Of a stretch of DNA of 64,000 bases, positions 1-64,000 are shown piece by piece (position 1 is the stretch's first letter; each line of letters starts with the position of its first letter). Origin of the DNA: Stutzerimonas stutzeri (GTDB lineage: Bacteria; Pseudomonadota; Gammaproteobacteria; Pseudomonadales; Pseudomonadaceae). The notes beneath the pieces were generated by a model. That model had not been told where the DNA came from. It searched no databases and saw only the letters and a program-made list of their open reading frames with translations. Where the stretch lies: assembly GCF_013522825.1 (NCBI RefSeq), contig NZ_JAAMQZ010000030.1, forward strand, positions 1 through 64,000, written 5' to 3'. The translations under genes and the position numbers were made by a program.

Positions 1-70
1 AGCTGACATTGCCGCGCTGGCGCGGGAAGCAATGTTCAATGGCGGAGAATTGTTCGGGTGTGATCATCAT
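1..70 (-). mobile_element. IS5-like transposase, N-terminal fragment cut by window edge
   Basis: An open frame begins with two consecutive ATG codons (70 and 67) and stays open to the left edge. It encodes about 23 residues beginning MMITPEQFSAIEHC and continuing with PRQRGN. This resembles the amino terminus of IS5-group transposases, in which a leucine- or phenylalanine-rich start is followed by an RQRGN-type motif. The rest lies outside the window, so intactness cannot be judged. No terminal inverted repeat was confirmed. The call rests on a short similarity recalled from memory and is tentative. Confidence 0.5.
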
Positions 71-130
71 GCGCGAAGTATCCCGCATTACTCGCCGTCA
101 AGCCAGTAGCGTTAACAGGCCCTAGCCAAA

Positions 131-345
131 GGCGTAATCCGACGATGTGCGGCAAATCCTCGCGAACGACCTCAACCCCGCACGTCGGGTCGGTAAAGCG
201 TGACCCGACCTACAACAGCGCAGAGCCCGCTTTGGGCTTTTGTAGGTCGGATTAGCCGCAGGCGTAATCCGACGATGTGCGGCAAATCCTCGCGAACGAC
301 CTCAACCCCGCATGTCGGGTCGGTAAAGCGTGACCCGACCTACAA
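131..345. repeat. Two 85-bp near-identical direct repeats of REP type
   Basis: The segment 131-215 recurs at 261-345 with a single visible difference (cacgtc against catgtc). Each copy starts with GGCGTAATCCGAC and ends with CCCGACCTACAA. These are the two arms of the GTCGGATTACGCC / GTAGGTCGGGTC repeats seen at five other places in this window. The copies are 130 bp apart, and 45 bp between them carry another GTAGGTCGGATTA arm. They are extragenic palindromic elements of the RAYT-mobilised kind. The last bases of copy 2 provide the stop codon of the neighbouring thioesterase gene. Confidence 0.85.
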
Positions 346-789
346 TTGCAATGGATAAGGCTCGACCAGCGCCCTGCCATAGCCATCGAGAAACTCCGGC
401 GGCATCCGTTTCGGTTTGCCGCTGGTCATTTCTATACAGACGAAGGTGGTCTGAGCGCGCAACAGCGTCACGTTGTCGGCAGGCCTGATCAGCTGGAAGT
501 TACGCTTCATCTTCAGGCGCCGGTCGGATTCGGTAATCCAGGTACCCAGCAGCAAGTGATCGTCCTCATAAGCGGCCGCCAGGTAATCGATTTCGTGTCT
601 CAACACCGCCATCGCACGGTTCAGCCGCTGATAATCCTCCAGGCCAAGCCCCAGGCGCTGCGAATGCTGCCAGGCGCATTGCTCCAACCAGGTCACGTAG
701 ACCGCATTATTGGCGTGACCGAGTTCATCGATGTGCTCGGCTTCGACCCTGATGTCGATGATGAAGGCGTCAGGCTGGTCCCAGATCAT
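340..789 (-). CDS. Acyl-CoA thioesterase, 4-hydroxybenzoyl-CoA thioesterase (hot-dog) family
   Basis: This 149-residue cytosolic protein has the length and pattern of single-domain hot-dog thioesterases. An early segment with ELGHANNAVYVTWLEQ matches the YbgC/FcbC-type core, where Asp or Glu and Asn residues lie near the catalytic site, and it is followed by alternating strand-like stretches. It probably hydrolyses acyl-CoA thioesters; the substrate cannot be told. The gene stands alone, facing away from the IS fragment, and its TAG stop codon is formed by the end of a REP repeat. The tRNA array lies upstream on the same strand and has its own terminator, so cotranscription is unlikely. Confidence 0.8.
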   Translation of the reverse strand: MIWDQPDAFIIDIRVEAEHIDELGHANNAVYVTWLEQCAWQHSQRLGLGLEDYQRLNRAMAVLRHEIDYLAAAYEDDHLLLGTWITESDRRLKMKRNFQLIRPADNVTLLRAQTTFVCIEMTSGKPKRMPPEFLDGYGRALVEPYPLQL

Positions 790-939
790 GCATACCTCTC
801 GTGCTGTGCGCCGTCGAGATCACGGCCAGATGAAACCTATCTTGCATGCCGCACCTGCTGCAGTCATGCATGAGTGATCATTCACCGGACTTTTGTCATC
901 CGCTGCGCCAGAAAGGTTTCTGGCCAGCTTTTGTCGGAC

Positions 940-978
940 ACAAAACAAAAAGGGCCATTTCATGAGAAATGACCCTTT
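940..978 (-). terminator. Rho-independent terminator of the tRNA array
   Basis: On the minus strand a 12-bp stem (AAAGGGTCATTT pairing with AAATGGCCCTTT, one G-T pair) with a six-base loop is followed by TTGTTTTG. It lies 25 bp past the last tRNA, so it fits as the transcription terminator of the four-tRNA unit. Confidence 0.85.
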
Positions 979-1002
979 AACGCCCAAAACGGGCAATAAA
1001 AA

Positions 1003-1078
1003 TGGCGTCCCCTAGGGGACTCGAACCCCTGTTACCGCCGTGAAAGGGCGGTGTCCTAGGCCACTAGACGAAGGGGAC
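1003..1078 (-). tRNA. tRNA-Glu (UUC), second copy
   Basis: This 76-base cloverleaf on the minus strand has acceptor stem GTCCCCT paired with AGGGGAC, anticodon loop CTTTCAC giving anticodon TTC, T-loop GTTCGAGTC, and an encoded GCCA end. It is identical by eye to the copy at 1246-1321. Confidence 0.97.
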
Positions 1079-1121
1079 GAAACCTTCGATACGGTCCGGC
1101 AGATGCCGAAGCGTGTGGAAT

Positions 1122-1197
<76 letters not shown>

Positions 1198-1245
1198 GGA
1201 TTTAATGTCTCCCGACTCGCGATACTTGCGCATCGCTGCTGGATA

Positions 1246-1321
1246 TGGCGTCCCCTAGGGGACTCGAACCCCTGTTACCGCCGTGAAAGGGCGGTGTCCT
1301 AGGCCACTAGACGAAGGGGAC
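1246..1321 (-). tRNA. tRNA-Glu (UUC), first copy
   Basis: Same sequence and structure as the tRNA-Glu at 1003-1078 (anticodon TTC, encoded CCA). It lies second in the transcription order, 57 bp after the first tRNA-Ala. The two Ala-Glu pairs look like a tandem duplication whose spacers have since diverged. Confidence 0.97.
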
Positions 1322-1378
1322 AAAACCTTCTGACGCGACCCGCCGTTCAGCGTGTCGGTGGCAATTCGTTTACGAGAT

Positions 1379-1454
<76 letters not shown>

Positions 1455-1472
1455 ATCTCGTGGACGGGGCGC

Positions 1473-1501
1473 ATATTAGGGGCGCTCCTGCGCACTGTCA
1501 A
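1473..1501 (-). promoter_or_regulatory. Sigma-70 promoter of the tRNA array
   Basis: On the minus strand TTGACA (1496-1501) and TAATAT (1473-1478) are separated by exactly 17 bases, a near-perfect sigma-70 promoter. The stretch after the -10 box, GCGCCCCGTCC, is GC-rich. Such a discriminator is typical of growth-rate and ppGpp controlled stable RNA promoters. Confidence 0.85.
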
Positions 1502-1582
1502 CGAAATTTTTACTGGCCAATGAAGAAATTTCGACAGGAGAACAAACACTTACCACCGACAAGCGGCATATCCATAACTGAG

Positions 1583-1844
1583 TAGGTCGGGTCACCCTTC
1601 ACCGGCCCGACGATCGGGGCCAAGGCCAGGTTTCGGTTTACCGGATTGCCTCTCGAATGCCCCGGAATCGTCGGATTACGCCTGCGGCTAATTCGACCTA
1701 CAAAGCGGAATTCCCGTGCCTTGCAGGTCGGGTCACGCTTTATCGACCCGACAACCGAAGCCAAGATCAGATTTCGGTTTACCGAGTTGTGCCTCGAACG
1801 CCCCGGAAGCGTCGGATTACGCCTGCGGCTAATTCGACCTACGA
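1583..1844. repeat. Cluster of four REP arms downstream of gltX
   Basis: The spacer between the tRNA promoter and gltX holds GTAGGTCGGGTC at 1583, GTCGGATTACGCCTGCGGCT at about 1670, GCAGGTCGGGTCACGC at about 1724 and GTCGGATTACGCCTGCGGCT again at about 1811. The arms alternate in type, as in BIME-like mosaics. The final GACCTAC contributes the stop codon of gltX. Otherwise I see no gene in 1502-1838. Confidence 0.85.
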
Positions 1845-3320
1845 TATCGCCGCCAGCAGCTTTTCCCACTCCTTCACTTCCTTCTTCGATGCGCCGCCGA
1901 GCAGCTCCAGCGCCTGGCGCAGGCGGAACCGCGTGAGGTCCGGTCCGAGGATTTCCATCGCATCGAGCACCGAGACCGAACTGGCCTGGCCGGTGATCGA
2001 AGCGAACATCAGCGGCATCACGTCGCGCAGTTTCAGCTCCAGATGCGCAGCCACCGCCTGGATGACATCGGTGATGCGCTCCTTGTCCCACTGGCGCAGC
2101 GCTTCGAGCTTCCACAGGGTCAGCTGCAGCACCTGGCGCACCTGGGTGGCGTCGAGCTTCTTGTGCTCGAACAAGGCCGGGTCGAGATTCAGCGCACCGG
2201 AGAAGAAGAAACCGGCCAGCGGCGCGATCTGGCTGAAGGTTTCCACCCTGCCCTGCACGTGCGGTGCGATCTTCATCAGGTATTCGGGATTCAGTGCCCA
2301 CTGCTGGACCTGGCTGGCGAAGGCCTCCACGCTCAGTTCGCGAATCCACTGGCCGTTGAGCCAGGACAGCTTCTCGATATCGAAGATCGGCCCACCCAGC
2401 GACACACGATTGATGTCGAAGTGCTCGATCATCTCTGCCAGGGTGAACTTCTCGCGCTCATCGGGCATCGACCAGCCCATGCGGCCCAGATAGTTGAGCA
2501 TCGCCTCGGGCATGAAGCCCATGCGCTCGTAGAAGGTCACGGAGGTGGGGTTCTTGCGCTTGGACAGCTTGCTCTTGTCCGGATTGCGCAGCAGCGGCAT
2601 GTAGCACAGCTGCGGCTGTTCCCAGCCGAAGTATTCGTAGAGCTTGATCAGCTTAGGCGCCGACGGTAGCCATTCCTCGCCGCGCAGCACGTGGGTGATG
2701 CCCATCAGGTGATCGTCGACCACGTTGGCGAGGAAGTAGGTCGGCAGGCCGTCGGCCTTCATCAGCACCTGCATGTCCATGCGGTCCCAGCCGATCTCGA
2801 CGGTGCCGCGCAGCATGTCCTGCACCTGGCAGACGCCTTCGCTGGGCACCTTCATGCGGACCACGTGGGATTCGCCACTGGCGATGCGCTGCTGCGCCTC
2901 GGCCGGCGCGATGTGCATGCAATGGCCGTCGTAGCGCGGGGTTTCCTTGTTGGCCATCTGCTCGGCGCGCACCTGATCCAGACGCTCGGCGCTGCAGAAG
3001 CACGGGAAGGCATGGCCTTTGGCGACCAGTTCGTCCGAATACTTCTTGTAGATCTCGCCGCGCTCGCTCTGCCGGTAAGGACCGTGCGGGCCACCGACGT
3101 CGGGACCTTCGTCCCACTCGATGCCCAGCCAGCGCAGTGCGTCGTAGATCTGCTGTTCGGATTCGCGGGTCGAGCGCAGCTGGTCGGTGTCCTCGATGCG
3201 CAGGATGAACTGGCCGCCGTGCTGGCGGGCGAAGCAGAGGTTGAACAGCGCGATGTAGGCGGTACCGACATGGGGGTCGCCGGTCGGGGACGGCGCGATA
3301 CGGGTGCGGACGGTGGTCAT
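1839..3320 (-). CDS. gltX: Glutamyl-tRNA synthetase
   Basis: GltX charges tRNA-Glu with glutamate in the cytosol. The start at 3320 gives [20 protein letters not shown], where PSPTG and HVGT are the class I HIGH-type signature. The second signature is KLSKR in the middle of the protein. The 493-residue length is that of other Pseudomonas GltX proteins. The frame stays open 31 codons further upstream, but that stretch is low-complexity and is not part of the family. The gene lies next to a tRNA-Glu array, a common association. The stop codon TAG falls inside a REP element, so the last residues may differ slightly from relatives. Confidence 0.97.
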
Positions 3321-3512
3321 GGCGGCTCTCGAAAGCGGAGGGACGAACAGAAGAAACAAAGGCGCGATGTTAGCAGGCGGCAGGCCGCCCGCTCCAGCCG
3401 AAGGCGGCGGCATGCATTCCCATGGTTCCGACAGAACGCTCTAAACAAACCCCGCAGCCAACCGATAACCCGGCATCGCCAATCGCCAACACAAGCGCCA
3501 GAGAAGCCGACC

Positions 3513-3929
3513 ATGCAACTGATCGACAACAAAGCCTTGATCGACGAAGCCCTCAACCAGTCCGCGACACTCACGGGAGATCGCTTCGATCATCGCTACT
3601 GGTTGCGCAGGGTCGGCGACGTGAAGCTGGTGATCATTTCCAAACCGGAAGTGCTGTTCGACCTTTCGATCAAGGTCTTCATACCCCTCGCGCCGGGCCA
3701 GGCGGCGTCCGGGAGCTACGACGACGGCTGGTTCAACTGGCACTTTCTCGGCAGCAAAAGCGCGATGGTGACCATCGCCAGGGAAATCATCGCCAGCGCC
3801 ATGCGCAACCAGAGAACCCGTTCGCCCGTCCTGCAGGCCTGGCTGACGGCGCTGGTTTCCTTCAGGCACAGCGACCAGACCATCGCCGTACTGGAGCCGG
3901 AACCACGGCAGGACCTGGCTGGCCGCTGA
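3513..3929 (+). CDS. Small protein of unknown function (138 aa)
   Basis: The frame begins MQLIDNKALIDEALNQSATL and has an even, soluble-protein composition with a tryptophan-rich middle (GWFNWHFLG). The start was chosen at 3513 because upstream codons in this frame run through the gltX promoter region. The ribosome binding site is weak. The opposite strand is also open here (3441-3869), but its product is a less protein-like Arg/Gly-rich chain. I do not recognise a family. It is probably a real gene of Pseudomonas, convergent with the pca genes. Confidence 0.6.
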   Translation: MQLIDNKALIDEALNQSATLTGDRFDHRYWLRRVGDVKLVIISKPEVLFDLSIKVFIPLAPGQAASGSYDDGWFNWHFLGSKSAMVTIAREIIASAMRNQRTRSPVLQAWLTALVSFRHSDQTIAVLEPEPRQDLAGR

Positions 3930-3970
3930 GCCCGCCCTTGCCGAGCCTGCGCGCTGTCAGCCGCGCGCTA

Positions 3971-4759
3971 TCAGTCACGCAGAAACCCCAGCACGCTCCG
4001 GGTGAAAGCCTCGCCCGCCTCGACGTTGGACAGATGCGCCGCCTCGAATTCGACCAGCTCGGCGCCTGCGATATGCGCCTGCATGTAGCGGCCATGGTCG
4101 GGGGTGGTCACCGGGTCCTTGCTGCCGCAGACGATCAGCGTCGGCACCTTGATCGCGTCAAGCTGCTCGCGGTAGTCGGCATCGCGCACCGCCGCGCAGT
4201 TGGCGGCATAGCCCTCGGGCGAGGTAGCGGCGATCATCTGGGTGATGCGCTGGGTCTGTGCCGGCTGCCGTTCGGCGAACGCCGGGGTGAACCAGCGTGC
4301 GCTGGAGGCGTCGCGCATGTCGCGCATGGCCTGCTCGCCACCCTTGAGTACGGTATCGATACGCTCGTTCCAGACCTCGTCGGTGCCGATCTTCGCGCCG
4401 GTGTTGCAGATCACCAGCCGCGTCAGGCGCTCGCCGGAATTGATCCCCAGCCACTGGCCGATCAGCCCCCCCATGGACAGGCCGCAGAAGGCGAAACGGT
4501 CGATGCCCAGCGTGTCCACCAGGCCCAGCACATCACGGCCCAGCCGCTCGATGCTGTAGGGTCCTGGCGTGACCGACGAGCCGCCATGGCCGCGGGTGTC
4601 GTAGCGCAGCACGCGAAAGTGCTCGCTGAAGGCGAGCGCCTGGGCATCCCACATGTTCAGATCGGTGCCCAGCGAGTTGGACAGCACCAGCACCGGCGCA
4701 TCGACCGGGCCTTCAAGACGGACATTCAATTCGCAATCGTCGAGTTTTACGGTGGTCAT
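3971..4759 (-). CDS. pcaD: 3-oxoadipate enol-lactonase
   Basis: This alpha/beta hydrolase of 262 residues opens the enol-lactone made from muconolactone to give 3-oxoadipate, the step where the catechol and protocatechuate branches meet. The nucleophile is Ser95 in GLSMGG, an early GTDLNMWDAQ segment matches the family, and the HLSNVE segment near the C-terminus supplies the catalytic His. It lies 96 bp after pcaF as the last gene of the pca unit. No pcaB, pcaC or pcaHG is present here, so in this locus it serves the catechol branch fed by CatC. Confidence 0.95.
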   Translation of the reverse strand: MTTVKLDDCELNVRLEGPVDAPVLVLSNSLGTDLNMWDAQALAFSEHFRVLRYDTRGHGGSSVTPGPYSIERLGRDVLGLVDTLGIDRFAFCGLSMGGLIGQWLGINSGERLTRLVICNTGAKIGTDEVWNERIDTVLKGGEQAMRDMRDASSARWFTPAFAERQPAQTQRITQMIAATSPEGYAANCAAVRDADYREQLDAIKVPTLIVCGSKDPVTTPDHGRYMQAHIAGAELVEFEAAHLSNVEAGEAFTRSVLGFLRD

Positions 4760-4855
4760 GGAAACTCCATCGGAAGCTGGAAAATAAAAAGATGAACTGC
4801 GCCCAGCGACGACACGAGGAGTCGATCGCGCAGAACGCAGCTCATCGCAAACCGG

Positions 4856-6057
<1,202 letters not shown>

Positions 6058-6061
<4 letters not shown>

Positions 6062-6840
6062 TCGTCACCTCCTGTCTGGCCGTGGGCGGCAGCCGTGCGG
6101 GCTTCCAGCGCGCGCAGTGCCTCCAGTTCCCCGGCGCGCGGCGCCTCGGTGATGGCCACATCGTCGGCGAAGCGAATCGCCCAGCCGGTGTTCTCCACCA
6201 CCTGCTCGCGGGTTACGCCAGGATGCAGGGAAGTGACGACGAATTCATTGGTGCCGGCTTCCGGCTCCATGATGCACAGGTCGGTGATGATGGCCACCGG
6301 CCCTTCGCCCGGCAGCCCGAGCTGCTGGCGATGCTCGCCGCCTTCGCCGAAGCCCACCGAAGTGATGAACGCCAGCTTGTCGACGAAGGTGCGGTGCGAT
6401 TGCTTGAGGATGATCAGCACCTGTCTGGCCGAGCCGGCAATTTCCGGCGCCCCGCCCGCTCCTGGCAAGCGGACTTTCGGCTGGCGGTAGTCACCGATAA
6501 CGGTCGTGTTGATATTGCCGTACTTGTCCACCTGCGCCGCGCCGAGGAAACCCACGTCGATACGCCCGCCCTGCAGCCAGTAGCGGAAGATCTCACCAGT
6601 CGGCACCACGCTGTCGGCGGTTTCGGCCAGCTCGCCATCGCCGATGGACAGCGGCAGCACCGAGGGCTTGGCGCCGATGGGGCCGGATTCGTAGATCAGC
6701 ACCACGTCCGGCGCATGGGTCAGGCGCGCCAGGTTGGCCGCCTTGGACGGCAGGCCGATGCCGACGAAGCAGACGCTGCCATTGCCCAGGCGACGCGAGG
6801 CGGCCACCGTCATCATTTCGTTGGTCGAGTAGGTCATCAC
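6058..6840 (-). CDS. pcaJ: 3-oxoadipate CoA-transferase subunit B
   Basis: With PcaI this enzyme moves CoA from succinyl-CoA to 3-oxoadipate. The 260-residue protein has the family I CoA-transferase beta fold. The YESGPIG segment places Glu51 at the position of the catalytic glutamate, and [11 protein letters not shown] lies near the N-terminus. It overlaps pcaI by four bases upstream and pcaF by four bases downstream. Its length, longer than the 218-residue partner at 29293, is typical of the PcaJ/CatJ branch. Confidence 0.95.
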
Positions 6841-7694
6841 TGGGCCTCCTGCTGTGCGGCCAGCTTGGCCTGGAATGCACTGAAATCGGCGGTGCCACGG
6901 ATGAATTCATCGATCCAGGCGGTAAAGGACTCGCGGCTGCGGGCAATCGGGTCCCACGCCTGATAGAAGCGGTTGTCGCGCTCGTAGTAGCCATGCGCGT
7001 AGGACGGATGCGCCCCGCCCGGCACCAGGCAGACGGCGGTCAGCGCCCAGCTCGGCAGCACGCAGGCATTCATCGGCGCGCTCAGCTCGTCGACGATTTC
7101 CTCGACGGTGACGATGCAGCGTTTGGCCGCCAGCGCGGCTTCCTTCTGCACGCCAAGGATGCCGGCGATCAGCACGTTGCCCTTGCGATCGGCCTTCTGT
7201 GCGTGGATCACGGTGACGTCCGGACGCACGCTGGGCACCGCCGCCAGCGTCTCGCCGGTGAAGGGGCAGTCGATGAACTTGATCATCGGGTTGACCTTCG
7301 GCAGGTCGGAGCCCAGATAGGCGCGCAGTACCGCGAACGGCAGGCCGGAGGCGCCGGCGACGTAGGCGTTGGCCAGGTCGGCGTGGCTGTGCTCTTCGAT
7401 TTCCAGCGGCTGCGGCCACTGTTTTTCCACCGCATCGCGCAGGCGGTGCAGCGAGCCGACGCCGGGGTTGCCGCCCCAGGAAAAGATCAGCTTCTTCGCA
7501 CAACCGGCGCCGATCAGCAGGTCGTAGACCAGGTCGGGGGTCATGCGCACCAGGGTCAGGTCCTGCTTGCCCTGACGGATGATTTCGTGGGCGGCGGCAG
7601 TGGGAATCAGATGGGTGAAGCCTTCGAGGGCGACGGTATCGCCATTCCTGACGAAGCGATCGATTGCTTCGCGAAGGGAAAGGATCTCGGCCAT
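6837..7694 (-). CDS. pcaI: 3-oxoadipate CoA-transferase subunit A
   Basis: First gene of the pcaIJF-D unit. The start at 7694 gives MAEILSLREAIDRFV followed by the family A-subunit segment GDTVALEGFTHLIP, for a protein of 285 residues. The open frame runs 40 codons further upstream, but those would cross the promoter and the PcaR-type box, so they are not coding. It forms the heteromeric CoA-transferase with PcaJ. Transcription is probably under PcaR through the boxes at 7781-7812. Confidence 0.95.
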   Translation of the reverse strand: MAEILSLREAIDRFVRNGDTVALEGFTHLIPTAAAHEIIRQGKQDLTLVRMTPDLVYDLLIGAGCAKKLIFSWGGNPGVGSLHRLRDAVEKQWPQPLEIEEHSHADLANAYVAGASGLPFAVLRAYLGSDLPKVNPMIKFIDCPFTGETLAAVPSVRPDVTVIHAQKADRKGNVLIAGILGVQKEAALAAKRCIVTVEEIVDELSAPMNACVLPSWALTAVCLVPGGAHPSYAHGYYERDNRFYQAWDPIARSRESFTAWIDEFIRGTADFSAFQAKLAAQQEAQ

Positions 7695-7780
7695 GGGGTC
7701 ATGTCTCGTGTAATGGGCTGAATGCGCCAACGAAGCAGCGCTTGCGACCCACACTAACCACCGTCCCACGACGAGACAAT

Positions 7781-7812
7781 CCGATAATCGATTAACCGTT
7801 CGATAATCGAAC
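7781..7812 (-). promoter_or_regulatory. PcaR-type operator upstream of pcaI
   Basis: The 15-base palindrome GTTCGATAATCGAAC at 7798-7812 closely matches the 15-base PcaR site described for Pseudomonas putida (recalled as GTTCGATAATCGCAC). A second partial copy, CCGATAATCGATT, lies just downstream at 7781-7793. Two sites about one and a half helical turns apart, 90-110 bases before the pcaI start, fit the known arrangement in which PcaR activates pcaI with 3-oxoadipate as inducer. Confidence 0.8.
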
Positions 7813-7845
7813 ATAATGATAAATCGATTGATGCCTGCGGATCGT

Positions 7846-7933
7846 CGGATTACGCCTGCGGCTAATCCGACCTACAAAGCCAAAAGCGGGCTCTGCGCTG
7901 GTGTAGGTCGGGTCGCGCTTTATCGACCCGACG
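7846..7933. repeat. REP pair, left side of the RAYT gene
   Basis: GTCGGATTACGCCTGCGGCT with its completing CCGACCTAC lies at 7846-7876, and GTAGGTCGGGTCGCGC with CGACCCGAC at 7901-7933. The pair ends 31 bp from the transposase-like gene at 7965. Confidence 0.85.
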
Positions 7934-7964
7934 GGCGAGGGTCGAGCAGATTCATTGTCAACGT

Positions 7965-8468
7965 TCATCCAGCCCAGTCCGCCGGGTAAAAACCCTTTGC
8001 AACATGCCGCGCAAAGCTTGAATAAGGCCAGTCGGCAGGGTGTGTTACCAGGCCGTGCTTCACGGGGTTGTAATGGAGGTAATCCAGATGGCGCCGCCTG
8101 TCTTCCTCGTCGCGCAGGCAGTGCTCCCAATAGCGTTGCTGCCATATCGACCCTTGCCCACATGCGTGACGGGCGAAATCAGGATCGCGCAGCAGGCGCT
8201 CGGTATAGCGTCGGGTAAACCGGCTCTTGATCAGCCGCCAGCGTGTCGGATAATCCGCATCGCCCTCGGGCAGGGTCCAGATGCAATGCAGATGGTCAGG
8301 AAGAACGACCGCCGCCTCCAGCACGAAAGGCCGTTGGCGCTGCACGACACGGAAAGCCTCCCGCAACAGCTCGACATTCTCCGCGCACGCCAGCAGCAGA
8401 CGGCGGTTCTGCGTCACCACCGTGAAAAAATATGATGCCCCCGGTGTCCGCATCCTGCGGTATCTCAT
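7965..8468 (-). CDS. REP-associated tyrosine transposase (RAYT)
   Basis: RAYTs are single-copy, Y1/HUH-type DNA nucleases thought to move REP sequences. This 167-residue protein shows the HUH pair as His59 and His61 (PDHLHCIW) and the catalytic tyrosine region DYLHYNPVKHG around Tyr130-133, both canonical for the family. The start at 8468 was preferred to the upstream GTG at 8474 because AAGGAG lies seven bases before it. The gene is flanked on both sides by paired REPs and sits between pcaI and pcaR, so it appears to have inserted into the pca locus. Confidence 0.92.
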   Translation of the reverse strand: MRYRRMRTPGASYFFTVVTQNRRLLLACAENVELLREAFRVVQRQRPFVLEAAVVLPDHLHCIWTLPEGDADYPTRWRLIKSRFTRRYTERLLRDPDFARHACGQGSIWQQRYWEHCLRDEEDRRRHLDYLHYNPVKHGLVTHPADWPYSSFARHVAKGFYPADWAG

Positions 8469-8530
8469 AAGCACTCCTTGCTCGGTGAGTTTTGCTTTCT
8501 GTTGGGTGGGTTGTGGTGGTTCATGCCTCG

Positions 8531-8620
8531 CAGCGTCGGATTACGCCTTCGGCTAATTCGACCTACGAAGCAGAGCCGTGCAACCCATGTAGGTCGGGTT
8601 ACGCTCCACCAACCCGACGA
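8531..8620. repeat. REP pair, right side of the RAYT gene
   Basis: GCGTCGGATTACGCCTTCGG with AATTCGACCTAC at 8531-8563 and GTAGGTCGGGTTACGC with AACCCGAC at 8590-8620 mirror the pair at 7846-7933. Together they bracket the transposase-like gene. Confidence 0.85.
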
Positions 8621-8691
8621 GCAAACCATCAAACACCACAGAGGCAAGCGCCGTACCCATTATCGCCCTATGGTTGTCTGTGAATCCGCCC

Positions 8692-8803
8692 GTCGGATTA
8701 CGCCTGCGGCTAATTCGACCTACATTTAGCCCATCATCTGTTGCTGCTCAACAGGGTTTAACCGAGTTGTAGGTCGGGTCACGCTTCATCGACCCGACAA
8801 GGG
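8692..8803. repeat. Further REP pair between RAYT and pcaR
   Basis: GTCGGATTACGCCTGCGGCT with AATTCGACCTAC lies at 8693-8724 and GTAGGTCGGGTCACGC with ATCGACCCGAC at 8769-8800, just before the pcaR stop. No gene is seen in 8475-8811; the stretch is filled with REP material. Confidence 0.85.
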
Positions 8804-8811
8804 AACCAATG

Positions 8812-9654
8812 TCAATGAAACAGCCGCGTACTCAGCTCCCGGCTCGCTTCCAGCAGCACCGGCAGGAAGCGGGTTTCCAGTTCCTGGCGAGTGATGCGGC
8901 TGACGTGGGTGCCGACGTTGAGTGCGGCCAGGACCTGGCCGGCGGAATCTTTCAGGGGCACGGCCAATGAGCGCAGGCCGATCTCCAGTTCCTGATCGAC
9001 GATCACCCAGCCCTGCTGGCGGATTTCGGCAATCGAGGCGCGGATCGCTTCCGGAGTGTGCAGGGTGCGGCTGGTCTTGATCTGCAGGTTGGCGTGCTCC
9101 AGGTAATCGTCCAGCGCCGCATCGTCCAGCGCGGCCAGCAGGATGCGGCCCATGGAGGTGCAGTAGGCCGGCAACCGGCTGCCGACGCTGAGATCGACGG
9201 AGATCAGCCGTTGCGGTGTGGCCGAGCGTGCGACATAGAGCACTTCGTCACCTTCCAGGGTAGCCATGGAACAGGCTTCGTTAAGTCGGTTGCTGAGCTG
9301 GTCGAGAATCGGCTGCGCGGTCACCGCCAGCGGCGTCGAGGACAGGTAGGCGTGGCCGAGGGTCAGTACCTTGGGCAGCAGCGAATAGGTCCGCCCGTCC
9401 GTGGTGGCGTAGCCAAGCTTGATCAGCGTGTACAGGCAGCGCCGCACCGCCGCGCGGGGAATCTCGGTGCGGTGGCTGATCTGGGCAATGGTCAGATGGC
9501 GCTTGCGCTCCTGAAAGGCATGAATCACCGCCAGCCCGCGTGCCAGCGAGCTCATGAAATTCGGATCGCCGGTCAGGGCTTCGATACGCTTGGCCGGCGA
9601 CGCGATGATGACCGGTGCCATCGGCGCGACACCGGGGCGGGTTTCGTCAGTCAT
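8812..9654 (-). CDS. pcaR: IclR-family regulator of the beta-ketoadipate genes
   Basis: This 280-residue protein has an N-terminal winged helix-turn-helix (about residues 34-90, with SLARGLAVIHAFQERKR and EIPRAAVRRCLYTL) and a C-terminal IclR effector domain including the conserved YCTSMGRILLAAL and GWVIVDQELEIGLRS segments. PcaR senses 3-oxoadipate and activates pca genes. It is transcribed in the same direction as pcaI, but the RAYT/REP block separates them. A palindromic operator-like site upstream (9683-9712) suggests autoregulation. Confidence 0.93.
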   Translation of the reverse strand: MTDETRPGVAPMAPVIIASPAKRIEALTGDPNFMSSLARGLAVIHAFQERKRHLTIAQISHRTEIPRAAVRRCLYTLIKLGYATTDGRTYSLLPKVLTLGHAYLSSTPLAVTAQPILDQLSNRLNEACSMATLEGDEVLYVARSATPQRLISVDLSVGSRLPAYCTSMGRILLAALDDAALDDYLEHANLQIKTSRTLHTPEAIRASIAEIRQQGWVIVDQELEIGLRSLAVPLKDSAGQVLAALNVGTHVSRITRQELETRFLPVLLEASRELSTRLFH

Positions 9655-9682
9655 GGCGGATCACCTTGTCAGAGAGCGATGC

Positions 9683-9712
9683 GCGATTATCGATCAATAA
9701 ACCGATAATCGC
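9683..9712 (-). promoter_or_regulatory. PcaR-type inverted repeat upstream of pcaR
   Basis: GCGATTATCG and CGATAATCGC form an inverted repeat about 29 bases before the pcaR start. They share the CGATAATCG core with the boxes before pcaI. The position over the promoter suggests negative autoregulation. Confidence 0.65.
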
Positions 9713-9827
9713 AAAATGCCGCCAAGCTACTGATCACCGTGCTCGCCATGTTGTAGGGTCGAATTCATTCGACCAATGCCTGCAAAGGCCGAACAATTTC
9801 GGCCCTACGCCTTGCTGCCGTGCTGCG

Positions 9828-10712
9828 TCAGCGCATCGCCTCCTCCATCCGCTGCGCCAAGGCCTGCTGGCCAGCCAGGCGCTGCACGATGCGCTCGACA
9901 ATCTCCACCCGAGCCGCCGCACCGGCGCGCATCTCATCCATGGCCTGCAGCGCCAGGGCGGACTTTTCCAGCCCCGTGCGGGTTGAGTCGCCGATCTGTT
10001 CCATGCCCGAACGGGCACCCTCCGCCGCTTTTTTCAAGCCTTCGGCGATCTGCCCGATCTGCTCGCTGGAATCGTTGGCACGCCGCGCCAGGTTGCGCAC
10101 CTCATCGGCGACCACGGCAAAGCCACGACCATGATCGCCCGCCCGCGCGGCCTCTATCGCGGCATTCAGCGCCAGCAGGTTGGTCTGCCGGGCGATGTCC
10201 TGAATGCTGCCGACGATGGCGCCGATGCGCTGCGACTGGTTGCCCAGCTCATCGAAGACCTGATCGATGTGGCCCATATACTCGGCCAGCCCGCTGATCG
10301 CCTCGACGGAGCCGGCGATGCTGCCCGCGCTGCTTTGCACATGGCCGCCCGCCACTTTGGCCAGATCGGTGGCGTATTGCATGTCGCGCTGGCTGCCTTC
10401 GATGTTTTCCAGCAGATCGACCAGCGCCTCACGCAAGGCAGCGCGCAACGGTTCGCTCCGATCGACGACGACCGCCGGCGGCTGCGCAGCGACCGGCAGA
10501 GCCGGCAACAGCTCCGGCTCGACCTGCGGCAGCGGCTCCGGCGCGGGCTGTCCGGAGACACGCCGCTCGCGACCATTGGCCAGCAGAGCCATCACGCAGC
10601 AGCCCAGCAGCAGTGCCACCAGCCCCAGTTGAAGCGGTTGCGGATTCAGCCAGGCCAGACCGAGGGCCGCCAGCACGCCGCATAGCTGCAAGCCTGTTTT
10701 CACGTTGTTCAT
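9828..10712 (-). CDS. Short methyl-accepting chemotaxis protein without periplasmic sensor domain
   Basis: This 294-residue protein has two closely spaced N-terminal membrane segments (about 8-24 and 28-45), a proline-rich linker, and then only the cytoplasmic signalling domain. The conserved hairpin tip lies in [19 protein letters not shown] and [10 protein letters not shown], which bind CheW and CheA. No ligand-binding domain fits between the membrane helices. It starts two bases after the stop of the ABC ATPase gene, so it belongs to the transporter operon and may sense uptake or internal ligand. The upstream open frame is antisense-like sequence and was excluded. Confidence 0.9.
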
Positions 10713-10714
10713 GG

Positions 10715-11437
10715 TTACAGGCCGATATGGTTTTGCAGCAGCTGCGGCTGCCCTTTCAGGGCCTCGCTGGTGCCGTCGAACACCACCTGGCCCTTGACCA
10801 TGATCATGCTGCGATCGGTCAGGTCGAGCAGGACGTTGACGTTCTTGTCCACCACCAGGGTGGCGATGCCGCTGGCCTTGATCAGGCGGATGACGTCCCA
10901 GATTTCCTTGCGGATCAGTGGCGCCAGGCCTTCGGTGGCTTCGTCGAGGATCATCAGGTCGGGGTTGGTCATCAACGCCCTGCCGATGGCGACCATCTGC
11001 TGCTCGCCGCCGGAGAGGTTGCCGGTCAGGTGCTCGAAGCGCTCGGCCAGGCGCGGAAAGGTCTTCAGCACCCGCTGCAGATCCCACTCCCGGCGCCCGT
11101 CAACACCGGCGCGTGCGGCCATGATCAGGCTTTCGCGCACCGTCAGGTTGGGGAACATGCCGCGCCCTTCCGGCACATAGCCGATGCCTTTGCGGATGAT
11201 CTGGTGGGTACCGGCGCCGCGCTGGCGCTGCCCCTTGACCCGCACTTCGCCAAGGCGCGCCGGTGTCAGCCCCAGCAGCGAGCGGATGGTGGTGGTCTTG
11301 CCCATGCCGTTGCGGCCCATCAGCGCCAGGGTTTCGCCGGGGTCGATATGGAAATCGACGCCATGCAGCACGTGGCTGTTGCCGTAGTAGGTATGCAGGC
11401 CGCTGGCCTCGATCAGGGGAGTGTTCGCCGTTGCCAT
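10715..11437 (-). CDS. Branched-chain-type ABC transporter ATPase (LivF-like)
   Basis: Second ATPase of a HAAT-family ABC importer, 240 residues. Walker A is GRNGMGKTT, the ABC signature is [15 protein letters not shown], and Walker B runs into [11 protein letters not shown]. The start ATG at 11437 overlaps the stop of the preceding ATPase gene by one base. Context beside ben, cat and pca genes suggests uptake of aromatic acids or related compounds rather than amino acids, but the substrate is inferred. Confidence 0.93.
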
Positions 11438-12192
11438 CAGAATTGCTCCTCGCCGTCGCCCAGGTAGGCCTGCTGCACCGCAGGGTCGTTGCGCACCTGA
11501 TCCAGCGGGCCGCTGGCCAGCACCTGGCCGTTGACCATCACCGTCAGGGTCTTGGCGATGCTGAACACCGCGTCCATGTCGTGCTCGACCAGCACCATCG
11601 AATAGTCCTGCGAGAGCCTGGCCAGCAGCTCCACCACGCGCCCGGACTCCTCCTTGCCCATACCGGCCATGGGCTCGTCCAGCAGCAGAAATGTGGGATC
11701 GGTTGCCAGCACCATGCCGATCTCCAGCTGCCGCTGTTCGCCGTAACTCAGAGAGTCGGCCAGCGTATGCGCGTGGCGGCTGAGGCCACACAGCTCCAGC
11801 CCATGCTCGGCACGCTCGCGCACCTGGCGGTAGTGTTCGCTGCGCTTGAAGAAGCGGAACGAGTTCTTCATCCGCGACTGCGCCGCCAGCCAGCAGTTGT
11901 CCAGGCAGTTGAAGTTCGGAAAGACGTTGGTGCGCTGGAAGCTGCGCCCGATGCCCAGGTGGGAAATGCGGTTGGGCGCCATCGCGGCGATGTTCGCCCC
12001 ATGGAACAGCACCTCCCCGCCACAGGGGCGCAACTGGCCGGAGAGCAGGTTGACCATGGTGCTCTTGCCCGCGCCGTTGGGGCCGATGATGGCGTGAATT
12101 TCACGCGGCCCCACCGTCAGGCAGACATCGTTGACAGCGGTCAGCCCGCCGAAGGTCTTGGTCAGGCCACGGGTTTCCAGTACGACACTCAT
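11437..12192 (-). CDS. Branched-chain-type ABC transporter ATPase (LivG-like)
   Basis: This 251-residue ATPase has Walker A GPNGAGKST, the signature LSYGEQRQLEIGMVL, and Walker B with LLLDEPMAGMGKEE, typical of the LivG branch. It overlaps the permease gene upstream by four bases and the LivF-like gene downstream by one, so the operon is tightly coupled. Confidence 0.94.
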   Translation of the reverse strand: MSVVLETRGLTKTFGGLTAVNDVCLTVGPREIHAIIGPNGAGKSTMVNLLSGQLRPCGGEVLFHGANIAAMAPNRISHLGIGRSFQRTNVFPNFNCLDNCWLAAQSRMKNSFRFFKRSEHYRQVRERAEHGLELCGLSRHAHTLADSLSYGEQRQLEIGMVLATDPTFLLLDEPMAGMGKEESGRVVELLARLSQDYSMVLVEHDMDAVFSIAKTLTVMVNGQVLASGPLDQVRNDPAVQQAYLGDGEEQF

Positions 12193-13223
12193 TGGCTCAC
12201 CTCCTGTTTCAGGACAACGGGCAGAGGCTTGTCTTCAGCCGCCGGCGCGGGTTTTTTCTCGAAAATCTTCACCAGCAGACCGGCGATGCCCTTGGGCAGC
12301 AACATCACCATGGCGATCACCACCAGGCCCATGGGCAGCTCCCAGTGCGGCGTCAGGCTGGCGAACAGATGGTGCAGGCCCTCGAAGGCGAAAGCGCCGA
12401 GGATGGCCCCGAACAGACTGCCCATGCCGCCGAGAATGACCATCACCAGGGCATGGGCCGACATCTGCCAGCTCAGCTGGCTGGGACTGACGAAGCCGTA
12501 CTGGGTAGCCGCGAGCATGCCGGCATAACCGGCGATGGTGCCGGCGATCACGAATACCGCCAGTTTGTAATAGGTCGGGTTGTAACCCAGCGCCCGTACC
12601 CGCTCCTCGTTGGCCTTGATGCCCAGCAGCACCTTGCCGAACGGCGCCCGCAGGAAGGTGCGCAGCAACAGGTAGACCCCCACCATCGAGGCCAGCACCA
12701 CGTAATACAGAGTGGTGTGGTTTTCCAGATCCAGCAGTTGCAGATCACCGATCATCACGCTGGGCTTCATGGTGAGGAAGGCGCCATCGGAACCGCCGGC
12801 GAACGGGGCGTCATGGAACAGATAGAAGAGCATCTGCGAGAAAGCGATGGTGACCATGATGAAGAAGATCCCCGAGGTCCGGATGATCAACAGGCCCATC
12901 AGCAACGCCGCCAATGCGCTGATGCCCAGGCACAGCGGCAGCGCGACCCAGATGCTCACCGCCTCGAACTCCGGGGCGAGCAACACCAGGCTGTAGCCGG
13001 CGATGCCGAAGAAGGCCGCCTGGGCCAGGCTGACCATGCCGGTAATGCCCACCAGCAGGTCGAGGCTGAGCGCGACGATGGCCAGGATCAGGATGTAGGT
13101 GATCTGCTGCATGAGAAACTCCTGCCGCTCGCCGAACAGCGCGCCGCCCGCCAGGGGAAACAGCGCCAGCAGCAACAGCAACGTCAGCAGCAGGTATTGG
13201 ATGGGTTTGGGGATATGTCTCAT
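12189..13223 (-). CDS. Branched-chain-type ABC transporter permease (LivM-like)
   Basis: A hydrophobic 344-residue membrane protein with about nine to ten predicted membrane segments, including the LivM hallmark LVGITGMVSLAQAAFFGIAGY. The start at 13223 was chosen because GGAGGAG lies eight bases upstream; the frame extends 11 codons further without support. The C-terminal tail after the last helix is charged and proline-rich (KKPAPAAEDK). Confidence 0.93.
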   Translation of the reverse strand: MRHIPKPIQYLLLTLLLLLALFPLAGGALFGERQEFLMQQITYILILAIVALSLDLLVGITGMVSLAQAAFFGIAGYSLVLLAPEFEAVSIWVALPLCLGISALAALLMGLLIIRTSGIFFIMVTIAFSQMLFYLFHDAPFAGGSDGAFLTMKPSVMIGDLQLLDLENHTTLYYVVLASMVGVYLLLRTFLRAPFGKVLLGIKANEERVRALGYNPTYYKLAVFVIAGTIAGYAGMLAATQYGFVSPSQLSWQMSAHALVMVILGGMGSLFGAILGAFAFEGLHHLFASLTPHWELPMGLVVIAMVMLLPKGIAGLLVKIFEKKPAPAAEDKPLPVVLKQEVSQ

Positions 13224-13248
13224 AAGTTGGTCTCCTCCGAAGGGCAGA

Positions 13249-14109
13249 TCAGGCAAACAGCCCGCGAGGTTTGAACAGAAGCACCACGGCCATCAGCATG
13301 TAGATCGCCATGCCGGCGTACTCGGGCACCAGCACGGCGCCCCAGGTCGCGGTCAGCCCCACCAGTAGCGCACCGAGAAAGGCGCCGCGAATGGAGCCCA
13401 GGCCACCGATGACCACCACCACGAAGGCGATGATCAGGATCTGGTTGCCCATGCCTGGATATACCGAGGAAACCGGGGCGGCGATCATCCCGGCAAAGGC
13501 CGTCAGCGCCGCGCCGGCGGCGAACACTAGGGTGTAGATCGCTTTGATGTTGATGCCCAGCCCCTGGACCATCTCGCGGTTGCTGGCGCCGCCGCGAATG
13601 ACGATGCCCAGGCGCGTGCGCTGCAGGATCCAGTACATGCTCAGCGCCACCAGCACGCAGACCGCGGAAATGAACAGCCGGTACACCGGGTATTCGAGGT
13701 TTTCCGTGAGCTGGATGGAGCCGGCGAGGATTTCCGGGATGGGCACGCTGTGCACGTCGTTGCCCCAGGCGATGCTGCGCAGCGAGTCAATCACCAGGAT
13801 CAGGCCGAAGGTCATCAACACCTGATCGAGGTGCTCGCGCTGGTACAGGACGCGCATCAGGCAGCGCTCGATCACCACGCCGAACAGCGCCGCCAGCGGC
13901 AACGCCAGCAGGATCGCGAGAAACAGGTTGCCGGTCAGCGAGGTGGCCCAAAACGCCAGGTAGGCACCCACCATGTATAGCGCGCCGTGGGCCAGGTTGA
14001 TGATGTGCATGATGCCGAAGATCAGCGTCAGGCCGCTGGCAATGAGGAACAGCAGCAGGCCGTATTGCAGGCCGTTCATGGTTTGAATCAGAACAGTGGA
14101 GAAATCCAT
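13249..14109 (-). CDS. Branched-chain-type ABC transporter permease (LivH-like)
   Basis: A 286-residue integral membrane protein of the LivH family. An N-terminal segment, NGLQYGLLLFLIASGLTLIF, is followed by GIMHIINLAHGALYMVGAY, the family signature. Together with the LivM-like protein it would form the translocation pore. It lies 25 bp from the permease start downstream. Confidence 0.94.
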   Translation of the reverse strand: MDFSTVLIQTMNGLQYGLLLFLIASGLTLIFGIMHIINLAHGALYMVGAYLAFWATSLTGNLFLAILLALPLAALFGVVIERCLMRVLYQREHLDQVLMTFGLILVIDSLRSIAWGNDVHSVPIPEILAGSIQLTENLEYPVYRLFISAVCVLVALSMYWILQRTRLGIVIRGGASNREMVQGLGINIKAIYTLVFAAGAALTAFAGMIAAPVSSVYPGMGNQILIIAFVVVVIGGLGSIRGAFLGALLVGLTATWGAVLVPEYAGMAIYMLMAVVLLFKPRGLFA

Positions 14110-14195
14110 AAGCGCATACCAGCAGAAAGGTCACGGACACTCGGACGACGCGGCCTCCAGGCGGCGACGTCCGAGACAACTAGTCGTAAGCAGGC

Positions 14196-15380
14196 TTACA
14201 ACTTGCAGCCCTTGGCCGGGTCCGCCAGCCTCTCGGCAGCGATGCTGACCACCTCGTTGATGCCATCACGCACCTCGCGCAGATAGATGTTCTGCACCGG
14301 GTTGTGCGCCTTGGAGAACCCCCACTCGCCACGAGGGCTGTCGATGCGCGTCTGCTCCATGGCGGCTATCCAGGCGTCGCGGTCCTGGGTGTTGCCCTTG
14401 ACCTTGTCCAGCGACTGCGCCAGCAGCAGGCCGGCGTCATAGCCCTGCACGGCATAGATGTCGGCTTCCTTGCCGAACTTCTGCCGGTACTCGCTGCGAA
14501 AGCTCTTGTTCTGCGGCGTGTCGAGACTGTCGGCGTAGTGCAGCGTGGTCAGCACGCCTTCAGCCGCATCGCCCTGGGCGAGCAGCGTGCCTTCGGTGAG
14601 AAAGCCCGAGCCGAGCAGCGGAATTCGGCCCTGCAGGCCAGCCGCCGCGTAATCCTTGACGAACTTGGCCGCGCCACCGCCGGCGAAGAAGACGAACACC
14701 GCATCGGGTTTCAGCGCGGCGATTTCGGTCAACTGAGACTGGAACTCGACGTCCGGGAAGGCCACGTAGATTTCCTTGCTGACCGTGCCGCCGGCCTTCT
14801 CGAAGCCTTCCTTGAAGCCGGCCACCGACTCGACACCGAAGCCGTAGCGCCAGGCCACGGTGACGATGTTCTTGTAGCCGCGATCAGCCGCCACCTGTCC
14901 CATCGGGTAGGCGGTCTGCCAGGAGGTGAACGAGGTGCGGAAGATGTTCGGTGCGCACATCGGCCCGGTGGCCGCGTTGAAGCCGGCATTGGTGATGATC
15001 AGCGGCACCCCGCTCTGCCGGGCGACCTTGACCGCAGCCATACCGACGCCCGAATGCACCGGGCCGATGACCACGTCCACCTTGGAGCCGGAAATCAGCT
15101 TGCGCATGTTCTGCACGGCCTTGCCGGCATCGGCTTCGCTGTCCACCGTAACCACTTCCACAGGCCGCCCGCCGAGGTTGCCGCCCTTCTCTTCGATGGC
15201 CAGGTTCATGCCATTGGTGATGGCTTCGCCAAGCGCCGCGTAGGTGCCGGTGTAGGGCAGCAGCATGCCGACCTTGACCGGATCGGCGGCCTGCGCGGCG
15301 CTGCTCAGGGTGGCGCCGAGGGCCAGTGCCAGGGCGCCGATGTTCAACGACTGGAAGGCGTTTCTTTTATTCTTCTTCAT
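14196..15380 (-). CDS. Periplasmic substrate-binding protein of the ABC importer
   Basis: First gene of the importer operon. A signal peptide (positive KKNKR start, hydrophobic core, cleavage after SSAAQA) precedes a type I periplasmic binding fold with DPVKVGMLLPYTGTYAALGE and later VDVVIGPVHSGVGMAA. The start at 15380 has GGAGA six bases upstream; an ATG four codons earlier is less well placed. Relatives in aromatic clusters bind benzoate derivatives, but the specificity here is inferred from the neighbours. At about 394 residues it is the usual size. Confidence 0.92.
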   Translation of the reverse strand: MKKNKRNAFQSLNIGALALALGATLSSAAQAADPVKVGMLLPYTGTYAALGEAITNGMNLAIEEKGGNLGGRPVEVVTVDSEADAGKAVQNMRKLISGSKVDVVIGPVHSGVGMAAVKVARQSGVPLIITNAGFNAATGPMCAPNIFRTSFTSWQTAYPMGQVAADRGYKNIVTVAWRYGFGVESVAGFKEGFEKAGGTVSKEIYVAFPDVEFQSQLTEIAALKPDAVFVFFAGGGAAKFVKDYAAAGLQGRIPLLGSGFLTEGTLLAQGDAAEGVLTTLHYADSLDTPQNKSFRSEYRQKFGKEADIYAVQGYDAGLLLAQSLDKVKGNTQDRDAWIAAMEQTRIDSPRGEWGFSKAHNPVQNIYLREVRDGINEVVSIAAERLADPAKGCKL

Positions 15381-15463
15381 GTGATTCTCCAAGGCATCAG
15401 GACCTTTCGAATGGTTATGTCTCAGTTGCGTGCTGCCAGGCTCACGGTCTGGGCCAGCGCCCC

Positions 15464-15554
15464 ACGGTGGGAGCGGACTTGTCAGCGAGCTTTGCTTTTC
15501 TGCTCCGGCGCGGAGTCACCCGCCAAAAGCTCGCGGGCAAGCCCCCTCCTACAA
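15464..15554. repeat. Pseudomonas REP-like palindromes between transporter operon and porin
   Basis: GGTGGGAGCGGACTTGTC at about 15465 and CGCGGGCAAGCCCCCTCCTA at about 15533 are arms of the common GCGGGCTTGCCCGCG-type Pseudomonas REP, different in sequence from the GTCGGATTACGCC type. They fill most of the 212-bp gap 15381-15592. Confidence 0.7.
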
Positions 15555-15592
15555 AAGCGAACGCAACCCACCGGCTGCGGGCGCTCGGCCCG

Positions 15593-16864
15593 TTACAGCA
15601 GCTGCCAGGTGTAGTTGAAGATCAGGCGGTTCTCGTCGATGTCGCTGCGGTAGTTGGAACGCGCGACGACGTTGCGTACACGCACGTTGAGGTTCTTCAG
15701 CACGCCGCTCTGGAAGGTGTAACCGACGTCCAGATCGCGCTCCCACTCCTTGCCCTCGAAGCCCCTGCCAGTGTCCACGTTGTCGCCGGTGATATAGCGC
15801 ACGGTGGTCACCAGGCCAGGGATGCCCAGCGCGGTGAAGTCGTAGTCATGGCGAACCTGCCAGGAACGCTCGTCGGCACCGGCGAACTCATAGGTCGGCA
15901 CTTCGTTGCCCAGCGGCGTGACGTTGTTGAACACGCGCGGGAAGGCGTCATCGCCGAACATGGCCTGATAGCCGAGCATGAAGGTGTGCCCGCCGTATTT
16001 GGCCGAGAGCTGCGAGAACGCCGCCTGGTTGTCGATATTGCCGAGCAGCTGGTCGCCATCTTCCTTGGAGTCGTAGAAGCCGATATTGGCGCCCAGCACC
16101 CAGTCGCCTACCGGCTCGCTGTGCTTGAGGCTGTAGAAGCGCTGGTTGTAGATATCTTCCAGCTGCGCGTACCAGATGCCGACCGAGGTGCGCTTGTCGT
16201 TGAAGGCGTAATCGGCACCGGCGTAGTTGAAACGGTCGGTCGCCGCATCGCCGCCCAGCTGTGGCGTATGGCCGAGCTTGGCGCGCATCTTGCCGTCACC
16301 CGCCGCATTCAGCAGGCTGCCAGAGCGGAACTGGCCGCCCTGCAGGGTCAGCCCGTCGATCTCGCGGGAGACGATGCTGGCGCCCTGGTAGGTCGGCGGC
16401 AGCAGGCGGATATCGCTGAAGGTAAGTACCGGCAGGTTCGGCGTCTGCTCACCGACCTTCAGTTCAGTCTGCGACAGTCGTACCTTGAGTGCCGCACCGA
16501 GACGGCTGTAGTTGTCCACCGCCTTGCCATCGGTATCGGTCGGCAGCAGCCCGGTGTTGACCCGGCCACCACCGCTATCGAGCTTGATGCCCAGCTGGCC
16601 GAGCAGGTCGACACCGAAACCGACCGTGCCCTGGGTGTAGCCGGAGTTCACCCTGAGGATGAAGCCCTGCGCCCACTCTTCGGATTTGGACTGCTGGTTG
16701 GGGCCGACGATGTCGGAGAAATCCCGACTGAAGTAATAGTTGCGTGCCTGCAGGGTTGCCGTGGTGTCCTCGATAAAACCACCCTCGGCAGCGAAGGCCG
16801 ACGGCAGCATGAAGGAAGCACCGACAGCCAGGGCCAGCGGGGAGATTTTCAGCATCTTTGTCAT
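15593..16864 (-). CDS. benF: OprD-family outer membrane porin, BenF-like
   Basis: A 423-residue protein with a clear signal peptide (cleavage after PSAFA) and the OprD-family pattern of many amphipathic strands ending in an aromatic or hydrophobic residue. It starts after processing with [20 protein letters not shown], a typical OprD/Occ start. Its position next to benE identifies it as the benzoate-uptake channel BenF by context. An A-rich Crc/Hfq-type motif lies just before its start. It may have a promoter of its own, since 120 bp separate it from benE. Confidence 0.88.
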
Positions 16865-16875
16865 GTTTTATCTCG

Positions 16876-16885
16876 TTGTTGTTTT
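16876..16885 (-). promoter_or_regulatory. Candidate Crc/Hfq (CA) motif at the benF-like start
   Basis: On the minus strand AAAACAACAA, which fits AAnAAnAA, lies about 12 bases before the ATG. The similar AAACAACC lies a little further upstream. Such motifs bind Hfq with Crc and block translation under catabolite repression in Pseudomonas. Confidence 0.5.
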
Positions 16886-16984
16886 CGGTTGTTTTCTGGG
16901 TGCAGGTCGCCGCTTTCCGGGCACAGCACCGGAAACAGGCGACAGGGTTTGGTTGCTCTTTTTGGGGTGTGGCTGTGCGGGTTT

Positions 16985-18211
16985 TCAGCGCGCCGGCTGT
17001 TCCCTTTCGGTAACGGCTGGCGGGTGGGCCGAAATGCTTGGCCGGGGCTTCTTCAGCCCCAGCAGAAGATGGGCGGCGATACCGAAGATCAGTCCCCAGA
17101 ACGCGGCGGACAGCCCCAGCAGGGACATCCCCGAGGCGGTGACCAGAAAGGTGATCAGCGCGGCTTCGCGATCCTTCGGTACCGCCATCGCCGAACTCAG
17201 TGCGCCGCCAATCGCCGCCAGCAGCGCAAGGCCGGCCAGGGCGGCGATCAGGGCGGCGGGAAAGGCGGTGAAGATCGACACCAGGGTGGCGCCGAAAATA
17301 CCCAGCAGCAGATAGAACACGCCACCGGAAATACCCGCGACATAGCGCTTGGCGGGGTCTTCGTGGGATTCCCTGCCGGTGCAGATGGCGGCGGTGATGG
17401 CCGCCAGGTTCAGCCCGTGGCAGCCGAACGGCGCCAGCAGCAGCGAACCCAGCGCACTGCTGCTGATCAGCGGGCTGGCCGGTGTGTAATAGCCATCGTT
17501 GCGCAGCACCACCATGCCCGGCACGAACTGCCCGGTCAGCGACACCATGACCAGCGGCAAGGCAATGCTGAGCATCACCTGCCAGCTGAATTCGGGCGAA
17601 ATCCAGACCGGTGTGGCCAGCCCTATTACCAGCGCTCCGCCATTCAATTCACCACTGGCGACCGTGATGAGCACGCCCACCACCAGCACGGCGAGCACCG
17701 CATAACGCGGCATGGCGCGCTTGAAAATCAGGTAAGTGGCGAACATCGCCAGCACCAGCCAGGGCTGTTCCTTGACCGATACGAACAGGCCGATGCCGAA
17801 GGAAAACAGGATGCCGGCCAGCATGGCGGCGGAAATGGCGGCGGGCAGCTTGCTGATGATGCGGTCGAAGGCGCCGGACAGACCGACCACCAGGATGATC
17901 GCATTGGCGACCAGATAGGCGCCGATCGCCTCGTTCAGCGTGATGCCGGGCAATAGCGTGACCAGCAGCGCCGAGCCGGGTGCGGACCAGGCGATGACGA
18001 TGGGTACCCGGTAGCGCAGGCTCAGAAGAATGCCGAGCACGCCGCTGCCGATGGAGATAGTCCAGATCCAGGACGACAGCACATCATGGGGCATGTCGGC
18101 TGCCTTGGCCGCCTGGAAAATGATCACCAGAGGCCCGGCGTAGGAAATCACCGTCGCGATAAAACCGGCCACCACAGCGGAGATCGAGCAGTCCTTCAGT
18201 AGCGTTTTCAT
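16985..18211 (-). CDS. benE: Benzoate/H+ symporter BenE
   Basis: A 408-residue polytopic membrane protein of the BenE family with about twelve hydrophobic segments, including IVIAWSAPGSALLVTLLPG and FGCHGLNLAAITAAICTGRE, both characteristic. It imports benzoate with protons. The start at 18211 has GAGG five bases upstream; the frame continues upstream through REP-like DNA and was trimmed. It lies after catA with a 190-bp gap containing a repeat, so it may be partly uncoupled from the cat genes. Confidence 0.93.
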   Translation of the reverse strand: MKTLLKDCSISAVVAGFIATVISYAGPLVIIFQAAKAADMPHDVLSSWIWTISIGSGVLGILLSLRYRVPIVIAWSAPGSALLVTLLPGITLNEAIGAYLVANAIILVVGLSGAFDRIISKLPAAISAAMLAGILFSFGIGLFVSVKEQPWLVLAMFATYLIFKRAMPRYAVLAVLVVGVLITVASGELNGGALVIGLATPVWISPEFSWQVMLSIALPLVMVSLTGQFVPGMVVLRNDGYYTPASPLISSSALGSLLLAPFGCHGLNLAAITAAICTGRESHEDPAKRYVAGISGGVFYLLLGIFGATLVSIFTAFPAALIAALAGLALLAAIGGALSSAMAVPKDREAALITFLVTASGMSLLGLSAAFWGLIFGIAAHLLLGLKKPRPSISAHPPAVTEREQPAR

Positions 18212-18308
18212 AGTGCCTCGCAAGTCAGGCATGGCTATCCGTGGCAGCGCCCGGATCGCTCTTGTTGTAGAGGTAACGCGGTGAAACGGTGGAACCAGGC
18301 GGGTCAAC

Positions 18309-18383
18309 GGTGGATAAAAAGAGCGTTATCCACCCTACGAACCCTGATGCAAACGTAGGGTGGATGGCGCTTTATCATCCACC
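18309..18383. repeat. Inverted repeat of TAGGGTGGAT type between benE and catA
   Basis: GGTGGATAAAAAGAGCGTTATCCACC, ending CCTACG, is followed by CGTAGGGTGGATGGCGCTTTATCATCCACC. Each half is itself palindromic, and together they form a REP pair of a third sequence family in this window. It could act as a terminator or mRNA stabiliser after catA. Confidence 0.7.
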
Positions 18384-18401
18384 TTGAGTACCGCGAGAGG
18401 C

Positions 18402-19340
18402 TTAGGCCTCCTGCAGAGCGCGCGGACGCTGACTGCGTTGCTCGGCCTGGGGGGCTGGAGCCTTCTGCAGCTGGAAGTCGAAGTCCACTTCGGCAAAGCG
18501 GCCTTCAACACCACGGGCCCGTGCAGCTTCGGCATCTTCATTGAAGCGGATCTCGCCCACCAGGCCATCGCGAGTGGCATAGGCGAAGTCGTCCCACAGG
18601 TACTTGTCGCCGGAAAGGTTGATCTGGGTGGTCAGGTGGCGATGACCCGGCGCGGAGATGAAGAAATGGATATGCGCCGGACGCTGGCCATGACGGCCCA
18701 GCAGGTCGAGGCATTCCTGGGTCGGGCCTTGCGGATCGCAACCGTAGCCGGACGGCACGATGCTGCGGGCGCGGTAACGACCTTCGGCGTCGGTGATGAT
18801 GCGCCGGCGCAGGTTGTAGTCCGACTGGCTCTTGTCGAAATAGGAATAGTTGCCCTGGGTGTTGGCATGCCAGAGATCGACGGTGGCGCCAGCAACCGGC
18901 TTGCCATCGGCATCGGTGACCTGCCCCTGGAGGAACATCACGGTGGCGACGCCGTCTTCGCTGCCGTCGTCCATGCGCACTTCACCTTCGGCAATCGGCG
19001 CGCCGGCGACATACAGCGGGCCTTCGATGGTGCGCGGAGTGCCGCCGGTGAGGCCGGCCTGCTCGTCCTTGGCATCCTGCAGCAGATCGAGGTAGTGCTC
19101 CAGCCCCAGGCCGGCGATCAGCAGGCCGGCTTCATTGCGACCGCCCAGGCGGTTGAGGTAGTCCACTGCCTTCCAGAATTCGTCCTGGGTGATTTCCAGG
19201 TCTTCGATGATCTTCGCGGTATCGACCAGGATACGGTTGATCACGTTCTTCAGACGGCTGCTGCCTTCGTCGTTGCCGAAGCCGCTGGCTTCCTTGAAGA
19301 AGTTCTGCACGTGCTCGGTATGGGAAATTTTAACGGTCAT
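18402..19340 (-). CDS. catA: Catechol 1,2-dioxygenase
   Basis: CatA cleaves catechol between the hydroxyls to cis,cis-muconate with a non-haem Fe(III). The 312-residue protein shows the four iron ligands as Tyr165 (GNYSYFD), Tyr199 (PSGYGC), His223 and His225 (AHIHFF), plus the N-terminal helical dimerisation region of intradiol dioxygenases. It is the third gene of catBCA, 74 bp after catC. The C-terminal tail is charged and slightly longer than in many relatives. Confidence 0.97.
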   Translation of the reverse strand: MTVKISHTEHVQNFFKEASGFGNDEGSSRLKNVINRILVDTAKIIEDLEITQDEFWKAVDYLNRLGGRNEAGLLIAGLGLEHYLDLLQDAKDEQAGLTGGTPRTIEGPLYVAGAPIAEGEVRMDDGSEDGVATVMFLQGQVTDADGKPVAGATVDLWHANTQGNYSYFDKSQSDYNLRRRIITDAEGRYRARSIVPSGYGCDPQGPTQECLDLLGRHGQRPAHIHFFISAPGHRHLTTQINLSGDKYLWDDFAYATRDGLVGEIRFNEDAEAARARGVEGRFAEVDFDFQLQKAPAPQAEQRSQRPRALQEA

Positions 19341-19414
19341 GCTTCAGGCCTCATTTTGTAATTGTGGTGACGCGGTTTATTGGCCGGGCATATCCCGGCT
19401 CTGAAAGAAATCGA

Positions 19415-19705
19415 TCAACGATCGTCTTCACGGATCGAGGACGGATGGCGGCACAGCGCATCGACCTCGATCTCCATGTAGGGAAACAGCGGCAGCTGCA
19501 TCAAGGTGTCGTGCAGTTCCTGCACGCTGGCGACGTCGAATACGCTGTAGTTGGCGTATTGGCCGGCAATGCGCCACAGATGGCGCCACTTGCCTTCGCG
19601 CATCAGGCTTTGTGCCAGTTCCTTCTCGTCGGCCTTGAGCCTGGCGGCCTTGGCCGGGTCCATGTCGAGTGGCAGCTTCACGATCATCTTTACGTGGAAC
19701 AGCAT
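19415..19705 (-). CDS. catC: Muconolactone delta-isomerase
   Basis: A 96-residue protein starting MLFHVKMIVKLPLDMD, the usual CatC start, with EKELAQSLMREGKWRHLWRI-like family helices and a conserved DVASVQELHD segment. It converts muconolactone to 3-oxoadipate enol-lactone and acts as a decamer in known cases. It lies 15 bp after catB. Confidence 0.96.
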   Translation of the reverse strand: MLFHVKMIVKLPLDMDPAKAARLKADEKELAQSLMREGKWRHLWRIAGQYANYSVFDVASVQELHDTLMQLPLFPYMEIEVDALCRHPSSIREDDR

Positions 19706-19720
19706 GTTTTCAGCCTCCGG

Positions 19721-20842
19721 TCATTTACGGCTGAAGAACGCCAGGCGCTCTTCATCGAGGGTCAAGCCGAGGCCCGGCGTGCGCGGCACTTCCAACTGGA
19801 AGTCGCGGTAAACCGGCGCCTCGGTGACGATTTCTTCGGTGAGCAGCAGCGGGCCGAACAGCTCGGTGTGCCAGGTCAGTTTGTTCAGGGTGACGAAGGC
19901 ATGGGCCGAAGCCAGGGTGCCGATGGCGCCTTCGAGCATGGTCCCGCCGTAGAGCGCGATGCCCGCCGCCTCGGCGATCTGCGCGGTGCGCAGCACGGCG
20001 CGCGGGCCACCGTTCTTGGCGATCTTCAGGGCGAAGATGCTCGCGGCGCCGTCGGCGGCCAGGCTGAAGGCGTCCTCGACGCTCTCGATGGATTCATCGG
20101 CCATGATCGGCGCCAGGCTGCTCTGGTTCAGGCGGATCTGACCACCGCGATTGTTGCGCGAGATGGGTTGCTCGATCAGGTCGATGCCGTTCTCGCCCAG
20201 CACCCGACAGCCGCGAATGGCCTGGGATTCGTCCCAGCCCTGGTTGACGTCAACACGCACGCTGGCGCGATCGCCCAGCGCCCGCTTGATGGCCACCACG
20301 TGCTTGAGGTCCTGCTCCAGCGGATTGGCGCCGATCTTCAGCTTGAAGATGCGGTGGCGACGGATATCGAGCATCTGTTCGGCTTCGGCGATGTCCCTGG
20401 CGGTATCGCCGGAAGCCAGCGTCCAGGCCACTTCCAGGCCGTCGCGCACTCGCCCGCCAAGCAGTTCGCTGACCGGCAGGCCGAGGCGCTTGCCCTGGGC
20501 GTCGAGCAGCGCGCTCTCCAGGCCGGACTTGGCGAAGGTGTTGCCCTTGGCGATCCGATCCAGACGCAGCATCGCGGCGTTGATATTGCTCGCCTCCTGA
20601 CCGACCAGCATCGGCGCCAGATGACTGTCGATATTGCTCTTGATGCTCTCCGGGCTTTCGTTGCCGTAGGACAGCCCGCCGATGGTGGTCGACTCGCCAA
20701 TGCCTTCGATGCCATCGCTGCAGCGCAGGCGGATGATCACCAGCGTCTGCTGCTGCATGGTGTGCATCGCCAGCTTGTGCGGGCGAATGGTGGGCAGATC
20801 GACGATCGACGTCTGAATGCTTTCGATCAGGATTTGGCTCAT
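19721..20842 (-). CDS. catB: Muconate cycloisomerase
   Basis: CatB turns cis,cis-muconate into muconolactone. The 373-residue enolase-superfamily protein has the family KLKIGA segment with the catalytic Lys, metal-binding DVNQGWDE, EQP, and ADES motifs spaced as in mandelate racemase relatives. It starts 28 bp after benK, unlike the usual catR-divergent arrangement, so it probably shares the ben transcript. Confidence 0.97.
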   Translation of the reverse strand: MSQILIESIQTSIVDLPTIRPHKLAMHTMQQQTLVIIRLRCSDGIEGIGESTTIGGLSYGNESPESIKSNIDSHLAPMLVGQEASNINAAMLRLDRIAKGNTFAKSGLESALLDAQGKRLGLPVSELLGGRVRDGLEVAWTLASGDTARDIAEAEQMLDIRRHRIFKLKIGANPLEQDLKHVVAIKRALGDRASVRVDVNQGWDESQAIRGCRVLGENGIDLIEQPISRNNRGGQIRLNQSSLAPIMADESIESVEDAFSLAADGAASIFALKIAKNGGPRAVLRTAQIAEAAGIALYGGTMLEGAIGTLASAHAFVTLNKLTWHTELFGPLLLTEEIVTEAPVYRDFQLEVPRTPGLGLTLDEERLAFFSRK

Positions 20843-20870
20843 TGCTAGTCCAACCTCGGTACGTATGAAT

Positions 20871-22211
20871 TCAGGCTTTGGCTGCCATCAGCGGGGCCGG
20901 GACGGCGCCTTCACGCCTTTTCGAGACCACGAACAGGGTCATGGCGAGCGCCGCGATGACGCCGGGAATGGCGAAGGCGATGAAGTTCAGTTGCAGGGGC
21001 AGGTTGATCCCCAGCAGCGCGCCGCCGAGCAGCGGGCCGACGATGGCGCCGTTGCGGCCAATGCCCGAGGCCCAGCCCAGACCCGTGGAGCGGATCGACA
21101 GGCCATAGAACTGCGCGGCGCAGGCGTAGAGCAGAATCTGCGTGCCGATCACGGTGGCGCCGGCGATGGTGATCAGGCTGTAGAGCACCGGCGTCGGCGT
21201 CTTGAAGCCCAGCAGGCTGATGGAAACCACGGACACAGCGAAGAACACCACCACGACCTTGGCCAGATTGAAGCGGTCGCCCAGCCAGCCGCCGAGAATC
21301 GCCCCGAACATGCCGCCGAAGTTCAGCGCCAGCAGGAAGGACAGGCTCGACCCCAGGCTGTAACCGGCGTTGGCCATCAGCTTCGGCAGCCAGGAGCCCA
21401 GCGCGTAGACCATCAGCAGGCAGCAGAAGAAGGCCACCCAGATCGACAGCGTGCCGAGCAGGCGACCACCGCGAAACAGCTCTATCACCGAGGCGCTCTT
21501 GCCCTTGGTCTCGGCCAGCTCCAGCACATCGTCAGCGGTGAAGGTCCGCTTCGGCTGGATTTTTTGCAGCAACTCGCGCGCCTCATCCGTGCGCCCCTGG
21601 CGCACCAGAAAACCCACCGACTCCGGCAGTTTCCAGAGAATCACCGGCAACAGCAGCAGCGGCACCGCAGCGGCGAAGAACATCGCTTCCCAGCCGAAAC
21701 GCGGCAGCATGTAGATGCCCAGGCCGGCGGAGAACATGCCGCCCAGCGAGTAGCCGCTGAACATGATGGCGACCAGGGTGCTGCGCAGTTTCTTCGGCGC
21801 GTACTCGTTCATCAGCGCCACCACGTTGGGCATCAGCCCACCGCAACCGAGGCCGGCAAGAAAGCGGAAGATGCCGAATTCGGTCGGTGTGCTGGCGAAA
21901 CCGTTGAGCACCGTGGCGGCGCTGAACAGCACGAAGCAGATGGCGATGCCCTTCTTGCGCCCGATACGGTCGGCCAGGGTGCCGAAGATCAGCGCGCCGA
22001 ACATCATCCCGAACAGCGCGTAACTGCCCAGCGCACCGGCCTGCAGCGGGGTCAGCCCCCACTCCTGCATGATTACCGGCAATACCACGCCGTAGATGAA
22101 CAGGTCGTAGCCGTCGAAGATCAGCAGCAGTGCGCACAGGCACATGACCAGCCAGTGGAACTGGTTGAAACGGGCATTATCAATGACGTCGTGAACATCT
22201 ACTTTACGCAT
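20871..22211 (-). CDS. benK: Aromatic acid:H+ symporter (MFS, BenK type)
   Basis: A 446-residue major facilitator protein of the AAHS family with twelve membrane segments. The FDGYDLFIYG motif in helix 1, with the essential Asp, and GTLADRIGRKKG between helices 2 and 3 are diagnostic. It takes up benzoate. The start at 22211 is preceded by AGGAAG; the upstream codons in frame were excluded. A CA-type motif lies just before the ribosome binding site. Confidence 0.92.
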   Translation of the reverse strand: MRKVDVHDVIDNARFNQFHWLVMCLCALLLIFDGYDLFIYGVVLPVIMQEWGLTPLQAGALGSYALFGMMFGALIFGTLADRIGRKKGIAICFVLFSAATVLNGFASTPTEFGIFRFLAGLGCGGLMPNVVALMNEYAPKKLRSTLVAIMFSGYSLGGMFSAGLGIYMLPRFGWEAMFFAAAVPLLLLPVILWKLPESVGFLVRQGRTDEARELLQKIQPKRTFTADDVLELAETKGKSASVIELFRGGRLLGTLSIWVAFFCCLLMVYALGSWLPKLMANAGYSLGSSLSFLLALNFGGMFGAILGGWLGDRFNLAKVVVVFFAVSVVSISLLGFKTPTPVLYSLITIAGATVIGTQILLYACAAQFYGLSIRSTGLGWASGIGRNGAIVGPLLGGALLGINLPLQLNFIAFAIPGVIAALAMTLFVVSKRREGAVPAPLMAAKA

Positions 22212-22225
22212 GGCAAAGCTTCCTA

Positions 22226-22236
22226 TTGTTTTTGTT
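22226..22236 (-). promoter_or_regulatory. Candidate Crc/Hfq (CA) motif at benK start
   Basis: On the minus strand AACAAAAACAA, matching AAnAAnAA, ends three bases before AGGAAG. The location over the ribosome binding region fits translational repression by Hfq-Crc. Confidence 0.55.
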
Positions 22237-22296
22237 GTGCAACTGCGTTGTGTCATTCGCGGCTGAAGCCGCTCCCACGAAAAGCCGTCCCTACCA

Positions 22297-23076
22297 TCAA
22301 CCCTGATCACCACCGCCTACCGGCAGGGTTACGCCAGTGATGTAGCTGGCATCGTCGGAAGCCAGAAACAGGATGGCGCCGGCCTGCTCATCGATGGTTC
22401 CGTAGCGCTTCATCTGCGTGGAATCGAGGGTCTGATCGACGATCTGCTGATACCAGACCTTCTCCTGCTCGCTCGAATCAAAGCTGTTGCGCGGGATACG
22501 TCGTGGCGGCGCCTCGGTGCCGCCCGGTGCGGTGGCATTGACGCGAATGCCGCGCTGGGCGTTCTCGAAGGCGAGGCAGGCGGTCAGCGCATTCACACCG
22601 CCCTTGGCCGCGCCGTAAGGCACGCGGTTGAGGCTGCGGGTAGCGATGGACGACACGTTGACGATGGCGCCCGCACCCTGCTCCAGCATGTGCGGCAACG
22701 CGGCATGGCAGCACCAGAGCGTGGGGAACAGCGAGCGGCGCACTTCGGCCTCGATCTCGTGTTCCTGGTAATGCTCGAACGGCTTGGCCCAGATGGTCCC
22801 GCCGACGTTGTTGACGAGGATGTCGAGACGCCCGAAGCGCTCCTTCGCGGCATCCATGACGCGGTGGCAATCGGCAAACTGCTCAAGATCGGCGGTCAGG
22901 GTCAGCACCTCGACACCCTTTGCGCCCAGCTCGTCGGCCAGTTCATGGACTAGCTCGGAGCGGTCCACCAGCAGCAGCCGGCCACCCTCTTCGCCCATGC
23001 GTTCGGCCACACGGCGACCGATGCCCTGGGCGGCACCGGTGATAACCGCGACTCTGTTTTCGAAACGCTTGTTCAT
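22297..23076 (-). CDS. benD: 1,6-dihydroxycyclohexa-2,4-diene-1-carboxylate dehydrogenase
   Basis: BenD oxidises and decarboxylates the benzoate cis-diol to catechol using NAD+. The 259-residue short-chain dehydrogenase has the TGAAQGIG cofactor motif (about residues 13-20), NNVGG, and a YGAAKGG active-site Tyr/Lys pair. It is separated from benC by 159 bp holding a REP element, while other ben genes are tightly packed. Confidence 0.95.
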   Translation of the reverse strand: MNKRFENRVAVITGAAQGIGRRVAERMGEEGGRLLLVDRSELVHELADELGAKGVEVLTLTADLEQFADCHRVMDAAKERFGRLDILVNNVGGTIWAKPFEHYQEHEIEAEVRRSLFPTLWCCHAALPHMLEQGAGAIVNVSSIATRSLNRVPYGAAKGGVNALTACLAFENAQRGIRVNATAPGGTEAPPRRIPRNSFDSSEQEKVWYQQIVDQTLDSTQMKRYGTIDEQAGAILFLASDDASYITGVTLPVGGGDQG

Positions 23077-23193
23077 CTACCTTTCCTCGTGGTCGAAGTG
23101 ATGCACAACCCCTGTAGGAACGAGAGGGGCGCTCAGCCATTGCTCGCGAAGCTGTTCGGTGCGTTGATCCAGGCGAACCTGCTGGCCTTTTTT

Positions 23194-23215
23194 CGCGGGC
23201 AAGCCCGCTCCTACA
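23194..23215. repeat. REP element between benD and benC
   Basis: CGCGGGCAAGCCCGCTCCTA is the common Pseudomonas GCGGGCTTGCCCGC palindrome. A related arm, TGTAGGAACGAGAGGGGCGC, lies at about 23113. The REP splits an operon that otherwise has very short gaps. A related palindrome (CGCGGCTGAAGCCGCTCCCA) lies at about 22259, between benK and benD. Confidence 0.75.
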
Positions 23216-23235
23216 AGGTCGTGCCATATCTGGCC

Positions 23236-24246
23236 TCAGGCGCTGGCGGCGAATTTCTCGTAGTAGAAGTTCGCCGGTTGCAGGCCCTGCTCGCGGATGA
23301 ACTGGCTGACGGCCTCGACCATCGGCGGCGGACCGCAGAGGTAGATGTCCACTTCGCCGTCATTGAGGTGCTTCGGTTCGATGTGCTGGGTGACGTAGCC
23401 CTTGTGCGGCCAGGCGCTGTCGGGGCTGGCCACGCAGGCGCTGTAGGTGAAATTGGGGATGCGCGCGGCGAAGGCTTCGAGCTTGTCCATTTCCACCAGA
23501 TCGTGATCGAGGGTCACGCCGTAGATCAGATGCAGCGGATGCTCGCTGCCCTGTTCGGCAATCTTCTCCAGCATGGCGGTGAAGGGCGCCAGTCCCGTGC
23601 CGCCCGCCAGCAACAGCAGTGGACGCTTGATGTCGCGCAGGTAAAAGCTGCCCAGCGGACCCGCCAGGGTCAGGCTGTCGCCGGCCTTGGCCAGTCCGGT
23701 GAGGAAGCTGCTCATCAGCCCACCCGGCACGTTGCGAATCAGGAAGCTGACTTCGCCATCCCTGGGCAGCGAGCTGAAGGAATAGGCGCGGGTCTGGTCA
23801 CTGCCCGGCACCTTGAGGTTGACGTACTGCCCCGGCAGGAACGCCAGCCGGGTCAGCGCCTCGCCCTTGACCGACAGGGTGATGGTGCTTTCGGAGAGCT
23901 GGCGCACATCGCTGATCGCCGCTTCGAAACTGACCTGTTCGGTCTTGCACACGTGCGATGACGCCGGCACACGAACCACGCAGTCGCTCTCGGCGCGCAT
24001 CTGGCAGGTCAGCACATAACCCTGCTCGACCTCGTCTTCGCTCAGCGCGTCCTCGATGTACTCGTCACCGAGGTCGTAGGTGCCCGCTTCGGCGAAGCAC
24101 TTGCAGGCGCCGCAGGCGCCATCGCGGCAGTCCAGCGGAATGTTGATGCCTTGGCGATAGGCGGCATCGGCGACGGTTTCGCCGAGATTGGCCTCGATGA
24201 AACGGGTAACCCCGTCCTCGAAATTCAATGCGATCTGGTGAGTCAT
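23236..24246 (-). CDS. benC: Benzoate 1,2-dioxygenase electron transfer component
   Basis: A 336-residue reductase passing electrons from NADH through FAD and a 2Fe-2S centre to BenAB. The N-terminal plant-type ferredoxin domain has Cys40, Cys45, Cys48 and Cys81 (CRDGACGACKC). The FAD part follows with RAYSFSS (about 190), and the NAD part with GGTGLAPFTAML and CGPPPMVEAV. It is ten bases from benB. Confidence 0.96.
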   Translation of the reverse strand: MTHQIALNFEDGVTRFIEANLGETVADAAYRQGINIPLDCRDGACGACKCFAEAGTYDLGDEYIEDALSEDEVEQGYVLTCQMRAESDCVVRVPASSHVCKTEQVSFEAAISDVRQLSESTITLSVKGEALTRLAFLPGQYVNLKVPGSDQTRAYSFSSLPRDGEVSFLIRNVPGGLMSSFLTGLAKAGDSLTLAGPLGSFYLRDIKRPLLLLAGGTGLAPFTAMLEKIAEQGSEHPLHLIYGVTLDHDLVEMDKLEAFAARIPNFTYSACVASPDSAWPHKGYVTQHIEPKHLNDGEVDIYLCGPPPMVEAVSQFIREQGLQPANFYYEKFAASA

Positions 24247-24256
24247 GGCAGGACCT

Positions 24257-24745
24257 CTACACGTGGTACACGTCGATCAAATGGCGGATGTAGTCGTTCT
24301 TCAGCACCACTTTCTTGGCCTTGATCAGCGGGCTTTCGCCACGGGTATCCAGGGTGTAGAAGCTGGTGCCGTAGTAGTGATCGACCGTCTTGTAGCGGAA
24401 GCTCATGGTGTGCCAGTTGAAGCGCAGCTTGCAGAAGCCCTCGCCCTGCTCGATCAGCTCCAGGTTGCTGATGTTGTGCGAGGTGCGGGTATCGGGAATG
24501 GTCGCGCTGGAACGCTCGGTACGGATGCGGAAGACCCGGTCTTCCAGACCGCCACGGTTGCCGTACCAGATCAGCGAGATTTCCGTCTGCGGGTCTTCGG
24601 TGAGCTGGTCGCGGTCATCCCAGGCCGGCATCCAGAAGGTGGCGTCGGGAGCGTACAGTTCCAGCCAGCTGTCCCAGTCCTTGTCGTCGAGGTAGCGGGC
24701 TTCGCGGTAGAGGAAGTCACGCGCGGCTTCGTAGGAAATGGTCAT
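24257..24745 (-). CDS. benB: Benzoate 1,2-dioxygenase small (beta) subunit
   Basis: This 162-residue protein of the ring-hydroxylating dioxygenase beta family begins MTISYEAARDFLYREARYLD and includes the DWDSWLELYAPDATFW segment conserved in these subunits. It has a structural role in the hexameric dioxygenase with BenA. Its start directly abuts the benA stop. Confidence 0.96.
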   Translation of the reverse strand: MTISYEAARDFLYREARYLDDKDWDSWLELYAPDATFWMPAWDDRDQLTEDPQTEISLIWYGNRGGLEDRVFRIRTERSSATIPDTRTSHNISNLELIEQGEGFCKLRFNWHTMSFRYKTVDHYYGTSFYTLDTRGESPLIKAKKVVLKNDYIRHLIDVYHV

Positions 24746-26107
24746 TTACGCGCCCTCCACGTGAATCAGCTTGTCCTGTTCTTCCTTGCTGGCCTTGATC
24801 ATTTCCTGCTGCCAGTAATGGTGCTGCAGCACGAACAGCCCCTCGTCTTCGGTACGCGCACCACTCATCAGCGGGTGCAGGTCGATGCCCCTGGCACTCT
24901 CGTCGGCACCCTCTATCCAGTGCTTGGCGCCACGGGACATGTCGTTCCATTCCATTGCCTGGCCGGCGAAGCCCTGCTGGCAGGCGCGGAATTCTTCCAG
25001 GTCGTCCGGCGTGGCCATGCCGCTGGCGTTGAAGAAGTCTTCGTACTGGCGGATACGGCGGGCGCGGGCTTCGGCACACTCGCCCTTGGGCGCGATGCAG
25101 TAGATGGTGACTTCGGTCTTGTCCACCGAAAGCGGTCGGGCGATGCGCAGCTGCGAGCCGAACTGGTCCATCAGGTACAGGTTCGGGTACAGGCAGAGGT
25201 TGCGCGAATGCTCGATCATCCAGTCGGCACGCGCCTGGCCGTACTCGGCGATCAGCTCGTCGCGGCGGGCATAGAGCGGACGGTCTTCGGGGTTGTCCCA
25301 GCGCGTCCAGAGCAGCAGATGGCCATTCTCGAAGGAGTAGAAACCACCGCCCTTCTTGCCCCAGCCGCCGGCGCTCATGGCGCGGATATCGTCGCCGGCC
25401 TCTTTCAGCTTGCGCTGTTGCTGAGTGGCGGCGTAGTTCCAGTGCACGGCGGTGACGTGGTAGCCGTCGGCGCCGTTCTCGGCCTGCAGCTTCCAGTTGC
25501 CTTCATAGACGTAGGTGGAGGAGCCGCGCAGGACTTCGATGCCTTCAGGCGACTGGTCGACCACCATGTCGATGATCTTTCTCGACTCGCCGAGGAATTC
25601 TTCCAGCGGGGCGACGTCTTCACGCAGGCTGCCGAACAGGAAACCACGGTAGGACTCGAAGCGGGCGACCTTTTTCAGATCGTGGGAACCGTCACAGTCG
25701 AAGCTGTCCGGATAGCCCGCTTCCTTGGGGTCCTTGACCTTGAGCAGCTTGCCCGAGTTGTTGAAGGTCCAGCCATGGAACGGGCAGGTATAGGTAGCCT
25801 TGTTGCCGCTCTTGAAGCGACAGAGCGTGGCGCCGCGATGACTGCAGGCATTGATGAAGGCATTCAGTTCGCCTTCCTTGTTGCGTGCAATGAAGATCGG
25901 CTGACGACCCATCTGGGTGGTGTAGTAGTCGTTCTTCTCGGGAATCTGGCTCTCGTGGGCGAGATAAATCCAGTTGCCCTCGAAGATGTGCTTCATCTCC
26001 AGGTCGAACAACTGAGGATTTGTGAACATTTCACGCTTGCAGCGAAAGATGCCCTTCTCTTTGTTTTCTTCCAGCAGCGAATCAAGGTATTCGATTCCCA
26101 GGGACAT
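24746..26107 (-). CDS. benA: Benzoate 1,2-dioxygenase large (alpha) subunit
   Basis: The catalytic subunit, 453 residues, adds both oxygens to benzoate to give the cis-diol. The Rieske centre is Cys88/His90 and Cys108/His111 (CSH...CPFH), and the mononuclear iron ligands appear as His217 and His222 with bridging Asp214 ([13 protein letters not shown]). The start at 26107 has GGAGG seven bases upstream, while the ATG five codons earlier would overlap that site. It is the first structural gene of the operon, with BenR-type operators 65-101 bases upstream. Confidence 0.97.
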
Positions 26108-26121
26108 GGCCGGGGCCTCCA

Positions 26122-26132
26122 TTGTTATTGTT
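26122..26132 (-). promoter_or_regulatory. Candidate Crc/Hfq (CA) motif at benA start
   Basis: AACAATAACAA on the minus strand ends two bases before GGAGG. The fit to AAnAAnAA and the location over the ribosome binding site match known Crc targets in benzoate pathways of Pseudomonas putida. Confidence 0.6.
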
Positions 26133-26171
26133 TCTACGTGATGAAGGTTACGGCGCAGCGAATGTCATCAA

Positions 26172-26208
26172 TATCCTTTTTCTGCAGCACCTCTATCCGC
26201 TTTCTGCA
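26172..26208 (-). promoter_or_regulatory. BenR/XylS-type operator, two direct repeats
   Basis: On the minus strand TGCA-N6-GGATA occurs twice, at 26194-26208 (TGCAGAAAGCGGATA) and 26172-26186 (TGCAGAAAAAGGATA), with start points 22 bases apart, about two helical turns. This is the direct-repeat architecture of XylS and BenR sites (TGCA-N6-GGNTA) next to the -35 region. It should mediate benzoate-dependent activation of benABCDK and possibly of the downstream cat genes. Confidence 0.88.
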
Positions 26209-26337
26209 ATGCGACACAAAGTCGCAACACAGACGCAAGCCGGCTGCCCGCGCCTGTTGGCAGGAGCGGGAAGGACAAAGAAGACAGGGAAGAAAAAAGA
26301 GCCGCCGACGTTTACCGACAGGCAGCTCGAAGGGGAC

Positions 26338-27300
26338 TCAGTGGTGTCGGCGCAGCGTGTCGGACGGCAGCTCGCCGAAGGTGCTCTTGTAGCTTTCCGA
26401 GAACCGGCCCAGGTGCAGGAAACCGTAGTCCATGGCGATTTCGGTGATGTTGCGGACCTTGGCCGAAGGATCGCTCAGGCGACCGTGAATCTGCTCCAGC
26501 TTCTTCTGCCGAATGTAGGACTTGGGCGTCGTGCCGACCCTGCGCTCGAACAGCATGTAGAGCGAGCGCGGACTCATGTGCGCCAGCTGGGCCAGTTGCT
26601 CGACGGAAATATCCTTTTTCAGGTGCTCATCGATGTAGTCGGCGATGCGCCCGAACGAGGGACAGCTATCACCCAGCGGCTCACGCTGAATATTGCTGGC
26701 AAGGGTGCACAGCAGCTTCGAGGCGATGATGCGACCGTATTGCTCCTGCAGTTGTGCAACGCAGTGTTCGGCTTGCGCTTCCTGGCAGATCAGGCCGAGC
26801 AGCCCTTCGATGCCTTCGAGCTTGCCGAGATCGTAACGGCTGGTCGTGAAACGAATGCCTTCGCTCGGCGCACGCCACTGGTTGTCGGTGCAGGCCTGTT
26901 CGAGAAAGGAAGCCGGCAGTTTGACGATCAGCTTCTCGCAATCGTCGGAATAGGTCAGATCGACCGGATCGTCCGGATTGATCAGCAACAGTTCACCGGG
27001 GGTGAAGTAATGCTCCTGGCCGCGCCCGCGCCACAGGCAATGGCCGCGCTGCAGCAACTGCAGGTGGTAGATGGTTTCCAGTGCCGGAGAGGTGACATGC
27101 ACGCTGCCGCCGTAGCTGATCTGGCACAGGTCCAGCTTGCCGAAACTGCAATGGCTCAGGCTGGCCTGCGGGCTGCCGGCGCGTGGCAGCTGAATGCAGT
27201 GCGTGCCGACGTGCTGATTGACGTAGTCCGACACCGCATGGGGATCGGCATGCTCGAAGATCGTATTTCTTGTACCCAGCAGACTGACCATCACAGGCAC
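26338..27300 (-). CDS. benR: AraC/XylS-family activator of benzoate degradation
   Basis: A 320-residue regulator with an N-terminal effector-binding cupin-like region (about residues 60-200) and a C-terminal double helix-turn-helix (about 215-315) containing LAQLAHMSPRSLYMLFERRVG and DYGFLHLGRFSESYKSTFGE, typical of XylS/BenR. It lies upstream of benA in the same direction, 230 bp away. The operator repeats before benA are its expected target. Benzoate is the expected inducer. Confidence 0.93.
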   Translation of the reverse strand: MPVMVSLLGTRNTIFEHADPHAVSDYVNQHVGTHCIQLPRAGSPQASLSHCSFGKLDLCQISYGGSVHVTSPALETIYHLQLLQRGHCLWRGRGQEHYFTPGELLLINPDDPVDLTYSDDCEKLIVKLPASFLEQACTDNQWRAPSEGIRFTTSRYDLGKLEGIEGLLGLICQEAQAEHCVAQLQEQYGRIIASKLLCTLASNIQREPLGDSCPSFGRIADYIDEHLKKDISVEQLAQLAHMSPRSLYMLFERRVGTTPKSYIRQKKLEQIHGRLSDPSAKVRNITEIAMDYGFLHLGRFSESYKSTFGELPSDTLRRHH

Positions 27301-27483
27301 TCTTATAGTTATAGGTGAAGCCGGGCTCTACAGGCCCTCGTCCATCATCGCTCCAGAACACGCAATGGCTCGTTCCGGTCGCGAAGCAGAATATCGCTGG
27401 TTTGAAGCATATGAGATTCGACCAAGGGCCAACAGCCGACCCGCCCGATAATCGCACGCTTTCGGACGACAATGACCATATGG

Positions 27484-28401
27484 TCATTTTCCCGACACAA
27501 TCGCCCCGCCCGTATCCGGATAACCTGTCGCCGCACACAATGTATCGGCAATGGCCTGCGCCGCGACCGACAGCTCATGACCGGGTTTGGTGAGGATGCC
27601 AACCGGTCGTTCGATCAGCGGCTCCGTCAGCGCGACGCAACAGGCGCCCAGTTCGAGCATCTGTGCCTGGCACAATGCCGGTACTGCGCTGACGCCCAGA
27701 CCGCTGGCGACCATGCGACCGACGGTTGCCAACTGATGACTTTCAAACTGCACCGGCAACACCCAGCCACGCTGGCGAAGATGATCTTCCAGCATAAAGC
27801 GCACGGTTGAGGGTCGTTGCAGGGCGATAAAGGGATAATCGAGCAACTGCCGCCAGGCCAACTCGGCGCAACCGGCCAGCGCCGAATCGGCAGGCACCAC
27901 GGCCACGAAACGGTCGCTGTACAAAGGCGTGAAATCCAGCGGCATACCGGGCTCCGGCTCGAAGGCGATGCCCAGTTCGACCTGCCGGTCGCGCACCATC
28001 TCCATGACCTGTTCGTTGATGACGTCATGCACGGTGACGCTGATCGAGGGGTAGCGCTGGCGAAACGAACGCAGCACCGGCGGCAGCAGATTGCCGGCGA
28101 AGGAAGGCATCGAAGCCAGCGCCACCCGCCCCTGACGCAGGGTGAAGCGCTGGCGCAACTCGTCCTCGGCATTATCCCAGTCAGCCAGCAGCCGGCGCGC
28201 CAGCGGCAGCAGCACTTCGCCTTCAGGCGTCAGGCTGACGGCCCGCGTGGTGCGGCTGAACAGCCGTCCGCCCAGCCCTTCTTCCAGTGCCTTGATGGTC
28301 AGGCTCAGCGCCGACTGCGACAGATGCAGGCGCTCGCACGCTTGAACAAAGCTCAGCGATTGTGCGACGGCAAGGAAGGCGCGCAGCTGCTTGACTGTCA
28401 T
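27484..28401 (-). CDS. LysR-family regulator, divergent from CoA-transferase genes
   Basis: This 305-residue protein begins MTVKQLRAFLAVAQSLSFVQ, the LysR winged helix region (with LSQSALSLTIKALEEGLGG), followed by the two-lobed effector domain. The start was set at 28401 because the preceding in-frame codons are not LysR-like. It is divergent from the 3-oxoacid CoA-transferase genes with a 153-bp shared promoter region. In Pseudomonas aeruginosa a LysR gene has the same position beside dhcAB-atoB, so it is probably the DhcR-type activator. Confidence 0.88.
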   Translation of the reverse strand: MTVKQLRAFLAVAQSLSFVQACERLHLSQSALSLTIKALEEGLGGRLFSRTTRAVSLTPEGEVLLPLARRLLADWDNAEDELRQRFTLRQGRVALASMPSFAGNLLPPVLRSFRQRYPSISVTVHDVINEQVMEMVRDRQVELGIAFEPEPGMPLDFTPLYSDRFVAVVPADSALAGCAELAWRQLLDYPFIALQRPSTVRFMLEDHLRQRGWVLPVQFESHQLATVGRMVASGLGVSAVPALCQAQMLELGACCVALTEPLIERPVGILTKPGHELSVAAQAIADTLCAATGYPDTGGAIVSGK

Positions 28402-28554
28402 TTGCTTACTCTCGAATACGCAGGCAACACGGTATTTGCCTGAAGACTGTTTCGAATTACCAATCAATAGTACGCAAAAATCAACTTAACAAATGACTCA
28501 GTCGGAGAAACACTCGGTCTCGACGAGTCTCCAAAAAACAAGAAGGACTTATTT

Positions 28555-29253
28555 ATGGCTGGTTTCGACAAACGCGTCAGCAGCTATGCCGAGGCGCTGG
28601 AAGGATTGCAGGACGGCATGACCGTTCTGGCCGGCGGCTTCGGCCTGTGCGGCATCCCGGAAAACCTGATTGCCGAGATCAAGCGCAAGGGCACGCGCGA
28701 TCTGACGGTGGTTTCCAACAACTGCGGCGTCGACGGTTTCGGTCTTGGCCTGCTGCTCGAAGACCGGCAGATCCGCAAGATGATCGCTTCCTATGTCGGC
28801 GAGAACGCCCTGTTCGAAAGGCAGTTGCTCGATGGCGAGCTGGAAGTCGAACTGACCCCCCAGGGCACCCTGGCCGAGAAGATGCGCGCCGGCGGCGCCG
28901 GAATTCCTGCCTTCTACACCGCCACCGGCTATGGCACGCCCGTCGCCGAAGGCAAGGAAGTGCGGGAATTCAACGGTCGTCCACACATTCTCGAACAGGC
29001 CATCACCGGTGACTTCGCCATCGTCAAGGCCTGGAAAGCCGACCATTACGGCAACCTGATCTACCGCCACACCGCGCAGAACTTCAATCCGCTGGCCGCA
29101 GCAGCCGGGAAGATCACCGTGGTCGAGGTCGAAGAGATCGTCGCGCCCGGCGAAATCGACCCCGCGCAGATCCACACGCCCGGTATCTACGTCGACCGCC
29201 TCATCTGCGGCACCTTCGAGAAGCGCATCGAGAAGCGCACCGTGCGCAGCTGA
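28555..29253 (+). CDS. dhcA: 3-oxoacid CoA-transferase subunit A (DhcA/AtoD type)
   Basis: A 232-residue alpha subunit with the family segment [19 protein letters not shown] at the N-terminus and [11 protein letters not shown]-like sequence near residue 160 ([10 protein letters not shown]). It is shorter than PcaI and of the SCOT/AtoD class. It moves CoA to acetoacetate or, in the P. aeruginosa counterpart, dehydrocarnitine. AACAAGAA at 28537, next to GAAGGA, is a candidate Crc site. It lies 39 bp from subunit B. Confidence 0.88.
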
Positions 29254-29292
29254 AACCTGTCGCAGTTCTAAAAAAACAAGAGGCTGAAACCC

Positions 29293-29949
29293 ATGGCACT
29301 AACCCGCGAACAAATGGCGCAGCGCGTCGCCCGTGAATTGCAGGACGGCTTTTACGTCAACCTCGGCATCGGCATCCCGACGCTGGTGGCCAACTACGTG
29401 CCCGACGGCATGGAAGTGATGCTTCAATCGGAGAACGGCCTGCTCGGCATGGGCGTTTTCCCCACCGAGGCAGAGCTCGACGCCGACATGATCAACGCCG
29501 GCAAGCAGACCGTCACCGCGCGCATTGGCGCTTCCATTTTCGACTCCGCCGAATCCTTCGCGATGATCCGCGGTGGCCACATCGACCTGACCGTGCTCGG
29601 CGCCTTCGAGGTGGATGTGAACGGCAACATCGCCTCATGGATGATCCCCGGCAAGCTGGTCAAGGGCATGGGCGGCGCGATGGACCTGGTGGCCGGCGCG
29701 GACAACATCATCGTGCTGATGACCCACGCCTCGAAGGACGGCGAATCCAAACTGCTATCCAAATGCACCCTGCCGCTGACCGGCGCCGGCTGCATCAAGC
29801 GTGTGCTGACCGATCTGGCCTATCTGGAAATCGAGGACGGCGCCTTCGTGCTCAAGGAGCGCGCACCAGGGGTGAGCATCGAGGAAATCGTCGCCAAGAC
29901 CGCCGGAAAACTGGTGGTCCCGGATGACGTACCGGAAATGTCCTTCTAA
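29293..29949 (+). CDS. dhcB: 3-oxoacid CoA-transferase subunit B (DhcB/AtoA type)
   Basis: A 218-residue beta subunit. Glu47 in QSENGLLGMG is the conserved catalytic glutamate of the SCOT family, and NLGIGIPTLVANYVP is the usual N-terminal signature. Partner of the preceding gene. The two differ clearly from PcaIJ in length and motif context, so this is a second CoA-transferase system in the same window with another substrate. Confidence 0.9.
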   Translation: MALTREQMAQRVARELQDGFYVNLGIGIPTLVANYVPDGMEVMLQSENGLLGMGVFPTEAELDADMINAGKQTVTARIGASIFDSAESFAMIRGGHIDLTVLGAFEVDVNGNIASWMIPGKLVKGMGGAMDLVAGADNIIVLMTHASKDGESKLLSKCTLPLTGAGCIKRVLTDLAYLEIEDGAFVLKERAPGVSIEEIVAKTAGKLVVPDDVPEMSF

Positions 29950-29983
29950 ACCCATTTGATCGGAATTTTCCCGGAGCACAACC

Positions 29984-31165
29984 ATGCAAGACGTCGTTAT
30001 CGTCGCCGCCACCCGTACTGCCATCGGCGCCTTTCAGGGGGCGCTGGCCAACATTTCCGCACCGGCGTTGGGCGCTGCCGTGATCAGGCGCCTGCTGGAG
30101 CAGACCGGCCTGAACCCCGCCGAAGTCGATGAAGTCATTCTCGGCCAGGTACTCACTGCCGGCGCGGGCCAGAACCCGGCACGACAGGCCTCGGTCAAAG
30201 CCGGCCTGCCGCATGCAGTGCCCTCCTTCACCCTGAACAAGGTCTGCGGCTCCGGCCTCAAGGCGCTGCACCTGGCGACCCAGGCGATTCGTTGCGGCGA
30301 TGCCGAGGTAATCATCGCCGGTGGCCAGGAGAACATGAGCCTGGCGCCCTACGTACTGCCCAAAGCCCGCACCGGGTTGCGCATGGGTCATGCCGAACTG
30401 GTCGACAGCATGATCAGCGACGGCCTCTGGGATGCCTTCAACGACTTCCACATGGGTATCACCGCCGAGAACCTGGTGGACAAGTACGGCATCAGCCGTG
30501 AAGCCCAGGATGCCTTCGCCGCAGCCTCGCAGCAGAAGGCCGTTGCCGCCATCGAGGCCGGTCGCTTCAAGGACGAGATCACTCCCATCGAAATCCCTCA
30601 GCGCAAAGGCGAGCCGCTGCGTTTCGACACCGATGAGCAGCCACGTGCCGGCACCACTGCCGAATCGCTGGCCAGGCTCAGGCCTGCCTTCAAGAAGGAC
30701 GGTTCGGTCACCGCCGGCAACGCCTCTTCGCTCAATGACGGTGCGGCGGCGGTGCTGCTGATGAGCGCGGACAAGGCCAGGGCGCTCGGGCTGCCGGTGC
30801 TGGCGCGCATCAAGGCCTACGCCAATGCCGGCGTAGACCCGGCGGTCATGGGCATTGCCCCCGTTTCGGCCACTCGCCGCTGCCTGGACAAAGCCGGTTG
30901 GACGCTGGATGAACTGGACCTGATCGAAGCCAACGAAGCCTTCGCCGCCCAGGCGCTGTCGGTCGGCCAGGAGCTGGGCTGGGACGCGGGCAAGGTCAAC
31001 GTCAACGGCGGCGCCATCGCCCTTGGCCATCCCATCGGTGCCTCCGGCTGCCGGATCCTGGTCAGCCTGCTGCACGAAATGATCCGCCGCGATGCGAAAA
31101 AGGGACTCGCGACCCTCTGCATCGGCGGCGGCCAGGGTGTGGCGCTGGCACTGGAACGGAGCTGA
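29984..31165 (+). CDS. atoB: Acetyl-CoA acetyltransferase
   Basis: This 393-residue thiolase has Cys88 in [15 protein letters not shown] with the active-site His, and Cys in LCIGGGQG near the C-terminus, the acetoacetyl-CoA thiolase pattern. It would cleave acetoacetyl-CoA made by the preceding transferase to two acetyl-CoA. It follows subunit B by 34 bp in one operon. Confidence 0.94.
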
Positions 31166-31285
31166 TTTTCAGCACGCCCCGTCACATTGAGCATCGTGCA
31201 AGCAACAACCAAGGGCTCGCTGCGCTGTGTCGTCATGGGCATGGCAGGCGATGCCTGACAAAAAGAATAAAGAAGGATTTCAACG

Positions 31286-32626
31286 ATGATTAACACCATT
31301 ACCGCCTTGAGCGTAAGGCTCGTCCAGCGTTACCTGCCCTCACCGTTCGTATTTGCGATTCTCCTCAGCCTGTTCGTGCTGGCCGCGAGCATGATGACGA
31401 CCGGCCAGGGCTTGCCTGCCATGGCCAGGCACTGGGGCACCGGCTTCTGGACGTTGCTGACCTTCGCCATGCAGATGTCACTGATTCTGGTCACCGGCCA
31501 TGCCCTGGCCAGCGCACCGGCCATCCACCGTCTGCTGGGCGGTCTGGCTCGAATAGCTCGCACGCCAGGTCGCGCCGTGGTCATGGTGACACTGGTCGCG
31601 CTGGCTGGCTCCTGGATCAACTGGGGCTTCGGTCTGGTGATCGGTGCCGTATTCGCCCGCGCCCTGGCGCGCGAGGTCAAGGGCGTCGACTACCCCTTGC
31701 TGGTGGCGGCGGCCTATTCGGGCTTCCTCATCTGGCATGGCGGCCTGTCCGGTTCGGTCCCGCTGTCGCTGGCCAGCGGCGGCGCCGACCTGGAGCGCAT
31801 GACCGGCGGGGTCATCACCTCCGCCATTGGCGTCGGCGATACCCTGTTCACGCCCCTCAATCTGACCATCATTGCCCTGCTGGTCATCGGCCTGCCGCTG
31901 CTCAACTGGGCCATGCACCCCAAGCAGCCAAAAGTCGCCGACCCGGCCCTGCTGGTCGACCCGGTACACGAACCGCTGCCACACGAAACCATCGCACAGC
32001 GCCTGGATGACAGCAAAATACTGAACCTGATCATCGTTGCCCTGGGCGCCGTTTACTTCATCTACTATTTCGCCGAGAACGGTTTTGCGCTGACGCTGAA
32101 CATCGTCATCGGCCTGTTCCTGTTCATAGGCCTGGCGCTGCATGGTTCCCCGGAGCGCTACATGCGTGCGGTGCAGGACGGCATCGGCGGCATCAGCGGC
32201 ATCGTCATCCAGTTCCCCTTCTACGCCGGGATCATGGGCATGATGGTCGGCGCCAATGCCGACGGCCTGTCGCTGGGCAAACAGATCACCGACACCTTCA
32301 TCGCCTGGTCGACGGTCGATACCTTCCCCATGCTGGCCTTCCTCAGTGCCGGCCTGGTCAACGTCTTCGTGCCGTCCGGTGGTGGCCAATGGGCGGTGCA
32401 AGGCCCGATCATGCTGCCGGCTGGCGAAGCCCTGGGCGTGGCTCCGGCGGTCACGGCCATGGCGATTGCCTGGGGCGATGCCTGGACCAACATGATCCAG
32501 CCGTTCTGGGCGCTGCCGATTCTGGCTATCGTCGGCCTCGGCGCACGCGACATCATGGGTTACTGCCTGTTGATCCTGGTGTACTCGGGCGTGGTCATTT
32601 CCGGCTGTTTCTATTTCCTCACCTAA
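31286..32626 (+). CDS. Short-chain fatty acid / 3-oxoacid permease (AtoE family)
   Basis: A 446-residue protein with about eleven or twelve membrane segments, related to AtoE. The family regions WINWGFGLVIGAVFARALAR and NVFVPSGGGQWAVQGPIML are present. It probably imports acetoacetate, 3-hydroxybutyrate or butyrate for the transferase and thiolase upstream. AAGAATAA is followed by AGAAGG before the start, again an A-rich Crc-like motif. It is the last gene of the unit, followed by a terminator. Confidence 0.92.
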   Translation: MINTITALSVRLVQRYLPSPFVFAILLSLFVLAASMMTTGQGLPAMARHWGTGFWTLLTFAMQMSLILVTGHALASAPAIHRLLGGLARIARTPGRAVVMVTLVALAGSWINWGFGLVIGAVFARALAREVKGVDYPLLVAAAYSGFLIWHGGLSGSVPLSLASGGADLERMTGGVITSAIGVGDTLFTPLNLTIIALLVIGLPLLNWAMHPKQPKVADPALLVDPVHEPLPHETIAQRLDDSKILNLIIVALGAVYFIYYFAENGFALTLNIVIGLFLFIGLALHGSPERYMRAVQDGIGGISGIVIQFPFYAGIMGMMVGANADGLSLGKQITDTFIAWSTVDTFPMLAFLSAGLVNVFVPSGGGQWAVQGPIMLPAGEALGVAPAVTAMAIAWGDAWTNMIQPFWALPILAIVGLGARDIMGYCLLILVYSGVVISGCFYFLT

Positions 32627-32661
32627 AAACCGACATAAGACATCGCGCTTCGGTTACTGAC

Positions 32662-32692
32662 GAAACCCCGCTCATGCGGGGTTTCTTTTTTC
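32662..32692 (+). terminator. Rho-independent terminator after the AtoE-like gene
   Basis: GAAACCCCGC and GCGGGGTTTC form a ten-base stem with a four-base loop, followed by TTTTTT. It closes the CoA-transferase operon. Confidence 0.93.
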
Positions 32693-32928
32693 CAGCTATC
32701 GCAATTGGTTCCCCGCGCGGACGACGAGCGGCACAAATTTTTCGTTACAGACAGTGTCGCAGTTAACGGACTGGGATCTGATTCCGTAGTAGCGACAAGG
32801 AACGAGGCCTGGCTGCAACGCGACATTTCGTTGCGTGCAATGGGAGGGGCGAGCATTCGGCAATGGATGCTCGCAAGCAGCCGCCGTCTCGACAGGGACG
32901 GCATTGAAGACTCGCAAAGGAAAGACCG
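32693..32928 (+). promoter_or_regulatory. Leader region of the acylation operon with two hairpins
   Basis: The 236 bp before the MBOAT gene hold no convincing gene. Two inverted repeats stand out: TGCAACG...CGTTGC(G)TGCA around 32813-32839, and GCGAGCAT paired with ATGCTCGC at 32849-32874 with a ten-base loop. They lie 55-115 bases before the start codon and could form a 5' leader structure or a regulator site. No consensus promoter was clear to me. Confidence 0.4.
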
Positions 32929-34467
32929 ATGCTCTTCAACTCCATGGTGTTCATCGCCGGCTTTCTGCCGGTGGTTCTTCTTGGCTTTATCCTGCTTGCA
33001 GGGACTGGCAGGCAACGTTCTGCCGCCATCTGGCTGACGCTGGCGTCGCTGGTGTTCTACGGCTGGTGGAACCCCATCTATGTGCCACTGCTGATCGGCA
33101 GCATGGTGACAAACTACCTGATCGGCGGATGCCTGAGGCGCAGGCCATCGCGGACGCTGCTGGTGCTCGGCGTCGGGGCCAACGTGGCGCTGCTCGGCTA
33201 CTACAAGTACACCGGCTTCCTGTTCGGCACACTCGACGAGGCCTTTGGCCTGGGCTGGTCGGTGGGCGATATCATCCTGCCGCTGGCGATCTCCTTCTTC
33301 ACCTTCCAGCAGATCGCCTATCTGGTGGACGCCCATGACGGCGAAGTGAGCGAACATGATTTCGTCAATTACTGCCTGTTCATCAGCTTCTTCCCGCAAC
33401 TGATCGCCGGCCCGATCACCCATCACGGCGAGATGCTCAAACAATTCAAGGACCACAGCACCTTTCGTCCGCGGCTGGACAATATCTCTCTGGGCCTGAC
33501 GATATTCGTGCTCGGCCTGTTCAAGAAGGTGATCATCGCCGACCCGCTGGGCGCCCAGGCCTCGCCGATCTTCGCGGTCGCTGCCGACGGCAGCGTTCCG
33601 GCGCTTTACGACGCCTGGTTCGGCGCGCTCGCCTATACGCTGCAGATCTACTTCGACTTCTCCGGCTACAGCGATATGGCCATAGGCCTGGGGCTGCTGT
33701 TCGGGCTGCGTCTGCCGGTGAACTTCAACAGCCCGTTCAAGGCGCACAACCTCATCGATTACTGGTCACGCTGGCACATGACGCTGACGCGCTTTCTCAC
33801 GGCCTATATCTACAACCCCATCGTCATGCGCATCACCCGTTCACGCATGGCGGCGGGCAAACCACTGCCTCGCCGGGGGAAGATGAGCCTGGGCACCTTA
33901 GTCGTCCTGGTAGCCTACCCCACCGTGCTGACCATGTTCATCTCCGGCATCTGGCATGGCGCAGGCTGGCAGTTCGTGGTGTTCGGCCTGCTGCATGGCT
34001 TCTACCTGGTGGTCGCCCATGGCTTCCGGGCCTGGAAGGCGCGCCGGGGCCTGCCGCTCGACAGCGACAAGCGCCTGCATCATTGCACCGCCGTGCTGCT
34101 GACCTTCCTCTGCGTGGTCGTGGCGATGGTGTTCTTCCGTGCCGAAAGCGTCCCGGCGGCGCTGGCGATGCTGTCAGGCATGCTCGGCCTGAGCGAGCTG
34201 AGCACCAAGTTCGACAAGTCGGACTACCTCACCCTGGCACTGCTGCTCGCCTTCGTCTGGCTGATGCCCAACGTGCAGCAATGGATGGCGCGTTTCCGCA
34301 CCGCCCTGGATGCGCAGCCACGCGAAAGCTGGCTGCTGCGCTGGCTTCCCGTCGCTTCGTGGAGCCCGACACCGGTCATCGGCGTGGCCATCGGCGTACT
34401 GGGCTTCTTCGCTCTCGCCGTGGCTTTCTCCGTGGCGCCTACCGAGTTTCTCTACTTCCAGTTCTGA
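32929..34467 (+). CDS. MBOAT-family membrane O-acyltransferase (AlgI/DltB-like)
   Basis: A 512-residue polytopic membrane protein with about eleven hydrophobic segments, starting MLFNSMVFIAGFLPVVLLGF as AlgI-type MBOATs do. It carries the family segments YYKYTGFL, QQIAYLVD, and the signature IDYWSRWHMTLTRFL around residue 280. The catalytic His is probably His343 in SGIWHGAGW. AlgI and DltB hand acyl groups across the inner membrane to a periplasmic acceptor. It lies 21 bp before the FkbH-like gene, so it is the first gene of a four-gene operon. The acyl donor is inferred to be the carrier protein two genes downstream. Confidence 0.92.
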   Translation: MLFNSMVFIAGFLPVVLLGFILLAGTGRQRSAAIWLTLASLVFYGWWNPIYVPLLIGSMVTNYLIGGCLRRRPSRTLLVLGVGANVALLGYYKYTGFLFGTLDEAFGLGWSVGDIILPLAISFFTFQQIAYLVDAHDGEVSEHDFVNYCLFISFFPQLIAGPITHHGEMLKQFKDHSTFRPRLDNISLGLTIFVLGLFKKVIIADPLGAQASPIFAVAADGSVPALYDAWFGALAYTLQIYFDFSGYSDMAIGLGLLFGLRLPVNFNSPFKAHNLIDYWSRWHMTLTRFLTAYIYNPIVMRITRSRMAAGKPLPRRGKMSLGTLVVLVAYPTVLTMFISGIWHGAGWQFVVFGLLHGFYLVVAHGFRAWKARRGLPLDSDKRLHHCTAVLLTFLCVVVAMVFFRAESVPAALAMLSGMLGLSELSTKFDKSDYLTLALLLAFVWLMPNVQQWMARFRTALDAQPRESWLLRWLPVASWSPTPVIGVAIGVLGFFALAVAFSVAPTEFLYFQF

Positions 34468-34488
34468 CGCAAAAGGAGCGAATGGCTA

Positions 34489-36408
34489 ATGGATCAGCTT
34501 CTCTGGCTAGCCGAACATCCAGACCTGAGCGCCGCTATCGGCGAAGCCAAGCGCGAGCCCGACCCGCTCGCACGACTCGCAGCGGCCACACGGCTCGCAG
34601 GCTATCGACGGGACTTCACCCTGACCACCCGCCTGGACCGGCTGGCAAGCGAAGGCTTGCAGGCGGTGGCCAACGGCGGAGCATCCGCTTCAGGCTTGCG
34701 GCCTCTGCGTATCGCGCTGCTCGCCTCGCATACGGTGGATCACCTGGTGCCGGCGATTCGCGTCGCCGGCTTGCAGCGGCGCTTGGCGCTCTCGGTGCAT
34801 GTCGCGCCCTATGGCATGTACCGCCAGGCACTGCTGATGGACGACCCGGCGCTGACGAGCTTCGCTCCGCAACTGATCGTCCTGGCGCTGGATGTCCGCG
34901 ACGCGCCCCTGCAACTGCCGCTGGAGGCCTCGCCGGAGGATGTGGATGCAGCCGTGACCGAGCGTGTCGACGAGCTGCGCCTGCTCTGGCGTCGCGCCCG
35001 TGAACGCTTCGCCGCCCAGGTGGTACAGCAAACCCTGGTGCCCGCCGATCCAGCCATCTTCGGCTCGTTCGAGGCACTGGTGCCTGCGGCACCTTATGCA
35101 GTGATCGATCGCTTGAATGCAGCCATCCGCAGCGCCGCCCGGGAAGACGGCGTGCTGCTGATGGATCTCGCCTGGGAAGCGGCGCGCGGCAGCTACGGCG
35201 ACGGCCTGGCCGAACCGCTGCGCTGGCACCAGGCCAAGCAGCTGGTGAGCCCGAACCTGGCGCCCTTGTATGGCGACCAGTTGGCACGCATCGCCGCCGC
35301 CAGCGCCGGCCTGTCGCGCAAATGCCTGGTGCTGGATCTGGACAACACGCTGTGGGGCGGGGTGATCGGTGACGATGGCCTCGATGGCATTCACCTGGGC
35401 CAGGGCTCGCCCAGCGGCGAAGCCTTCCTTGCCTTCCAGCGCTACGCGGCGCTGCTGGCGCGGCGCGGGATCATCCTCGCGGTGTGCAGCAAGAACGACC
35501 TGAGCATCGCTGAGGCGGCGTTCAGCCATCCTGAAATGGCGCTCAAACGCAGCGACATCGCCGCCTTCGTCGCCAACTGGGAAGACAAGGCCGGCAACCT
35601 GCGGCGCATCGCCTCGATGCTGGATATCGGCCTGGACAGCCTGGTCTTCGTCGATGACAACCCGGCCGAGCGCGATATTGTGCGGCGCGAGCTACCAGAG
35701 GTGGCGGTGCCGGAATTGCCCGAAGACGTAGCCGACTACCCGGCACGTGTCGCCGCAGCCGGCTATTTCGAAGCGGTGTCCTTTACTACGGACGACACCA
35801 CGCGCGGGCGCAATTATGCGCTGAACGCCGAGCGCAAGGCCGCCATGAGCCAGGCCACCGACATGGAAGGCTACCTGCGCGGGCTGCAGATGGTGCTGCA
35901 CGCCACGCCCATCGGTGCCGCCGAACTTGTCCGCAGCACCCAGCTGATCAACAAGACCAATCAGTTCAACCTCACCACACGTCGCTACAGCGAGGCGGAG
36001 GTCGAACGCATCGCCGGCGACCCGCGCTCGGTCGCATTGGCGATCCGCATGACCGACAAGTTCGGCGACAACGGTCTGATCAGCGTGGTGCTGGCCCGAC
36101 CGGACGCGACCGTCGCCGACGACGAGCTGCTGATCGACAGCTGGCTGATGAGCTGTCGCGTGCTGGGCCGGCAGGTCGAAGAAGCCGTCCTCGACGTGCT
36201 CGCCAAGGCGGCCAGCACTGCGGGCTACGGTGCATTGATCGGCGAATACCGGCCCACCGAACGCAACGCCATGGTCGCCGAACACTATCCACGGCTGGGC
36301 TTCGTCCAGCATCCGGCGCCCGTCGAGGCCGTCAGCGAAGCGACCTTCTGGCGCTACGCCCTCGGTTCCAACCGCTCCCCCCGCCACTTCATCGAGGTAA
36401 AGGCATGA
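34489..36408 (+). CDS. FkbH-like HAD-IIIC enzyme (acyl loading of carrier protein)
   Basis: A 639-residue protein with an N-terminal SGNH/GDSL-like region of about 270 residues, a HAD domain (DLDNT with Asp283 and Asp285, SKND, FVDDNPAER) and a C-terminal GNAT-like region of about 150 residues containing NQFNLTTRR and SCRVLGRQVEEAVL, both found in FkbH relatives. FkbH enzymes take 1,3-bisphosphoglycerate, dephosphorylate it and load the glyceryl unit on a carrier protein. It overlaps the carrier gene by four bases (ATGA), which supports a direct partnership. The actual acyl group is not known. Confidence 0.9.
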   Translation: MDQLLWLAEHPDLSAAIGEAKREPDPLARLAAATRLAGYRRDFTLTTRLDRLASEGLQAVANGGASASGLRPLRIALLASHTVDHLVPAIRVAGLQRRLALSVHVAPYGMYRQALLMDDPALTSFAPQLIVLALDVRDAPLQLPLEASPEDVDAAVTERVDELRLLWRRARERFAAQVVQQTLVPADPAIFGSFEALVPAAPYAVIDRLNAAIRSAAREDGVLLMDLAWEAARGSYGDGLAEPLRWHQAKQLVSPNLAPLYGDQLARIAAASAGLSRKCLVLDLDNTLWGGVIGDDGLDGIHLGQGSPSGEAFLAFQRYAALLARRGIILAVCSKNDLSIAEAAFSHPEMALKRSDIAAFVANWEDKAGNLRRIASMLDIGLDSLVFVDDNPAERDIVRRELPEVAVPELPEDVADYPARVAAAGYFEAVSFTTDDTTRGRNYALNAERKAAMSQATDMEGYLRGLQMVLHATPIGAAELVRSTQLINKTNQFNLTTRRYSEAEVERIAGDPRSVALAIRMTDKFGDNGLISVVLARPDATVADDELLIDSWLMSCRVLGRQVEEAVLDVLAKAASTAGYGALIGEYRPTERNAMVAEHYPRLGFVQHPAPVEAVSEATFWRYALGSNRSPRHFIEVKA

Positions 36409-36653
36409 CCGAAGCAGACGTAATCGAGGCACTCACCCCGGTCTTTCACGACGTGTTCGACGACGACAGCATCGTGCTGACCCCGGAAATGACCGCCAAT
36501 GACATCGAGGGCTGGGACAGCCAGACCCACGTGATGCTCACGGTCGCCGCCGAACAGCGCTTCGGCATCAAGTTCCGCACCGCGGAGCTGGAATCGCTGC
36601 GCAACGTCGGTCACTTCGCCCAGGTCATCAGCGCCAGACTCGCAGGAAGGTAG
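36405..36653 (+). CDS. Acyl carrier protein of the acylation operon
   Basis: An 82-residue acidic helical protein. Ser39 in GWDSQTHV is the phosphopantetheine attachment site; the usual DSL motif is DSQ here, as in FkbH-associated carriers. The start overlaps the FkbH-like stop, and the next gene begins three bases after its stop. It would carry the C3 acyl unit between the loading enzyme and the MBOAT protein, like DltC does for D-alanine. Confidence 0.92.
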   Translation: MTEADVIEALTPVFHDVFDDDSIVLTPEMTANDIEGWDSQTHVMLTVAAEQRFGIKFRTAELESLRNVGHFAQVISARLAGR

Positions 36654-36656
36654 ACC

Positions 36657-37730
36657 ATGCCCTACACCGCCGAAGCATCCGGGTCCGGCAACACCGGCGA
36701 GCAAGCGGCAGCCAGCGCACCGGACCGGGTCCGCACGCGCTATCTGCTGTCCGTGGTTGCCGGTCTGCTCAGCGCACTGGGGCTGTTCTGCCTGACGCTG
36801 TTCGGCCTGGAGCGAACCGGCAACCTGCCGCCACCGGCGTTCTCCAACAATCTCTGTGTCGACGAGAAACTCAACTTCCTGCGAGGCAACCCGATTGACT
36901 CGCCCAATCTTCTGGTCATCGGCTCATCGGTGGCCTGGCGGCATGTGGATGGCAACGCCCTGGTCCAGGCCATGCCCCGCCTGCGGCCCATGAACGGCGC
37001 TTTCTGCGGGCTGTTCGCCAATCAGTCGACCTATGTTGGCCACTGGCTGCTCGACCGCGAGCCGAGCATTCGCAGCGTCGTGATGATCGCCAATCCACAG
37101 GATTTCGCCGGCTGCTGGAAGGCTCCGACAGCGGTATTCAACCGCGAGCATGTCAGCCCTTATGTGTACGAGGGCGCATCGCACTGGGGCTACTACATGC
37201 GCTATTTCGCACCCGCCTCCCTCGCCCGCAACGCCCTGACCGTAAAGGCGCAGCGCGCCGGTCAGATCGAATGGGACCCGCTGGTGTTCAATCGCTTCGG
37301 CGACGGCCCGTTGCGGACCGACAACACCCGCCACCTGATGTATGGCCGCCCGGATGCGCTGGACCGCAACTGCTTCGATGCGCTGCTGGAAATGAGCGCA
37401 CGACTGCAACACGAAGGCCGCACGCTGATGGTCGTTTCCACCCCGCTGCACCCTGAGTGGAAAGAAAAGTACGACCCGGACGGCGCCTTCCTTGCCGATT
37501 TCGACAGGCGTATCGCCGGTGCCCTGGCCACGACTGGCGGCACCTACTGGAACGCCGACAAGGACTGGAACACGCCGGAGAATGCCTTCGTCGATGCGGT
37601 ACATCTACGCTGGTCAGCCGCACAGGAATTCACCAAGGCACTGGCCGAACAGTTGCGTAAAAGCGCGCCCGGTCCGACTGCTGCAGCCCTGCACAGATCC
37701 TCCGCTGAACGGCGATTGCCGGCGCTTTGA
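36657..37730 (+). CDS. Membrane-anchored SGNH-like protein (DltD/AlgJ role)
   Basis: This 357-residue protein has one N-terminal membrane segment (about residues 29-51), and the rest is predicted periplasmic. LLVIGSSVAWRH with Ser90 or Ser91 resembles SGNH block I, and DAVHLRWSA near residue 320 carries the Asp-x-x-His of block V. AlgJ, AlgX and DltD take this place in other MBOAT pathways, transferring the acyl group to its final acceptor. It is directly downstream of the carrier protein and ends the operon. Sequence identity to named families cannot be judged here. Confidence 0.82.
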   Translation: MPYTAEASGSGNTGEQAAASAPDRVRTRYLLSVVAGLLSALGLFCLTLFGLERTGNLPPPAFSNNLCVDEKLNFLRGNPIDSPNLLVIGSSVAWRHVDGNALVQAMPRLRPMNGAFCGLFANQSTYVGHWLLDREPSIRSVVMIANPQDFAGCWKAPTAVFNREHVSPYVYEGASHWGYYMRYFAPASLARNALTVKAQRAGQIEWDPLVFNRFGDGPLRTDNTRHLMYGRPDALDRNCFDALLEMSARLQHEGRTLMVVSTPLHPEWKEKYDPDGAFLADFDRRIAGALATTGGTYWNADKDWNTPENAFVDAVHLRWSAAQEFTKALAEQLRKSAPGPTAAALHRSSAERRLPAL

Positions 37731-37793
37731 CGCCGTGCTATCTAAGTGACTGTATTCCGTCATATCTCGCAACAGTTCCAGGGAAGAAATCAA

Positions 37794-38009
37794 ATGGACA
37801 CTACAAAGACTGCAGTTACTGGGGCCGAGCGATGGGGAGTCGTCTACCCATACGGCAGCGTACTGGCGATATTCGAAAACGAGCAGGAGGCCTTGTCCGA
37901 AGCGAACTGCTTCGGCGGCGCAGTGGTTCGGATAGTGCAGGATGTCTGGAATGCGGTGAGTGCCGGCAGCGAAACAGGCGCCAGCACGCAAGAGCTGGCG
38001 ACCTCTTGA
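37794..38009 (+). CDS. Small protein of unknown function (71 aa)
   Basis: The frame begins MDTTKTAVTGAERWGVVYPY. GGGAAG lies nine bases before the ATG at 37794, and an earlier GTG at 37746 is less likely. The product is soluble and mildly acidic with no membrane segment. I do not recognise a family. It sits between the acylation operon and a convergent oxidoreductase gene. Confidence 0.6.
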   Translation: MDTTKTAVTGAERWGVVYPYGSVLAIFENEQEALSEANCFGGAVVRIVQDVWNAVSAGSETGASTQELATS

Positions 38010-38033
38010 TTCCGTAGATGCTCAGGCAGGCAC

Positions 38034-39233
38034 TTACAGTGTCGCCCTGGCATAGTTGTTGACTGCGAGAGCATCTGCCCTGCCCGCTTCCTGACGCTGC
38101 TGGAGAATGATATCCAGCACGCGGCTCGGCTGAAGCTCGATGTCATCGAAGGTGATCATCTGGCCAGGTTCGAGCGCACGCTTGAGCACGGTATTGCGCA
38201 ACAGGCCGATAGGCACGTGCTCAGGTTCGTCAGCGAGGCGTATCGCTTCGCCGCGCACATCGAAACCACCAATACCGCGCATGATGATCTCGCCGGGCTT
38301 CATCTCGTGCTTGGCCATGGCCGCGACACCCAGCGTCGGTTTCGTCGAGTTGTTCAGCAACACCCCACCACCGGCCAGCACCCTGCGTACCGTCTTGCCG
38401 ACCTCCAGGGAACAGAGATGGAAGGGCCGCGACAGCACGTAGTACGGGCCGGGACCCAACTTGAAATACTCGATGGCCGGAGCCTGGGCTTCATCGTGAC
38501 GACAGACCAGAAAGACACCTCCCGCCGGATAACCGCTGGGTATGACGTAATCCACGATCGGCTGACCGAGATTTTCCGCGATCAACCCAAGCACACTGGC
38601 GCTGCGGTTGAGGTCGGTCGAGGCCAGGCCCTCCAGCCCGGGCCGGGAAATGCTCGCGCCAAAGCCGTTGCCCACCACCACCTGCTCGATCTGCACCTTG
38701 GTGCCATCGGTGAACGAGGTGGTCTGATCGATACTGATCCCCTGCCGCTTCGACCAGTAGGCCATGTCTTCCCGGCTGGGGTTGTGGTTGAGAAAGCCCT
38801 TCATGTTGCCGTACACGAGCGGTTTGAAGCCCATCTGCACGGCATCTTCGTGCAGAGCGGCAAGCGAGCCTGGCTGATCGCCCTCCGCTTCGGTGAGCAG
38901 CCCCTTGCCTGCCAGCCAGGAACCCGTGGTGACCTGCAACTCAGCGTTCACGGTGACAACCGGCAAGCCGGCTTCGAAAGCGCGTTCGATGACCTGCGTA
39001 CCGAAAAACACATCACCGGAACACTCGACGATAAGATCAGAGTGCTCGACAAGGTCATCAATGGAGTTGGTCAGCGCCTCCCTGAGCGGAAAATCATCAA
39101 TCGCATCGATGCCCCGGCGCGTGAGGACACGGGTTATCCGCAGATCTGGATAGTGCTGCATGATCAGGCGAACGAAGCAACGCGAAATCATGCCTGTGCC
39201 GGAAACTCCTACTCTTTTCAGGGTTGTGGTCAT
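38034..39233 (-). CDS. NAD(P)-binding oxidoreductase with C-terminal SAF domain
   Basis: A 399-residue protein with an N-terminal Rossmann motif (VGVSGTGMISRCFV) and a homoserine-dehydrogenase-like core (LIVECSGDVFFGTQVIERA). A C-terminal SAF-type segment (LLRNTVLKRALEPGQMITFDD, split across the domain) is as found in proteins annotated near surface sugar genes. The substrate is not known. It is convergent with the small gene at 37794 and 67 bp from the glycosyltransferase upstream on the same strand, so both probably belong to surface polysaccharide synthesis. Confidence 0.82.
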   Translation of the reverse strand: MTTTLKRVGVSGTGMISRCFVRLIMQHYPDLRITRVLTRRGIDAIDDFPLREALTNSIDDLVEHSDLIVECSGDVFFGTQVIERAFEAGLPVVTVNAELQVTTGSWLAGKGLLTEAEGDQPGSLAALHEDAVQMGFKPLVYGNMKGFLNHNPSREDMAYWSKRQGISIDQTTSFTDGTKVQIEQVVVGNGFGASISRPGLEGLASTDLNRSASVLGLIAENLGQPIVDYVIPSGYPAGGVFLVCRHDEAQAPAIEYFKLGPGPYYVLSRPFHLCSLEVGKTVRRVLAGGGVLLNNSTKPTLGVAAMAKHEMKPGEIIMRGIGGFDVRGEAIRLADEPEHVPIGLLRNTVLKRALEPGQMITFDDIELQPSRVLDIILQQRQEAGRADALAVNNYARATL

Positions 39234-39300
39234 CTTGAAAGTCCTTTTTTGTCGACCCTAGGTCGGACCGTCACAATTTGAAAAAGTTTGCGTAAAGCCA

Positions 39301-40356
39301 TCAATCCGTACAGGTGTCCGTGAGCCCTGCAACCGTTCTCGCCGAGCAACAAAGTCGAAGATCATCCTGCACCGCCAACGTCTCTTCTCGCCCGCCGCCC
39401 GCCTGTCCCAGACACCACTGGCGCACGGTTACGCCGAGCGCCTCGACAGGTGCATCGGCCGCTTCCACCACAGGCGAGAAATTGAACGCTTCCAGCAGAC
39501 CGGCCAGCACCATTCGTGCCTTGATGAACTGGCCATGCCGAAGCAGACGGGCCACCAGGCCCAGGCGCGAAACAGCCAGCACCGGCACGCGGCGCCAACG
39601 ATGGTAGCGGCGGGCAATGAACAGCTCGTTGCGGATGAAGTGCCGGTGCAGCGCAATCCGCTGCGGGTCGGTTTCGCGGCGGATATCGATCGAGCCGCTG
39701 ACCCGCCGCAGGTGCAGCACCCTGCTCGCGGCCACCAGATAGCCAGGCGTCTGCTGGCTGATGCGCAGGGTGAACTCGGTATCGTCGCCCCACATGAACA
39801 TCGGCGCGAGCGGCAGGCCGTAGCGTTGCAGTGACAGGCGGGGCACCAGGATCGAGACGAAGGTCGCCGGACGCACCGGAACCACGCCGAACCGCAGCAG
39901 GGCCGGCCAGTTTTCATAATCGATGGCGTTGCTGCGCGCATCGACATTTGGCACGTTGGTCAGCAACCCGTCCTCGGTATAGGCAGTGGAAAGCAGGAAG
40001 GAATGGGGCTGAGCCTGGGCATCAAGTGTTTCGGCGGCTTCGACAAGCCGCTGCAGGGCGTCCGGTTCGGGTATGACATCATCGTCCATCATCCAGACGA
40101 AATCGGCGCCCAGCTGGTAGGCAATGCGGAACCCGGCGCTGAAACCACCCGATGCGCCGGTGTTGTGCGACAACTCGTAGACCCTGAGCGTGGGTAGCTG
40201 AAGTTGCAGAAGCATCTCCAGCGTCCCGTCACCGCTGGCATTGTCAACCACGATGATGCCGTCACAGGGGCGGCTCTGGGCATTGATGCTCTCCAGACAG
40301 CGTTTGAGCAAATCCTTGCGTTTGTACGACAGTACGACTGCGTATATCTGTTCCAT
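39301..40356 (-). CDS. Family 2 glycosyltransferase (GlfT2/rhamnosyltransferase-like)
   Basis: A 351-residue GT-A fold enzyme. The nucleotide-sugar region is VVLSYKRKDLLKRCLESI at the N-terminus, the metal site is MDDDVIPEPDAL near residue 90, and a second acidic pair WGDDTEFTLR lies at about 190. It resembles the GlfT2-like branch of galactofuranosyl or rhamnosyl transferases. It has no membrane segment. The gene is followed by the SAF-domain oxidoreductase. The 398 bp between its start and nirB are divergent promoter space. Confidence 0.88.
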   Translation of the reverse strand: MEQIYAVVLSYKRKDLLKRCLESINAQSRPCDGIIVVDNASGDGTLEMLLQLQLPTLRVYELSHNTGASGGFSAGFRIAYQLGADFVWMMDDDVIPEPDALQRLVEAAETLDAQAQPHSFLLSTAYTEDGLLTNVPNVDARSNAIDYENWPALLRFGVVPVRPATFVSILVPRLSLQRYGLPLAPMFMWGDDTEFTLRISQQTPGYLVAASRVLHLRRVSGSIDIRRETDPQRIALHRHFIRNELFIARRYHRWRRVPVLAVSRLGLVARLLRHGQFIKARMVLAGLLEAFNFSPVVEAADAPVEALGVTVRQWCLGQAGGGREETLAVQDDLRLCCSARTVAGLTDTCTD

Positions 40357-40619
40357 GGCTCGCTCTCTGACCGAGATGACAGGTGGCTGTTGGCATAGCG
40401 CTCTGCTCCGACCAGGAAAGCGGAACAGGGTTCAAGCAGCAGAAGACAAATCCTGAAACATTTCACCTTTTCGCCCTGAAAAGGGTCCGACGGTTGCTAA
40501 TCGCACCCATTTGGCACGGCGATCAGCCAGGCCAAACGCTGCTGCCTTATCGCCCCGCTCACGCCCCCAAGGCCCGCCACATCTGGCCTGAAGCAAGGCT
40601 GCCGGCAGCTTTCGCGGCC

Positions 40620-40637
40620 CTGGCATACAAGATGCCT
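40620..40637 (+). promoter_or_regulatory. Candidate sigma-54 promoter of nirBD
   Basis: CTGGCATACAAGATGCCT keeps the GG and GC elements with exactly ten bases between them, as in the -24/-12 consensus, although the -12 box is ATGC instead of TTGC. It lies 118 bases before nirB. The leader beyond contains a hairpin (CTGCCG paired with CGGCAG at about 40650-40668), as expected for NasT-type antitermination leaders. Nitrite assimilation in Pseudomonas depends on RpoN. No gene is seen in 40357-40754. Confidence 0.45.
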
Positions 40638-40754
40638 CTCAGTCACAACGCCTGCCGAGCGATCCGGCAGCACTGCCCGGACTGCCAGCAGCATTCATCA
40701 AGGCGTCACCTCGCGCTGACGGCGTCCGGAACGGCTTCGACTGAGGAACACGTC

Positions 40755-43313
40755 ATGCATGCAAGCGTTCTCCCGCTCAAGAGCGAAACACTGGTCATCG
40801 TCGGCAACGGCATGGTTGGCCATCACTGCGTTGAACAGCTGATCGCACGCGATGCGCTGGAGCGCTACCAGATTCATGTGTTCGGCGAAGAGCATCAGCG
40901 CGCTTACGACCGGGTGCACCTTTCCGAGTACTTCGGCGGGCGCGATGCCGATGCCCTGGCGCTGTGCGATGCGGGCTGGTACGCCGACCACGGCGTGCAG
41001 CTGCACCTGGGCGTGCAGGTACTGGAAATTGACCGCGCCCGGCAGGAGATCCTCACGACGCAGGGTCGCCAGCCTTACGACCGGCTGATCCTGGCGACCG
41101 GTTCCTATCCCTTCGTGCCACCGATTGCCGGTGCGGAGGGCAATGCGCAACTGCTCTACCGCACGCTGGATGATCTGGACCAGATCCGCGTGGCAGCGGT
41201 CGGTGCCCGGCGCGGCGTGGTGATCGGCGGTGGGCTGCTTGGCCTGGAAGCCGCCAATGCGCTGAAATCCCTGGGTCTGGAAGCCCATGTGGTGGAGTTC
41301 GCATCACGCCTGATGCCGGTGCAGCTCGACGCCGAAGGTGGCGAGGCGCTCAAGGCGCGGATCGAGGCCCTGGGCGTCGGCGTACATCTGTCGCGGGCCA
41401 CCCAGGCCATCGTTCCCGGCACGGAGTACGCCTGGCGCCTGAACTTCGACGATGGCGAGTTCCTGGAAACCGATCTGGTGGTGTTTTCCGCCGGCATCCG
41501 CCCGCAGGATGCGCTTGGCCGGCAAGCGGCGCTCGCACTCGGGCCACGCGGCGGCATCGCCATCGACAACGCCTGTCGCAGCAGCGATCCGGCGATCTTC
41601 GCCATCGGTGAATGTGCCGCCTGGAACGGCAGCGTGTTCGGCCTGGTGGCGCCGGGTTACGGCATGGCACGCACCGTGGCCGCGCAGTTGGCAGGCGAGC
41701 CTCATGAGGCCTTCACCGGCGCCGACATGTCCACCAAGCTCAAACTGCTCGGAGTCGACGTCGGCTCTATCGGCGACGCCCACGGCGCCACGCCGGGTTC
41801 GAGAAGCTATCGGTTCATCGACGAAGCGAACGCCAGCTACCGGCGCCTGGTGGTCTCACCGGATGGCAAGCACGTCATCGGCGCGGTGCTGGTGGGCGAC
41901 AACAGTTATTACAACACCCTGCTGCAATACGCGCAGAACGGCATCAGGCTGCCGGACGAGCCGTCCAGCCTGATCCTGCCGCAATCGGGCGGCGCGCCAA
42001 CCCTGGGCGCCGGTGCGTTGCCGGACAGCGCGACCATCTGCTCCTGCCACAACGTCAGCAAGGGCGCGGTGTGCTGCCAGGTCGAGGCCGGCGTCAGCGA
42101 TCTCGGCGAGCTGAAGGCCATCACCAAGGCCGGCACCGGTTGCGGTGGTTGCAGCGCGCTACTCAAGCAGGTCTTCGAGCACGAACTGGCCGCACGCGGC
42201 GTCGAGGTGGACAAGAGCCTGTGCGAGCACTTCGCCCATACCCGCCAGGCGCTGTTCGACATCGTCCGCGTCGAGGGCATCCGCGATTTCACAACGCTGC
42301 TGGCACGCCATGGACGTGGTGCCATCGGCTGCGATATCTGCAAGCCGGCGGTGGGCTCGATCCTGGCGTCCTGCTGGAACCAGCCGATCACCGATCCGCA
42401 ACTGGTCGCGCTGCAGGACACCAACGACACCTTCATGGCCAACATGCAGAAAAACGGCACCTACTCGGTGGTGCCGCGCATCGCCGGCGGCGAGATCACC
42501 CCGGACAGGCTGATCGCGCTGGGCGCGGTGGCGAAGAAATACGACCTCTACACCAAGATCACCGGCGGCCAGCGCATCGACCTGTTCGGCGCCCAGTTGC
42601 ATGAGCTGCCGGATATCTGGAGCGAGCTGATCGAGGCCGGCTTCGAGACCGGCCATGCCTACGGCAAGTCCCTGCGCACGGTGAAATCCTGCGTGGGCAG
42701 TACCTGGTGCCGCTACGGCGTGCAGGACAGCGTCGCCATGGCGCTGCGCCTGGAGGATCGCTACAAGGGCCTGCGCGCGCCGCACAAGATCAAGTTCGGC
42801 GTCTCCGGCTGCACCCGCGAATGCGCCGAAGCGCAGAGCAAGGACATCGGCGTGATCGCCACCGAGAACGGCTGGAACCTCTATGTGGCCGGTAACGGCG
42901 GCATGCGCCCGCGTCACGCCGAACTGTTCGCCACCGACCTCGATGACGAAGCCCTGGTGCGCACCATCGACCGTTTCCTGATGTTCTACATCCGCACCGC
43001 CGACAAGCTGCAGCGCACCTCGGTCTGGCGCGAGTCGCTCGAAGGCGGCCTGGACTATCTCAAGGCGGTGATCCTCGATGACAGCCTGAATCTCGCCGCC
43101 GAACTCGAAGCGCAGATGCAGCACGTCGTCGACCGCTACGAATGCGAGTGGGCCAACGCCCTCAAGGACCCGGAGAAGCTCAAGCGCTTCCGCACCTTCG
43201 TCAACGACCGGCGCGGCGACCCCGATATCCACTTCGTCAAGGAGCGCGGCCAGCGTCGCCCGGCCCGCGCCAGCGAACTTCACCTGATTCCCGTCACCGA
43301 GGAGATGCTCTGA
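40755..43313 (+). CDS. nirB: Assimilatory nitrite reductase, large subunit
   Basis: NirB reduces nitrite to ammonium with NAD(P)H in the cytosol. The 852-residue protein has an N-terminal FAD/NAD domain (LVIVGNGMVGHHCVEQL), a BFD-like 2Fe-2S region (CSCHNVSKGAVCC and CGGC, about residues 430-470), and a C-terminal sirohaem/4Fe-4S domain with CVGSTWC and GVSGCTRECAEA (about 645-700). The start MHASVLPLKSE at 40755 was chosen because the open frame upstream is the promoter region. It overlaps nirD by one base. Confidence 0.96.
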   Translation: MHASVLPLKSETLVIVGNGMVGHHCVEQLIARDALERYQIHVFGEEHQRAYDRVHLSEYFGGRDADALALCDAGWYADHGVQLHLGVQVLEIDRARQEILTTQGRQPYDRLILATGSYPFVPPIAGAEGNAQLLYRTLDDLDQIRVAAVGARRGVVIGGGLLGLEAANALKSLGLEAHVVEFASRLMPVQLDAEGGEALKARIEALGVGVHLSRATQAIVPGTEYAWRLNFDDGEFLETDLVVFSAGIRPQDALGRQAALALGPRGGIAIDNACRSSDPAIFAIGECAAWNGSVFGLVAPGYGMARTVAAQLAGEPHEAFTGADMSTKLKLLGVDVGSIGDAHGATPGSRSYRFIDEANASYRRLVVSPDGKHVIGAVLVGDNSYYNTLLQYAQNGIRLPDEPSSLILPQSGGAPTLGAGALPDSATICSCHNVSKGAVCCQVEAGVSDLGELKAITKAGTGCGGCSALLKQVFEHELAARGVEVDKSLCEHFAHTRQALFDIVRVEGIRDFTTLLARHGRGAIGCDICKPAVGSILASCWNQPITDPQLVALQDTNDTFMANMQKNGTYSVVPRIAGGEITPDRLIALGAVAKKYDLYTKITGGQRIDLFGAQLHELPDIWSELIEAGFETGHAYGKSLRTVKSCVGSTWCRYGVQDSVAMALRLEDRYKGLRAPHKIKFGVSGCTRECAEAQSKDIGVIATENGWNLYVAGNGGMRPRHAELFATDLDDEALVRTIDRFLMFYIRTADKLQRTSVWRESLEGGLDYLKAVILDDSLNLAAELEAQMQHVVDRYECEWANALKDPEKLKRFRTFVNDRRGDPDIHFVKERGQRRPARASELHLIPVTEEML

Positions 43314-43690
43314 TGAGCCCGTCCAATGCCCTGCGCCTGTCATCCGTCGAACCCGCCCACTGGCGTGCACTGTGCAGCCGTCGCGATCTGGTCGCCCATT
43401 CCGGCGTGGTCGCCTGGCTGGATGGCCGGCAGGTCGCACTGATCCACCTGCCTGACGGCGAAGCCGGCGAGCAGGTGTTCGCCGTCGAGAACCGCGATCC
43501 CAGATCCGGCGCCAACGTCATCGGGCGCGGCATCGTCGGCCAGCTCAAGGGCGACCTGGTGATCGCCTCGCCACTGTACAAGCAGCACTTTCGCCTCGCC
43601 GACGGGCGCTGCCTGGAACATCCCGAACAGCACCTGCGGGTCTGGCCGGCGCGCCTGAATGGCGATGCGGTGGAAATCGCCACCGCCTGA
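43313..43690 (+). CDS. nirD: Assimilatory nitrite reductase, small subunit
   Basis: A 125-residue Rieske-fold protein of the NirD type. The N-terminal region (WRALCSRRDLVAHSGVVAWL) and the segment NRDPRSGANVIGRGIVGQL follow the family. The cysteine/histidine pairs of true Rieske proteins are absent, as usual in NirD. Its start overlaps the nirB stop (TGATG), so the two are translated together. Confidence 0.93.
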   Translation: MSPSNALRLSSVEPAHWRALCSRRDLVAHSGVVAWLDGRQVALIHLPDGEAGEQVFAVENRDPRSGANVIGRGIVGQLKGDLVIASPLYKQHFRLADGRCLEHPEQHLRVWPARLNGDAVEIATA

Positions 43691-43751
43691 GCTGAACGGC
43701 ACGCCGCTGCCCGAACCCTACGCCCTGCCTGACCTTACAGAGAACCAGACC

Positions 43752-44564
43752 ATGTCCTATATCATTCCTGCGGAATTCGTCACCAAGATGGTGGATGCTG
43801 GCGAGTCGAAGATATTCATGTCCACGAGAGACACGCTGATTCGTGCGTTCATGGCCGGTGCGATCCTCGCCCTGGCCGCCGTTTTCGCTGTAACCGTTTC
43901 AGTACAGACCGGCTCGCCACTGGTAGGCGCCATGCTCTTTCCGGTGGGCTTCATCATGCTGTACCTGATGGGCTTCGATCTGCTCACCGGAGTGTTCGTG
44001 CTGACACCGCTGGCGCTGCTGGACAGGCGACCTGGTGTGACCGTGAACGGCGTGCTGCGCAACTGGGGGCTGGTATTTCTCGGCAACTTCGCCGGCGCGC
44101 TGACGGTGGCGTTCATGATGGCCTTCGTCTTCACCACGGGCTTCATGAGCGAGCCTGGCGCGGTTGGCGAGAAGATTTCCACCATCGGTGAGGCCCGCAC
44201 CCTGGGTTATGCGGAGTACGGCGCCGCCGGCTGGGCGACTATCTTCCTGCGCGGTGTGCTGTGCAACTGGATGGTGTCGATGGGTGTGGTCGGCGCAATG
44301 ATCTCCACCACCGTGGGCGGCAAGGCCATCGCCATGTGGATGCCGATCATGCTGTTCTTCTATATGGGCTTCGAGCATTCGGTGGTGAACATGTTCCTGT
44401 TCCCCTCGGCGATGATCATGGGCGGTGATTTCTCGGTCATGGATTACATGATCTGGAACGAAATCCCCACCGCGCTGGGCAATCTCGTTGGCGGCCTGGC
44501 CTTCACCGGCCTGACGCTCTACACCACTCACATCAGGACCGCGCCAAAACGGGCGTTTCACTGA
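43752..44564 (+). CDS. nirC: Formate/nitrite transporter (NirC-type channel)
   Basis: A 270-residue FNT-family membrane protein with six hydrophobic segments. The family marks are FPVGFIMLYLMGFDLLTGVF, NWGLVFLGNFAGA and GFEHSVVNMFLFP. It imports nitrite for NirBD. It starts 61 bp after nirD, and the kinase-phosphatase gene follows after 21 bp, so the four genes form one unit. Many Pseudomonas clusters have the nitrate transporter NasA here instead. Confidence 0.9.
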   Translation: MSYIIPAEFVTKMVDAGESKIFMSTRDTLIRAFMAGAILALAAVFAVTVSVQTGSPLVGAMLFPVGFIMLYLMGFDLLTGVFVLTPLALLDRRPGVTVNGVLRNWGLVFLGNFAGALTVAFMMAFVFTTGFMSEPGAVGEKISTIGEARTLGYAEYGAAGWATIFLRGVLCNWMVSMGVVGAMISTTVGGKAIAMWMPIMLFFYMGFEHSVVNMFLFPSAMIMGGDFSVMDYMIWNEIPTALGNLVGGLAFTGLTLYTTHIRTAPKRAFH

Positions 44565-44585
44565 GCCGATGACGCTGGCCCACTG

Positions 44586-46307
44586 ATGAGTGACCAACTG
44601 AAGATTTCGCTGGGCCAGCACACCGACAAGGGGCGCAAGCAAAGCAATCAGGATTTCCACGGCGCCTGCATACCCAGTGAACCGCAGCTGAGCAGCAAGG
44701 GCATCGTCATCGCCGTGGCCGACGGAATCAGCAGCAGTACCGTCAGCCATATCGCCAGCGAAGCGGCGGTGACCGGCTTTCTTGCCGACTATTACTGCAC
44801 TGCCGATGCCTGGTCGGTGAAGACTTCGGCACAGCGCGTGCTGATGGCAACCAACTCCTGGCTACACGCCCAGAGCCAGCAAAGCCTGTACCGCTACGAC
44901 AGGGATCGGGGCTACGTCTGCACCTTCAGCGCCCTGGTGATCAAATCGACCACCGCACACCTCTTCCACGCCGGTGACTCACGCATCTATCGCATCCAGG
45001 GCAAAGCGCTGGAGCAGTTGACCAACGACCACCGGATGTGGCTTTGCGAAGGCCAGAGCTACCTGAGCCGCGCGCTCGGCATCCATGACCAGCTGGAAAT
45101 CGATTATCGCGCCGAACAGCTGGCCATCGGCGATATCTTTCTCCTGGCCACCGATGGCGTCTACGAACACGTCAGCCCAGGCCTCATGATCGATACCATC
45201 GAGCGGCATCCGACAGACCTGGATGCCGCCGCCAGAGCAATCGTCGACGAGGCCATCCAGCGTGGCAGCACGGACAATCTCACCGTGCAGATCGTGCGGC
45301 TCGACGGACTGCCGACACAGGCGCCCGAGGAACTCTACCGGCAGTTCACCGAACTACCCTTCCCACCCATGCTGGAAACACGGGCACGGTTCGACGGCTA
45401 CCGTATCGTTCGGGAGCTGCACGCCAGCAGCCGGAGCCATGTCTACCTGGCGACTGACGATAGCGACAACGAAAGGGTGATCATCAAAACACCCTCCATC
45501 GAGCTGCAGCACAACGCAGCCTATCTGGAGCGATTTCTCACCGAAGAGTGGATTGCCCGCCGAATCGACAACCCCCATGTGGTCAAGCCCTGCCCGCAAA
45601 CACGCTCGCGCAACTTTCTCTACACCGTCAGCGAATTCATCGAAGGCCGGACACTGAGGCAGTGGATGATCGACAACCCCCGCCCCGACCTGGAGACGGT
45701 GCGCGGCATCGTCGAGCAGATCGCCAGTGGTCTGCGTGCCTTCCACCGGCTGGAAATGCTGCATCAGGACCTGCGCCCCGACAACATCATGATCAACGCC
45801 GCGGGCATGGTGAAAATCATCGATTTCGGCTCGGCACGAGTGGCCGGGCTGATGGAGGTCGCCTCGCCCATCGAGCGCAGCGACTTGCTCGGCACTGCTC
45901 AGTACACCGCGCCGGAATACTTTCTCGGCGAAGCCGGCACACCCCGCTCGGACCTGTTTTCCCTGGCCGTCATCACCTACCAGATGCTCACCGGCAAGCT
46001 ACCCTACGGCACGCAGGTGGTGCGCTGCCGTACCCGCGCGGCGCAGAACAAGCTCCACTATCAGCCGATCCGTAACCATGACAGCGAAATACCGGCCTGG
46101 ATCGACGACGTGCTGCGCAAGGCCCTGCACCCTGCCCCTTACAAACGCTACGAAGAGCTGTCCGAATTCGTCTTCGAGCTGCGCCAGCCGAACCAGGCCT
46201 TTCTCAACAGGGCCAGACCACCTCTGATGGAACGCAATCCGGTGCTGTTCTGGCAAGGCCTGTCGCTGGCGCTGGCTGCGGCACTGGTCGTACTACTGGT
46301 GCGTTGA
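44586..46307 (+). CDS. PP2C phosphatase fused to serine/threonine kinase
   Basis: A 573-residue two-domain signalling protein. The N-terminal PP2C domain (1-235) shows GRKQSNQDFHG, VADGISSS, HAGDSRIYR and GSTDNLTVQIV with the metal-binding Asp residues. The kinase domain (about 265-525) has His393-Gln-Asp395 with Asn400 (HQDLRPDN, usual HRD), and DFGSA. A single C-terminal membrane helix (about 553-571) anchors it. Relatives lie between nirB and nasA in Pseudomonas aeruginosa, so it probably tunes nitrate or nitrite assimilation, but its targets are not known. Confidence 0.9.
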   Translation: MSDQLKISLGQHTDKGRKQSNQDFHGACIPSEPQLSSKGIVIAVADGISSSTVSHIASEAAVTGFLADYYCTADAWSVKTSAQRVLMATNSWLHAQSQQSLYRYDRDRGYVCTFSALVIKSTTAHLFHAGDSRIYRIQGKALEQLTNDHRMWLCEGQSYLSRALGIHDQLEIDYRAEQLAIGDIFLLATDGVYEHVSPGLMIDTIERHPTDLDAAARAIVDEAIQRGSTDNLTVQIVRLDGLPTQAPEELYRQFTELPFPPMLETRARFDGYRIVRELHASSRSHVYLATDDSDNERVIIKTPSIELQHNAAYLERFLTEEWIARRIDNPHVVKPCPQTRSRNFLYTVSEFIEGRTLRQWMIDNPRPDLETVRGIVEQIASGLRAFHRLEMLHQDLRPDNIMINAAGMVKIIDFGSARVAGLMEVASPIERSDLLGTAQYTAPEYFLGEAGTPRSDLFSLAVITYQMLTGKLPYGTQVVRCRTRAAQNKLHYQPIRNHDSEIPAWIDDVLRKALHPAPYKRYEELSEFVFELRQPNQAFLNRARPPLMERNPVLFWQGLSLALAAALVVLLVR

Positions 46308-46404
46308 GGCAACAGGCGGGCCCGCCGTTGATCCACATCACAGTGCTGTGCCCGTTTGCCAGTGGTCGTATGGATGAGCCTCATGACCCATCGGAACCTG
46401 CGCC

Positions 46405-46713
46405 ATGCACCTGATCCAGCTATTGCTCCCGCTTTACGACAATGACGGAAAAGCCCTGCCCAAGCCACTGTTTGCCGAGGTCCGTGACGAACTGATGCAG
46501 CAGTTCGGCGGCCTGACCGCCCATACCCGCGCGCCAGTCAATGGGTTGTGGTGTGAAGAAGACAGCCATGCCGTGCGTGACGAGCTGATCATTTACGAAG
46601 TAATGGCGTCCGAACTCCACCGCGCCTGGTGGACGAACTACCGCGCCTCGCTGGAAACCCGCTTCCGCCAGGAGCAGGTGCTGATCCGGGCACATGCGGT
46701 CGAGCTGCTGTAG
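46405..46713 (+). CDS. Conserved small protein of unknown function (102 aa)
   Basis: A soluble protein starting MHLIQLLLPLYDNDGKALPK, with a tryptophan-rich C-terminal half (HRAWWTNYRASLETRFRQEQ) that suggests a small alpha/beta fold like a dimeric ferredoxin-like barrel. It is about 100 bp after the kinase gene with no clear terminator. I do not recognise a named family. The 256 bp to the next gene hold no ORF I can support. Confidence 0.65.
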   Translation: MHLIQLLLPLYDNDGKALPKPLFAEVRDELMQQFGGLTAHTRAPVNGLWCEEDSHAVRDELIIYEVMASELHRAWWTNYRASLETRFRQEQVLIRAHAVELL

Positions 46714-46969
46714 CCAGATGACAGGCTGTATCGCGTCGGCACTGATCTGAATGATGAAGATTTAATGAACCCCGGGAGCCTCCCGCTGTCAGTCCTGTCT
46801 GCAGCATTACAGGGTCGCAGGCCCAACCCTGGGAGAAAACATCCTCCTGCCGGTATATCTGCCCCTTCGCTTATCGCGACACGCTGCAAAGGAACTCGCC
46901 GGCTCCGGGTCCGCTTTCGCGCAGGTCCGCTCACTGAAGCCTTCATCTTTTTTCAACGCGAAGACCGTC

Positions 46970-47647
46970 ATGCCTTTATCTCGTCATCTGCCTGCACTTA
47001 TTTCCCGTTTTTCCAGGCCGGCCCCTTGCTGCAGCGCCTTTCGCGCCGCTGTACTGGGTACGCTGCTGGCCATCACCGTACCGGCCCAAGCTCAGCAGGC
47101 GAGCAGTGAACGCTGGGTCAGCGACAGCCTGAACACCTATGTACGCAGCGGTCCGACCGACGGTTATCGTATCGTTGGCACCCTCAGTTCCGGACAGAAG
47201 GTCGAGCTGCTCCAGACCAGCGGCGACTACAGCCAGGTACGCGGCGAAAACGGCGACCGCGTCTGGATTCGCAGCAGCGATCTGCAAGACGTTCCTGGCC
47301 AGGCAGAGCGCCTGCCGCAACTTGAGCAGCAGGTTGCCGAACTCAGTGAAGAGCTGCGCACCATCAATGACAGTTGGCAGGCCCGCGTACAGGGCATGCA
47401 GGAAACCCTCGACTCACGCAAGGCACTGATCGACGAGCTGGAGGCGCGCCGTACAGCGCTCGACGAAGCGCTCACCGCCACCCAGTCAGAACTGCGCGAC
47501 GCCCAGGCGCGGCTGGGTGACGAGAACAACCAGGTACTGATGCGCTACATGGTCTACGGTGGCAGCATCGCCGGTGCCGGCCTGCTGGTCGGACTGATCC
47601 TCCCGGCGCTGACCCGTGGCCGCAAGCGCAACAGCGGCTGGGTCTGA
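46970..47647 (+). CDS. SH3-domain, coiled-coil membrane protein (TIGR04211-like)
   Basis: A 225-residue protein with a signal-like N-terminal segment ending in PAQAQQA, a bacterial SH3 domain of about residues 45-105 (LNTYVRSGPTDGYRIVGTL, GQKVELLQ), a coiled-coil stretch (about 115-180) and one C-terminal membrane helix (about 190-213). It resembles YgiM and the TIGR04211 family of gammaproteobacterial SH3 proteins near cell envelope functions. The reaction is unknown. It is a single gene. Confidence 0.85.
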   Translation: MPLSRHLPALISRFSRPAPCCSAFRAAVLGTLLAITVPAQAQQASSERWVSDSLNTYVRSGPTDGYRIVGTLSSGQKVELLQTSGDYSQVRGENGDRVWIRSSDLQDVPGQAERLPQLEQQVAELSEELRTINDSWQARVQGMQETLDSRKALIDELEARRTALDEALTATQSELRDAQARLGDENNQVLMRYMVYGGSIAGAGLLVGLILPALTRGRKRNSGWV

Positions 47648-47657
47648 GGCTGAGGAT

Positions 47658-47864
47658 TCAGGCGAGTTTTCTCTCGGGATTGTCACTGGCGATCAGATCG
47701 CCCCAGTCGCCGTGCAGATACCAGTCCTCACCGATCATCTCCGACGGGTGCTGGGTACGGTCGGCGCCGTTGCCGCAGGCCAGCGAATCCGCCGGGCAAT
47801 AGCGGTCGCAGCCCCAGCAGATGCGCTCGGGATGCGGGGGATTCAGGGGAAACTTCTTGGCCAT
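47658..47864 (-). CDS. DUF3079-type small protein (68 aa)
   Basis: A short soluble protein rich in cysteine: the CWGCDRYC motif at residues 16-23 followed by SLACGNGADRTQHPSE agrees with the DUF3079 family of Pseudomonas and relatives. The three-cysteine arrangement suggests metal binding. No function is known. It is convergent with the SH3 gene, ten bases apart. Confidence 0.8.
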   Translation of the reverse strand: MAKKFPLNPPHPERICWGCDRYCPADSLACGNGADRTQHPSEMIGEDWYLHGDWGDLIASDNPERKLA

Positions 47865-47972
47865 GCCGACCTCGGCCTGTAGCAGATGGACGACGTCAGG
47901 TTACCCAGCGACCCCAGGGTTGAACTTGATCATGCTCAAGAAACGGCGCACCCGGCGTCCGGGCCTCAATCT

Positions 47973-50336
47973 TCAGAACAGACCGAGCTGATCATCGATC
48001 AGCGCTGAAAAGCTGTCGTTCACGAACGGCAGGATGGCATCGGCGATTGGCTGCAGCTGGCGCGTCACGTAGTGGTCGTAGTCGATGGCCGCACGCCGCA
48101 CCTCCAGCGGTTCCGGCCCGGCCAGGGTCATCAGGTAGCTGATCCAGCCGCCGCTCTGGTATTGCCGTGGCCGGCCCTGCCGCTGATTGTAGTCGTCGGC
48201 GATGCGCGCGGCGCGTACATGGGGCGGCACGTTGCGCTGATAGTCGTCCAGCCGGCGCCGTAACCGCTTGCGAAACACCAGCAGCTCGTCCCGCTCGCCA
48301 GCCAGGGTGCTGCGCACGTAGTCGCGAACATAGTCCTGATAGGGCTCGCGCTTGAAAATGCGCCGGTACAGCTCCTGCTGGAACTGCTGGGCCAACGGCG
48401 ACCAGTCGGAGCGCACGGTTTCCAGCCCCTTGAAGACCAGGCCCTCGCTGCCATCGGCGTGAGTGACCAGTCCGGCATAGCGTTTCTTGCTGCCCTCCTC
48501 CGCGCCGCGAATGGTGGGCATCAGAAAGCGCTTGAAGTGGGTTTCGAACTGGATTTCCAGCGCGCTGCTCAGACCAAACTCGCGCTGCAGGTGTTCATGC
48601 CACCACTGGTTGATATGGCGCACCAGCACCTGGCCGATCTGCGCGGCATCCTCGTCGCCGTGCGCGCGCTTGAGCCAGACGAAGGTGGAATCGGTATCGC
48701 CGTAGATCACGCGGTAGCCCTGGGCCTCGATCAGCTCGCGCGTCCTGCGCATGATCTCGTGCCCGCGCAGGGTAATGGAGGACGCCAGGCGCGGGTCGAA
48801 GAAACGACAGCCGCTGGAACCGAGCACGCCGTAGAAGGCATTCATGATGATCTTCAGGGCCTGCGAAAGCGGCATGTTGCCCTCGCGCTTGGCCGCCTCG
48901 CGGCCCTGCCAGACACGCTCGACGATGGCCGGCAGGCAATGCCGCGTTCTGCAGAAGCGCGCCCCGAGAAAACCTGCCACCGAGTCGCTGTCCGCTGGCT
49001 GGCGCATGCCCTCGACGAGGCCCACCGGGTCGATGAGAAAGGTGCGGATGATCGATGGGTAGAGGCTCTTGTAATCCAGCACCAGCACCGATTCGTAAAG
49101 GCCGGGGCGGGAATCCATCACGAAACCACCGGGGCTGGCCTGTGGTGGCCGCTCGCCCAGGTTCGGCGCGACGAAGCCCTTGCGGTGCATCAGCGGAATG
49201 TAGAGATGCTCGAACGCGGCCACCGAACCGCCGCTGCGATCAGCCGGCAAGCCGGTGACGGTGGCGCGCTCCAGCAGGAAGGTCAGCAATTCGGTTCTGG
49301 CGAAGATGCGCGTGACCAGCTCGCAGTCCTTGAGGTTGTAGCGCGCCAGTGCCGGCTTGTCCTCGGCGAACATGCGGTTGATCTCGTCCATCCGCTGATA
49401 GGGCGTATCGATGGCCTTGCCTTCGCCAAGCAGGGTCTGGGCGACGTTCTCCAGGCTGTACGAAGGAAAACTCCAGGTCGCCGAACGCAGCGCCTCGATG
49501 CCGTCGATGATCAGCCGTCCTGCCGCCGCGGCGAAAAAGTGGTTGCGCCGGCTGCCGTGCTCGCGCCAGCCCATCTCCTCGCCAGCGCGCCCGAGACGCA
49601 GCGACACCTGATGACGCTGCGCCTGCTCGCGCAACACGCGCAGATCGAACTGCACCAGATTCCAGCCGATGATCGCATCGGGATCATGCCGCGCCAGCCA
49701 GTCGTTCAGCCGCTCGATCAGCTGCCTGCGGCTGTCGCAATACTCAAGCTGGAAATCCACCGCGCTGGCCTCGCCATTGGCCGGGCCGAGCATATACACC
49801 TGACGCTGCCCGCAGCCCTCCAGGGCAATGGAATACAGCTCGCCCGTGGCCGTGGTTTCGATGTCCAGGGAAACCAGTTGCAACCGCGGGCGGTACTGCG
49901 GCGCGGGCCGGATCTGCGCATCGACCAGCACGCCCTCGGCATCCGGCGTGCCGCTGAAGCTGACCGGCGCGGTGATGAAACGCTCCATCAGATAGCGTTC
50001 CGGCGGACGGATATCGGCCTCGTAGACATCCAGTCCGGCCTGTCGCAGGCGCTTGTCGAGGTTCATCAGTTGCCGCTGCTGCTTGCAGTACAGACCAACC
50101 ACCGGGCGCTGATGGAAGTCGCTCAGATCGAGCGGGCGCAGCTCGACGTCACGTTCGCCCTTGAGCAGCAACCGCGCCTGTTCGCACTGTTCGGCGGGAA
50201 TGAAGGCAACCGAAGGCTGACAGGGCACGCGAATCCGCCGCGGCCCGGCATCGGTCGCCAACCAGAACTCCACTTCGGTGCCTGCAGCCGTGTCGCGCCA
50301 ATGCCGGGTCAGGACGAAACCCTGCTGTAGATCCAC
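47973..50336 (-). CDS. polB: DNA polymerase II (family B)
   Basis: This repair and translesion DNA polymerase is SOS inducible in Escherichia coli. The 787-residue protein has a 3'-5' exonuclease region ([10 protein letters not shown], about residue 155, and YNLKDCELV) and the family B polymerase motifs [31 protein letters not shown] and YGDTDSTFV. The frame opens with TTG at 50351; GTG at 50336 was chosen because GAGG lies nine bases before and the result matches the usual 787-residue length. No LexA box was confirmed upstream. Confidence 0.92.
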
Positions 50337-50400
50337 CGCTGCCCACCTCAATGTTGCTCGAAGCGACCTATTCTACGCGGCATTGCATGAAGGCATCCGC

Positions 50401-51306
50401 TCAGGCCGACGCATCCTCACCCAGATGGATCACCCGCGCCGCACGCAACATGCATTTGGTGATTTCCGGCGGCGAGAATTTGGTGAGAATGGCGTTAGCC
50501 CCGGCAGCCTTGGCCTTGTCGGCGCTGATGGTGCTGTCCAGCGAGGTGTGCAGCAGCACATAGAGGTCGGCATAGTCCCGGTGGCTGCGCAGCGCCTGGG
50601 TAAAGGAATAGCCGTCCATTTCAGGCATTTCGATATCCGAGACCACCACATTGATCGCTTCGGCGGTGCCTTTCAGGCGGTCAAGCGTCGCAAAGCCTTC
50701 ACGGGCGCTACGCACCGCGTGGCAGGTGATGCCCATCTTGCCGAGCGCCGCCAGCGACATGTGCAGGGCCACCTGGCTGTCATCGACGATCAGCGCCCGG
50801 GTTTCTCCGAGCAGCTGCGCATCCTGGTCATCGAGCTGGGACATATCGGCTTCGATCGGAGCCGGCACGATATTCAGAATCACCTTTTCCACGTCGAGAA
50901 TCTGCACCAGTTGACCGTCGATTTCCGCCGCGCCGGTAATAAAGGAATTGGCACGTGTCCCGTAAGGCGGCGGCAGAATCTTCGATGAGGGAATATGCAC
51001 GATCCTGACCACCGACTGCACGTGCAGCCCCTGCTTGAAGCGGCTGATTTCGGTAACGATCAGGCAACCACCCTGGGCATCCTGCAGGGGCGGCATGCCG
51101 ATGGCCAGACTCAGGTCGATGACCGATAGCGGCTGGCCTCGCAGCGTGGCGACGCCGCGCACATGCGGGTGCGATTCGGGAAGGCGGATCAGCGAGGGGG
51201 TCGGAATGATCTCGCTGACCTTCAACAGATTGATCGCCATCTGTTTGCCGCTGCGCAGCGTGAACAGCAGAAGCGACAGAGAGCCGGTGGCCGATAAAGT
51301 ATCCAT
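50401..51306 (-). CDS. cheV: Chemotaxis protein CheV (CheW fused to receiver)
   Basis: A 301-residue protein with an N-terminal CheW-like adaptor domain (about 1-155, LRGQPLSVIDLSLAIGM) and a C-terminal receiver (ALIVDDSQVA, with the phosphorylatable Asp in VVSDIEMPEMDG). CheV couples chemoreceptors to CheA and adapts by phosphorylation. The start at 51306 has AGGA six to seven bases upstream; the longer frame was not supported. It is preceded by the NosR-like gene on the same strand, whose stop lies 106 bp from this start. Confidence 0.92.
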   Translation of the reverse strand: MDTLSATGSLSLLLFTLRSGKQMAINLLKVSEIIPTPSLIRLPESHPHVRGVATLRGQPLSVIDLSLAIGMPPLQDAQGGCLIVTEISRFKQGLHVQSVVRIVHIPSSKILPPPYGTRANSFITGAAEIDGQLVQILDVEKVILNIVPAPIEADMSQLDDQDAQLLGETRALIVDDSQVALHMSLAALGKMGITCHAVRSAREGFATLDRLKGTAEAINVVVSDIEMPEMDGYSFTQALRSHRDYADLYVLLHTSLDSTISADKAKAAGANAILTKFSPPEITKCMLRAARVIHLGEDASA

Positions 51307-51412
51307 GCATGGTCCTGTGGAGAAAGCCGGTTCGTCACCGGGATTCATTTCGATACAGGACACTATCGACCGGCCTGGCGGAATCTTCAGTCCGGCGGCG
51401 CGACTTTTCCCT

Positions 51413-53527
51413 TCATGAGGCGGGCACCGAAGCATCGGTAGCGATCAGGTCGACCTGCTTGCCGGCTTTCTGCATTTTCTTGCGCGCGCTGATGCTGGCC
51501 ACGCATTGATCCTCGTTGTTGAGGATGACGATGCATTCCAGACACTGGATGCACTCATCGTAGTCGATGCGACCATCGCGCCGGATGGCGCCGATCTCGC
51601 AGTGATTCCGGCAATGCTGGCAGGGCTGACCGCAGGCATCGATGCGCCTGAGCCAGGAGAACAGCCGGAATCTGCCCAGTACCGCCAGCCCGGCTCCGAG
51701 CGGGCAGACGTAGCGGCAATAGAACTTGTGCACGAACAGCCCAAGCCCGAGCAGGATCAGCGCATAGAGCACGAACGGCCAGGAGCGCACGAAGAACAGC
51801 GTGATGCTGGTCTTGAACGGCTCCACCTCCGCCAGCCGCTCGGCCAGGGTCAGCGAATAGAAGGCCGCAGGCACCAGGCCGATGAGTATCAGGTACTTGA
51901 GCCACTGCAGACGCAGATGGAGGGGCTCGGAAATCTTCCACTGGCGAATGCGCAGCCGCTTGGCCACCCAGCCGAGCATTTCCTGCAGCGCACCAAAGGG
52001 GCACAACCAGCCACAGAATACGCCACGCCCCCAGATGAACAGCGTGACGAAGGTGAAGCTCCAGAGGATGAAGATCACCGGATCCATCAGGAACACGCGG
52101 ATATCGAAGTCCTTTGCGAGTGCCAGCAAGAGGGTGAAGATATTCACCACCGACAGCTGGCCCTGCGCATACAGGCCGATGAATACCAGGGTAAACAGCA
52201 GGAAGCCCGCGCGGAACAGATGGAAGCCCCGACTCTGCTGGCTGATGCGATGCTGCCAGATGAACACCCCGCTCAGCACCATCAGCGACAGCCCCAGCAG
52301 GCCGACCTGCCACCAGCGCTCCTGCCACATACGCAACCAGATCGGTACGGGCCTGGCCTCGGCCTTGGCTTCCTGGATATCGAACAGCTGCGCATCGAGC
52401 TGGAAATCACGGGTGAAATCGACCTTGGTTTCCACCAGATGATTACGCCGCAACTGCGCGATCAGACGCAAGCCGGACGCCTGCGCCGGGTTGAATGCCG
52501 CGTGCGACTTGATGCGGAAGATATGTGCCTCGCCATCGCTGATGGGCGAGTCGAGCACATCCAGTACCGCGCCGTTATTGAAGTTCATGTCGTGCAGTTC
52601 GATGGCATGCTCGTTCTGCATCAGCACGATGCGACTGGGCGCCGTGGCCGGCACGAAGTCGTCCGGGACGTGGGGGTACATGCCCGAAGACATCACCAGC
52701 AAGGCCTGCTCGCCCGGCTTCAGTTCCTCGTTGAGCCGTGCAAAACCCGCCTCACCGAGCAGGTTGCGACCGATGAGGGGCGCATTCAGGTAGGCGAAAT
52801 GCAGATCGGCGAAGGCTGGCTGGTCCAGGTCCAGTTCCGGATAGCCATCGAGCTCATGTCCAAGGCTTTTTTCCACCTCTTCACGGGTCAGGGTCCAGTG
52901 TTGAACGAGGCCGCGTTCAAGCAACTGATTCCAGTCGAGCGGCTCGTAAAGATCCATCTTCGGCGTTGCCAAGGGACTGCTGGCAAAGCCGTCCAGCAGC
53001 TTGCGCGCAACCGTAAGGGCCGACAGCAGAACCGTCTCGTTGAGAATGACCACCGAGACCGTAGCCTTGCTGACATTATCGATTCGCGTGACCGAGTCAC
53101 CTTCGCTGGCACCCTGCCGACCGCCGACGATAATCGGCTTGCCAATGGGCTTGAGACGGTACTGATCGACGAAATCGTACAGCGACTGCTCGCCCAGCCC
53201 ATGCAGGAACACCGGTTCGTGGTGCTCCAATACCTTCACCCCTGCCAGCACACCCTGGGGGTTCATGCCGATCAGCAAGCGTATCGGCTTGCCGGAAAAA
53301 CCCTGCAGATTCGAGTAGTCACTGGATTCGAAGGCATAGCCGATCAACTCGTCGAGCTGGTAGACACTGTAGACCGGCGGCTCTTCCTGCTTCGGCTCGA
53401 TGCGCGTGGCCTTGGGGAACAGCTGCATGATCCAGGCGTCCATTTCCTGGGCGTAGCCTGACGGGCTGGCGAGGATCAGCAGCATCAGCAGCGCACGGGC
53501 ATACGACGAAAAGCGGCAGCCGGTCAT
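51413..53527 (-). CDS. Orphan NosR/NirI-family flavo-iron-sulfur membrane protein
   Basis: A 704-residue protein with a signal peptide, a periplasmic FMN-binding domain (Thr156 in NVSKATVS is the expected covalent flavin site), about five to six membrane helices, CGWLCPFGALQE and CRYVCPLGAGL motifs, and a C-terminal bacterial ferredoxin region (CGQPCQHCRNHC and CIQCLEC). NosR proteins of this shape donate electrons and support nos expression, but no nosZ or other nos gene is nearby. It may be an electron-transfer protein to another periplasmic reductase, or serve a nos locus elsewhere. Followed by cheV. Confidence 0.87.
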   Translation of the reverse strand: MTGCRFSSYARALLMLLILASPSGYAQEMDAWIMQLFPKATRIEPKQEEPPVYSVYQLDELIGYAFESSDYSNLQGFSGKPIRLLIGMNPQGVLAGVKVLEHHEPVFLHGLGEQSLYDFVDQYRLKPIGKPIIVGGRQGASEGDSVTRIDNVSKATVSVVILNETVLLSALTVARKLLDGFASSPLATPKMDLYEPLDWNQLLERGLVQHWTLTREEVEKSLGHELDGYPELDLDQPAFADLHFAYLNAPLIGRNLLGEAGFARLNEELKPGEQALLVMSSGMYPHVPDDFVPATAPSRIVLMQNEHAIELHDMNFNNGAVLDVLDSPISDGEAHIFRIKSHAAFNPAQASGLRLIAQLRRNHLVETKVDFTRDFQLDAQLFDIQEAKAEARPVPIWLRMWQERWWQVGLLGLSLMVLSGVFIWQHRISQQSRGFHLFRAGFLLFTLVFIGLYAQGQLSVVNIFTLLLALAKDFDIRVFLMDPVIFILWSFTFVTLFIWGRGVFCGWLCPFGALQEMLGWVAKRLRIRQWKISEPLHLRLQWLKYLILIGLVPAAFYSLTLAERLAEVEPFKTSITLFFVRSWPFVLYALILLGLGLFVHKFYCRYVCPLGAGLAVLGRFRLFSWLRRIDACGQPCQHCRNHCEIGAIRRDGRIDYDECIQCLECIVILNNEDQCVASISARKKMQKAGKQVDLIATDASVPAS

Positions 53528-53680
53528 GGGGGCCTCGAACCTTATTATTGTGCTCTCATGCTAGCGAGCACCCGCACCGGCACCATGCGACTTGCCGGTC
53601 GATCAGGCAGTACTTCAGTGCCGGACAGGGTCTATCCGAAAGGCAACCGCACGGGCAAACAGGCAGGAGGAAAGTCCCCC

Positions 53681-53977
53681 ATGAGCCATCAAGACGCACA
53701 GGTTCGGCACGATGAAAGTCGGCAGCGCTATGTCCTGGAAATAAACGGTCAGCCTCTGGGCTTTGCCCAGTATCAGGAAGAAGGCGACCGCCAGGTTTTC
53801 ACCCACACCGAAATCGACGACAGCCTCGCCGGCCAGGGCATGGGCAGCATGCTGGCGCGCGCAGCGCTGGACGATGCCCGCCGGCGCGGCAAACGCATCG
53901 TGCCGGTCTGTGCGTTCATCGCCGCCTATGTGAACAAGCACCCGGACTGGAGCGACGTCCTAGACCAGCCCGCCTGA
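53681..53977 (+). CDS. GNAT-fold N-acetyltransferase, small YjdJ-like
   Basis: A 98-residue protein. It contains the short GNAT coenzyme A pattern GQGMGSMLARAALDDARRRG and a late VNKHPDW motif, both typical of the YjdJ/GCN5-like small group. The start at 53681 was chosen for AGGAGG ten bases upstream; the 41 preceding codons have no family support. The substrate is unknown. Confidence 0.88.
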   Translation: MSHQDAQVRHDESRQRYVLEINGQPLGFAQYQEEGDRQVFTHTEIDDSLAGQGMGSMLARAALDDARRRGKRIVPVCAFIAAYVNKHPDWSDVLDQPA

Positions 53978-54027
53978 AGCCGCGAAGGGCTAACATGGTG
54001 GCCGCGAAACCTGGAACAGGACACGTA

Positions 54028-54381
54028 ATGGACCGCACCAACCGCAAGATCGATCAGCTGCGACGGCAGATTCCCGGCTTCGCCTGCGTGCCGGGCTGTC
54101 ATGATTGCTGCGGGCCGGTCACGGCCTCATCCGAAGAAATGGCGCGGCTGCCGCATAAAAGCGACGCCGAACACGAGGCCGCGCTGGAGCACTGGAACTG
54201 CGTGCACCTCGGCCCGCAGGGCTGCGAAGCCTACGACGAGCGACCGCTCATCTGCCGCCTGTTCGGCACCACCGCCAGCCTGCCCTGCCCACACGGGCGC
54301 GGCCCGGCAACGGCCACCACGCCCCTGGTGGAAAAACAGGTGCATCAACTTATCGCCAGCACTCGCCAGGTACTGGTCTGA
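54028..54381 (+). CDS. YkgJ-family cysteine cluster protein
   Basis: A 117-residue protein with the CxxxCxxCC-like pattern CVPGCHDCCGP near the N-terminus and CRLFG and CPHGRG further on, as in YkgJ-like putative zinc or iron-sulfur proteins. Its function is not established. The start at 54028 was chosen over an upstream frame because it follows ACAGGA by seven bases. It ends 30 bp before a bidirectional-looking terminator. Confidence 0.85.
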   Translation: MDRTNRKIDQLRRQIPGFACVPGCHDCCGPVTASSEEMARLPHKSDAEHEAALEHWNCVHLGPQGCEAYDERPLICRLFGTTASLPCPHGRGPATATTPLVEKQVHQLIASTRQVLV

Positions 54382-54411
54382 CGCCGCTCACGAACAAAGG
54401 CCCATAAACCA

Positions 54412-54440
54412 CGAAACCCCGTTGACTAGGCGGGGTTTCG
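54412..54440. terminator. Terminator between the convergent ykgJ-like and dadA-like genes
   Basis: CGAAACCCCG and CGGGGTTTCG make a ten-base stem with a TTGACTAGG-type loop. The stem is symmetrical, so it may serve both converging transcripts, although only short T-runs follow. Confidence 0.75.
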
Positions 54441-54459
54441 CTCAGGCTGACAGCGCCGG

Positions 54460-55734
54460 TCAGGCAGCAGTTGACTGCCGGGCTGCAGCGATGGGTACAA
54501 CGACAGGCTCAGGCAAACCCAGGGACTGCCCCACCACATCGCCAATCATGTCCGCCGTGATGGCGCTCAGGGTCCAGCCGAGATGGCCGTGGCCAGTGTT
54601 GTAGAACACGCAAGGCGAGTTGCCGCGCCCGACCTTGGGCATCATGTTCGGCATCATCGGGCGCAACCCGGCCCATGGCACGACGCTCCGGGTGCTGACG
54701 CCGGGGAAGCACTCATTCACCCATTCCACCAACGGGCGAATGCGATCGGCGCGAATGTCGTGGTTGTAGCCATTGAACTCGGCAGTCCCGGCTACGCGCA
54801 GGCGATGATCGCCAAGGCGGCTGGTCACCAGCTTGGTTTCGTCATCCAGCAGGCTCACCGTCGGCGCAGCGGCACGACTGGCTTCATCGTTGAGATTGAC
54901 CGTGATCGAATAGCCCTTGACCGGGTAGATATTCACCCGGTCGCCCAGTTGCGCGGCAAGCGCCCGGCTGGCGGTACCGGCGCAGACGACCATGCCATCG
55001 AAATGCAGGGTTTCTTCACCGCCCGCCGTGCCAAGGGTGACGCTGGCCTGCTTGCCATCGGTGCCCACGCGCTTTACGTCCTGGCCATAGCGGCAATCGA
55101 CGCCAAGGCGGATCGCCGCCGCTGCCAGGCCGTTGGTGAACAGGTGAATATCGCCAGTGGAATCGCACTCGGTGTAATAGCCGCCGTAATACTGCCCGGC
55201 CAGAGTCGGCTCGATGGCACGCATCTCGTCCGGCGTTACGCTGCGCCGCGGCAAGCCGCCGGCGGCCAACAGTCTGGAAACTTCGCCGGCATGCTCGAAG
55301 CCGGCACGATCCCGGTAGATATGCAGGATACCGGCCTTCTTCAGGTCGAAATCGATGCCCTCTTCCTCGGCCCAGGCAAACAGATGCTCACGCGCGGCGA
55401 TGGCCAGACGCGCGGTTTCGGTGGTGTTATTGCGGTATTGAGAGATGGAGCCGATGAACTCGGCGAACCAGGAAAGCTTGTGCCAGCTGGGTTTGGGATT
55501 GACCAGCAGTGGCGCATCGCTCTTGAGCATCCACTTCATGCCCTTGACGATGGTCGACCAGTGGTTCCAGACCTCGGCGTTCGACGCGGAAAGCTGCCCG
55601 CCGTTGGCGAAGGAGGTTTCCATCGCGGCATAACGGTGCTTTTCGAACAGGGTGACATTGAAGCCGCGCTTGGCCAGTGCGTAGGCCGTGGTGATACCGG
55701 TGATACCACCACCAATGACAGCGATTGTTTTCAT
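54460..55734 (-). CDS. dadA: D-amino acid dehydrogenase-type FAD oxidoreductase
   Basis: A 424-residue flavoprotein starting MKTIAVIGGGITGITTAYAL, the DadA N-terminal FAD motif. DadA proteins oxidise D-amino acids to oxoacids and ammonia at the membrane. A tandem glycine riboswitch lies 60 bases upstream, which points to glycine or a glycine-linked substrate rather than D-alanine. The start at 55734 was chosen since the six upstream codons include a weak ATG without ribosome site. The gene has no lrp or alr neighbour, unlike the usual dad operon. Confidence 0.88.
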   Translation of the reverse strand: MKTIAVIGGGITGITTAYALAKRGFNVTLFEKHRYAAMETSFANGGQLSASNAEVWNHWSTIVKGMKWMLKSDAPLLVNPKPSWHKLSWFAEFIGSISQYRNNTTETARLAIAAREHLFAWAEEEGIDFDLKKAGILHIYRDRAGFEHAGEVSRLLAAGGLPRRSVTPDEMRAIEPTLAGQYYGGYYTECDSTGDIHLFTNGLAAAAIRLGVDCRYGQDVKRVGTDGKQASVTLGTAGGEETLHFDGMVVCAGTASRALAAQLGDRVNIYPVKGYSITVNLNDEASRAAAPTVSLLDDETKLVTSRLGDHRLRVAGTAEFNGYNHDIRADRIRPLVEWVNECFPGVSTRSVVPWAGLRPMMPNMMPKVGRGNSPCVFYNTGHGHLGWTLSAITADMIGDVVGQSLGLPEPVVVPIAAARQSTAA

Positions 55735-55794
55735 TGTGTCGCTCCAGAACGTCATAGGGATTGGAGCCCGTCCGCGATATGCGGATCAGGCGCC

Positions 55795-55980
55795 CCCTCT
55801 GTCCTGGACCTGAGAGTTTTCACGAGCGAACTCGCTTGCTCCTTCGGTGCGCCCGGCTGACGATTGCCCGGCGGCTCTTCAGAGTTCAACAGCGGTATCG
55901 GTCCTTTTGCCTGAGAGTTTCCGGGGCGGTTGCTCCTTCGGCGCTGTCAACGGCCATGCCGAAACAGTCTCTCCCGATAC
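55795..55980 (-). ncRNA. Tandem glycine riboswitch upstream of dadA-like gene
   Basis: Read on the minus strand, aptamer 1 (55895-55980) starts GTATCGGGAGAG, has CGCCGAAGGAGCAA, and closes with CTCTCAGGCAAAAGGACC followed by GATAC, whose P1 stem pairs. Aptamer 2 (about 55795-55885) has CACCGAAGGAGCAA and AAAACTCTCAGGTCC, the second copy of the glycine motif. The linker is short, as in known cooperative tandem forms. It ends about 60 bases before the dadA-like start, so translation or transcription control is plausible. Confidence 0.92.
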
Positions 55981-56106
55981 CACTTGCATCAGTTCCTGCG
56001 GTTCTACAGCAGGCCCGCGGCAAAAGATAGTCCAGAAAGGATCGATCCGACAGCCGTACTTCGACTATCGGATCAATTTCCCGCATCACCACTGAAGAAC
56101 CGGAGC

Positions 56107-57507
56107 CTACCTCGGCAGCCGGAAGGTGATGAAACTGGCTCTTCCCTGGCGCAGCACCCGCATCGACACCGAGCGATTGTGTGGCAGCTTTTCGACGATC
56201 TGACCGAACGTCTTCACCGAGTCGATGGCCTGGTTGTTCAGATGGGTGATCACATCGCCCGGACGCAGGCCGATCATCGCCGCCGGGCCGTTGCCCACTT
56301 CGCTGATCACCACGCCACCTTCCAGATCCAGTGCCCGCTTCTGCTCAGCATTCAGCGCACTAACCGTCACGCCCAGGCGGTTGTCGCTGAGTTTGCCCGA
56401 ACCACTGGCCGCAGCGAGAGTTTGCCCCTCATCCGGCAGCGCGCCGATCTTCAGCTTGAGAGTCTTGCGGCTGCCGTTGCGGAGCACTTCGAATCTGACC
56501 GTGGTATCCGGCTTCAGCGCGCCGACCTGATGCGGCAGATCACCGGAGCGGTCGATAGGCTTGCCGTTGATGCTCAGGATCACATCACCCACCCGCAGCC
56601 CGCCTCTGGCAGCCGGCCCGCCATCCATCACCTGCGCCACCAGGGCACCGGCGGGACGCTCCAGACCGAAAGATTCGGCCAGATCCTTGTTCACGTCCTG
56701 GATAACCACGCCGAGCCAGCCACGGCTGACCTTGCCGTCTTCACGCAGCTGATTGGCGACATCCATCGCGACATCAATGGGGATCGCGAACGAAAGCCCC
56801 ATAAAGCCACCGGAACGGGTGAAAATCTGTGAATTGATGCCCACCACCTCGCCGGCCAGATTGAACAGCGGACCACCGGAGTTGCCCGGATTGATCGCCA
56901 CGTCCGTCTGGATAAAAGGCACATAGTTCTCGTTGGGCAGGCTGCGGCCAATGGCGCTGACCACACCGGCGGTCACCGTATGATCGAAGCCGAACGGCGA
57001 GCCGATGGCGACCACCCACTCCCCCGCCTTCAGCTTCTCGGAATTGCCCAGCTTCACCGTGGGCAGGTTGGCACCTTCGATCTTCAGCACCGCCACATCA
57101 CTGCGCGGGTCGGCCCCCACCAGCTTGGCCTGCAGCTCACTGCGGTCCGGCAGGCGCACGATAATTTCATCGGCATCGGCCACCACATGGTTGTTGGTCA
57201 GGATGTAGCCGTCATCGGAAATGATGAAACCGGAACCCAGCGACTGCCCTTCGCGGCGGCGATCCGGCTGCTGCGGCATCCGCCGCTCGAAGAATTCACG
57301 GAACATCGGCGGTATGCCCTCAAGATCGGGCATTTGCGCCGAGGCACCGCGTACCGGCTGGTTCTGCCGGGTACTGATGTTCACTACAGCCGGCGAGGCA
57401 TCCTCCACCAGCGGCGTGAAGTCAGGCAATGCGGCCTGGGCAGCGAGCACCTGTCCAAGCAGGGCGACACCCGCCACAACGGCCAGGAAATGACTGCGAA
57501 GAAACAT
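56107..57507 (-). CDS. mucD: Periplasmic serine protease, MucD/DegP type
   Basis: A 466-residue HtrA-family protease and chaperone. A signal peptide (cleavage after QAALP or AAQA) precedes the trypsin-like domain with His107 (TNNHVV), Asp137 (SDVAVLKI) and Ser210 (GNSGGPL). Two PDZ domains follow (about 265-365 and 385-462). The sequence resembles MucD, which degrades misfolded envelope proteins and limits alginate synthesis. It is not beside algU-mucAB here; no such genes are in the window, so this is either a relocated MucD or a paralogue. Confidence 0.9.
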   Translation of the reverse strand: MFLRSHFLAVVAGVALLGQVLAAQAALPDFTPLVEDASPAVVNISTRQNQPVRGASAQMPDLEGIPPMFREFFERRMPQQPDRRREGQSLGSGFIISDDGYILTNNHVVADADEIIVRLPDRSELQAKLVGADPRSDVAVLKIEGANLPTVKLGNSEKLKAGEWVVAIGSPFGFDHTVTAGVVSAIGRSLPNENYVPFIQTDVAINPGNSGGPLFNLAGEVVGINSQIFTRSGGFMGLSFAIPIDVAMDVANQLREDGKVSRGWLGVVIQDVNKDLAESFGLERPAGALVAQVMDGGPAARGGLRVGDVILSINGKPIDRSGDLPHQVGALKPDTTVRFEVLRNGSRKTLKLKIGALPDEGQTLAAASGSGKLSDNRLGVTVSALNAEQKRALDLEGGVVISEVGNGPAAMIGLRPGDVITHLNNQAIDSVKTFGQIVEKLPHNRSVSMRVLRQGRASFITFRLPR

Positions 57508-57835
57508 GATCGATTATCTCCCGACGTCAATATTGATTGCGATCTGCCACGAACAGACCTGACGGACAAGCAAAAAACACAATGGCCTGCTCGGGATGCT
57601 CAGCACATGCCAACCACCCCGATGAAGCACCTCGGGACGAATTTACGCCAACCACGGTCAGCTTCGTGTGAAGCGGAGGTAAAGGGAACGTAAGGTATCG
57701 ATGCGCTCCGGAGTCATTCGCCGCTGCTGTCAACAAGCTGTAACCCGAGCCAGGCAACCTATGCAGCGTGGAAGGCCAGGACGGCTGGCGCAGGGATGCG
57801 ATCCCGACACATACGACAGCGCAACAGGAGGCTCC

Positions 57836-58012
57836 ATGAACGGCAAAACTCTGGAAAACCTGGTCAGACAGTTCGATCCCGACACCAAGCCGCCACTGGA
57901 GTTGTGGAGGCAGCGGCATAGAGGCAAAGGCGATTACCGCCCAAGCGCCGCCGCGCTGGTCCGCCGCGTCACGCTGGATGTCAGCGTCCAGGCTGTCGAA
58001 GGCTGGAGATAG
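57836..58012 (+). CDS. Small protein of unknown function (58 aa)
   Basis: CAGGAGG lies five bases before the ATG, so translation is credible despite the short length. The product starts MNGKTLENLVRQFDPDTKPP, is basic in its second half (RQRHRGKGDYRPSAAALVRR) and ends VQAVEGWR. No family is recognised. It lies between mucD and the tRNA-Ser terminator. Confidence 0.6.
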   Translation: MNGKTLENLVRQFDPDTKPPLELWRQRHRGKGDYRPSAAALVRRVTLDVSVQAVEGWR

Positions 58013-58120
58013 CAGCGACGCCCAAACGATCCCCATGCCGCTGAAGGCCAGCCAGACGCGCCCACACGCTTGGTACCAATCTGGGACCACCCTCGCAGCC
58101 GTTCCCGCATCCCAGAAACG

Positions 58121-58149
58121 CCGAAGGCCCCGGAATACGGGGCCTTCGG
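58121..58149 (-). terminator. Terminator of tRNA-Ser
   Basis: CCGAAGGCCCCG and CGGGGCCTTCGG form a 12-bp stem with a five-base loop, ten bases past the tRNA-Ser 3' end on the minus strand. It may also terminate the gene at 57836. Confidence 0.88.
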
Positions 58150-58158
58150 TTCGCGATA

Positions 58159-58248
58159 TGGCGGAGGAGGTGAGATTCGAACTCACGGAAGAGTTTCCCC
58201 TTCGACGGTTTTCAAGACCGTTGCATTCAACCGCTCTGCCACTCCTCC
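58159..58248 (-). tRNA. tRNA-Ser (UGA)
   Basis: This 90-base class II tRNA has acceptor GGAGGAG paired with CTCCTCC, a long variable arm, anticodon loop CTTGAAA giving TGA, and encoded GCCA. It is single and is driven from a promoter 17 bases upstream. Confidence 0.97.
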
Positions 58249-58264
58249 GCAGAGAGCGGGCGCA

Positions 58265-58292
58265 ATAGTACCGGAACGAAACACACTGTCAA
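58265..58292 (-). promoter_or_regulatory. Sigma-70 promoter of tRNA-Ser
   Basis: TTGACA (58287-58292) and TACTAT (58265-58270) are separated by 16 bases, with a GC-rich discriminator TGCGCCCGC, as for other stable RNA promoters. Confidence 0.75.
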
Positions 58293-58376
58293 ACTCTGTT
58301 GTCAGCTGGTAACAAAAGCTCTGCTATGATCCGGGACAATTCGTCTCAGGCTGAATACATCTACAGGAGTGTCGCC

Positions 58377-59042
58377 ATGCAGCAACAATACGCATCTACG
58401 CACACACAGGTTGAACAACGGGAAGTCAGCCGTGTCTTGCGCAATACCTATGGCCTGCTGGCCCTGACGCTGGGCTTCAGCGCGCTGGTCGCCTACATGG
58501 CCATGCAGGCCAACGCCGCTTATCCCAACATCTTCGTGGTGCTGATCGGTTTCTACGGTCTGTTCTTCCTCACCGCCAAGCTGCGCAATTCCGTCTGGGG
58601 CCTGGTATCCACCTTCGCCCTGACCGGCTTCATGGGTTATACCCTGGGACCGATCCTCAACATGTACCTGGGCTTGGCCAGCGGTGGTGAGCTTATCGCC
58701 TCAGCCCTGTCGATGACGGCACTGGTGTTCTTCGGCCTGTCCGCATTCGTGCTGATCACCCGCAAGGACATGAGCTTTCTCAGCGGCTTCATCACCGCCG
58801 GCTTCTTCGTCCTGCTGGGCGCCATGATCGCCAGCTTCTTCTTCCAGATCAGCGGTCTGCAACTGGCGATCAGCGCCGGCTTCGTGCTGTTCTCCTCGGT
58901 CTGCATCCTCTACCAGACCAGCGCCATCATCCATGGCGGCGAGCGCAACTACATCATGGCCACCATCGGCCTGTATGTTTCGCTGTACAACCTGTTTATC
59001 AGCCTGTTGCAGTTGATGGGCATTATGGGTGGCGACGACTGA
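58377..59042 (+). CDS. BAX-inhibitor-1/YccA family membrane protein
   Basis: A 221-residue protein with seven membrane segments, the Bax inhibitor 1 fold, with the family segment [17 protein letters not shown]. YccA modulates FtsH in Escherichia coli. The start at 58377 follows ACAGGAG by seven bases; the upstream frame overlaps the tRNA-Ser promoter. It ends 19 bp before a strong terminator. Confidence 0.9.
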
Positions 59043-59060
59043 TAGCCGCCCGCTGAATCA

Positions 59061-59086
59061 GCCCGCTTCGGCGGGCTTTTTTGTTG
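59061..59086 (+). terminator. Terminator of the BAX-inhibitor gene and intron insertion point
   Basis: AGCCCGC and GCGGGCT form the stem with a TTCG loop, followed by TTTTTTGTT. The group II intron-like sequence begins directly at its 3' side. Class C group II introns are known to insert behind such hairpins. Confidence 0.9.
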
Positions 59087-59570
59087 ATGCGCCAGGCATG
59101 GCGCGTTGCGCGCAAGCGCAACCAGCTTGGCTGTGGTGTGTCGTGAGTGTCTGCAAATCTGAAGGAAGCCCAAGGCAAAATGCTGGCCTGATGAACAGGA
59201 AGCCGGCAGAGGTAGCGTAGCGGAGTAAGGTGGCAATGATCACTAAAACCCAGTACTTGCGGCGTAAATCCGACAGGTATAACCAGGAAGGCCGCACGAA
59301 TGACCCTGGGATATCTGCTCTGCCTGCCATCTGCTACCGACATCGTGAGATGACGGGATGGATGAACAGAAGTCAGCAGAGGTCGTAGTTGCTGCTCGAA
59401 ACTGGAGTGGCGAAGGGCCGAGCTTGCCATGACTAGATAGTCAGGCGTGATCTCTGCTGGAGCGTAAAGCAGAAACCCTGCGAACTCTGTCTGTCAGCAG
59501 TCAGCAACCGCCGCATACGGAACCGTGCGTACGGTGGCGTAAGACGACGACGGGGCAACCCCACTCCTTA
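59086..59570 (+). mobile_element. ORF-less group II intron (class C-like) remnant
   Basis: The segment starts at the terminator with GATGCGCCAGGCATGGCG, resembling the class C 5' end, and includes GAAGTCAGCAGAGGTCGTAG, a typical intron domain sequence. It ends with a domain V-like hairpin at 59504-59540 (CCGCCGCATACGG with CCGTGCGTACGGTGG) and a domain VI-like GACGACGGGGCAACCCCACTCC. The reverse transcriptase gene that normally lies in domain IV is missing; only about 490 bp are present. Similar blocks starting GATGAACAG occur twice, at about 59190 and 59360, so it may be partly duplicated or rearranged. No protein gene is seen here. Confidence 0.6.
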
Positions 59571-59647
59571 ACTGCTATTTACTATGGTCCGCCCAATACC
59601 TTTCCCGTAGGGCGAGCTTATCGCAATGATAATATTGACCATATTTC

Positions 59648-60313
59648 TCAGCGACGCAAATAAATATTGAAGTCAATATCCCTAGTAGCCAGAATGGCTT
59701 GCACGCGATTATATACATTGAGCTTATTCAAAATCGTCGATACATGTGCTTTGACCGTTGACTCAGCGACACCGAGGTTGTGAGCGATCTGTTTGTTCGA
59801 TTCCCCTTTGGTCATACGCTCCAGGACTAGTAGCTGTTTGCGCGTGAGCGCTTGCAGTATATGGGGTGGGATGCGGTTTTCATTATATTGAGCACCGTGA
59901 GTGCTGGCTCGCTGGTTGCGGATAATGTCCAAAGGTAGGTACACATGGCCATCGAGGATCTGCTTGATCGCTTCGGCCATTTGTGAACGCGCTGAGGTTT
60001 TGGTGATGAAACCACAGGCCCCATAAGTAATGGCCCGCAGGACGATCTGCCTATCCTGCTCGGCAGAGATAATTGCCACCGGAATAGTCGGTGCTTCGTT
60101 GCGTATAGTGATCAGACCGTTGAGCCCATGCATTCCGGGCATATTGAGGTCCAGCAGGATCAAGTCAAGGTCTTCATTTTCCAGTGCCAGTGCCAATGCG
60201 CCATCGAAGTCGGCGGTTTCAAGAATATCGCTGCCTGGAAAGCTATCTCGTATGACGTCATGGATGGCTTCGCGAAACAGTGGGTGGTCATCAGCAATCA
60301 GCATCTTGTACAA
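59648..60313 (-). CDS. NarL/LuxR-family response regulator
   Basis: A 221-residue two-domain protein. The receiver (about 1-125) has [10 protein letters not shown] at the acidic pocket and Asp55 in LLLDLNMPG as the phosphorylation site, and Lys in FITKTSAR. The LuxR helix-turn-helix is at about 150-215 ([22 protein letters not shown], split across the helices). The partner kinase is not in the window. Relatives such as ErbR/AgmR control alcohol and hydrocarbon metabolism. The codon use is AT-richer than in genes to the left. Confidence 0.92.
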
Positions 60314-60665
60314 GGTCTGGGCACCTCATTGTTTGGTTGTGGTGGCGCAGATCCTGCGGGGCTTATACACGGACTTGTACTACTCTATGATTTGTATGGC
60401 TTCTTGCGAATACTGGGCAGACCGCTCTGCTTGATCAGCAGTGCTTAGTGGCGCTGGTACCCAAATAGCCTTGTCGGGAAGATTATCTATCTGGCTCATG
60501 GGAAGAGGTAATAGATTCAGCTATTACTGCGACGCTTCCTGATCAGTTAGATCAGAAAGCGTTTCGACATTGGTTTCCAATGTTTCCGGAAAAACCTTGC
60601 TAGCCTATCCTTAACTTGGACTGGGAAAGTCCAAGCTATCAGGTGGTTACTTGGCTATGTGAGTT
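60314..60665. other. Intergenic region, no gene recognised
   Basis: This 352-bp AT-rich spacer separates two minus-strand genes. Open frames here are short and lack ribosome binding sites. A short palindrome, CTGATCAGTTAGATCAG, lies at about 60539. It should hold the promoter of the response regulator and the end of the outer-membrane gene transcript, but I can point to no consensus elements. Confidence 0.5.
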
Positions 60666-61616
60666 TCAGAAAACGTGAAGCAAGCGAAGGTTTAGACGCG
60701 AATCTTCTTTGTAGCCGTTTTCAACTGAGACATCACGACCAAATGTTGCAAGCAGCTGGGTTCTAGGGCTGACAAAATAAGAGCCCCCGGCCATGAATTT
60801 TTCTTGTTTGCTTTCGTTGTTCTGGCTTATACCCTCGACCTCTGTTTCCCCACCCCATATACGGGAATAGCCAGTGTGGATGGAGAGGTTTTCGCCAATC
60901 TTATATCGAAGAAAACCTTGCATCTGATACTGAGGGTCTTGCTCAAGCTTCAGTCCAGCTGGTGTGTAGTCATCGTTATCACCGAAAAGGGTAGCGTCAG
61001 CAACAAGGTCGAGGCTGATTTTATCGGTAAGAGCACGCATGTGACCAACTTGAAAAACATACTTCCAGCGATTCTCTCCGATATTAAGTGGCCTGTTCTT
61101 GTCATATCTACCCAAAGGGAGATGAAGGTACTGAGTGACTGCCAGTGTTTTACTCGTGGTTGACCCCTTAGTGTATATGGCGCTGCCTAGGATTGGGTCG
61201 CCCATGCCGCTCTCGCTGCCGAACGCACCACTTTCACCACCTGTGGATATGTGGGCGAAGGGCAGGATTAGTTGGAAGTTTGTTAGATGCCCTCTGATAT
61301 CCTTGTAGCGCACAGCCCTGAGCATTGCAATGTCGGTATCATATTTGTGCTTGTCGCTGACTTTATCTCCGCCTTGGTACAGGTTATTTCGTTCTGCGTG
61401 CTGCATATAAAGCAAACCCAGCGTTGTGTCTGGGGGTACCATGTCATAGTCGCCTGGGTCAACATCCAGGGCATAGCAAAGAATTGGAAATTGAAATAAG
61501 AAAACAACTGAAAGCGATCGAGATTTTAGCTTAATGTTGCGGACTTTCTTCTGTTGAGAGGCTGTTTTTAGAGACTCTTGAAGGCGTAGAGAATATGCTT
61601 TTATTATTGTTTTCAT
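60666..61616 (-). CDS. Outer membrane transporter, phenol MetA-pathway family
   Basis: A 316-residue protein with a signal-like segment (about residues 31-50, ending CYA) and a beta-barrel pattern of amphipathic strands, resembling the family annotated MetA-pathway of phenol degradation (PF13557). The late segments SIHTGYSRIWGGETEVEGI and LLATFGRDVSVENGYK are family-like. It is likely a channel for hydrophobic substrates. A start nearer the signal peptide is possible. It lies 74 bp from the hydrolase gene, in one direction with the BVMO gene. Confidence 0.78.
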   Translation of the reverse strand: MKTIIKAYSLRLQESLKTASQQKKVRNIKLKSRSLSVVFLFQFPILCYALDVDPGDYDMVPPDTTLGLLYMQHAERNNLYQGGDKVSDKHKYDTDIAMLRAVRYKDIRGHLTNFQLILPFAHISTGGESGAFGSESGMGDPILGSAIYTKGSTTSKTLAVTQYLHLPLGRYDKNRPLNIGENRWKYVFQVGHMRALTDKISLDLVADATLFGDNDDYTPAGLKLEQDPQYQMQGFLRYKIGENLSIHTGYSRIWGGETEVEGISQNNESKQEKFMAGGSYFVSPRTQLLATFGRDVSVENGYKEDSRLNLRLLHVF

Positions 61617-61690
61617 GATTTTTCCAAATATTCATAAGTTTAAACTGGAGGGTGAGTACAGGAAGCTGTTCTCAGTTTTCAAGCTTATTT

Positions 61691-62755
61691 TTATGGAGCA
61701 GGGTATGCCAACAGTTCGGATAGGTGAGAGTCCACCTGCTTTAACATTTCTGCATCAGTTCCGAAAAGCCCAAGGTGCCCATCTACTGAGTTCAGAGGTT
61801 TGAACTCGCTATTTGGAATCAACTCTTGTTCGGCCTGAGCATCATTACAGGTGAAAAACATGTCATGGGAGATTGGCATTACGTAGGTCTTGGCCTTAAT
61901 GCGACCTAACGCTGCGGCGAGATCGCCGTTGGTATTTCGACTTACATCACCCCGTTGCCATTTCCAGGCCATGGACAGCAAGTTATTAGGGTCCATCTCC
62001 GCGAAATAGGTGGTCATGAAGTCCTCGACGAAGGCCGAAACTGATTCAAAGCCCAAGGCTTCATGCCGATTGGTGCGGAAAAATTCAGTACTCCAGCCCA
62101 TCACCGTCCAGAGCTTTGCATGACGTTTAAGTCCTGCTGCTACTTGGTCTACCGAGACGTACCGGCCATCCCGATAGCCCGGATCAGTTGTGATGGTTTC
62201 AACGAGTGTTTCTGTGAATACAAAGTCATGTGCACTGTTGCATGCTGTTCCCGCCATGCAGGCGGCGCGCTTCACAAAGTCGGGGTAGCGTACAGCCCAC
62301 TCATAGGACTGCTGGGCCCCCATCGATCCGCCGACGACGAGTGCCAGACTTTCAAGGCCAAAGTGCTCGGTTAGCAATCGGTGCTGGGCGCGTACGTCGT
62401 CAGCTATCCTTACCTTCGGGAATTTCGGGCCAGCCATGGCCGCTGTACTGTTGCTTGGCGAGGTAGAGAGGCCATTGCCGATTTGATTGACGATGATGAT
62501 GCAGTATTTTGAAGGGTCTAGAGCGCGGCATTCGCCGATATAGGCTTGCTCCATGATCTTGCTTGTACCGGAGTACCAGGTTGGAACAAGAATTGCGTTC
62601 CTCTTGTCGGCGTTGAGTGTTCCGTGTACTGCTACTGCCAGGTGGCAGTCAGGGATACTCCCGCCTTCCTCAAGCTCAAGAGTTCCGATGTTTATCAGTT
62701 CGAAAGGACCGTGATTTTCTTGCGAGTAGTAATTTGCCACGTCAGTTATCCTCAT
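61691..62755 (-). CDS. Alpha/beta hydrolase, MetX-like (homoserine acetyltransferase fold)
   Basis: A 354-residue protein. The nucleophile is Ser144 in VVGGSMGAQQ, and the late segment with ISHDMFFTCNDA and VDGHLGLFG supplies Asp and His, arranged as in MetX-like hydrolases. True homoserine acetyltransferases are usually longer and sit in methionine loci. Adjacent to a Baeyer-Villiger monooxygenase, it may hydrolyse an ester or a related product in a ketone pathway. This role is inferred. Confidence 0.82.
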   Translation of the reverse strand: MRITDVANYYSQENHGPFELINIGTLELEEGGSIPDCHLAVAVHGTLNADKRNAILVPTWYSGTSKIMEQAYIGECRALDPSKYCIIIVNQIGNGLSTSPSNSTAAMAGPKFPKVRIADDVRAQHRLLTEHFGLESLALVVGGSMGAQQSYEWAVRYPDFVKRAACMAGTACNSAHDFVFTETLVETITTDPGYRDGRYVSVDQVAAGLKRHAKLWTVMGWSTEFFRTNRHEALGFESVSAFVEDFMTTYFAEMDPNNLLSMAWKWQRGDVSRNTNGDLAAALGRIKAKTYVMPISHDMFFTCNDAQAEQELIPNSEFKPLNSVDGHLGLFGTDAEMLKQVDSHLSELLAYPAP

Positions 62756-62818
62756 ATATATCTGTCACGGCATAAGTTATAATACCGTGACAGTTTTATC
62801 GGGCGAGTGAATGTGACA

Positions 62819-64000
62819 CTAAATAATATTAAAGCCAGGATAACCCTCGGCGGCTATCTGGTCACAACGCTGGTGGTAGTTGCCTGCACCGCCGATATAG
62901 GATAGAAGGCGACGCGGTTTACCATCTACGTTTGACCCCATGTACCAAGAGTCAGTTTTTACAACCAAAGTAGCGGAAGCTACTTCATCGTGATGCCGCA
63001 CCCACTGATCTTCAAACTCGGCGGTCGCTTCGATGGTTTTCTTGCCTAGCTTGCCTGCAAAGTCGATACAGCCGGTTATCCAGTCGACCTGCTGCTGCAG
63101 GCAAGTAGTCATATTGCAGAGCGCGGCGGACGGTGCGAGTGGCGCACCAGTGGTGAACAGGTTGGGGTAACCGTGTATCTGTAGCCCCATCGAGGTACGG
63201 ATTTCCTGCTGCCACTGCTCTTTTAGTGAACGATCATCGCGACCGCGAATATCGATGCGATTGAGTGCGCCGGAGCCAGCGTCAAAGCCCACGGCCAGCA
63301 CAATGATGTCAACTTCGTGCACCTTGCCATCTGCTGTTTGAATGCCTTCGGGAACGATTCGCTCAATAGGGGCTTTTTTGCAGTCGACTGCTTCGACATT
63401 ATTTTGCAAATAGACTTCAAGGTACTTGTTTTCCAGCGGTACACGGTGAGTTCCGAAGCCATAGTCGGTGGAAGAAGGAATGAGCAGGTCGCAAAGTTCC
63501 GGCTTAAAGTGAAGGCGCTTTCGCATCTTTTCGCGCACGAACTCAGAAACCGCTTCACTTACCTGCTCATCAAAGAACATTTCAGGGAAAGAGGCGAGCC
63601 AGAGTGATAGAGAGCCATCTTCCCATAGGTTCTCCAGCACGGCACGGCGCTCGTCAGGAGTCTTCTCAGCCCAGGTTCCGGCACCGAAGTCGTAATCGAA
63701 GCCGGCAAAGGTTTCTCGCACGCGCTTCTTGAGCTGGTGGAACTGTGAACCCCACTTTTCCCAGTCTTCCTTGCCGTATTTGGGGTTCTTCATTGGAATT
63801 ACGTACTGGGGGGTACGCACAAAGACCTTTAACGATCCAACCTCGGGTGCAATGGTCTGGATCACCTGGATGCCGGTGGCACCGGTACCCACCACAGCCA
63901 CACGCTTGCCCTTGAAGTCCACTGGTTCTTTTGGCCATAGGCCGGTGTGGTAAATCTCACCCTTGAAGCTAGCTTGGCCGGAGAAGCGATTGGTCAGCGG
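62819..64000 (-). CDS. Flavin-containing Baeyer-Villiger monooxygenase (partial, N-terminus outside window)
   Basis: The open frame runs to the right edge, so the N-terminal FAD motif is missing; about 394 residues are visible. Just inside the edge (63936-63971) stands FKGEIYHTGLWP, a perfect fit to the BVMO fingerprint FxGxxxHxxxWP. It is followed by the second Rossmann motif VAVVGTGATGIQVIQ and later VLAVGFDAGSGAL. These enzymes insert oxygen beside a ketone using NADPH. The substrate is not known. A GTG at 63922 is not the true start. It lies 63 bp before the hydrolase gene on the same strand. Confidence 0.93.
   Translation of the reverse strand, partial: PLTNRFSGQASFKGEIYHTGLWPKEPVDFKGKRVAVVGTGATGIQVIQTIAPEVGSLKVFVRTPQYVIPMKNPKYGKEDWEKWGSQFHQLKKRVRETFAGFDYDFGAGTWAEKTPDERRAVLENLWEDGSLSLWLASFPEMFFDEQVSEAVSEFVREKMRKRLHFKPELCDLLIPSSTDYGFGTHRVPLENKYLEVYLQNNVEAVDCKKAPIERIVPEGIQTADGKVHEVDIIVLAVGFDAGSGALNRIDIRGRDDRSLKEQWQQEIRTSMGLQIHGYPNLFTTGAPLAPSAALCNMTTCLQQQVDWITGCIDFAGKLGKKTIEATAEFEDQWVRHHDEVASATLVVKTDSWYMGSNVDGKPRRLLSYIGGAGNYHQRCDQIAAEGYPGFNII

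Follow-up and report, generated by a model that had tools for sequence, protein, structure and literature searches.

The 64,000-nucleotide stretch of Stutzerimonas stutzeri DNA analysed here (the window) was confirmed to harbour an operon encoding an MBOAT protein, an FkbH-type loading enzyme, a carrier protein and a membrane-anchored SGNH-fold protein, all with intact catalytic residues (Table 1). The corresponding ORFs were all found on the forward strand, with spacings of 21 bp (MBOAT/FkbH), -4 bp (FkbH/ACP) and 3 bp (ACP/SGNH), and these coordinates confirmed the tight packing (two short gaps and one 4-bp overlap) described in a first-pass annotation of this DNA. No separate gene for a DltX microprotein is present in the operon, and the spacing between the four genes leaves no room for one. 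A terminator-like hairpin was identified upstream of the operon; it is one of two in the scanned stretch, for which shuffled sequences averaged 3.1 hairpins, so that only its quality and position are taken into account. The gene preceding this hairpin was named, by eye, as a short-chain fatty acid transporter.

Table 1. Genes, motifs and candidate catalytic residues of the operon and its upstream border
Feature	Position	Strand	Remarks
Terminator-like hairpin, 10 pairs, T6 tail	32662..32685	+	Between upstream gene and operon
MBOAT protein	32929..34467	+	512 aa; carrier-fed acyltransferase candidate
MBOAT His343, catalytic candidate (WHG motif)	33955..33957	+	Aligned to DltB His336
Acyl-shuttle hexapeptide FLYFQF (FXYXXF)	34447..34464	+	MBOAT C-terminus; Tyr509 predicted acyl acceptor
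FkbH-type HAD-IIIC loading enzyme	34489..36408	+	639 aa
FkbH HAD catalytic Asp283-Leu-Asp285	35335..35343	+	Both Asp in 85/85 related loci
FkbH Cys556 (WLMSCRVL)	36154..36156	+	Candidate thiol for an acyl-enzyme intermediate
Acyl carrier protein (ACP)	36405..36653	+	82 aa
ACP Ser39, predicted phosphopantetheine site	36519..36521	+	W-D-S motif
SGNH-fold protein	36657..37730	+	357 aa; predicted periplasmic acyltransferase
SGNH N-terminal helix	Residues 27-53 of the 357-aa protein		Predicted helix; likely membrane anchor
SGNH nucleophile candidate Ser91 (GSSVAW)	36927..36929	+	36/36 homologues
SGNH Asp313-x-x-His316 (D-A-V-H)	37593..37604	+	35/36 homologues; the other ended by a contig edge

Conservation of the four-gene arrangement

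The comparison of MBOAT-FkbH-ACP-SGNH neighbourhoods across genomes that had been proposed as a check showed that the layout recurs: of the window-type loci (L032-L069, 38 in all), 36 contain the four genes in identical order, the remaining two (L065 and L068) being ended by contig edges. These loci derive from Stutzerimonas, Pseudomonas, Halopseudomonas, Polaromonas and relatives of Roseomonas, and the overlap between FkbH and ACP amounts to 4 bp in 33 of the 36 complete loci, as given by automatic start choice. The four-gene arrangement is not due to chance, and since the loci were collected by similarity to the window FkbH and include many near-copies, they do not represent 36 independent events. 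Loci combining FkbH, ACP and MBOAT genes were furthermore found in cyanobacteria, Alphaproteobacteria and Clostridia, where the gene order differs.

The SGNH gene was present in 49 of the 56 genomes listed for Stutzerimonas. Of 37 congeneric genomes, 33 contain orthologues of both MBOAT and SGNH, and the other four contain neither. A different loading enzyme was considered for the FkbH slot of those SGNH-bearing congeneric genomes that gave no FkbH match (10 of 33). In the one stretch that was read, the slot is masked and reads N, and the 11 stretches from these ten genomes each contain masked runs totalling 1917 to 2400 bases; the idea was dropped.

Predicted folds and catalytic residues

The MBOAT protein scored 87.6 bits against PF03062 (Pfam cut-off, 27) and 186.6 bits against the DltB equivalog TIGR04091, for which the cut-off is 375. 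Its predicted model (pLDDT 86; built on 26 alignment rows) would comprise a DltB-like core with extra C-terminal helices. DltB was the best fold match (Z 29.3 over 380 residues); other MBOATs were also matched, the next of these at Z 21.5. For comparison of individual residues, the best MBOAT per locus was taken from loci shared with FkbH, yielding 68 related proteins. The position of His343 is occupied by histidine in 67 of these, the remaining sequence ending at a contig edge.

The C-terminus of the MBOAT carries a hexapeptide of the FXYXXF type, the 'acyl shuttle' motif as defined in PMC12148441. Dlt systems have this motif on DltX, a microprotein of its own, and in PatA-type systems it forms part of the MBOAT; the shuttle model has been demonstrated for PatA/PatB and is also reported for Dlt (PMC12148441). 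The DltX version is given as FLYFGF in excerpts of PMC11035591. F-x-Y-x-x-F was observed in 60 of the 68 MBOATs; the eight others comprise two sequences ended by contig edges and six low-scoring MBOATs lacking the motif. A smaller alignment of 28 MBOATs was hand-picked from the 68 after the C-termini had been viewed, with omission of the six motif-less proteins, and invariance in that alignment is therefore not used as evidence.

Assignment of the loading enzyme to the FkbH class was upheld by a score of 283.7 bits against TIGR01686 (cut-off, 146.65) and by the HAD aspartates Asp283 and Asp285, the loss of which had been named as evidence against the pathway: both are kept in the window and in all 85 related loci. 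The Pfam model FkbH_N scored below its cut-off (21.1 versus 27). Cys556 was found in 83 of the 85 FkbH relatives; the two sequences without it end at contig edges. Cys333 (CSKN motif) was also considered as the nucleophile; as it is replaced in five of the 85 relatives (L072, L079, L112, L113 and L114), Cys556 represents the better candidate, the role of either residue being putative. The only solved relative at E <= 0.01 was BF1531 (3slr; E 2e-57), which is described as uncharacterised and aligns with residues 70-433 of the window FkbH, leaving the C-terminal third uncovered.

As in the FkbH (HAD-IIIC) family, the enzyme is accompanied by a stand-alone ACP. This protein scored below every Pfam and NCBIfam cut-off (best Pfam score, 17.7 versus 20.8 bits), and its family profile matched solved ACPs, the best being 2lml (E 2.5e-29). 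The W-D-S motif was found in 79 of 80 carrier proteins and W-T-S in one. For the alignments, 23 rows were chosen from 85 FkbH and 23 from 80 ACP sequences. Excerpts of PMC7489565 assign FkbH-like enzymes and stand-alone ACPs of FK520- and tetronate-type pathways to the formation of glyceryl-ACP from 1,3-bisphosphoglycerate, an assignment that was largely proposed from homology.

No Pfam or NCBIfam model matched the SGNH protein, and its identity thus rests on the predicted fold. Its model, built on 25 alignment rows, returned DltD and PatB among the fold matches beside many esterases; DltD (3bma) was among the Foldseek matches with E 3e-5, general esterases scoring equal to or above it, while the best 50 rows of VIA-align were mostly esterases and did not include DltD. 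Identification as DltD by sequence was rejected, as the profile comparison yielded no significant match (E 0.087) and no family model was matched. A phmmer search against solved structures gave just chance-like matches to iron-binding proteins. Features of MBOAT-SGNH envelope acyltransferases that are present in the operon are an MBOAT fold with its histidine, the FXYXXF peptide, and an SGNH partner with a predicted membrane anchor and the serine and Asp-x-x-His residues.

Relationship to known acylation systems

The first-pass annotation had equated the four proteins, by role, with DltB, DltA, DltC and DltD. This mapping was retained as regards fold and operon logic, the MBOAT being nearest to DltB and the FkbH and ACP assignments being firm, but not as a plain Dlt system, given that the MBOAT itself bears the shuttle hexapeptide and remains below the DltB equivalog cut-off. 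The role of the SGNH protein is in line with the resemblance of its model to DltD and PatB, a resemblance it also shows to many esterases. Because the MBOAT ends in FLYFQF, the most informative feature and one absent from the first-pass annotation, the system is a hybrid, predicted to be carrier-fed like Dlt and having the shuttle fused as in PatA, with FkbH replacing DltA.

Like Dlt (DltABCDX, responsible for teichoic acid D-alanylation in Gram-positive bacteria), the operon combines a loading enzyme, a dedicated carrier and an FXYXXF peptide with, as predicted here, an MBOAT of DltB-like fold and a membrane-anchored SGNH protein. Unlike in Dlt, the host is Gram-negative, FkbH holds the operon slot of the ATP-using ligase DltA, the shuttle peptide is fused to the MBOAT in place of a DltX, and the SGNH protein cannot be identified as DltD from its sequence. 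PatA/PatB and related MBOAT-SGNH systems for O-acetylation of alginate and cellulose share with the operon the fused C-terminal FXYXXF, the separate SGNH protein and the Gram-negative setting, whereas the operon additionally includes a dedicated carrier protein and a loading enzyme, and its donor is predicted to be acyl-ACP rather than acetyl-CoA. The FkbH/ACP units of polyketide and tetronate pathways (e.g. Mad7/Mad8 and Mad14/Mad12) correspond to the FkbH and stand-alone ACP predicted here to make glyceryl-ACP; in contrast to these units, the operon is devoid of oxidases, a methyltransferase and a FabH-like enzyme, and its acyl-ACP would be offered to a membrane acyltransferase.

Among the open-access titles listed on FkbH, HAD-IIIC, MBOAT, SGNH and DltD proteins, none described a surface system of this kind, and no paper was listed that combines an acyl carrier protein with MBOAT and SGNH. 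The operon appears to be a variant, probably involving glycerate, of systems known to acylate bacterial surfaces, and no description of it was found among these titles. The titles listed for FkbH together with MBOAT concern cyanobacterial peptides.

Proposed pathway, acyl group and acceptor

The preferred reading, to which a probability of approximately 55% was assigned, is a complete envelope-acylation pathway in which a glyceryl unit passes from 1,3-bisphosphoglycerate via FkbH, ACP, MBOAT and SGNH to a surface glycan. The acyl group would be drawn from glycolysis, as opposed to an ATP-driven ligase or acyl-CoA. With the chemistry of each step presumed from the respective families, FkbH would bind D-1,3-bisphosphoglycerate, its HAD site would remove the 3-phosphate, and the activated glyceryl would be transferred, perhaps via Cys556, to the phosphopantetheine of the ACP encoded in the operon. 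Glyceryl-ACP would then dock at the cytoplasmic face of the MBOAT, where His343 is expected to catalyse through-membrane transfer to Tyr509 of FLYFQF. The peptide may then swing towards the anchored SGNH protein, where the glyceryl would be accepted by the Ser91/Asp313/His316 site and passed on to a hydroxyl group of a glycan in the periplasm or at the surface.

The acyl group had previously been given as glycerate or lactate, and MaoC queries together with a fusion search narrowed this to glycerate as the favoured option. Among the 47 FkbH loci at greater distance, 19 also encode a MaoC dehydratase, which in 11 cases is fused to an SDR reductase; the MaoC-bearing loci include some that are close outgroups to the window-type loci (cyanobacteria and Rhodospirillaceae). 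MaoC and an SDR reductase could turn glyceryl into lactyl. Within the 38 window-type loci (flanks <=10 kb), the MaoC and MaoC-SDR queries returned just one stand-alone SDR (L039). The MaoC-SDR fusion was not found in the genome of the window: of 11 matches, ten were confined to the SDR part and one started just ahead of it, and the MaoC domain was not covered by any of them. As neither MaoC in window-type loci nor the fusion in this genome was found, glycerate is favoured and the loaded glyceryl unit would not obviously be altered; from this context, we infer a D-glyceryl group. It is unlikely that the same machinery handles another C3 or longer hydroxy acid, either as the loaded or as the final group, e.g. 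lactate, with a dehydratase and a reductase encoded at another site converting glyceryl-ACP. Relatives of FkbH with other acids as substrates are known, and the MaoC genes of distant loci are consistent with such a scheme, as is a VOC protein near some cassettes with weak similarity, below the model cut-off, to methylmalonyl-CoA epimerase; the results for the flanks of the window-type loci and for a MaoC-SDR fusion in this genome argue against it.

The neighbouring SAF oxidoreductase and GT2 transferase genes had been taken to support a surface glycan as target. In that form the argument is weak, and these neighbours were rejected as proof, as the SAF gene lies directly beside the operon in only two of 37 congeneric genomes, those of the window and G002. 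In nine others (G014, G017, G023-G025, G027 and G034-G036), the operon and a SAF copy are separated by ~10 to 70 kb, and in the other congeneric genomes with both genes the SAF gene is further away or on a different contig. Some association is likely to remain, since the two are adjacent again in L053 (S. azotifigens) and, with the SAF gene on the opposite side, in L061 (P. baltica). Support for a glycan target is instead provided by sugar-nucleotide contexts at other loci. Such genes are found repeatedly in the vicinity of the operon (Stutzerimonas, P. baltica and Polaromonas), and in two Polaromonas loci, genes for glucose-1-phosphate cytidylyltransferase, RmlC, an SAF/DRL oxidoreductase and an epimerase are lined up ~0.4 to 0.5 kb upstream. 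RmlD (dTDP-rhamnose) and the SAF/DRL oxidoreductase were each detected in the flanks of five of the 38 window-type loci (raw counts). Flanking genes are variable, the most widely shared one occurring in nine of the 38 loci, and sugar genes are found in a minority of flanks only. From these contexts, we infer that the acceptor is a glycan. No glycerate-bearing polymer of Stutzerimonas was apparent among the literature titles listed (20 of 128). The main text on the EPS273 locus of P. stutzeri 273 (PMC5532660) does not mention FkbH, an acyl carrier, alginate or rhamnose; where an acyltransferase is mentioned, the protein named has an OafA domain.

Acylation of a non-glycan acceptor (the head group of a lipid, a protein of the envelope or a small molecule that is secreted) is regarded as rather improbable. 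Most window-type loci are without a recognised sugar gene in their flanks, as judged with few query genes, and an FkbH-ACP pair of Paroceanicella lies near lysyl-phosphatidylglycerol genes, but the MBOAT-SGNH pairs named in excerpts of PMC12148441 act on envelope polymers, and the recurrent sugar-nucleotide genes likewise point to a glycan. Very little probability is given to the MBOAT-SGNH pair being an ordinary acetyl-CoA-fed O-acetyltransferase (PatA/AlgI-like) to which the FkbH-ACP product is unrelated: although a fused hexapeptide is described for carrier-less pathways taken to use acyl-CoA (excerpts of PMC12148441), FkbH and ACP are encoded between MBOAT and SGNH with frames overlapping or nearly touching in the 36 complete loci, share loci with MBOAT in distant taxa, and the nearest MBOAT fold is that of the carrier-fed DltB.

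In addition to the glyceryl pathway, a broader and more tentative proposal, held at somewhat less than even odds, is that such cassettes constitute a third feeding route next to acetyl-CoA (PatA) and ATP-activated D-alanine (Dlt), in which a ready-made glycolytic acyl phosphate enters via FkbH-ACP. This route may be modular, the bare version delivering glycerate and the version edited by MaoC and SDR, often a single fused protein, lactate or a similar acid, with editing possibly taking place on the ACP prior to export. The cassette would be found across Pseudomonadota, Cyanobacteria and Clostridia, each time together with the FXYXXF shuttle.

If correct, the glyceryl pathway would add a carrier-fed, glycolysis-powered branch to MBOAT-SGNH acylation in Gram-negative bacteria, and would tie FkbH enzymes, familiar from antibiotic pathways, to cell-surface biology. 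It also predicts glycerate-ester surface polymers in most Stutzerimonas species, such esters being easily lost in alkaline work-up. Furthermore, it would provide a naturally occurring case in which to test why an MBOAT accepts acyl-ACP rather than acyl-CoA. DltB is fed by the carrier DltC, and six of its positions are described as DltC contacts (excerpts of PMC11035591). In a tentative hand mapping on the alignment, counted among the points against the preferred reading, four of these six retain their character in the MBOAT (V299, M300, R306 and R316) and two are changed (N296 and T303), while Glu40 of DltC corresponds to Met44 of the ACP, as counted from the pantetheine serine.

Composition of the operon and its relationship to known acylation systems

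The four genes were shown to be intact, genuine and tightly packed ORFs at the positions assigned by the first-pass annotation, whose central proposal, an FkbH-loaded surface-acylation operon of the MBOAT-SGNH kind, was upheld as a prediction. Terminator-like hairpins, such as the one preceding the operon, were no commoner in the scanned stretch than in shuffled sequence. The operon is immediately followed by an ORF of 87 codons, for which model searches returned no family match and for which, among loci L032-L111, a homologue in the same place was observed in L032 only.

Features of the acylation operon and its surroundings in the window
Feature	Position	Strand	Remarks
Terminator-like hairpin	32662-32685		Between upstream gene and operon
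MBOAT	32929-34467	+	PF03062 over cut-off
FkbH	34489-36408	+	TIGR01686 over cut-off
FkbH Cys556	36154-36156		Motif WLMSCRVL, C-terminal part; kept in all 83 uncut relatives
ACP	36405-36653	+	Below family cut-offs; clear by profile against solved structures
SGNH protein	36657-37730	+	No family-model match
87-codon ORF	37746-38009		Immediately downstream of operon
GT2 gene	39301-40356		Corresponds to half of GT2-RmlD fusion; 78% identical to L129 protein residues 1-313

At its C-terminus the MBOAT protein bears the hexapeptide FLYFQF, a feature overlooked in the first pass. PatA, of the PatA/PatB O-acetylation system, has been shown to be self-acetylating at the Tyr residue of a C-terminal FXYXXF hexapeptide, and in the Dlt D-alanylation system this motif is carried by the microprotein DltX (PMC12148441), for which the sequence FLYFGF is reported (PMC11035591). 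MBOAT-SGNH pathways other than Dlt are portrayed in the former account as operating without a similar carrier protein (PMC12148441). With its FLYFQF terminus and operon-encoded ACP, the system therefore combines a carrier in the manner of Dlt with a shuttle fused as in PatA. Among 68 MBOATs from fetched loci that also encode FkbH (the best per locus, not always adjacent), 60 were found to possess an F-x-Y-x-x-F end, the other eight being either cut by contig ends (L104 and L110) or low-scoring, at 78 to 115 bits (L080, L086, L088, L092, L093 and L096). The predicted catalytic residue His343 was retained in 67 of these proteins, the remaining one being cut.

The predicted MBOAT structure (pLDDT 86) showed its best fold match to DltB (Z 29.3, rmsd 2.9 over 380 residues, model residues 1-413; Foldseek E 5e-12), with other MBOAT structures at Z 21.5 and below. 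Past residue 413, the model comprises two helices (430-445 and 482-501), followed by the hexapeptide, all additional to DltB; such an extra part is likewise described for PatA (PMC12148441).

The SGNH protein was modelled (pLDDT 85) as a single long N-terminal helix (residues 27-53) and an SGNH domain, with fold matches of Z up to 14.4, among which esterases and thioesterases predominate; C. jejuni PatB was matched at Z 12.7 and DltD chains at Foldseek E-values from 3e-5. DltD was also the top match of the sequence profile, at a non-significant E-value of 0.087. As esterases and thioesterases make up most of the top matches, with DltD and PatB among the rest, fold search of the model cannot by itself separate a transferase from an esterase, and it is the partner protein and the operon that decide.

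The operon lies outside the Dlt system, as it has neither a DltA-type ligase nor a separate DltX and its MBOAT stays below the DltB equivalog cut-off. It is nevertheless predicted to work as Dlt does, with a loader and a carrier feeding the MBOAT protein, and it has the fused shuttle peptide in common with the PatA type. We rate it as a variant combining Dlt-like carrier logic, a PatA-type fused shuttle and an FkbH loader. A search of the window genome gave one MBOAT match only, and so no further MBOAT of the alginate or PatA type was found there.

Conservation and distribution

From an FkbH scan of named genome contigs, the best 80 of 163 related stretches were kept and combined with five annotated plasmid loci, giving 85 loci: 38 of the window type (L032-L069) and 47 others. 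The window-type loci, which derive from Stutzerimonas, Pseudomonas, Halopseudomonas, Polaromonas and Roseomonas-type species and include many Stutzerimonas near-copies, share the same gene order, with all four genes present in 36 of 38 and the other two cut by contig ends. In 33 of the 36 complete loci, FkbH and ACP overlap by 4 bp, with start codons chosen automatically. A quick-method FkbH tree of 82 proteins (the 85 loci and the window, less two proteins shorter than 450 residues and two truncated at contig ends; midpoint-rooted for drawing only) placed the 37 window-type rows, including the window, in one group with a support of 100, adjoining cyanobacterial, Rhodospirillaceae and Rhodobacter-type rows.

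Judging from the similarity of its nearest named relatives, the window genome probably belongs to Stutzerimonas. A profile search for the SGNH gene matched 59 of 298 family genomes: 49 of 56 within the genus and 10 of 242 outside it, hand-counted totals which assume that the 219 unlisted non-matching genomes all lie outside the genus, leaving seven non-matching members. Single-protein searches of 37 genus genomes revealed MBOAT and SGNH orthologues together in 33, among them G004 with an MBOAT truncated at a contig end, and neither in four, one of which (G008) encodes a distant MBOAT of 34% identity. FkbH was matched in 23 of these 33 genomes, its slot reading N in the other ten. Two SGNH gene copies were observed in genus genomes G001, G022, G034 and G188, and the full-length MBOAT is also doubled in the first three.

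Differently ordered FkbH, ACP and MBOAT genes are co-located in cyanobacteria (L070, L071 and L082), Rhodobacter- and Rhodospirillum-type bacteria (L072 and L076), a Rhodobacteraceae plasmid (L115), S. meliloti pSymB (L116) and many Clostridia. In cyanobacteria, the gene following MBOAT occupies the SGNH position, its product scoring under every Pfam cut-off. No MBOAT was found in 17 of the 47 other loci, some of which are short or cut. On a Paroceanicella plasmid (L114), a stretch in which MBOAT was not found, FkbH-ACP lies a few genes from MprF and an AcvB/VirJ lysyl-phosphatidylglycerol hydrolase.

Sugar-gene context and the acceptor

A SAF/DRL oxidoreductase neighbours the window operon, as does a GT2 transferase. 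In stretches from two other genus genomes (L129 and L130), GT2 forms a single protein with an RmlD domain (dTDP-rhamnose synthesis), and ~10 kb separate the SAF/DRL and GT2-RmlD pair from the operon. No RmlD half was found in the window; two RmlD proteins scored over cut-off in the window genome, both on other contigs. By raw count, RmlD and SAF/DRL genes each occur in the flanks of 5 of the 38 window-type loci. In two Polaromonas loci, a row encoding glucose-1-phosphate cytidylyltransferase, RmlC, a SAF/DRL oxidoreductase and an epimerase lies upstream of the operon, stopping about 0.4 to 0.5 kb before it. Taken together, the SAF/DRL, GT2, RmlD and Polaromonas sugar genes favour a glycan acceptor, perhaps one bearing a deoxysugar.

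The FkbH loader and its predicted acyl cargo

FkbH-like enzymes and stand-alone ACPs are assigned, in an account of polyketide and tetronate pathways, to glyceryl-ACP formation from 1,3-bisphosphoglycerate (PMC7489565). Asp283, Asp285, Lys335, Asp389 and Asp390 of the window FkbH were invariant in all 85 related loci, and Cys556 was present in 83, the other two being cut. This cysteine, which falls outside the region aligned to the sole solved FkbH relative found, is, judging from its conservation, a candidate acyl-carrying thiol.

A MaoC-like protein shares the fetched locus with FkbH in 19 of the 47 non-window-type loci (L070, L071, L075-L077, L082-L084, L087, L089, L090, L096, L098, L102, L103, L105, L106, L109 and L112; slightly under the Pfam cut-off in L070 and L082), and is fused to a short-chain dehydrogenase (SDR) in 11 of the 19, the SDR part of L075 being under its cut-off. 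These proteins possibly constitute an acyl-editing module acting on the carrier protein. On chemical grounds, lactyl-ACP would arise if a 2,3-dihydroxypropanoyl unit were dehydrated and the 2-keto form so produced were then reduced; bryostatin loading is a precedent. Lactate is thus a possible cargo in these relatives. Among the 38 window-type loci, MaoC and MaoC-SDR queries matched only a stand-alone SDR in L039, and in the window genome the fusion query gave matches on the reductase side only; plain glycerate is therefore the favoured cargo of the window operon.

A VOC protein, weakly resembling methylmalonyl-CoA epimerase, was observed near FkbH-ACP cassettes in two window-type loci (L063, positions 13428-13853, and L069) and in plasmid loci L114-L116; speculatively, it could invert a hydroxy acid held on the carrier.
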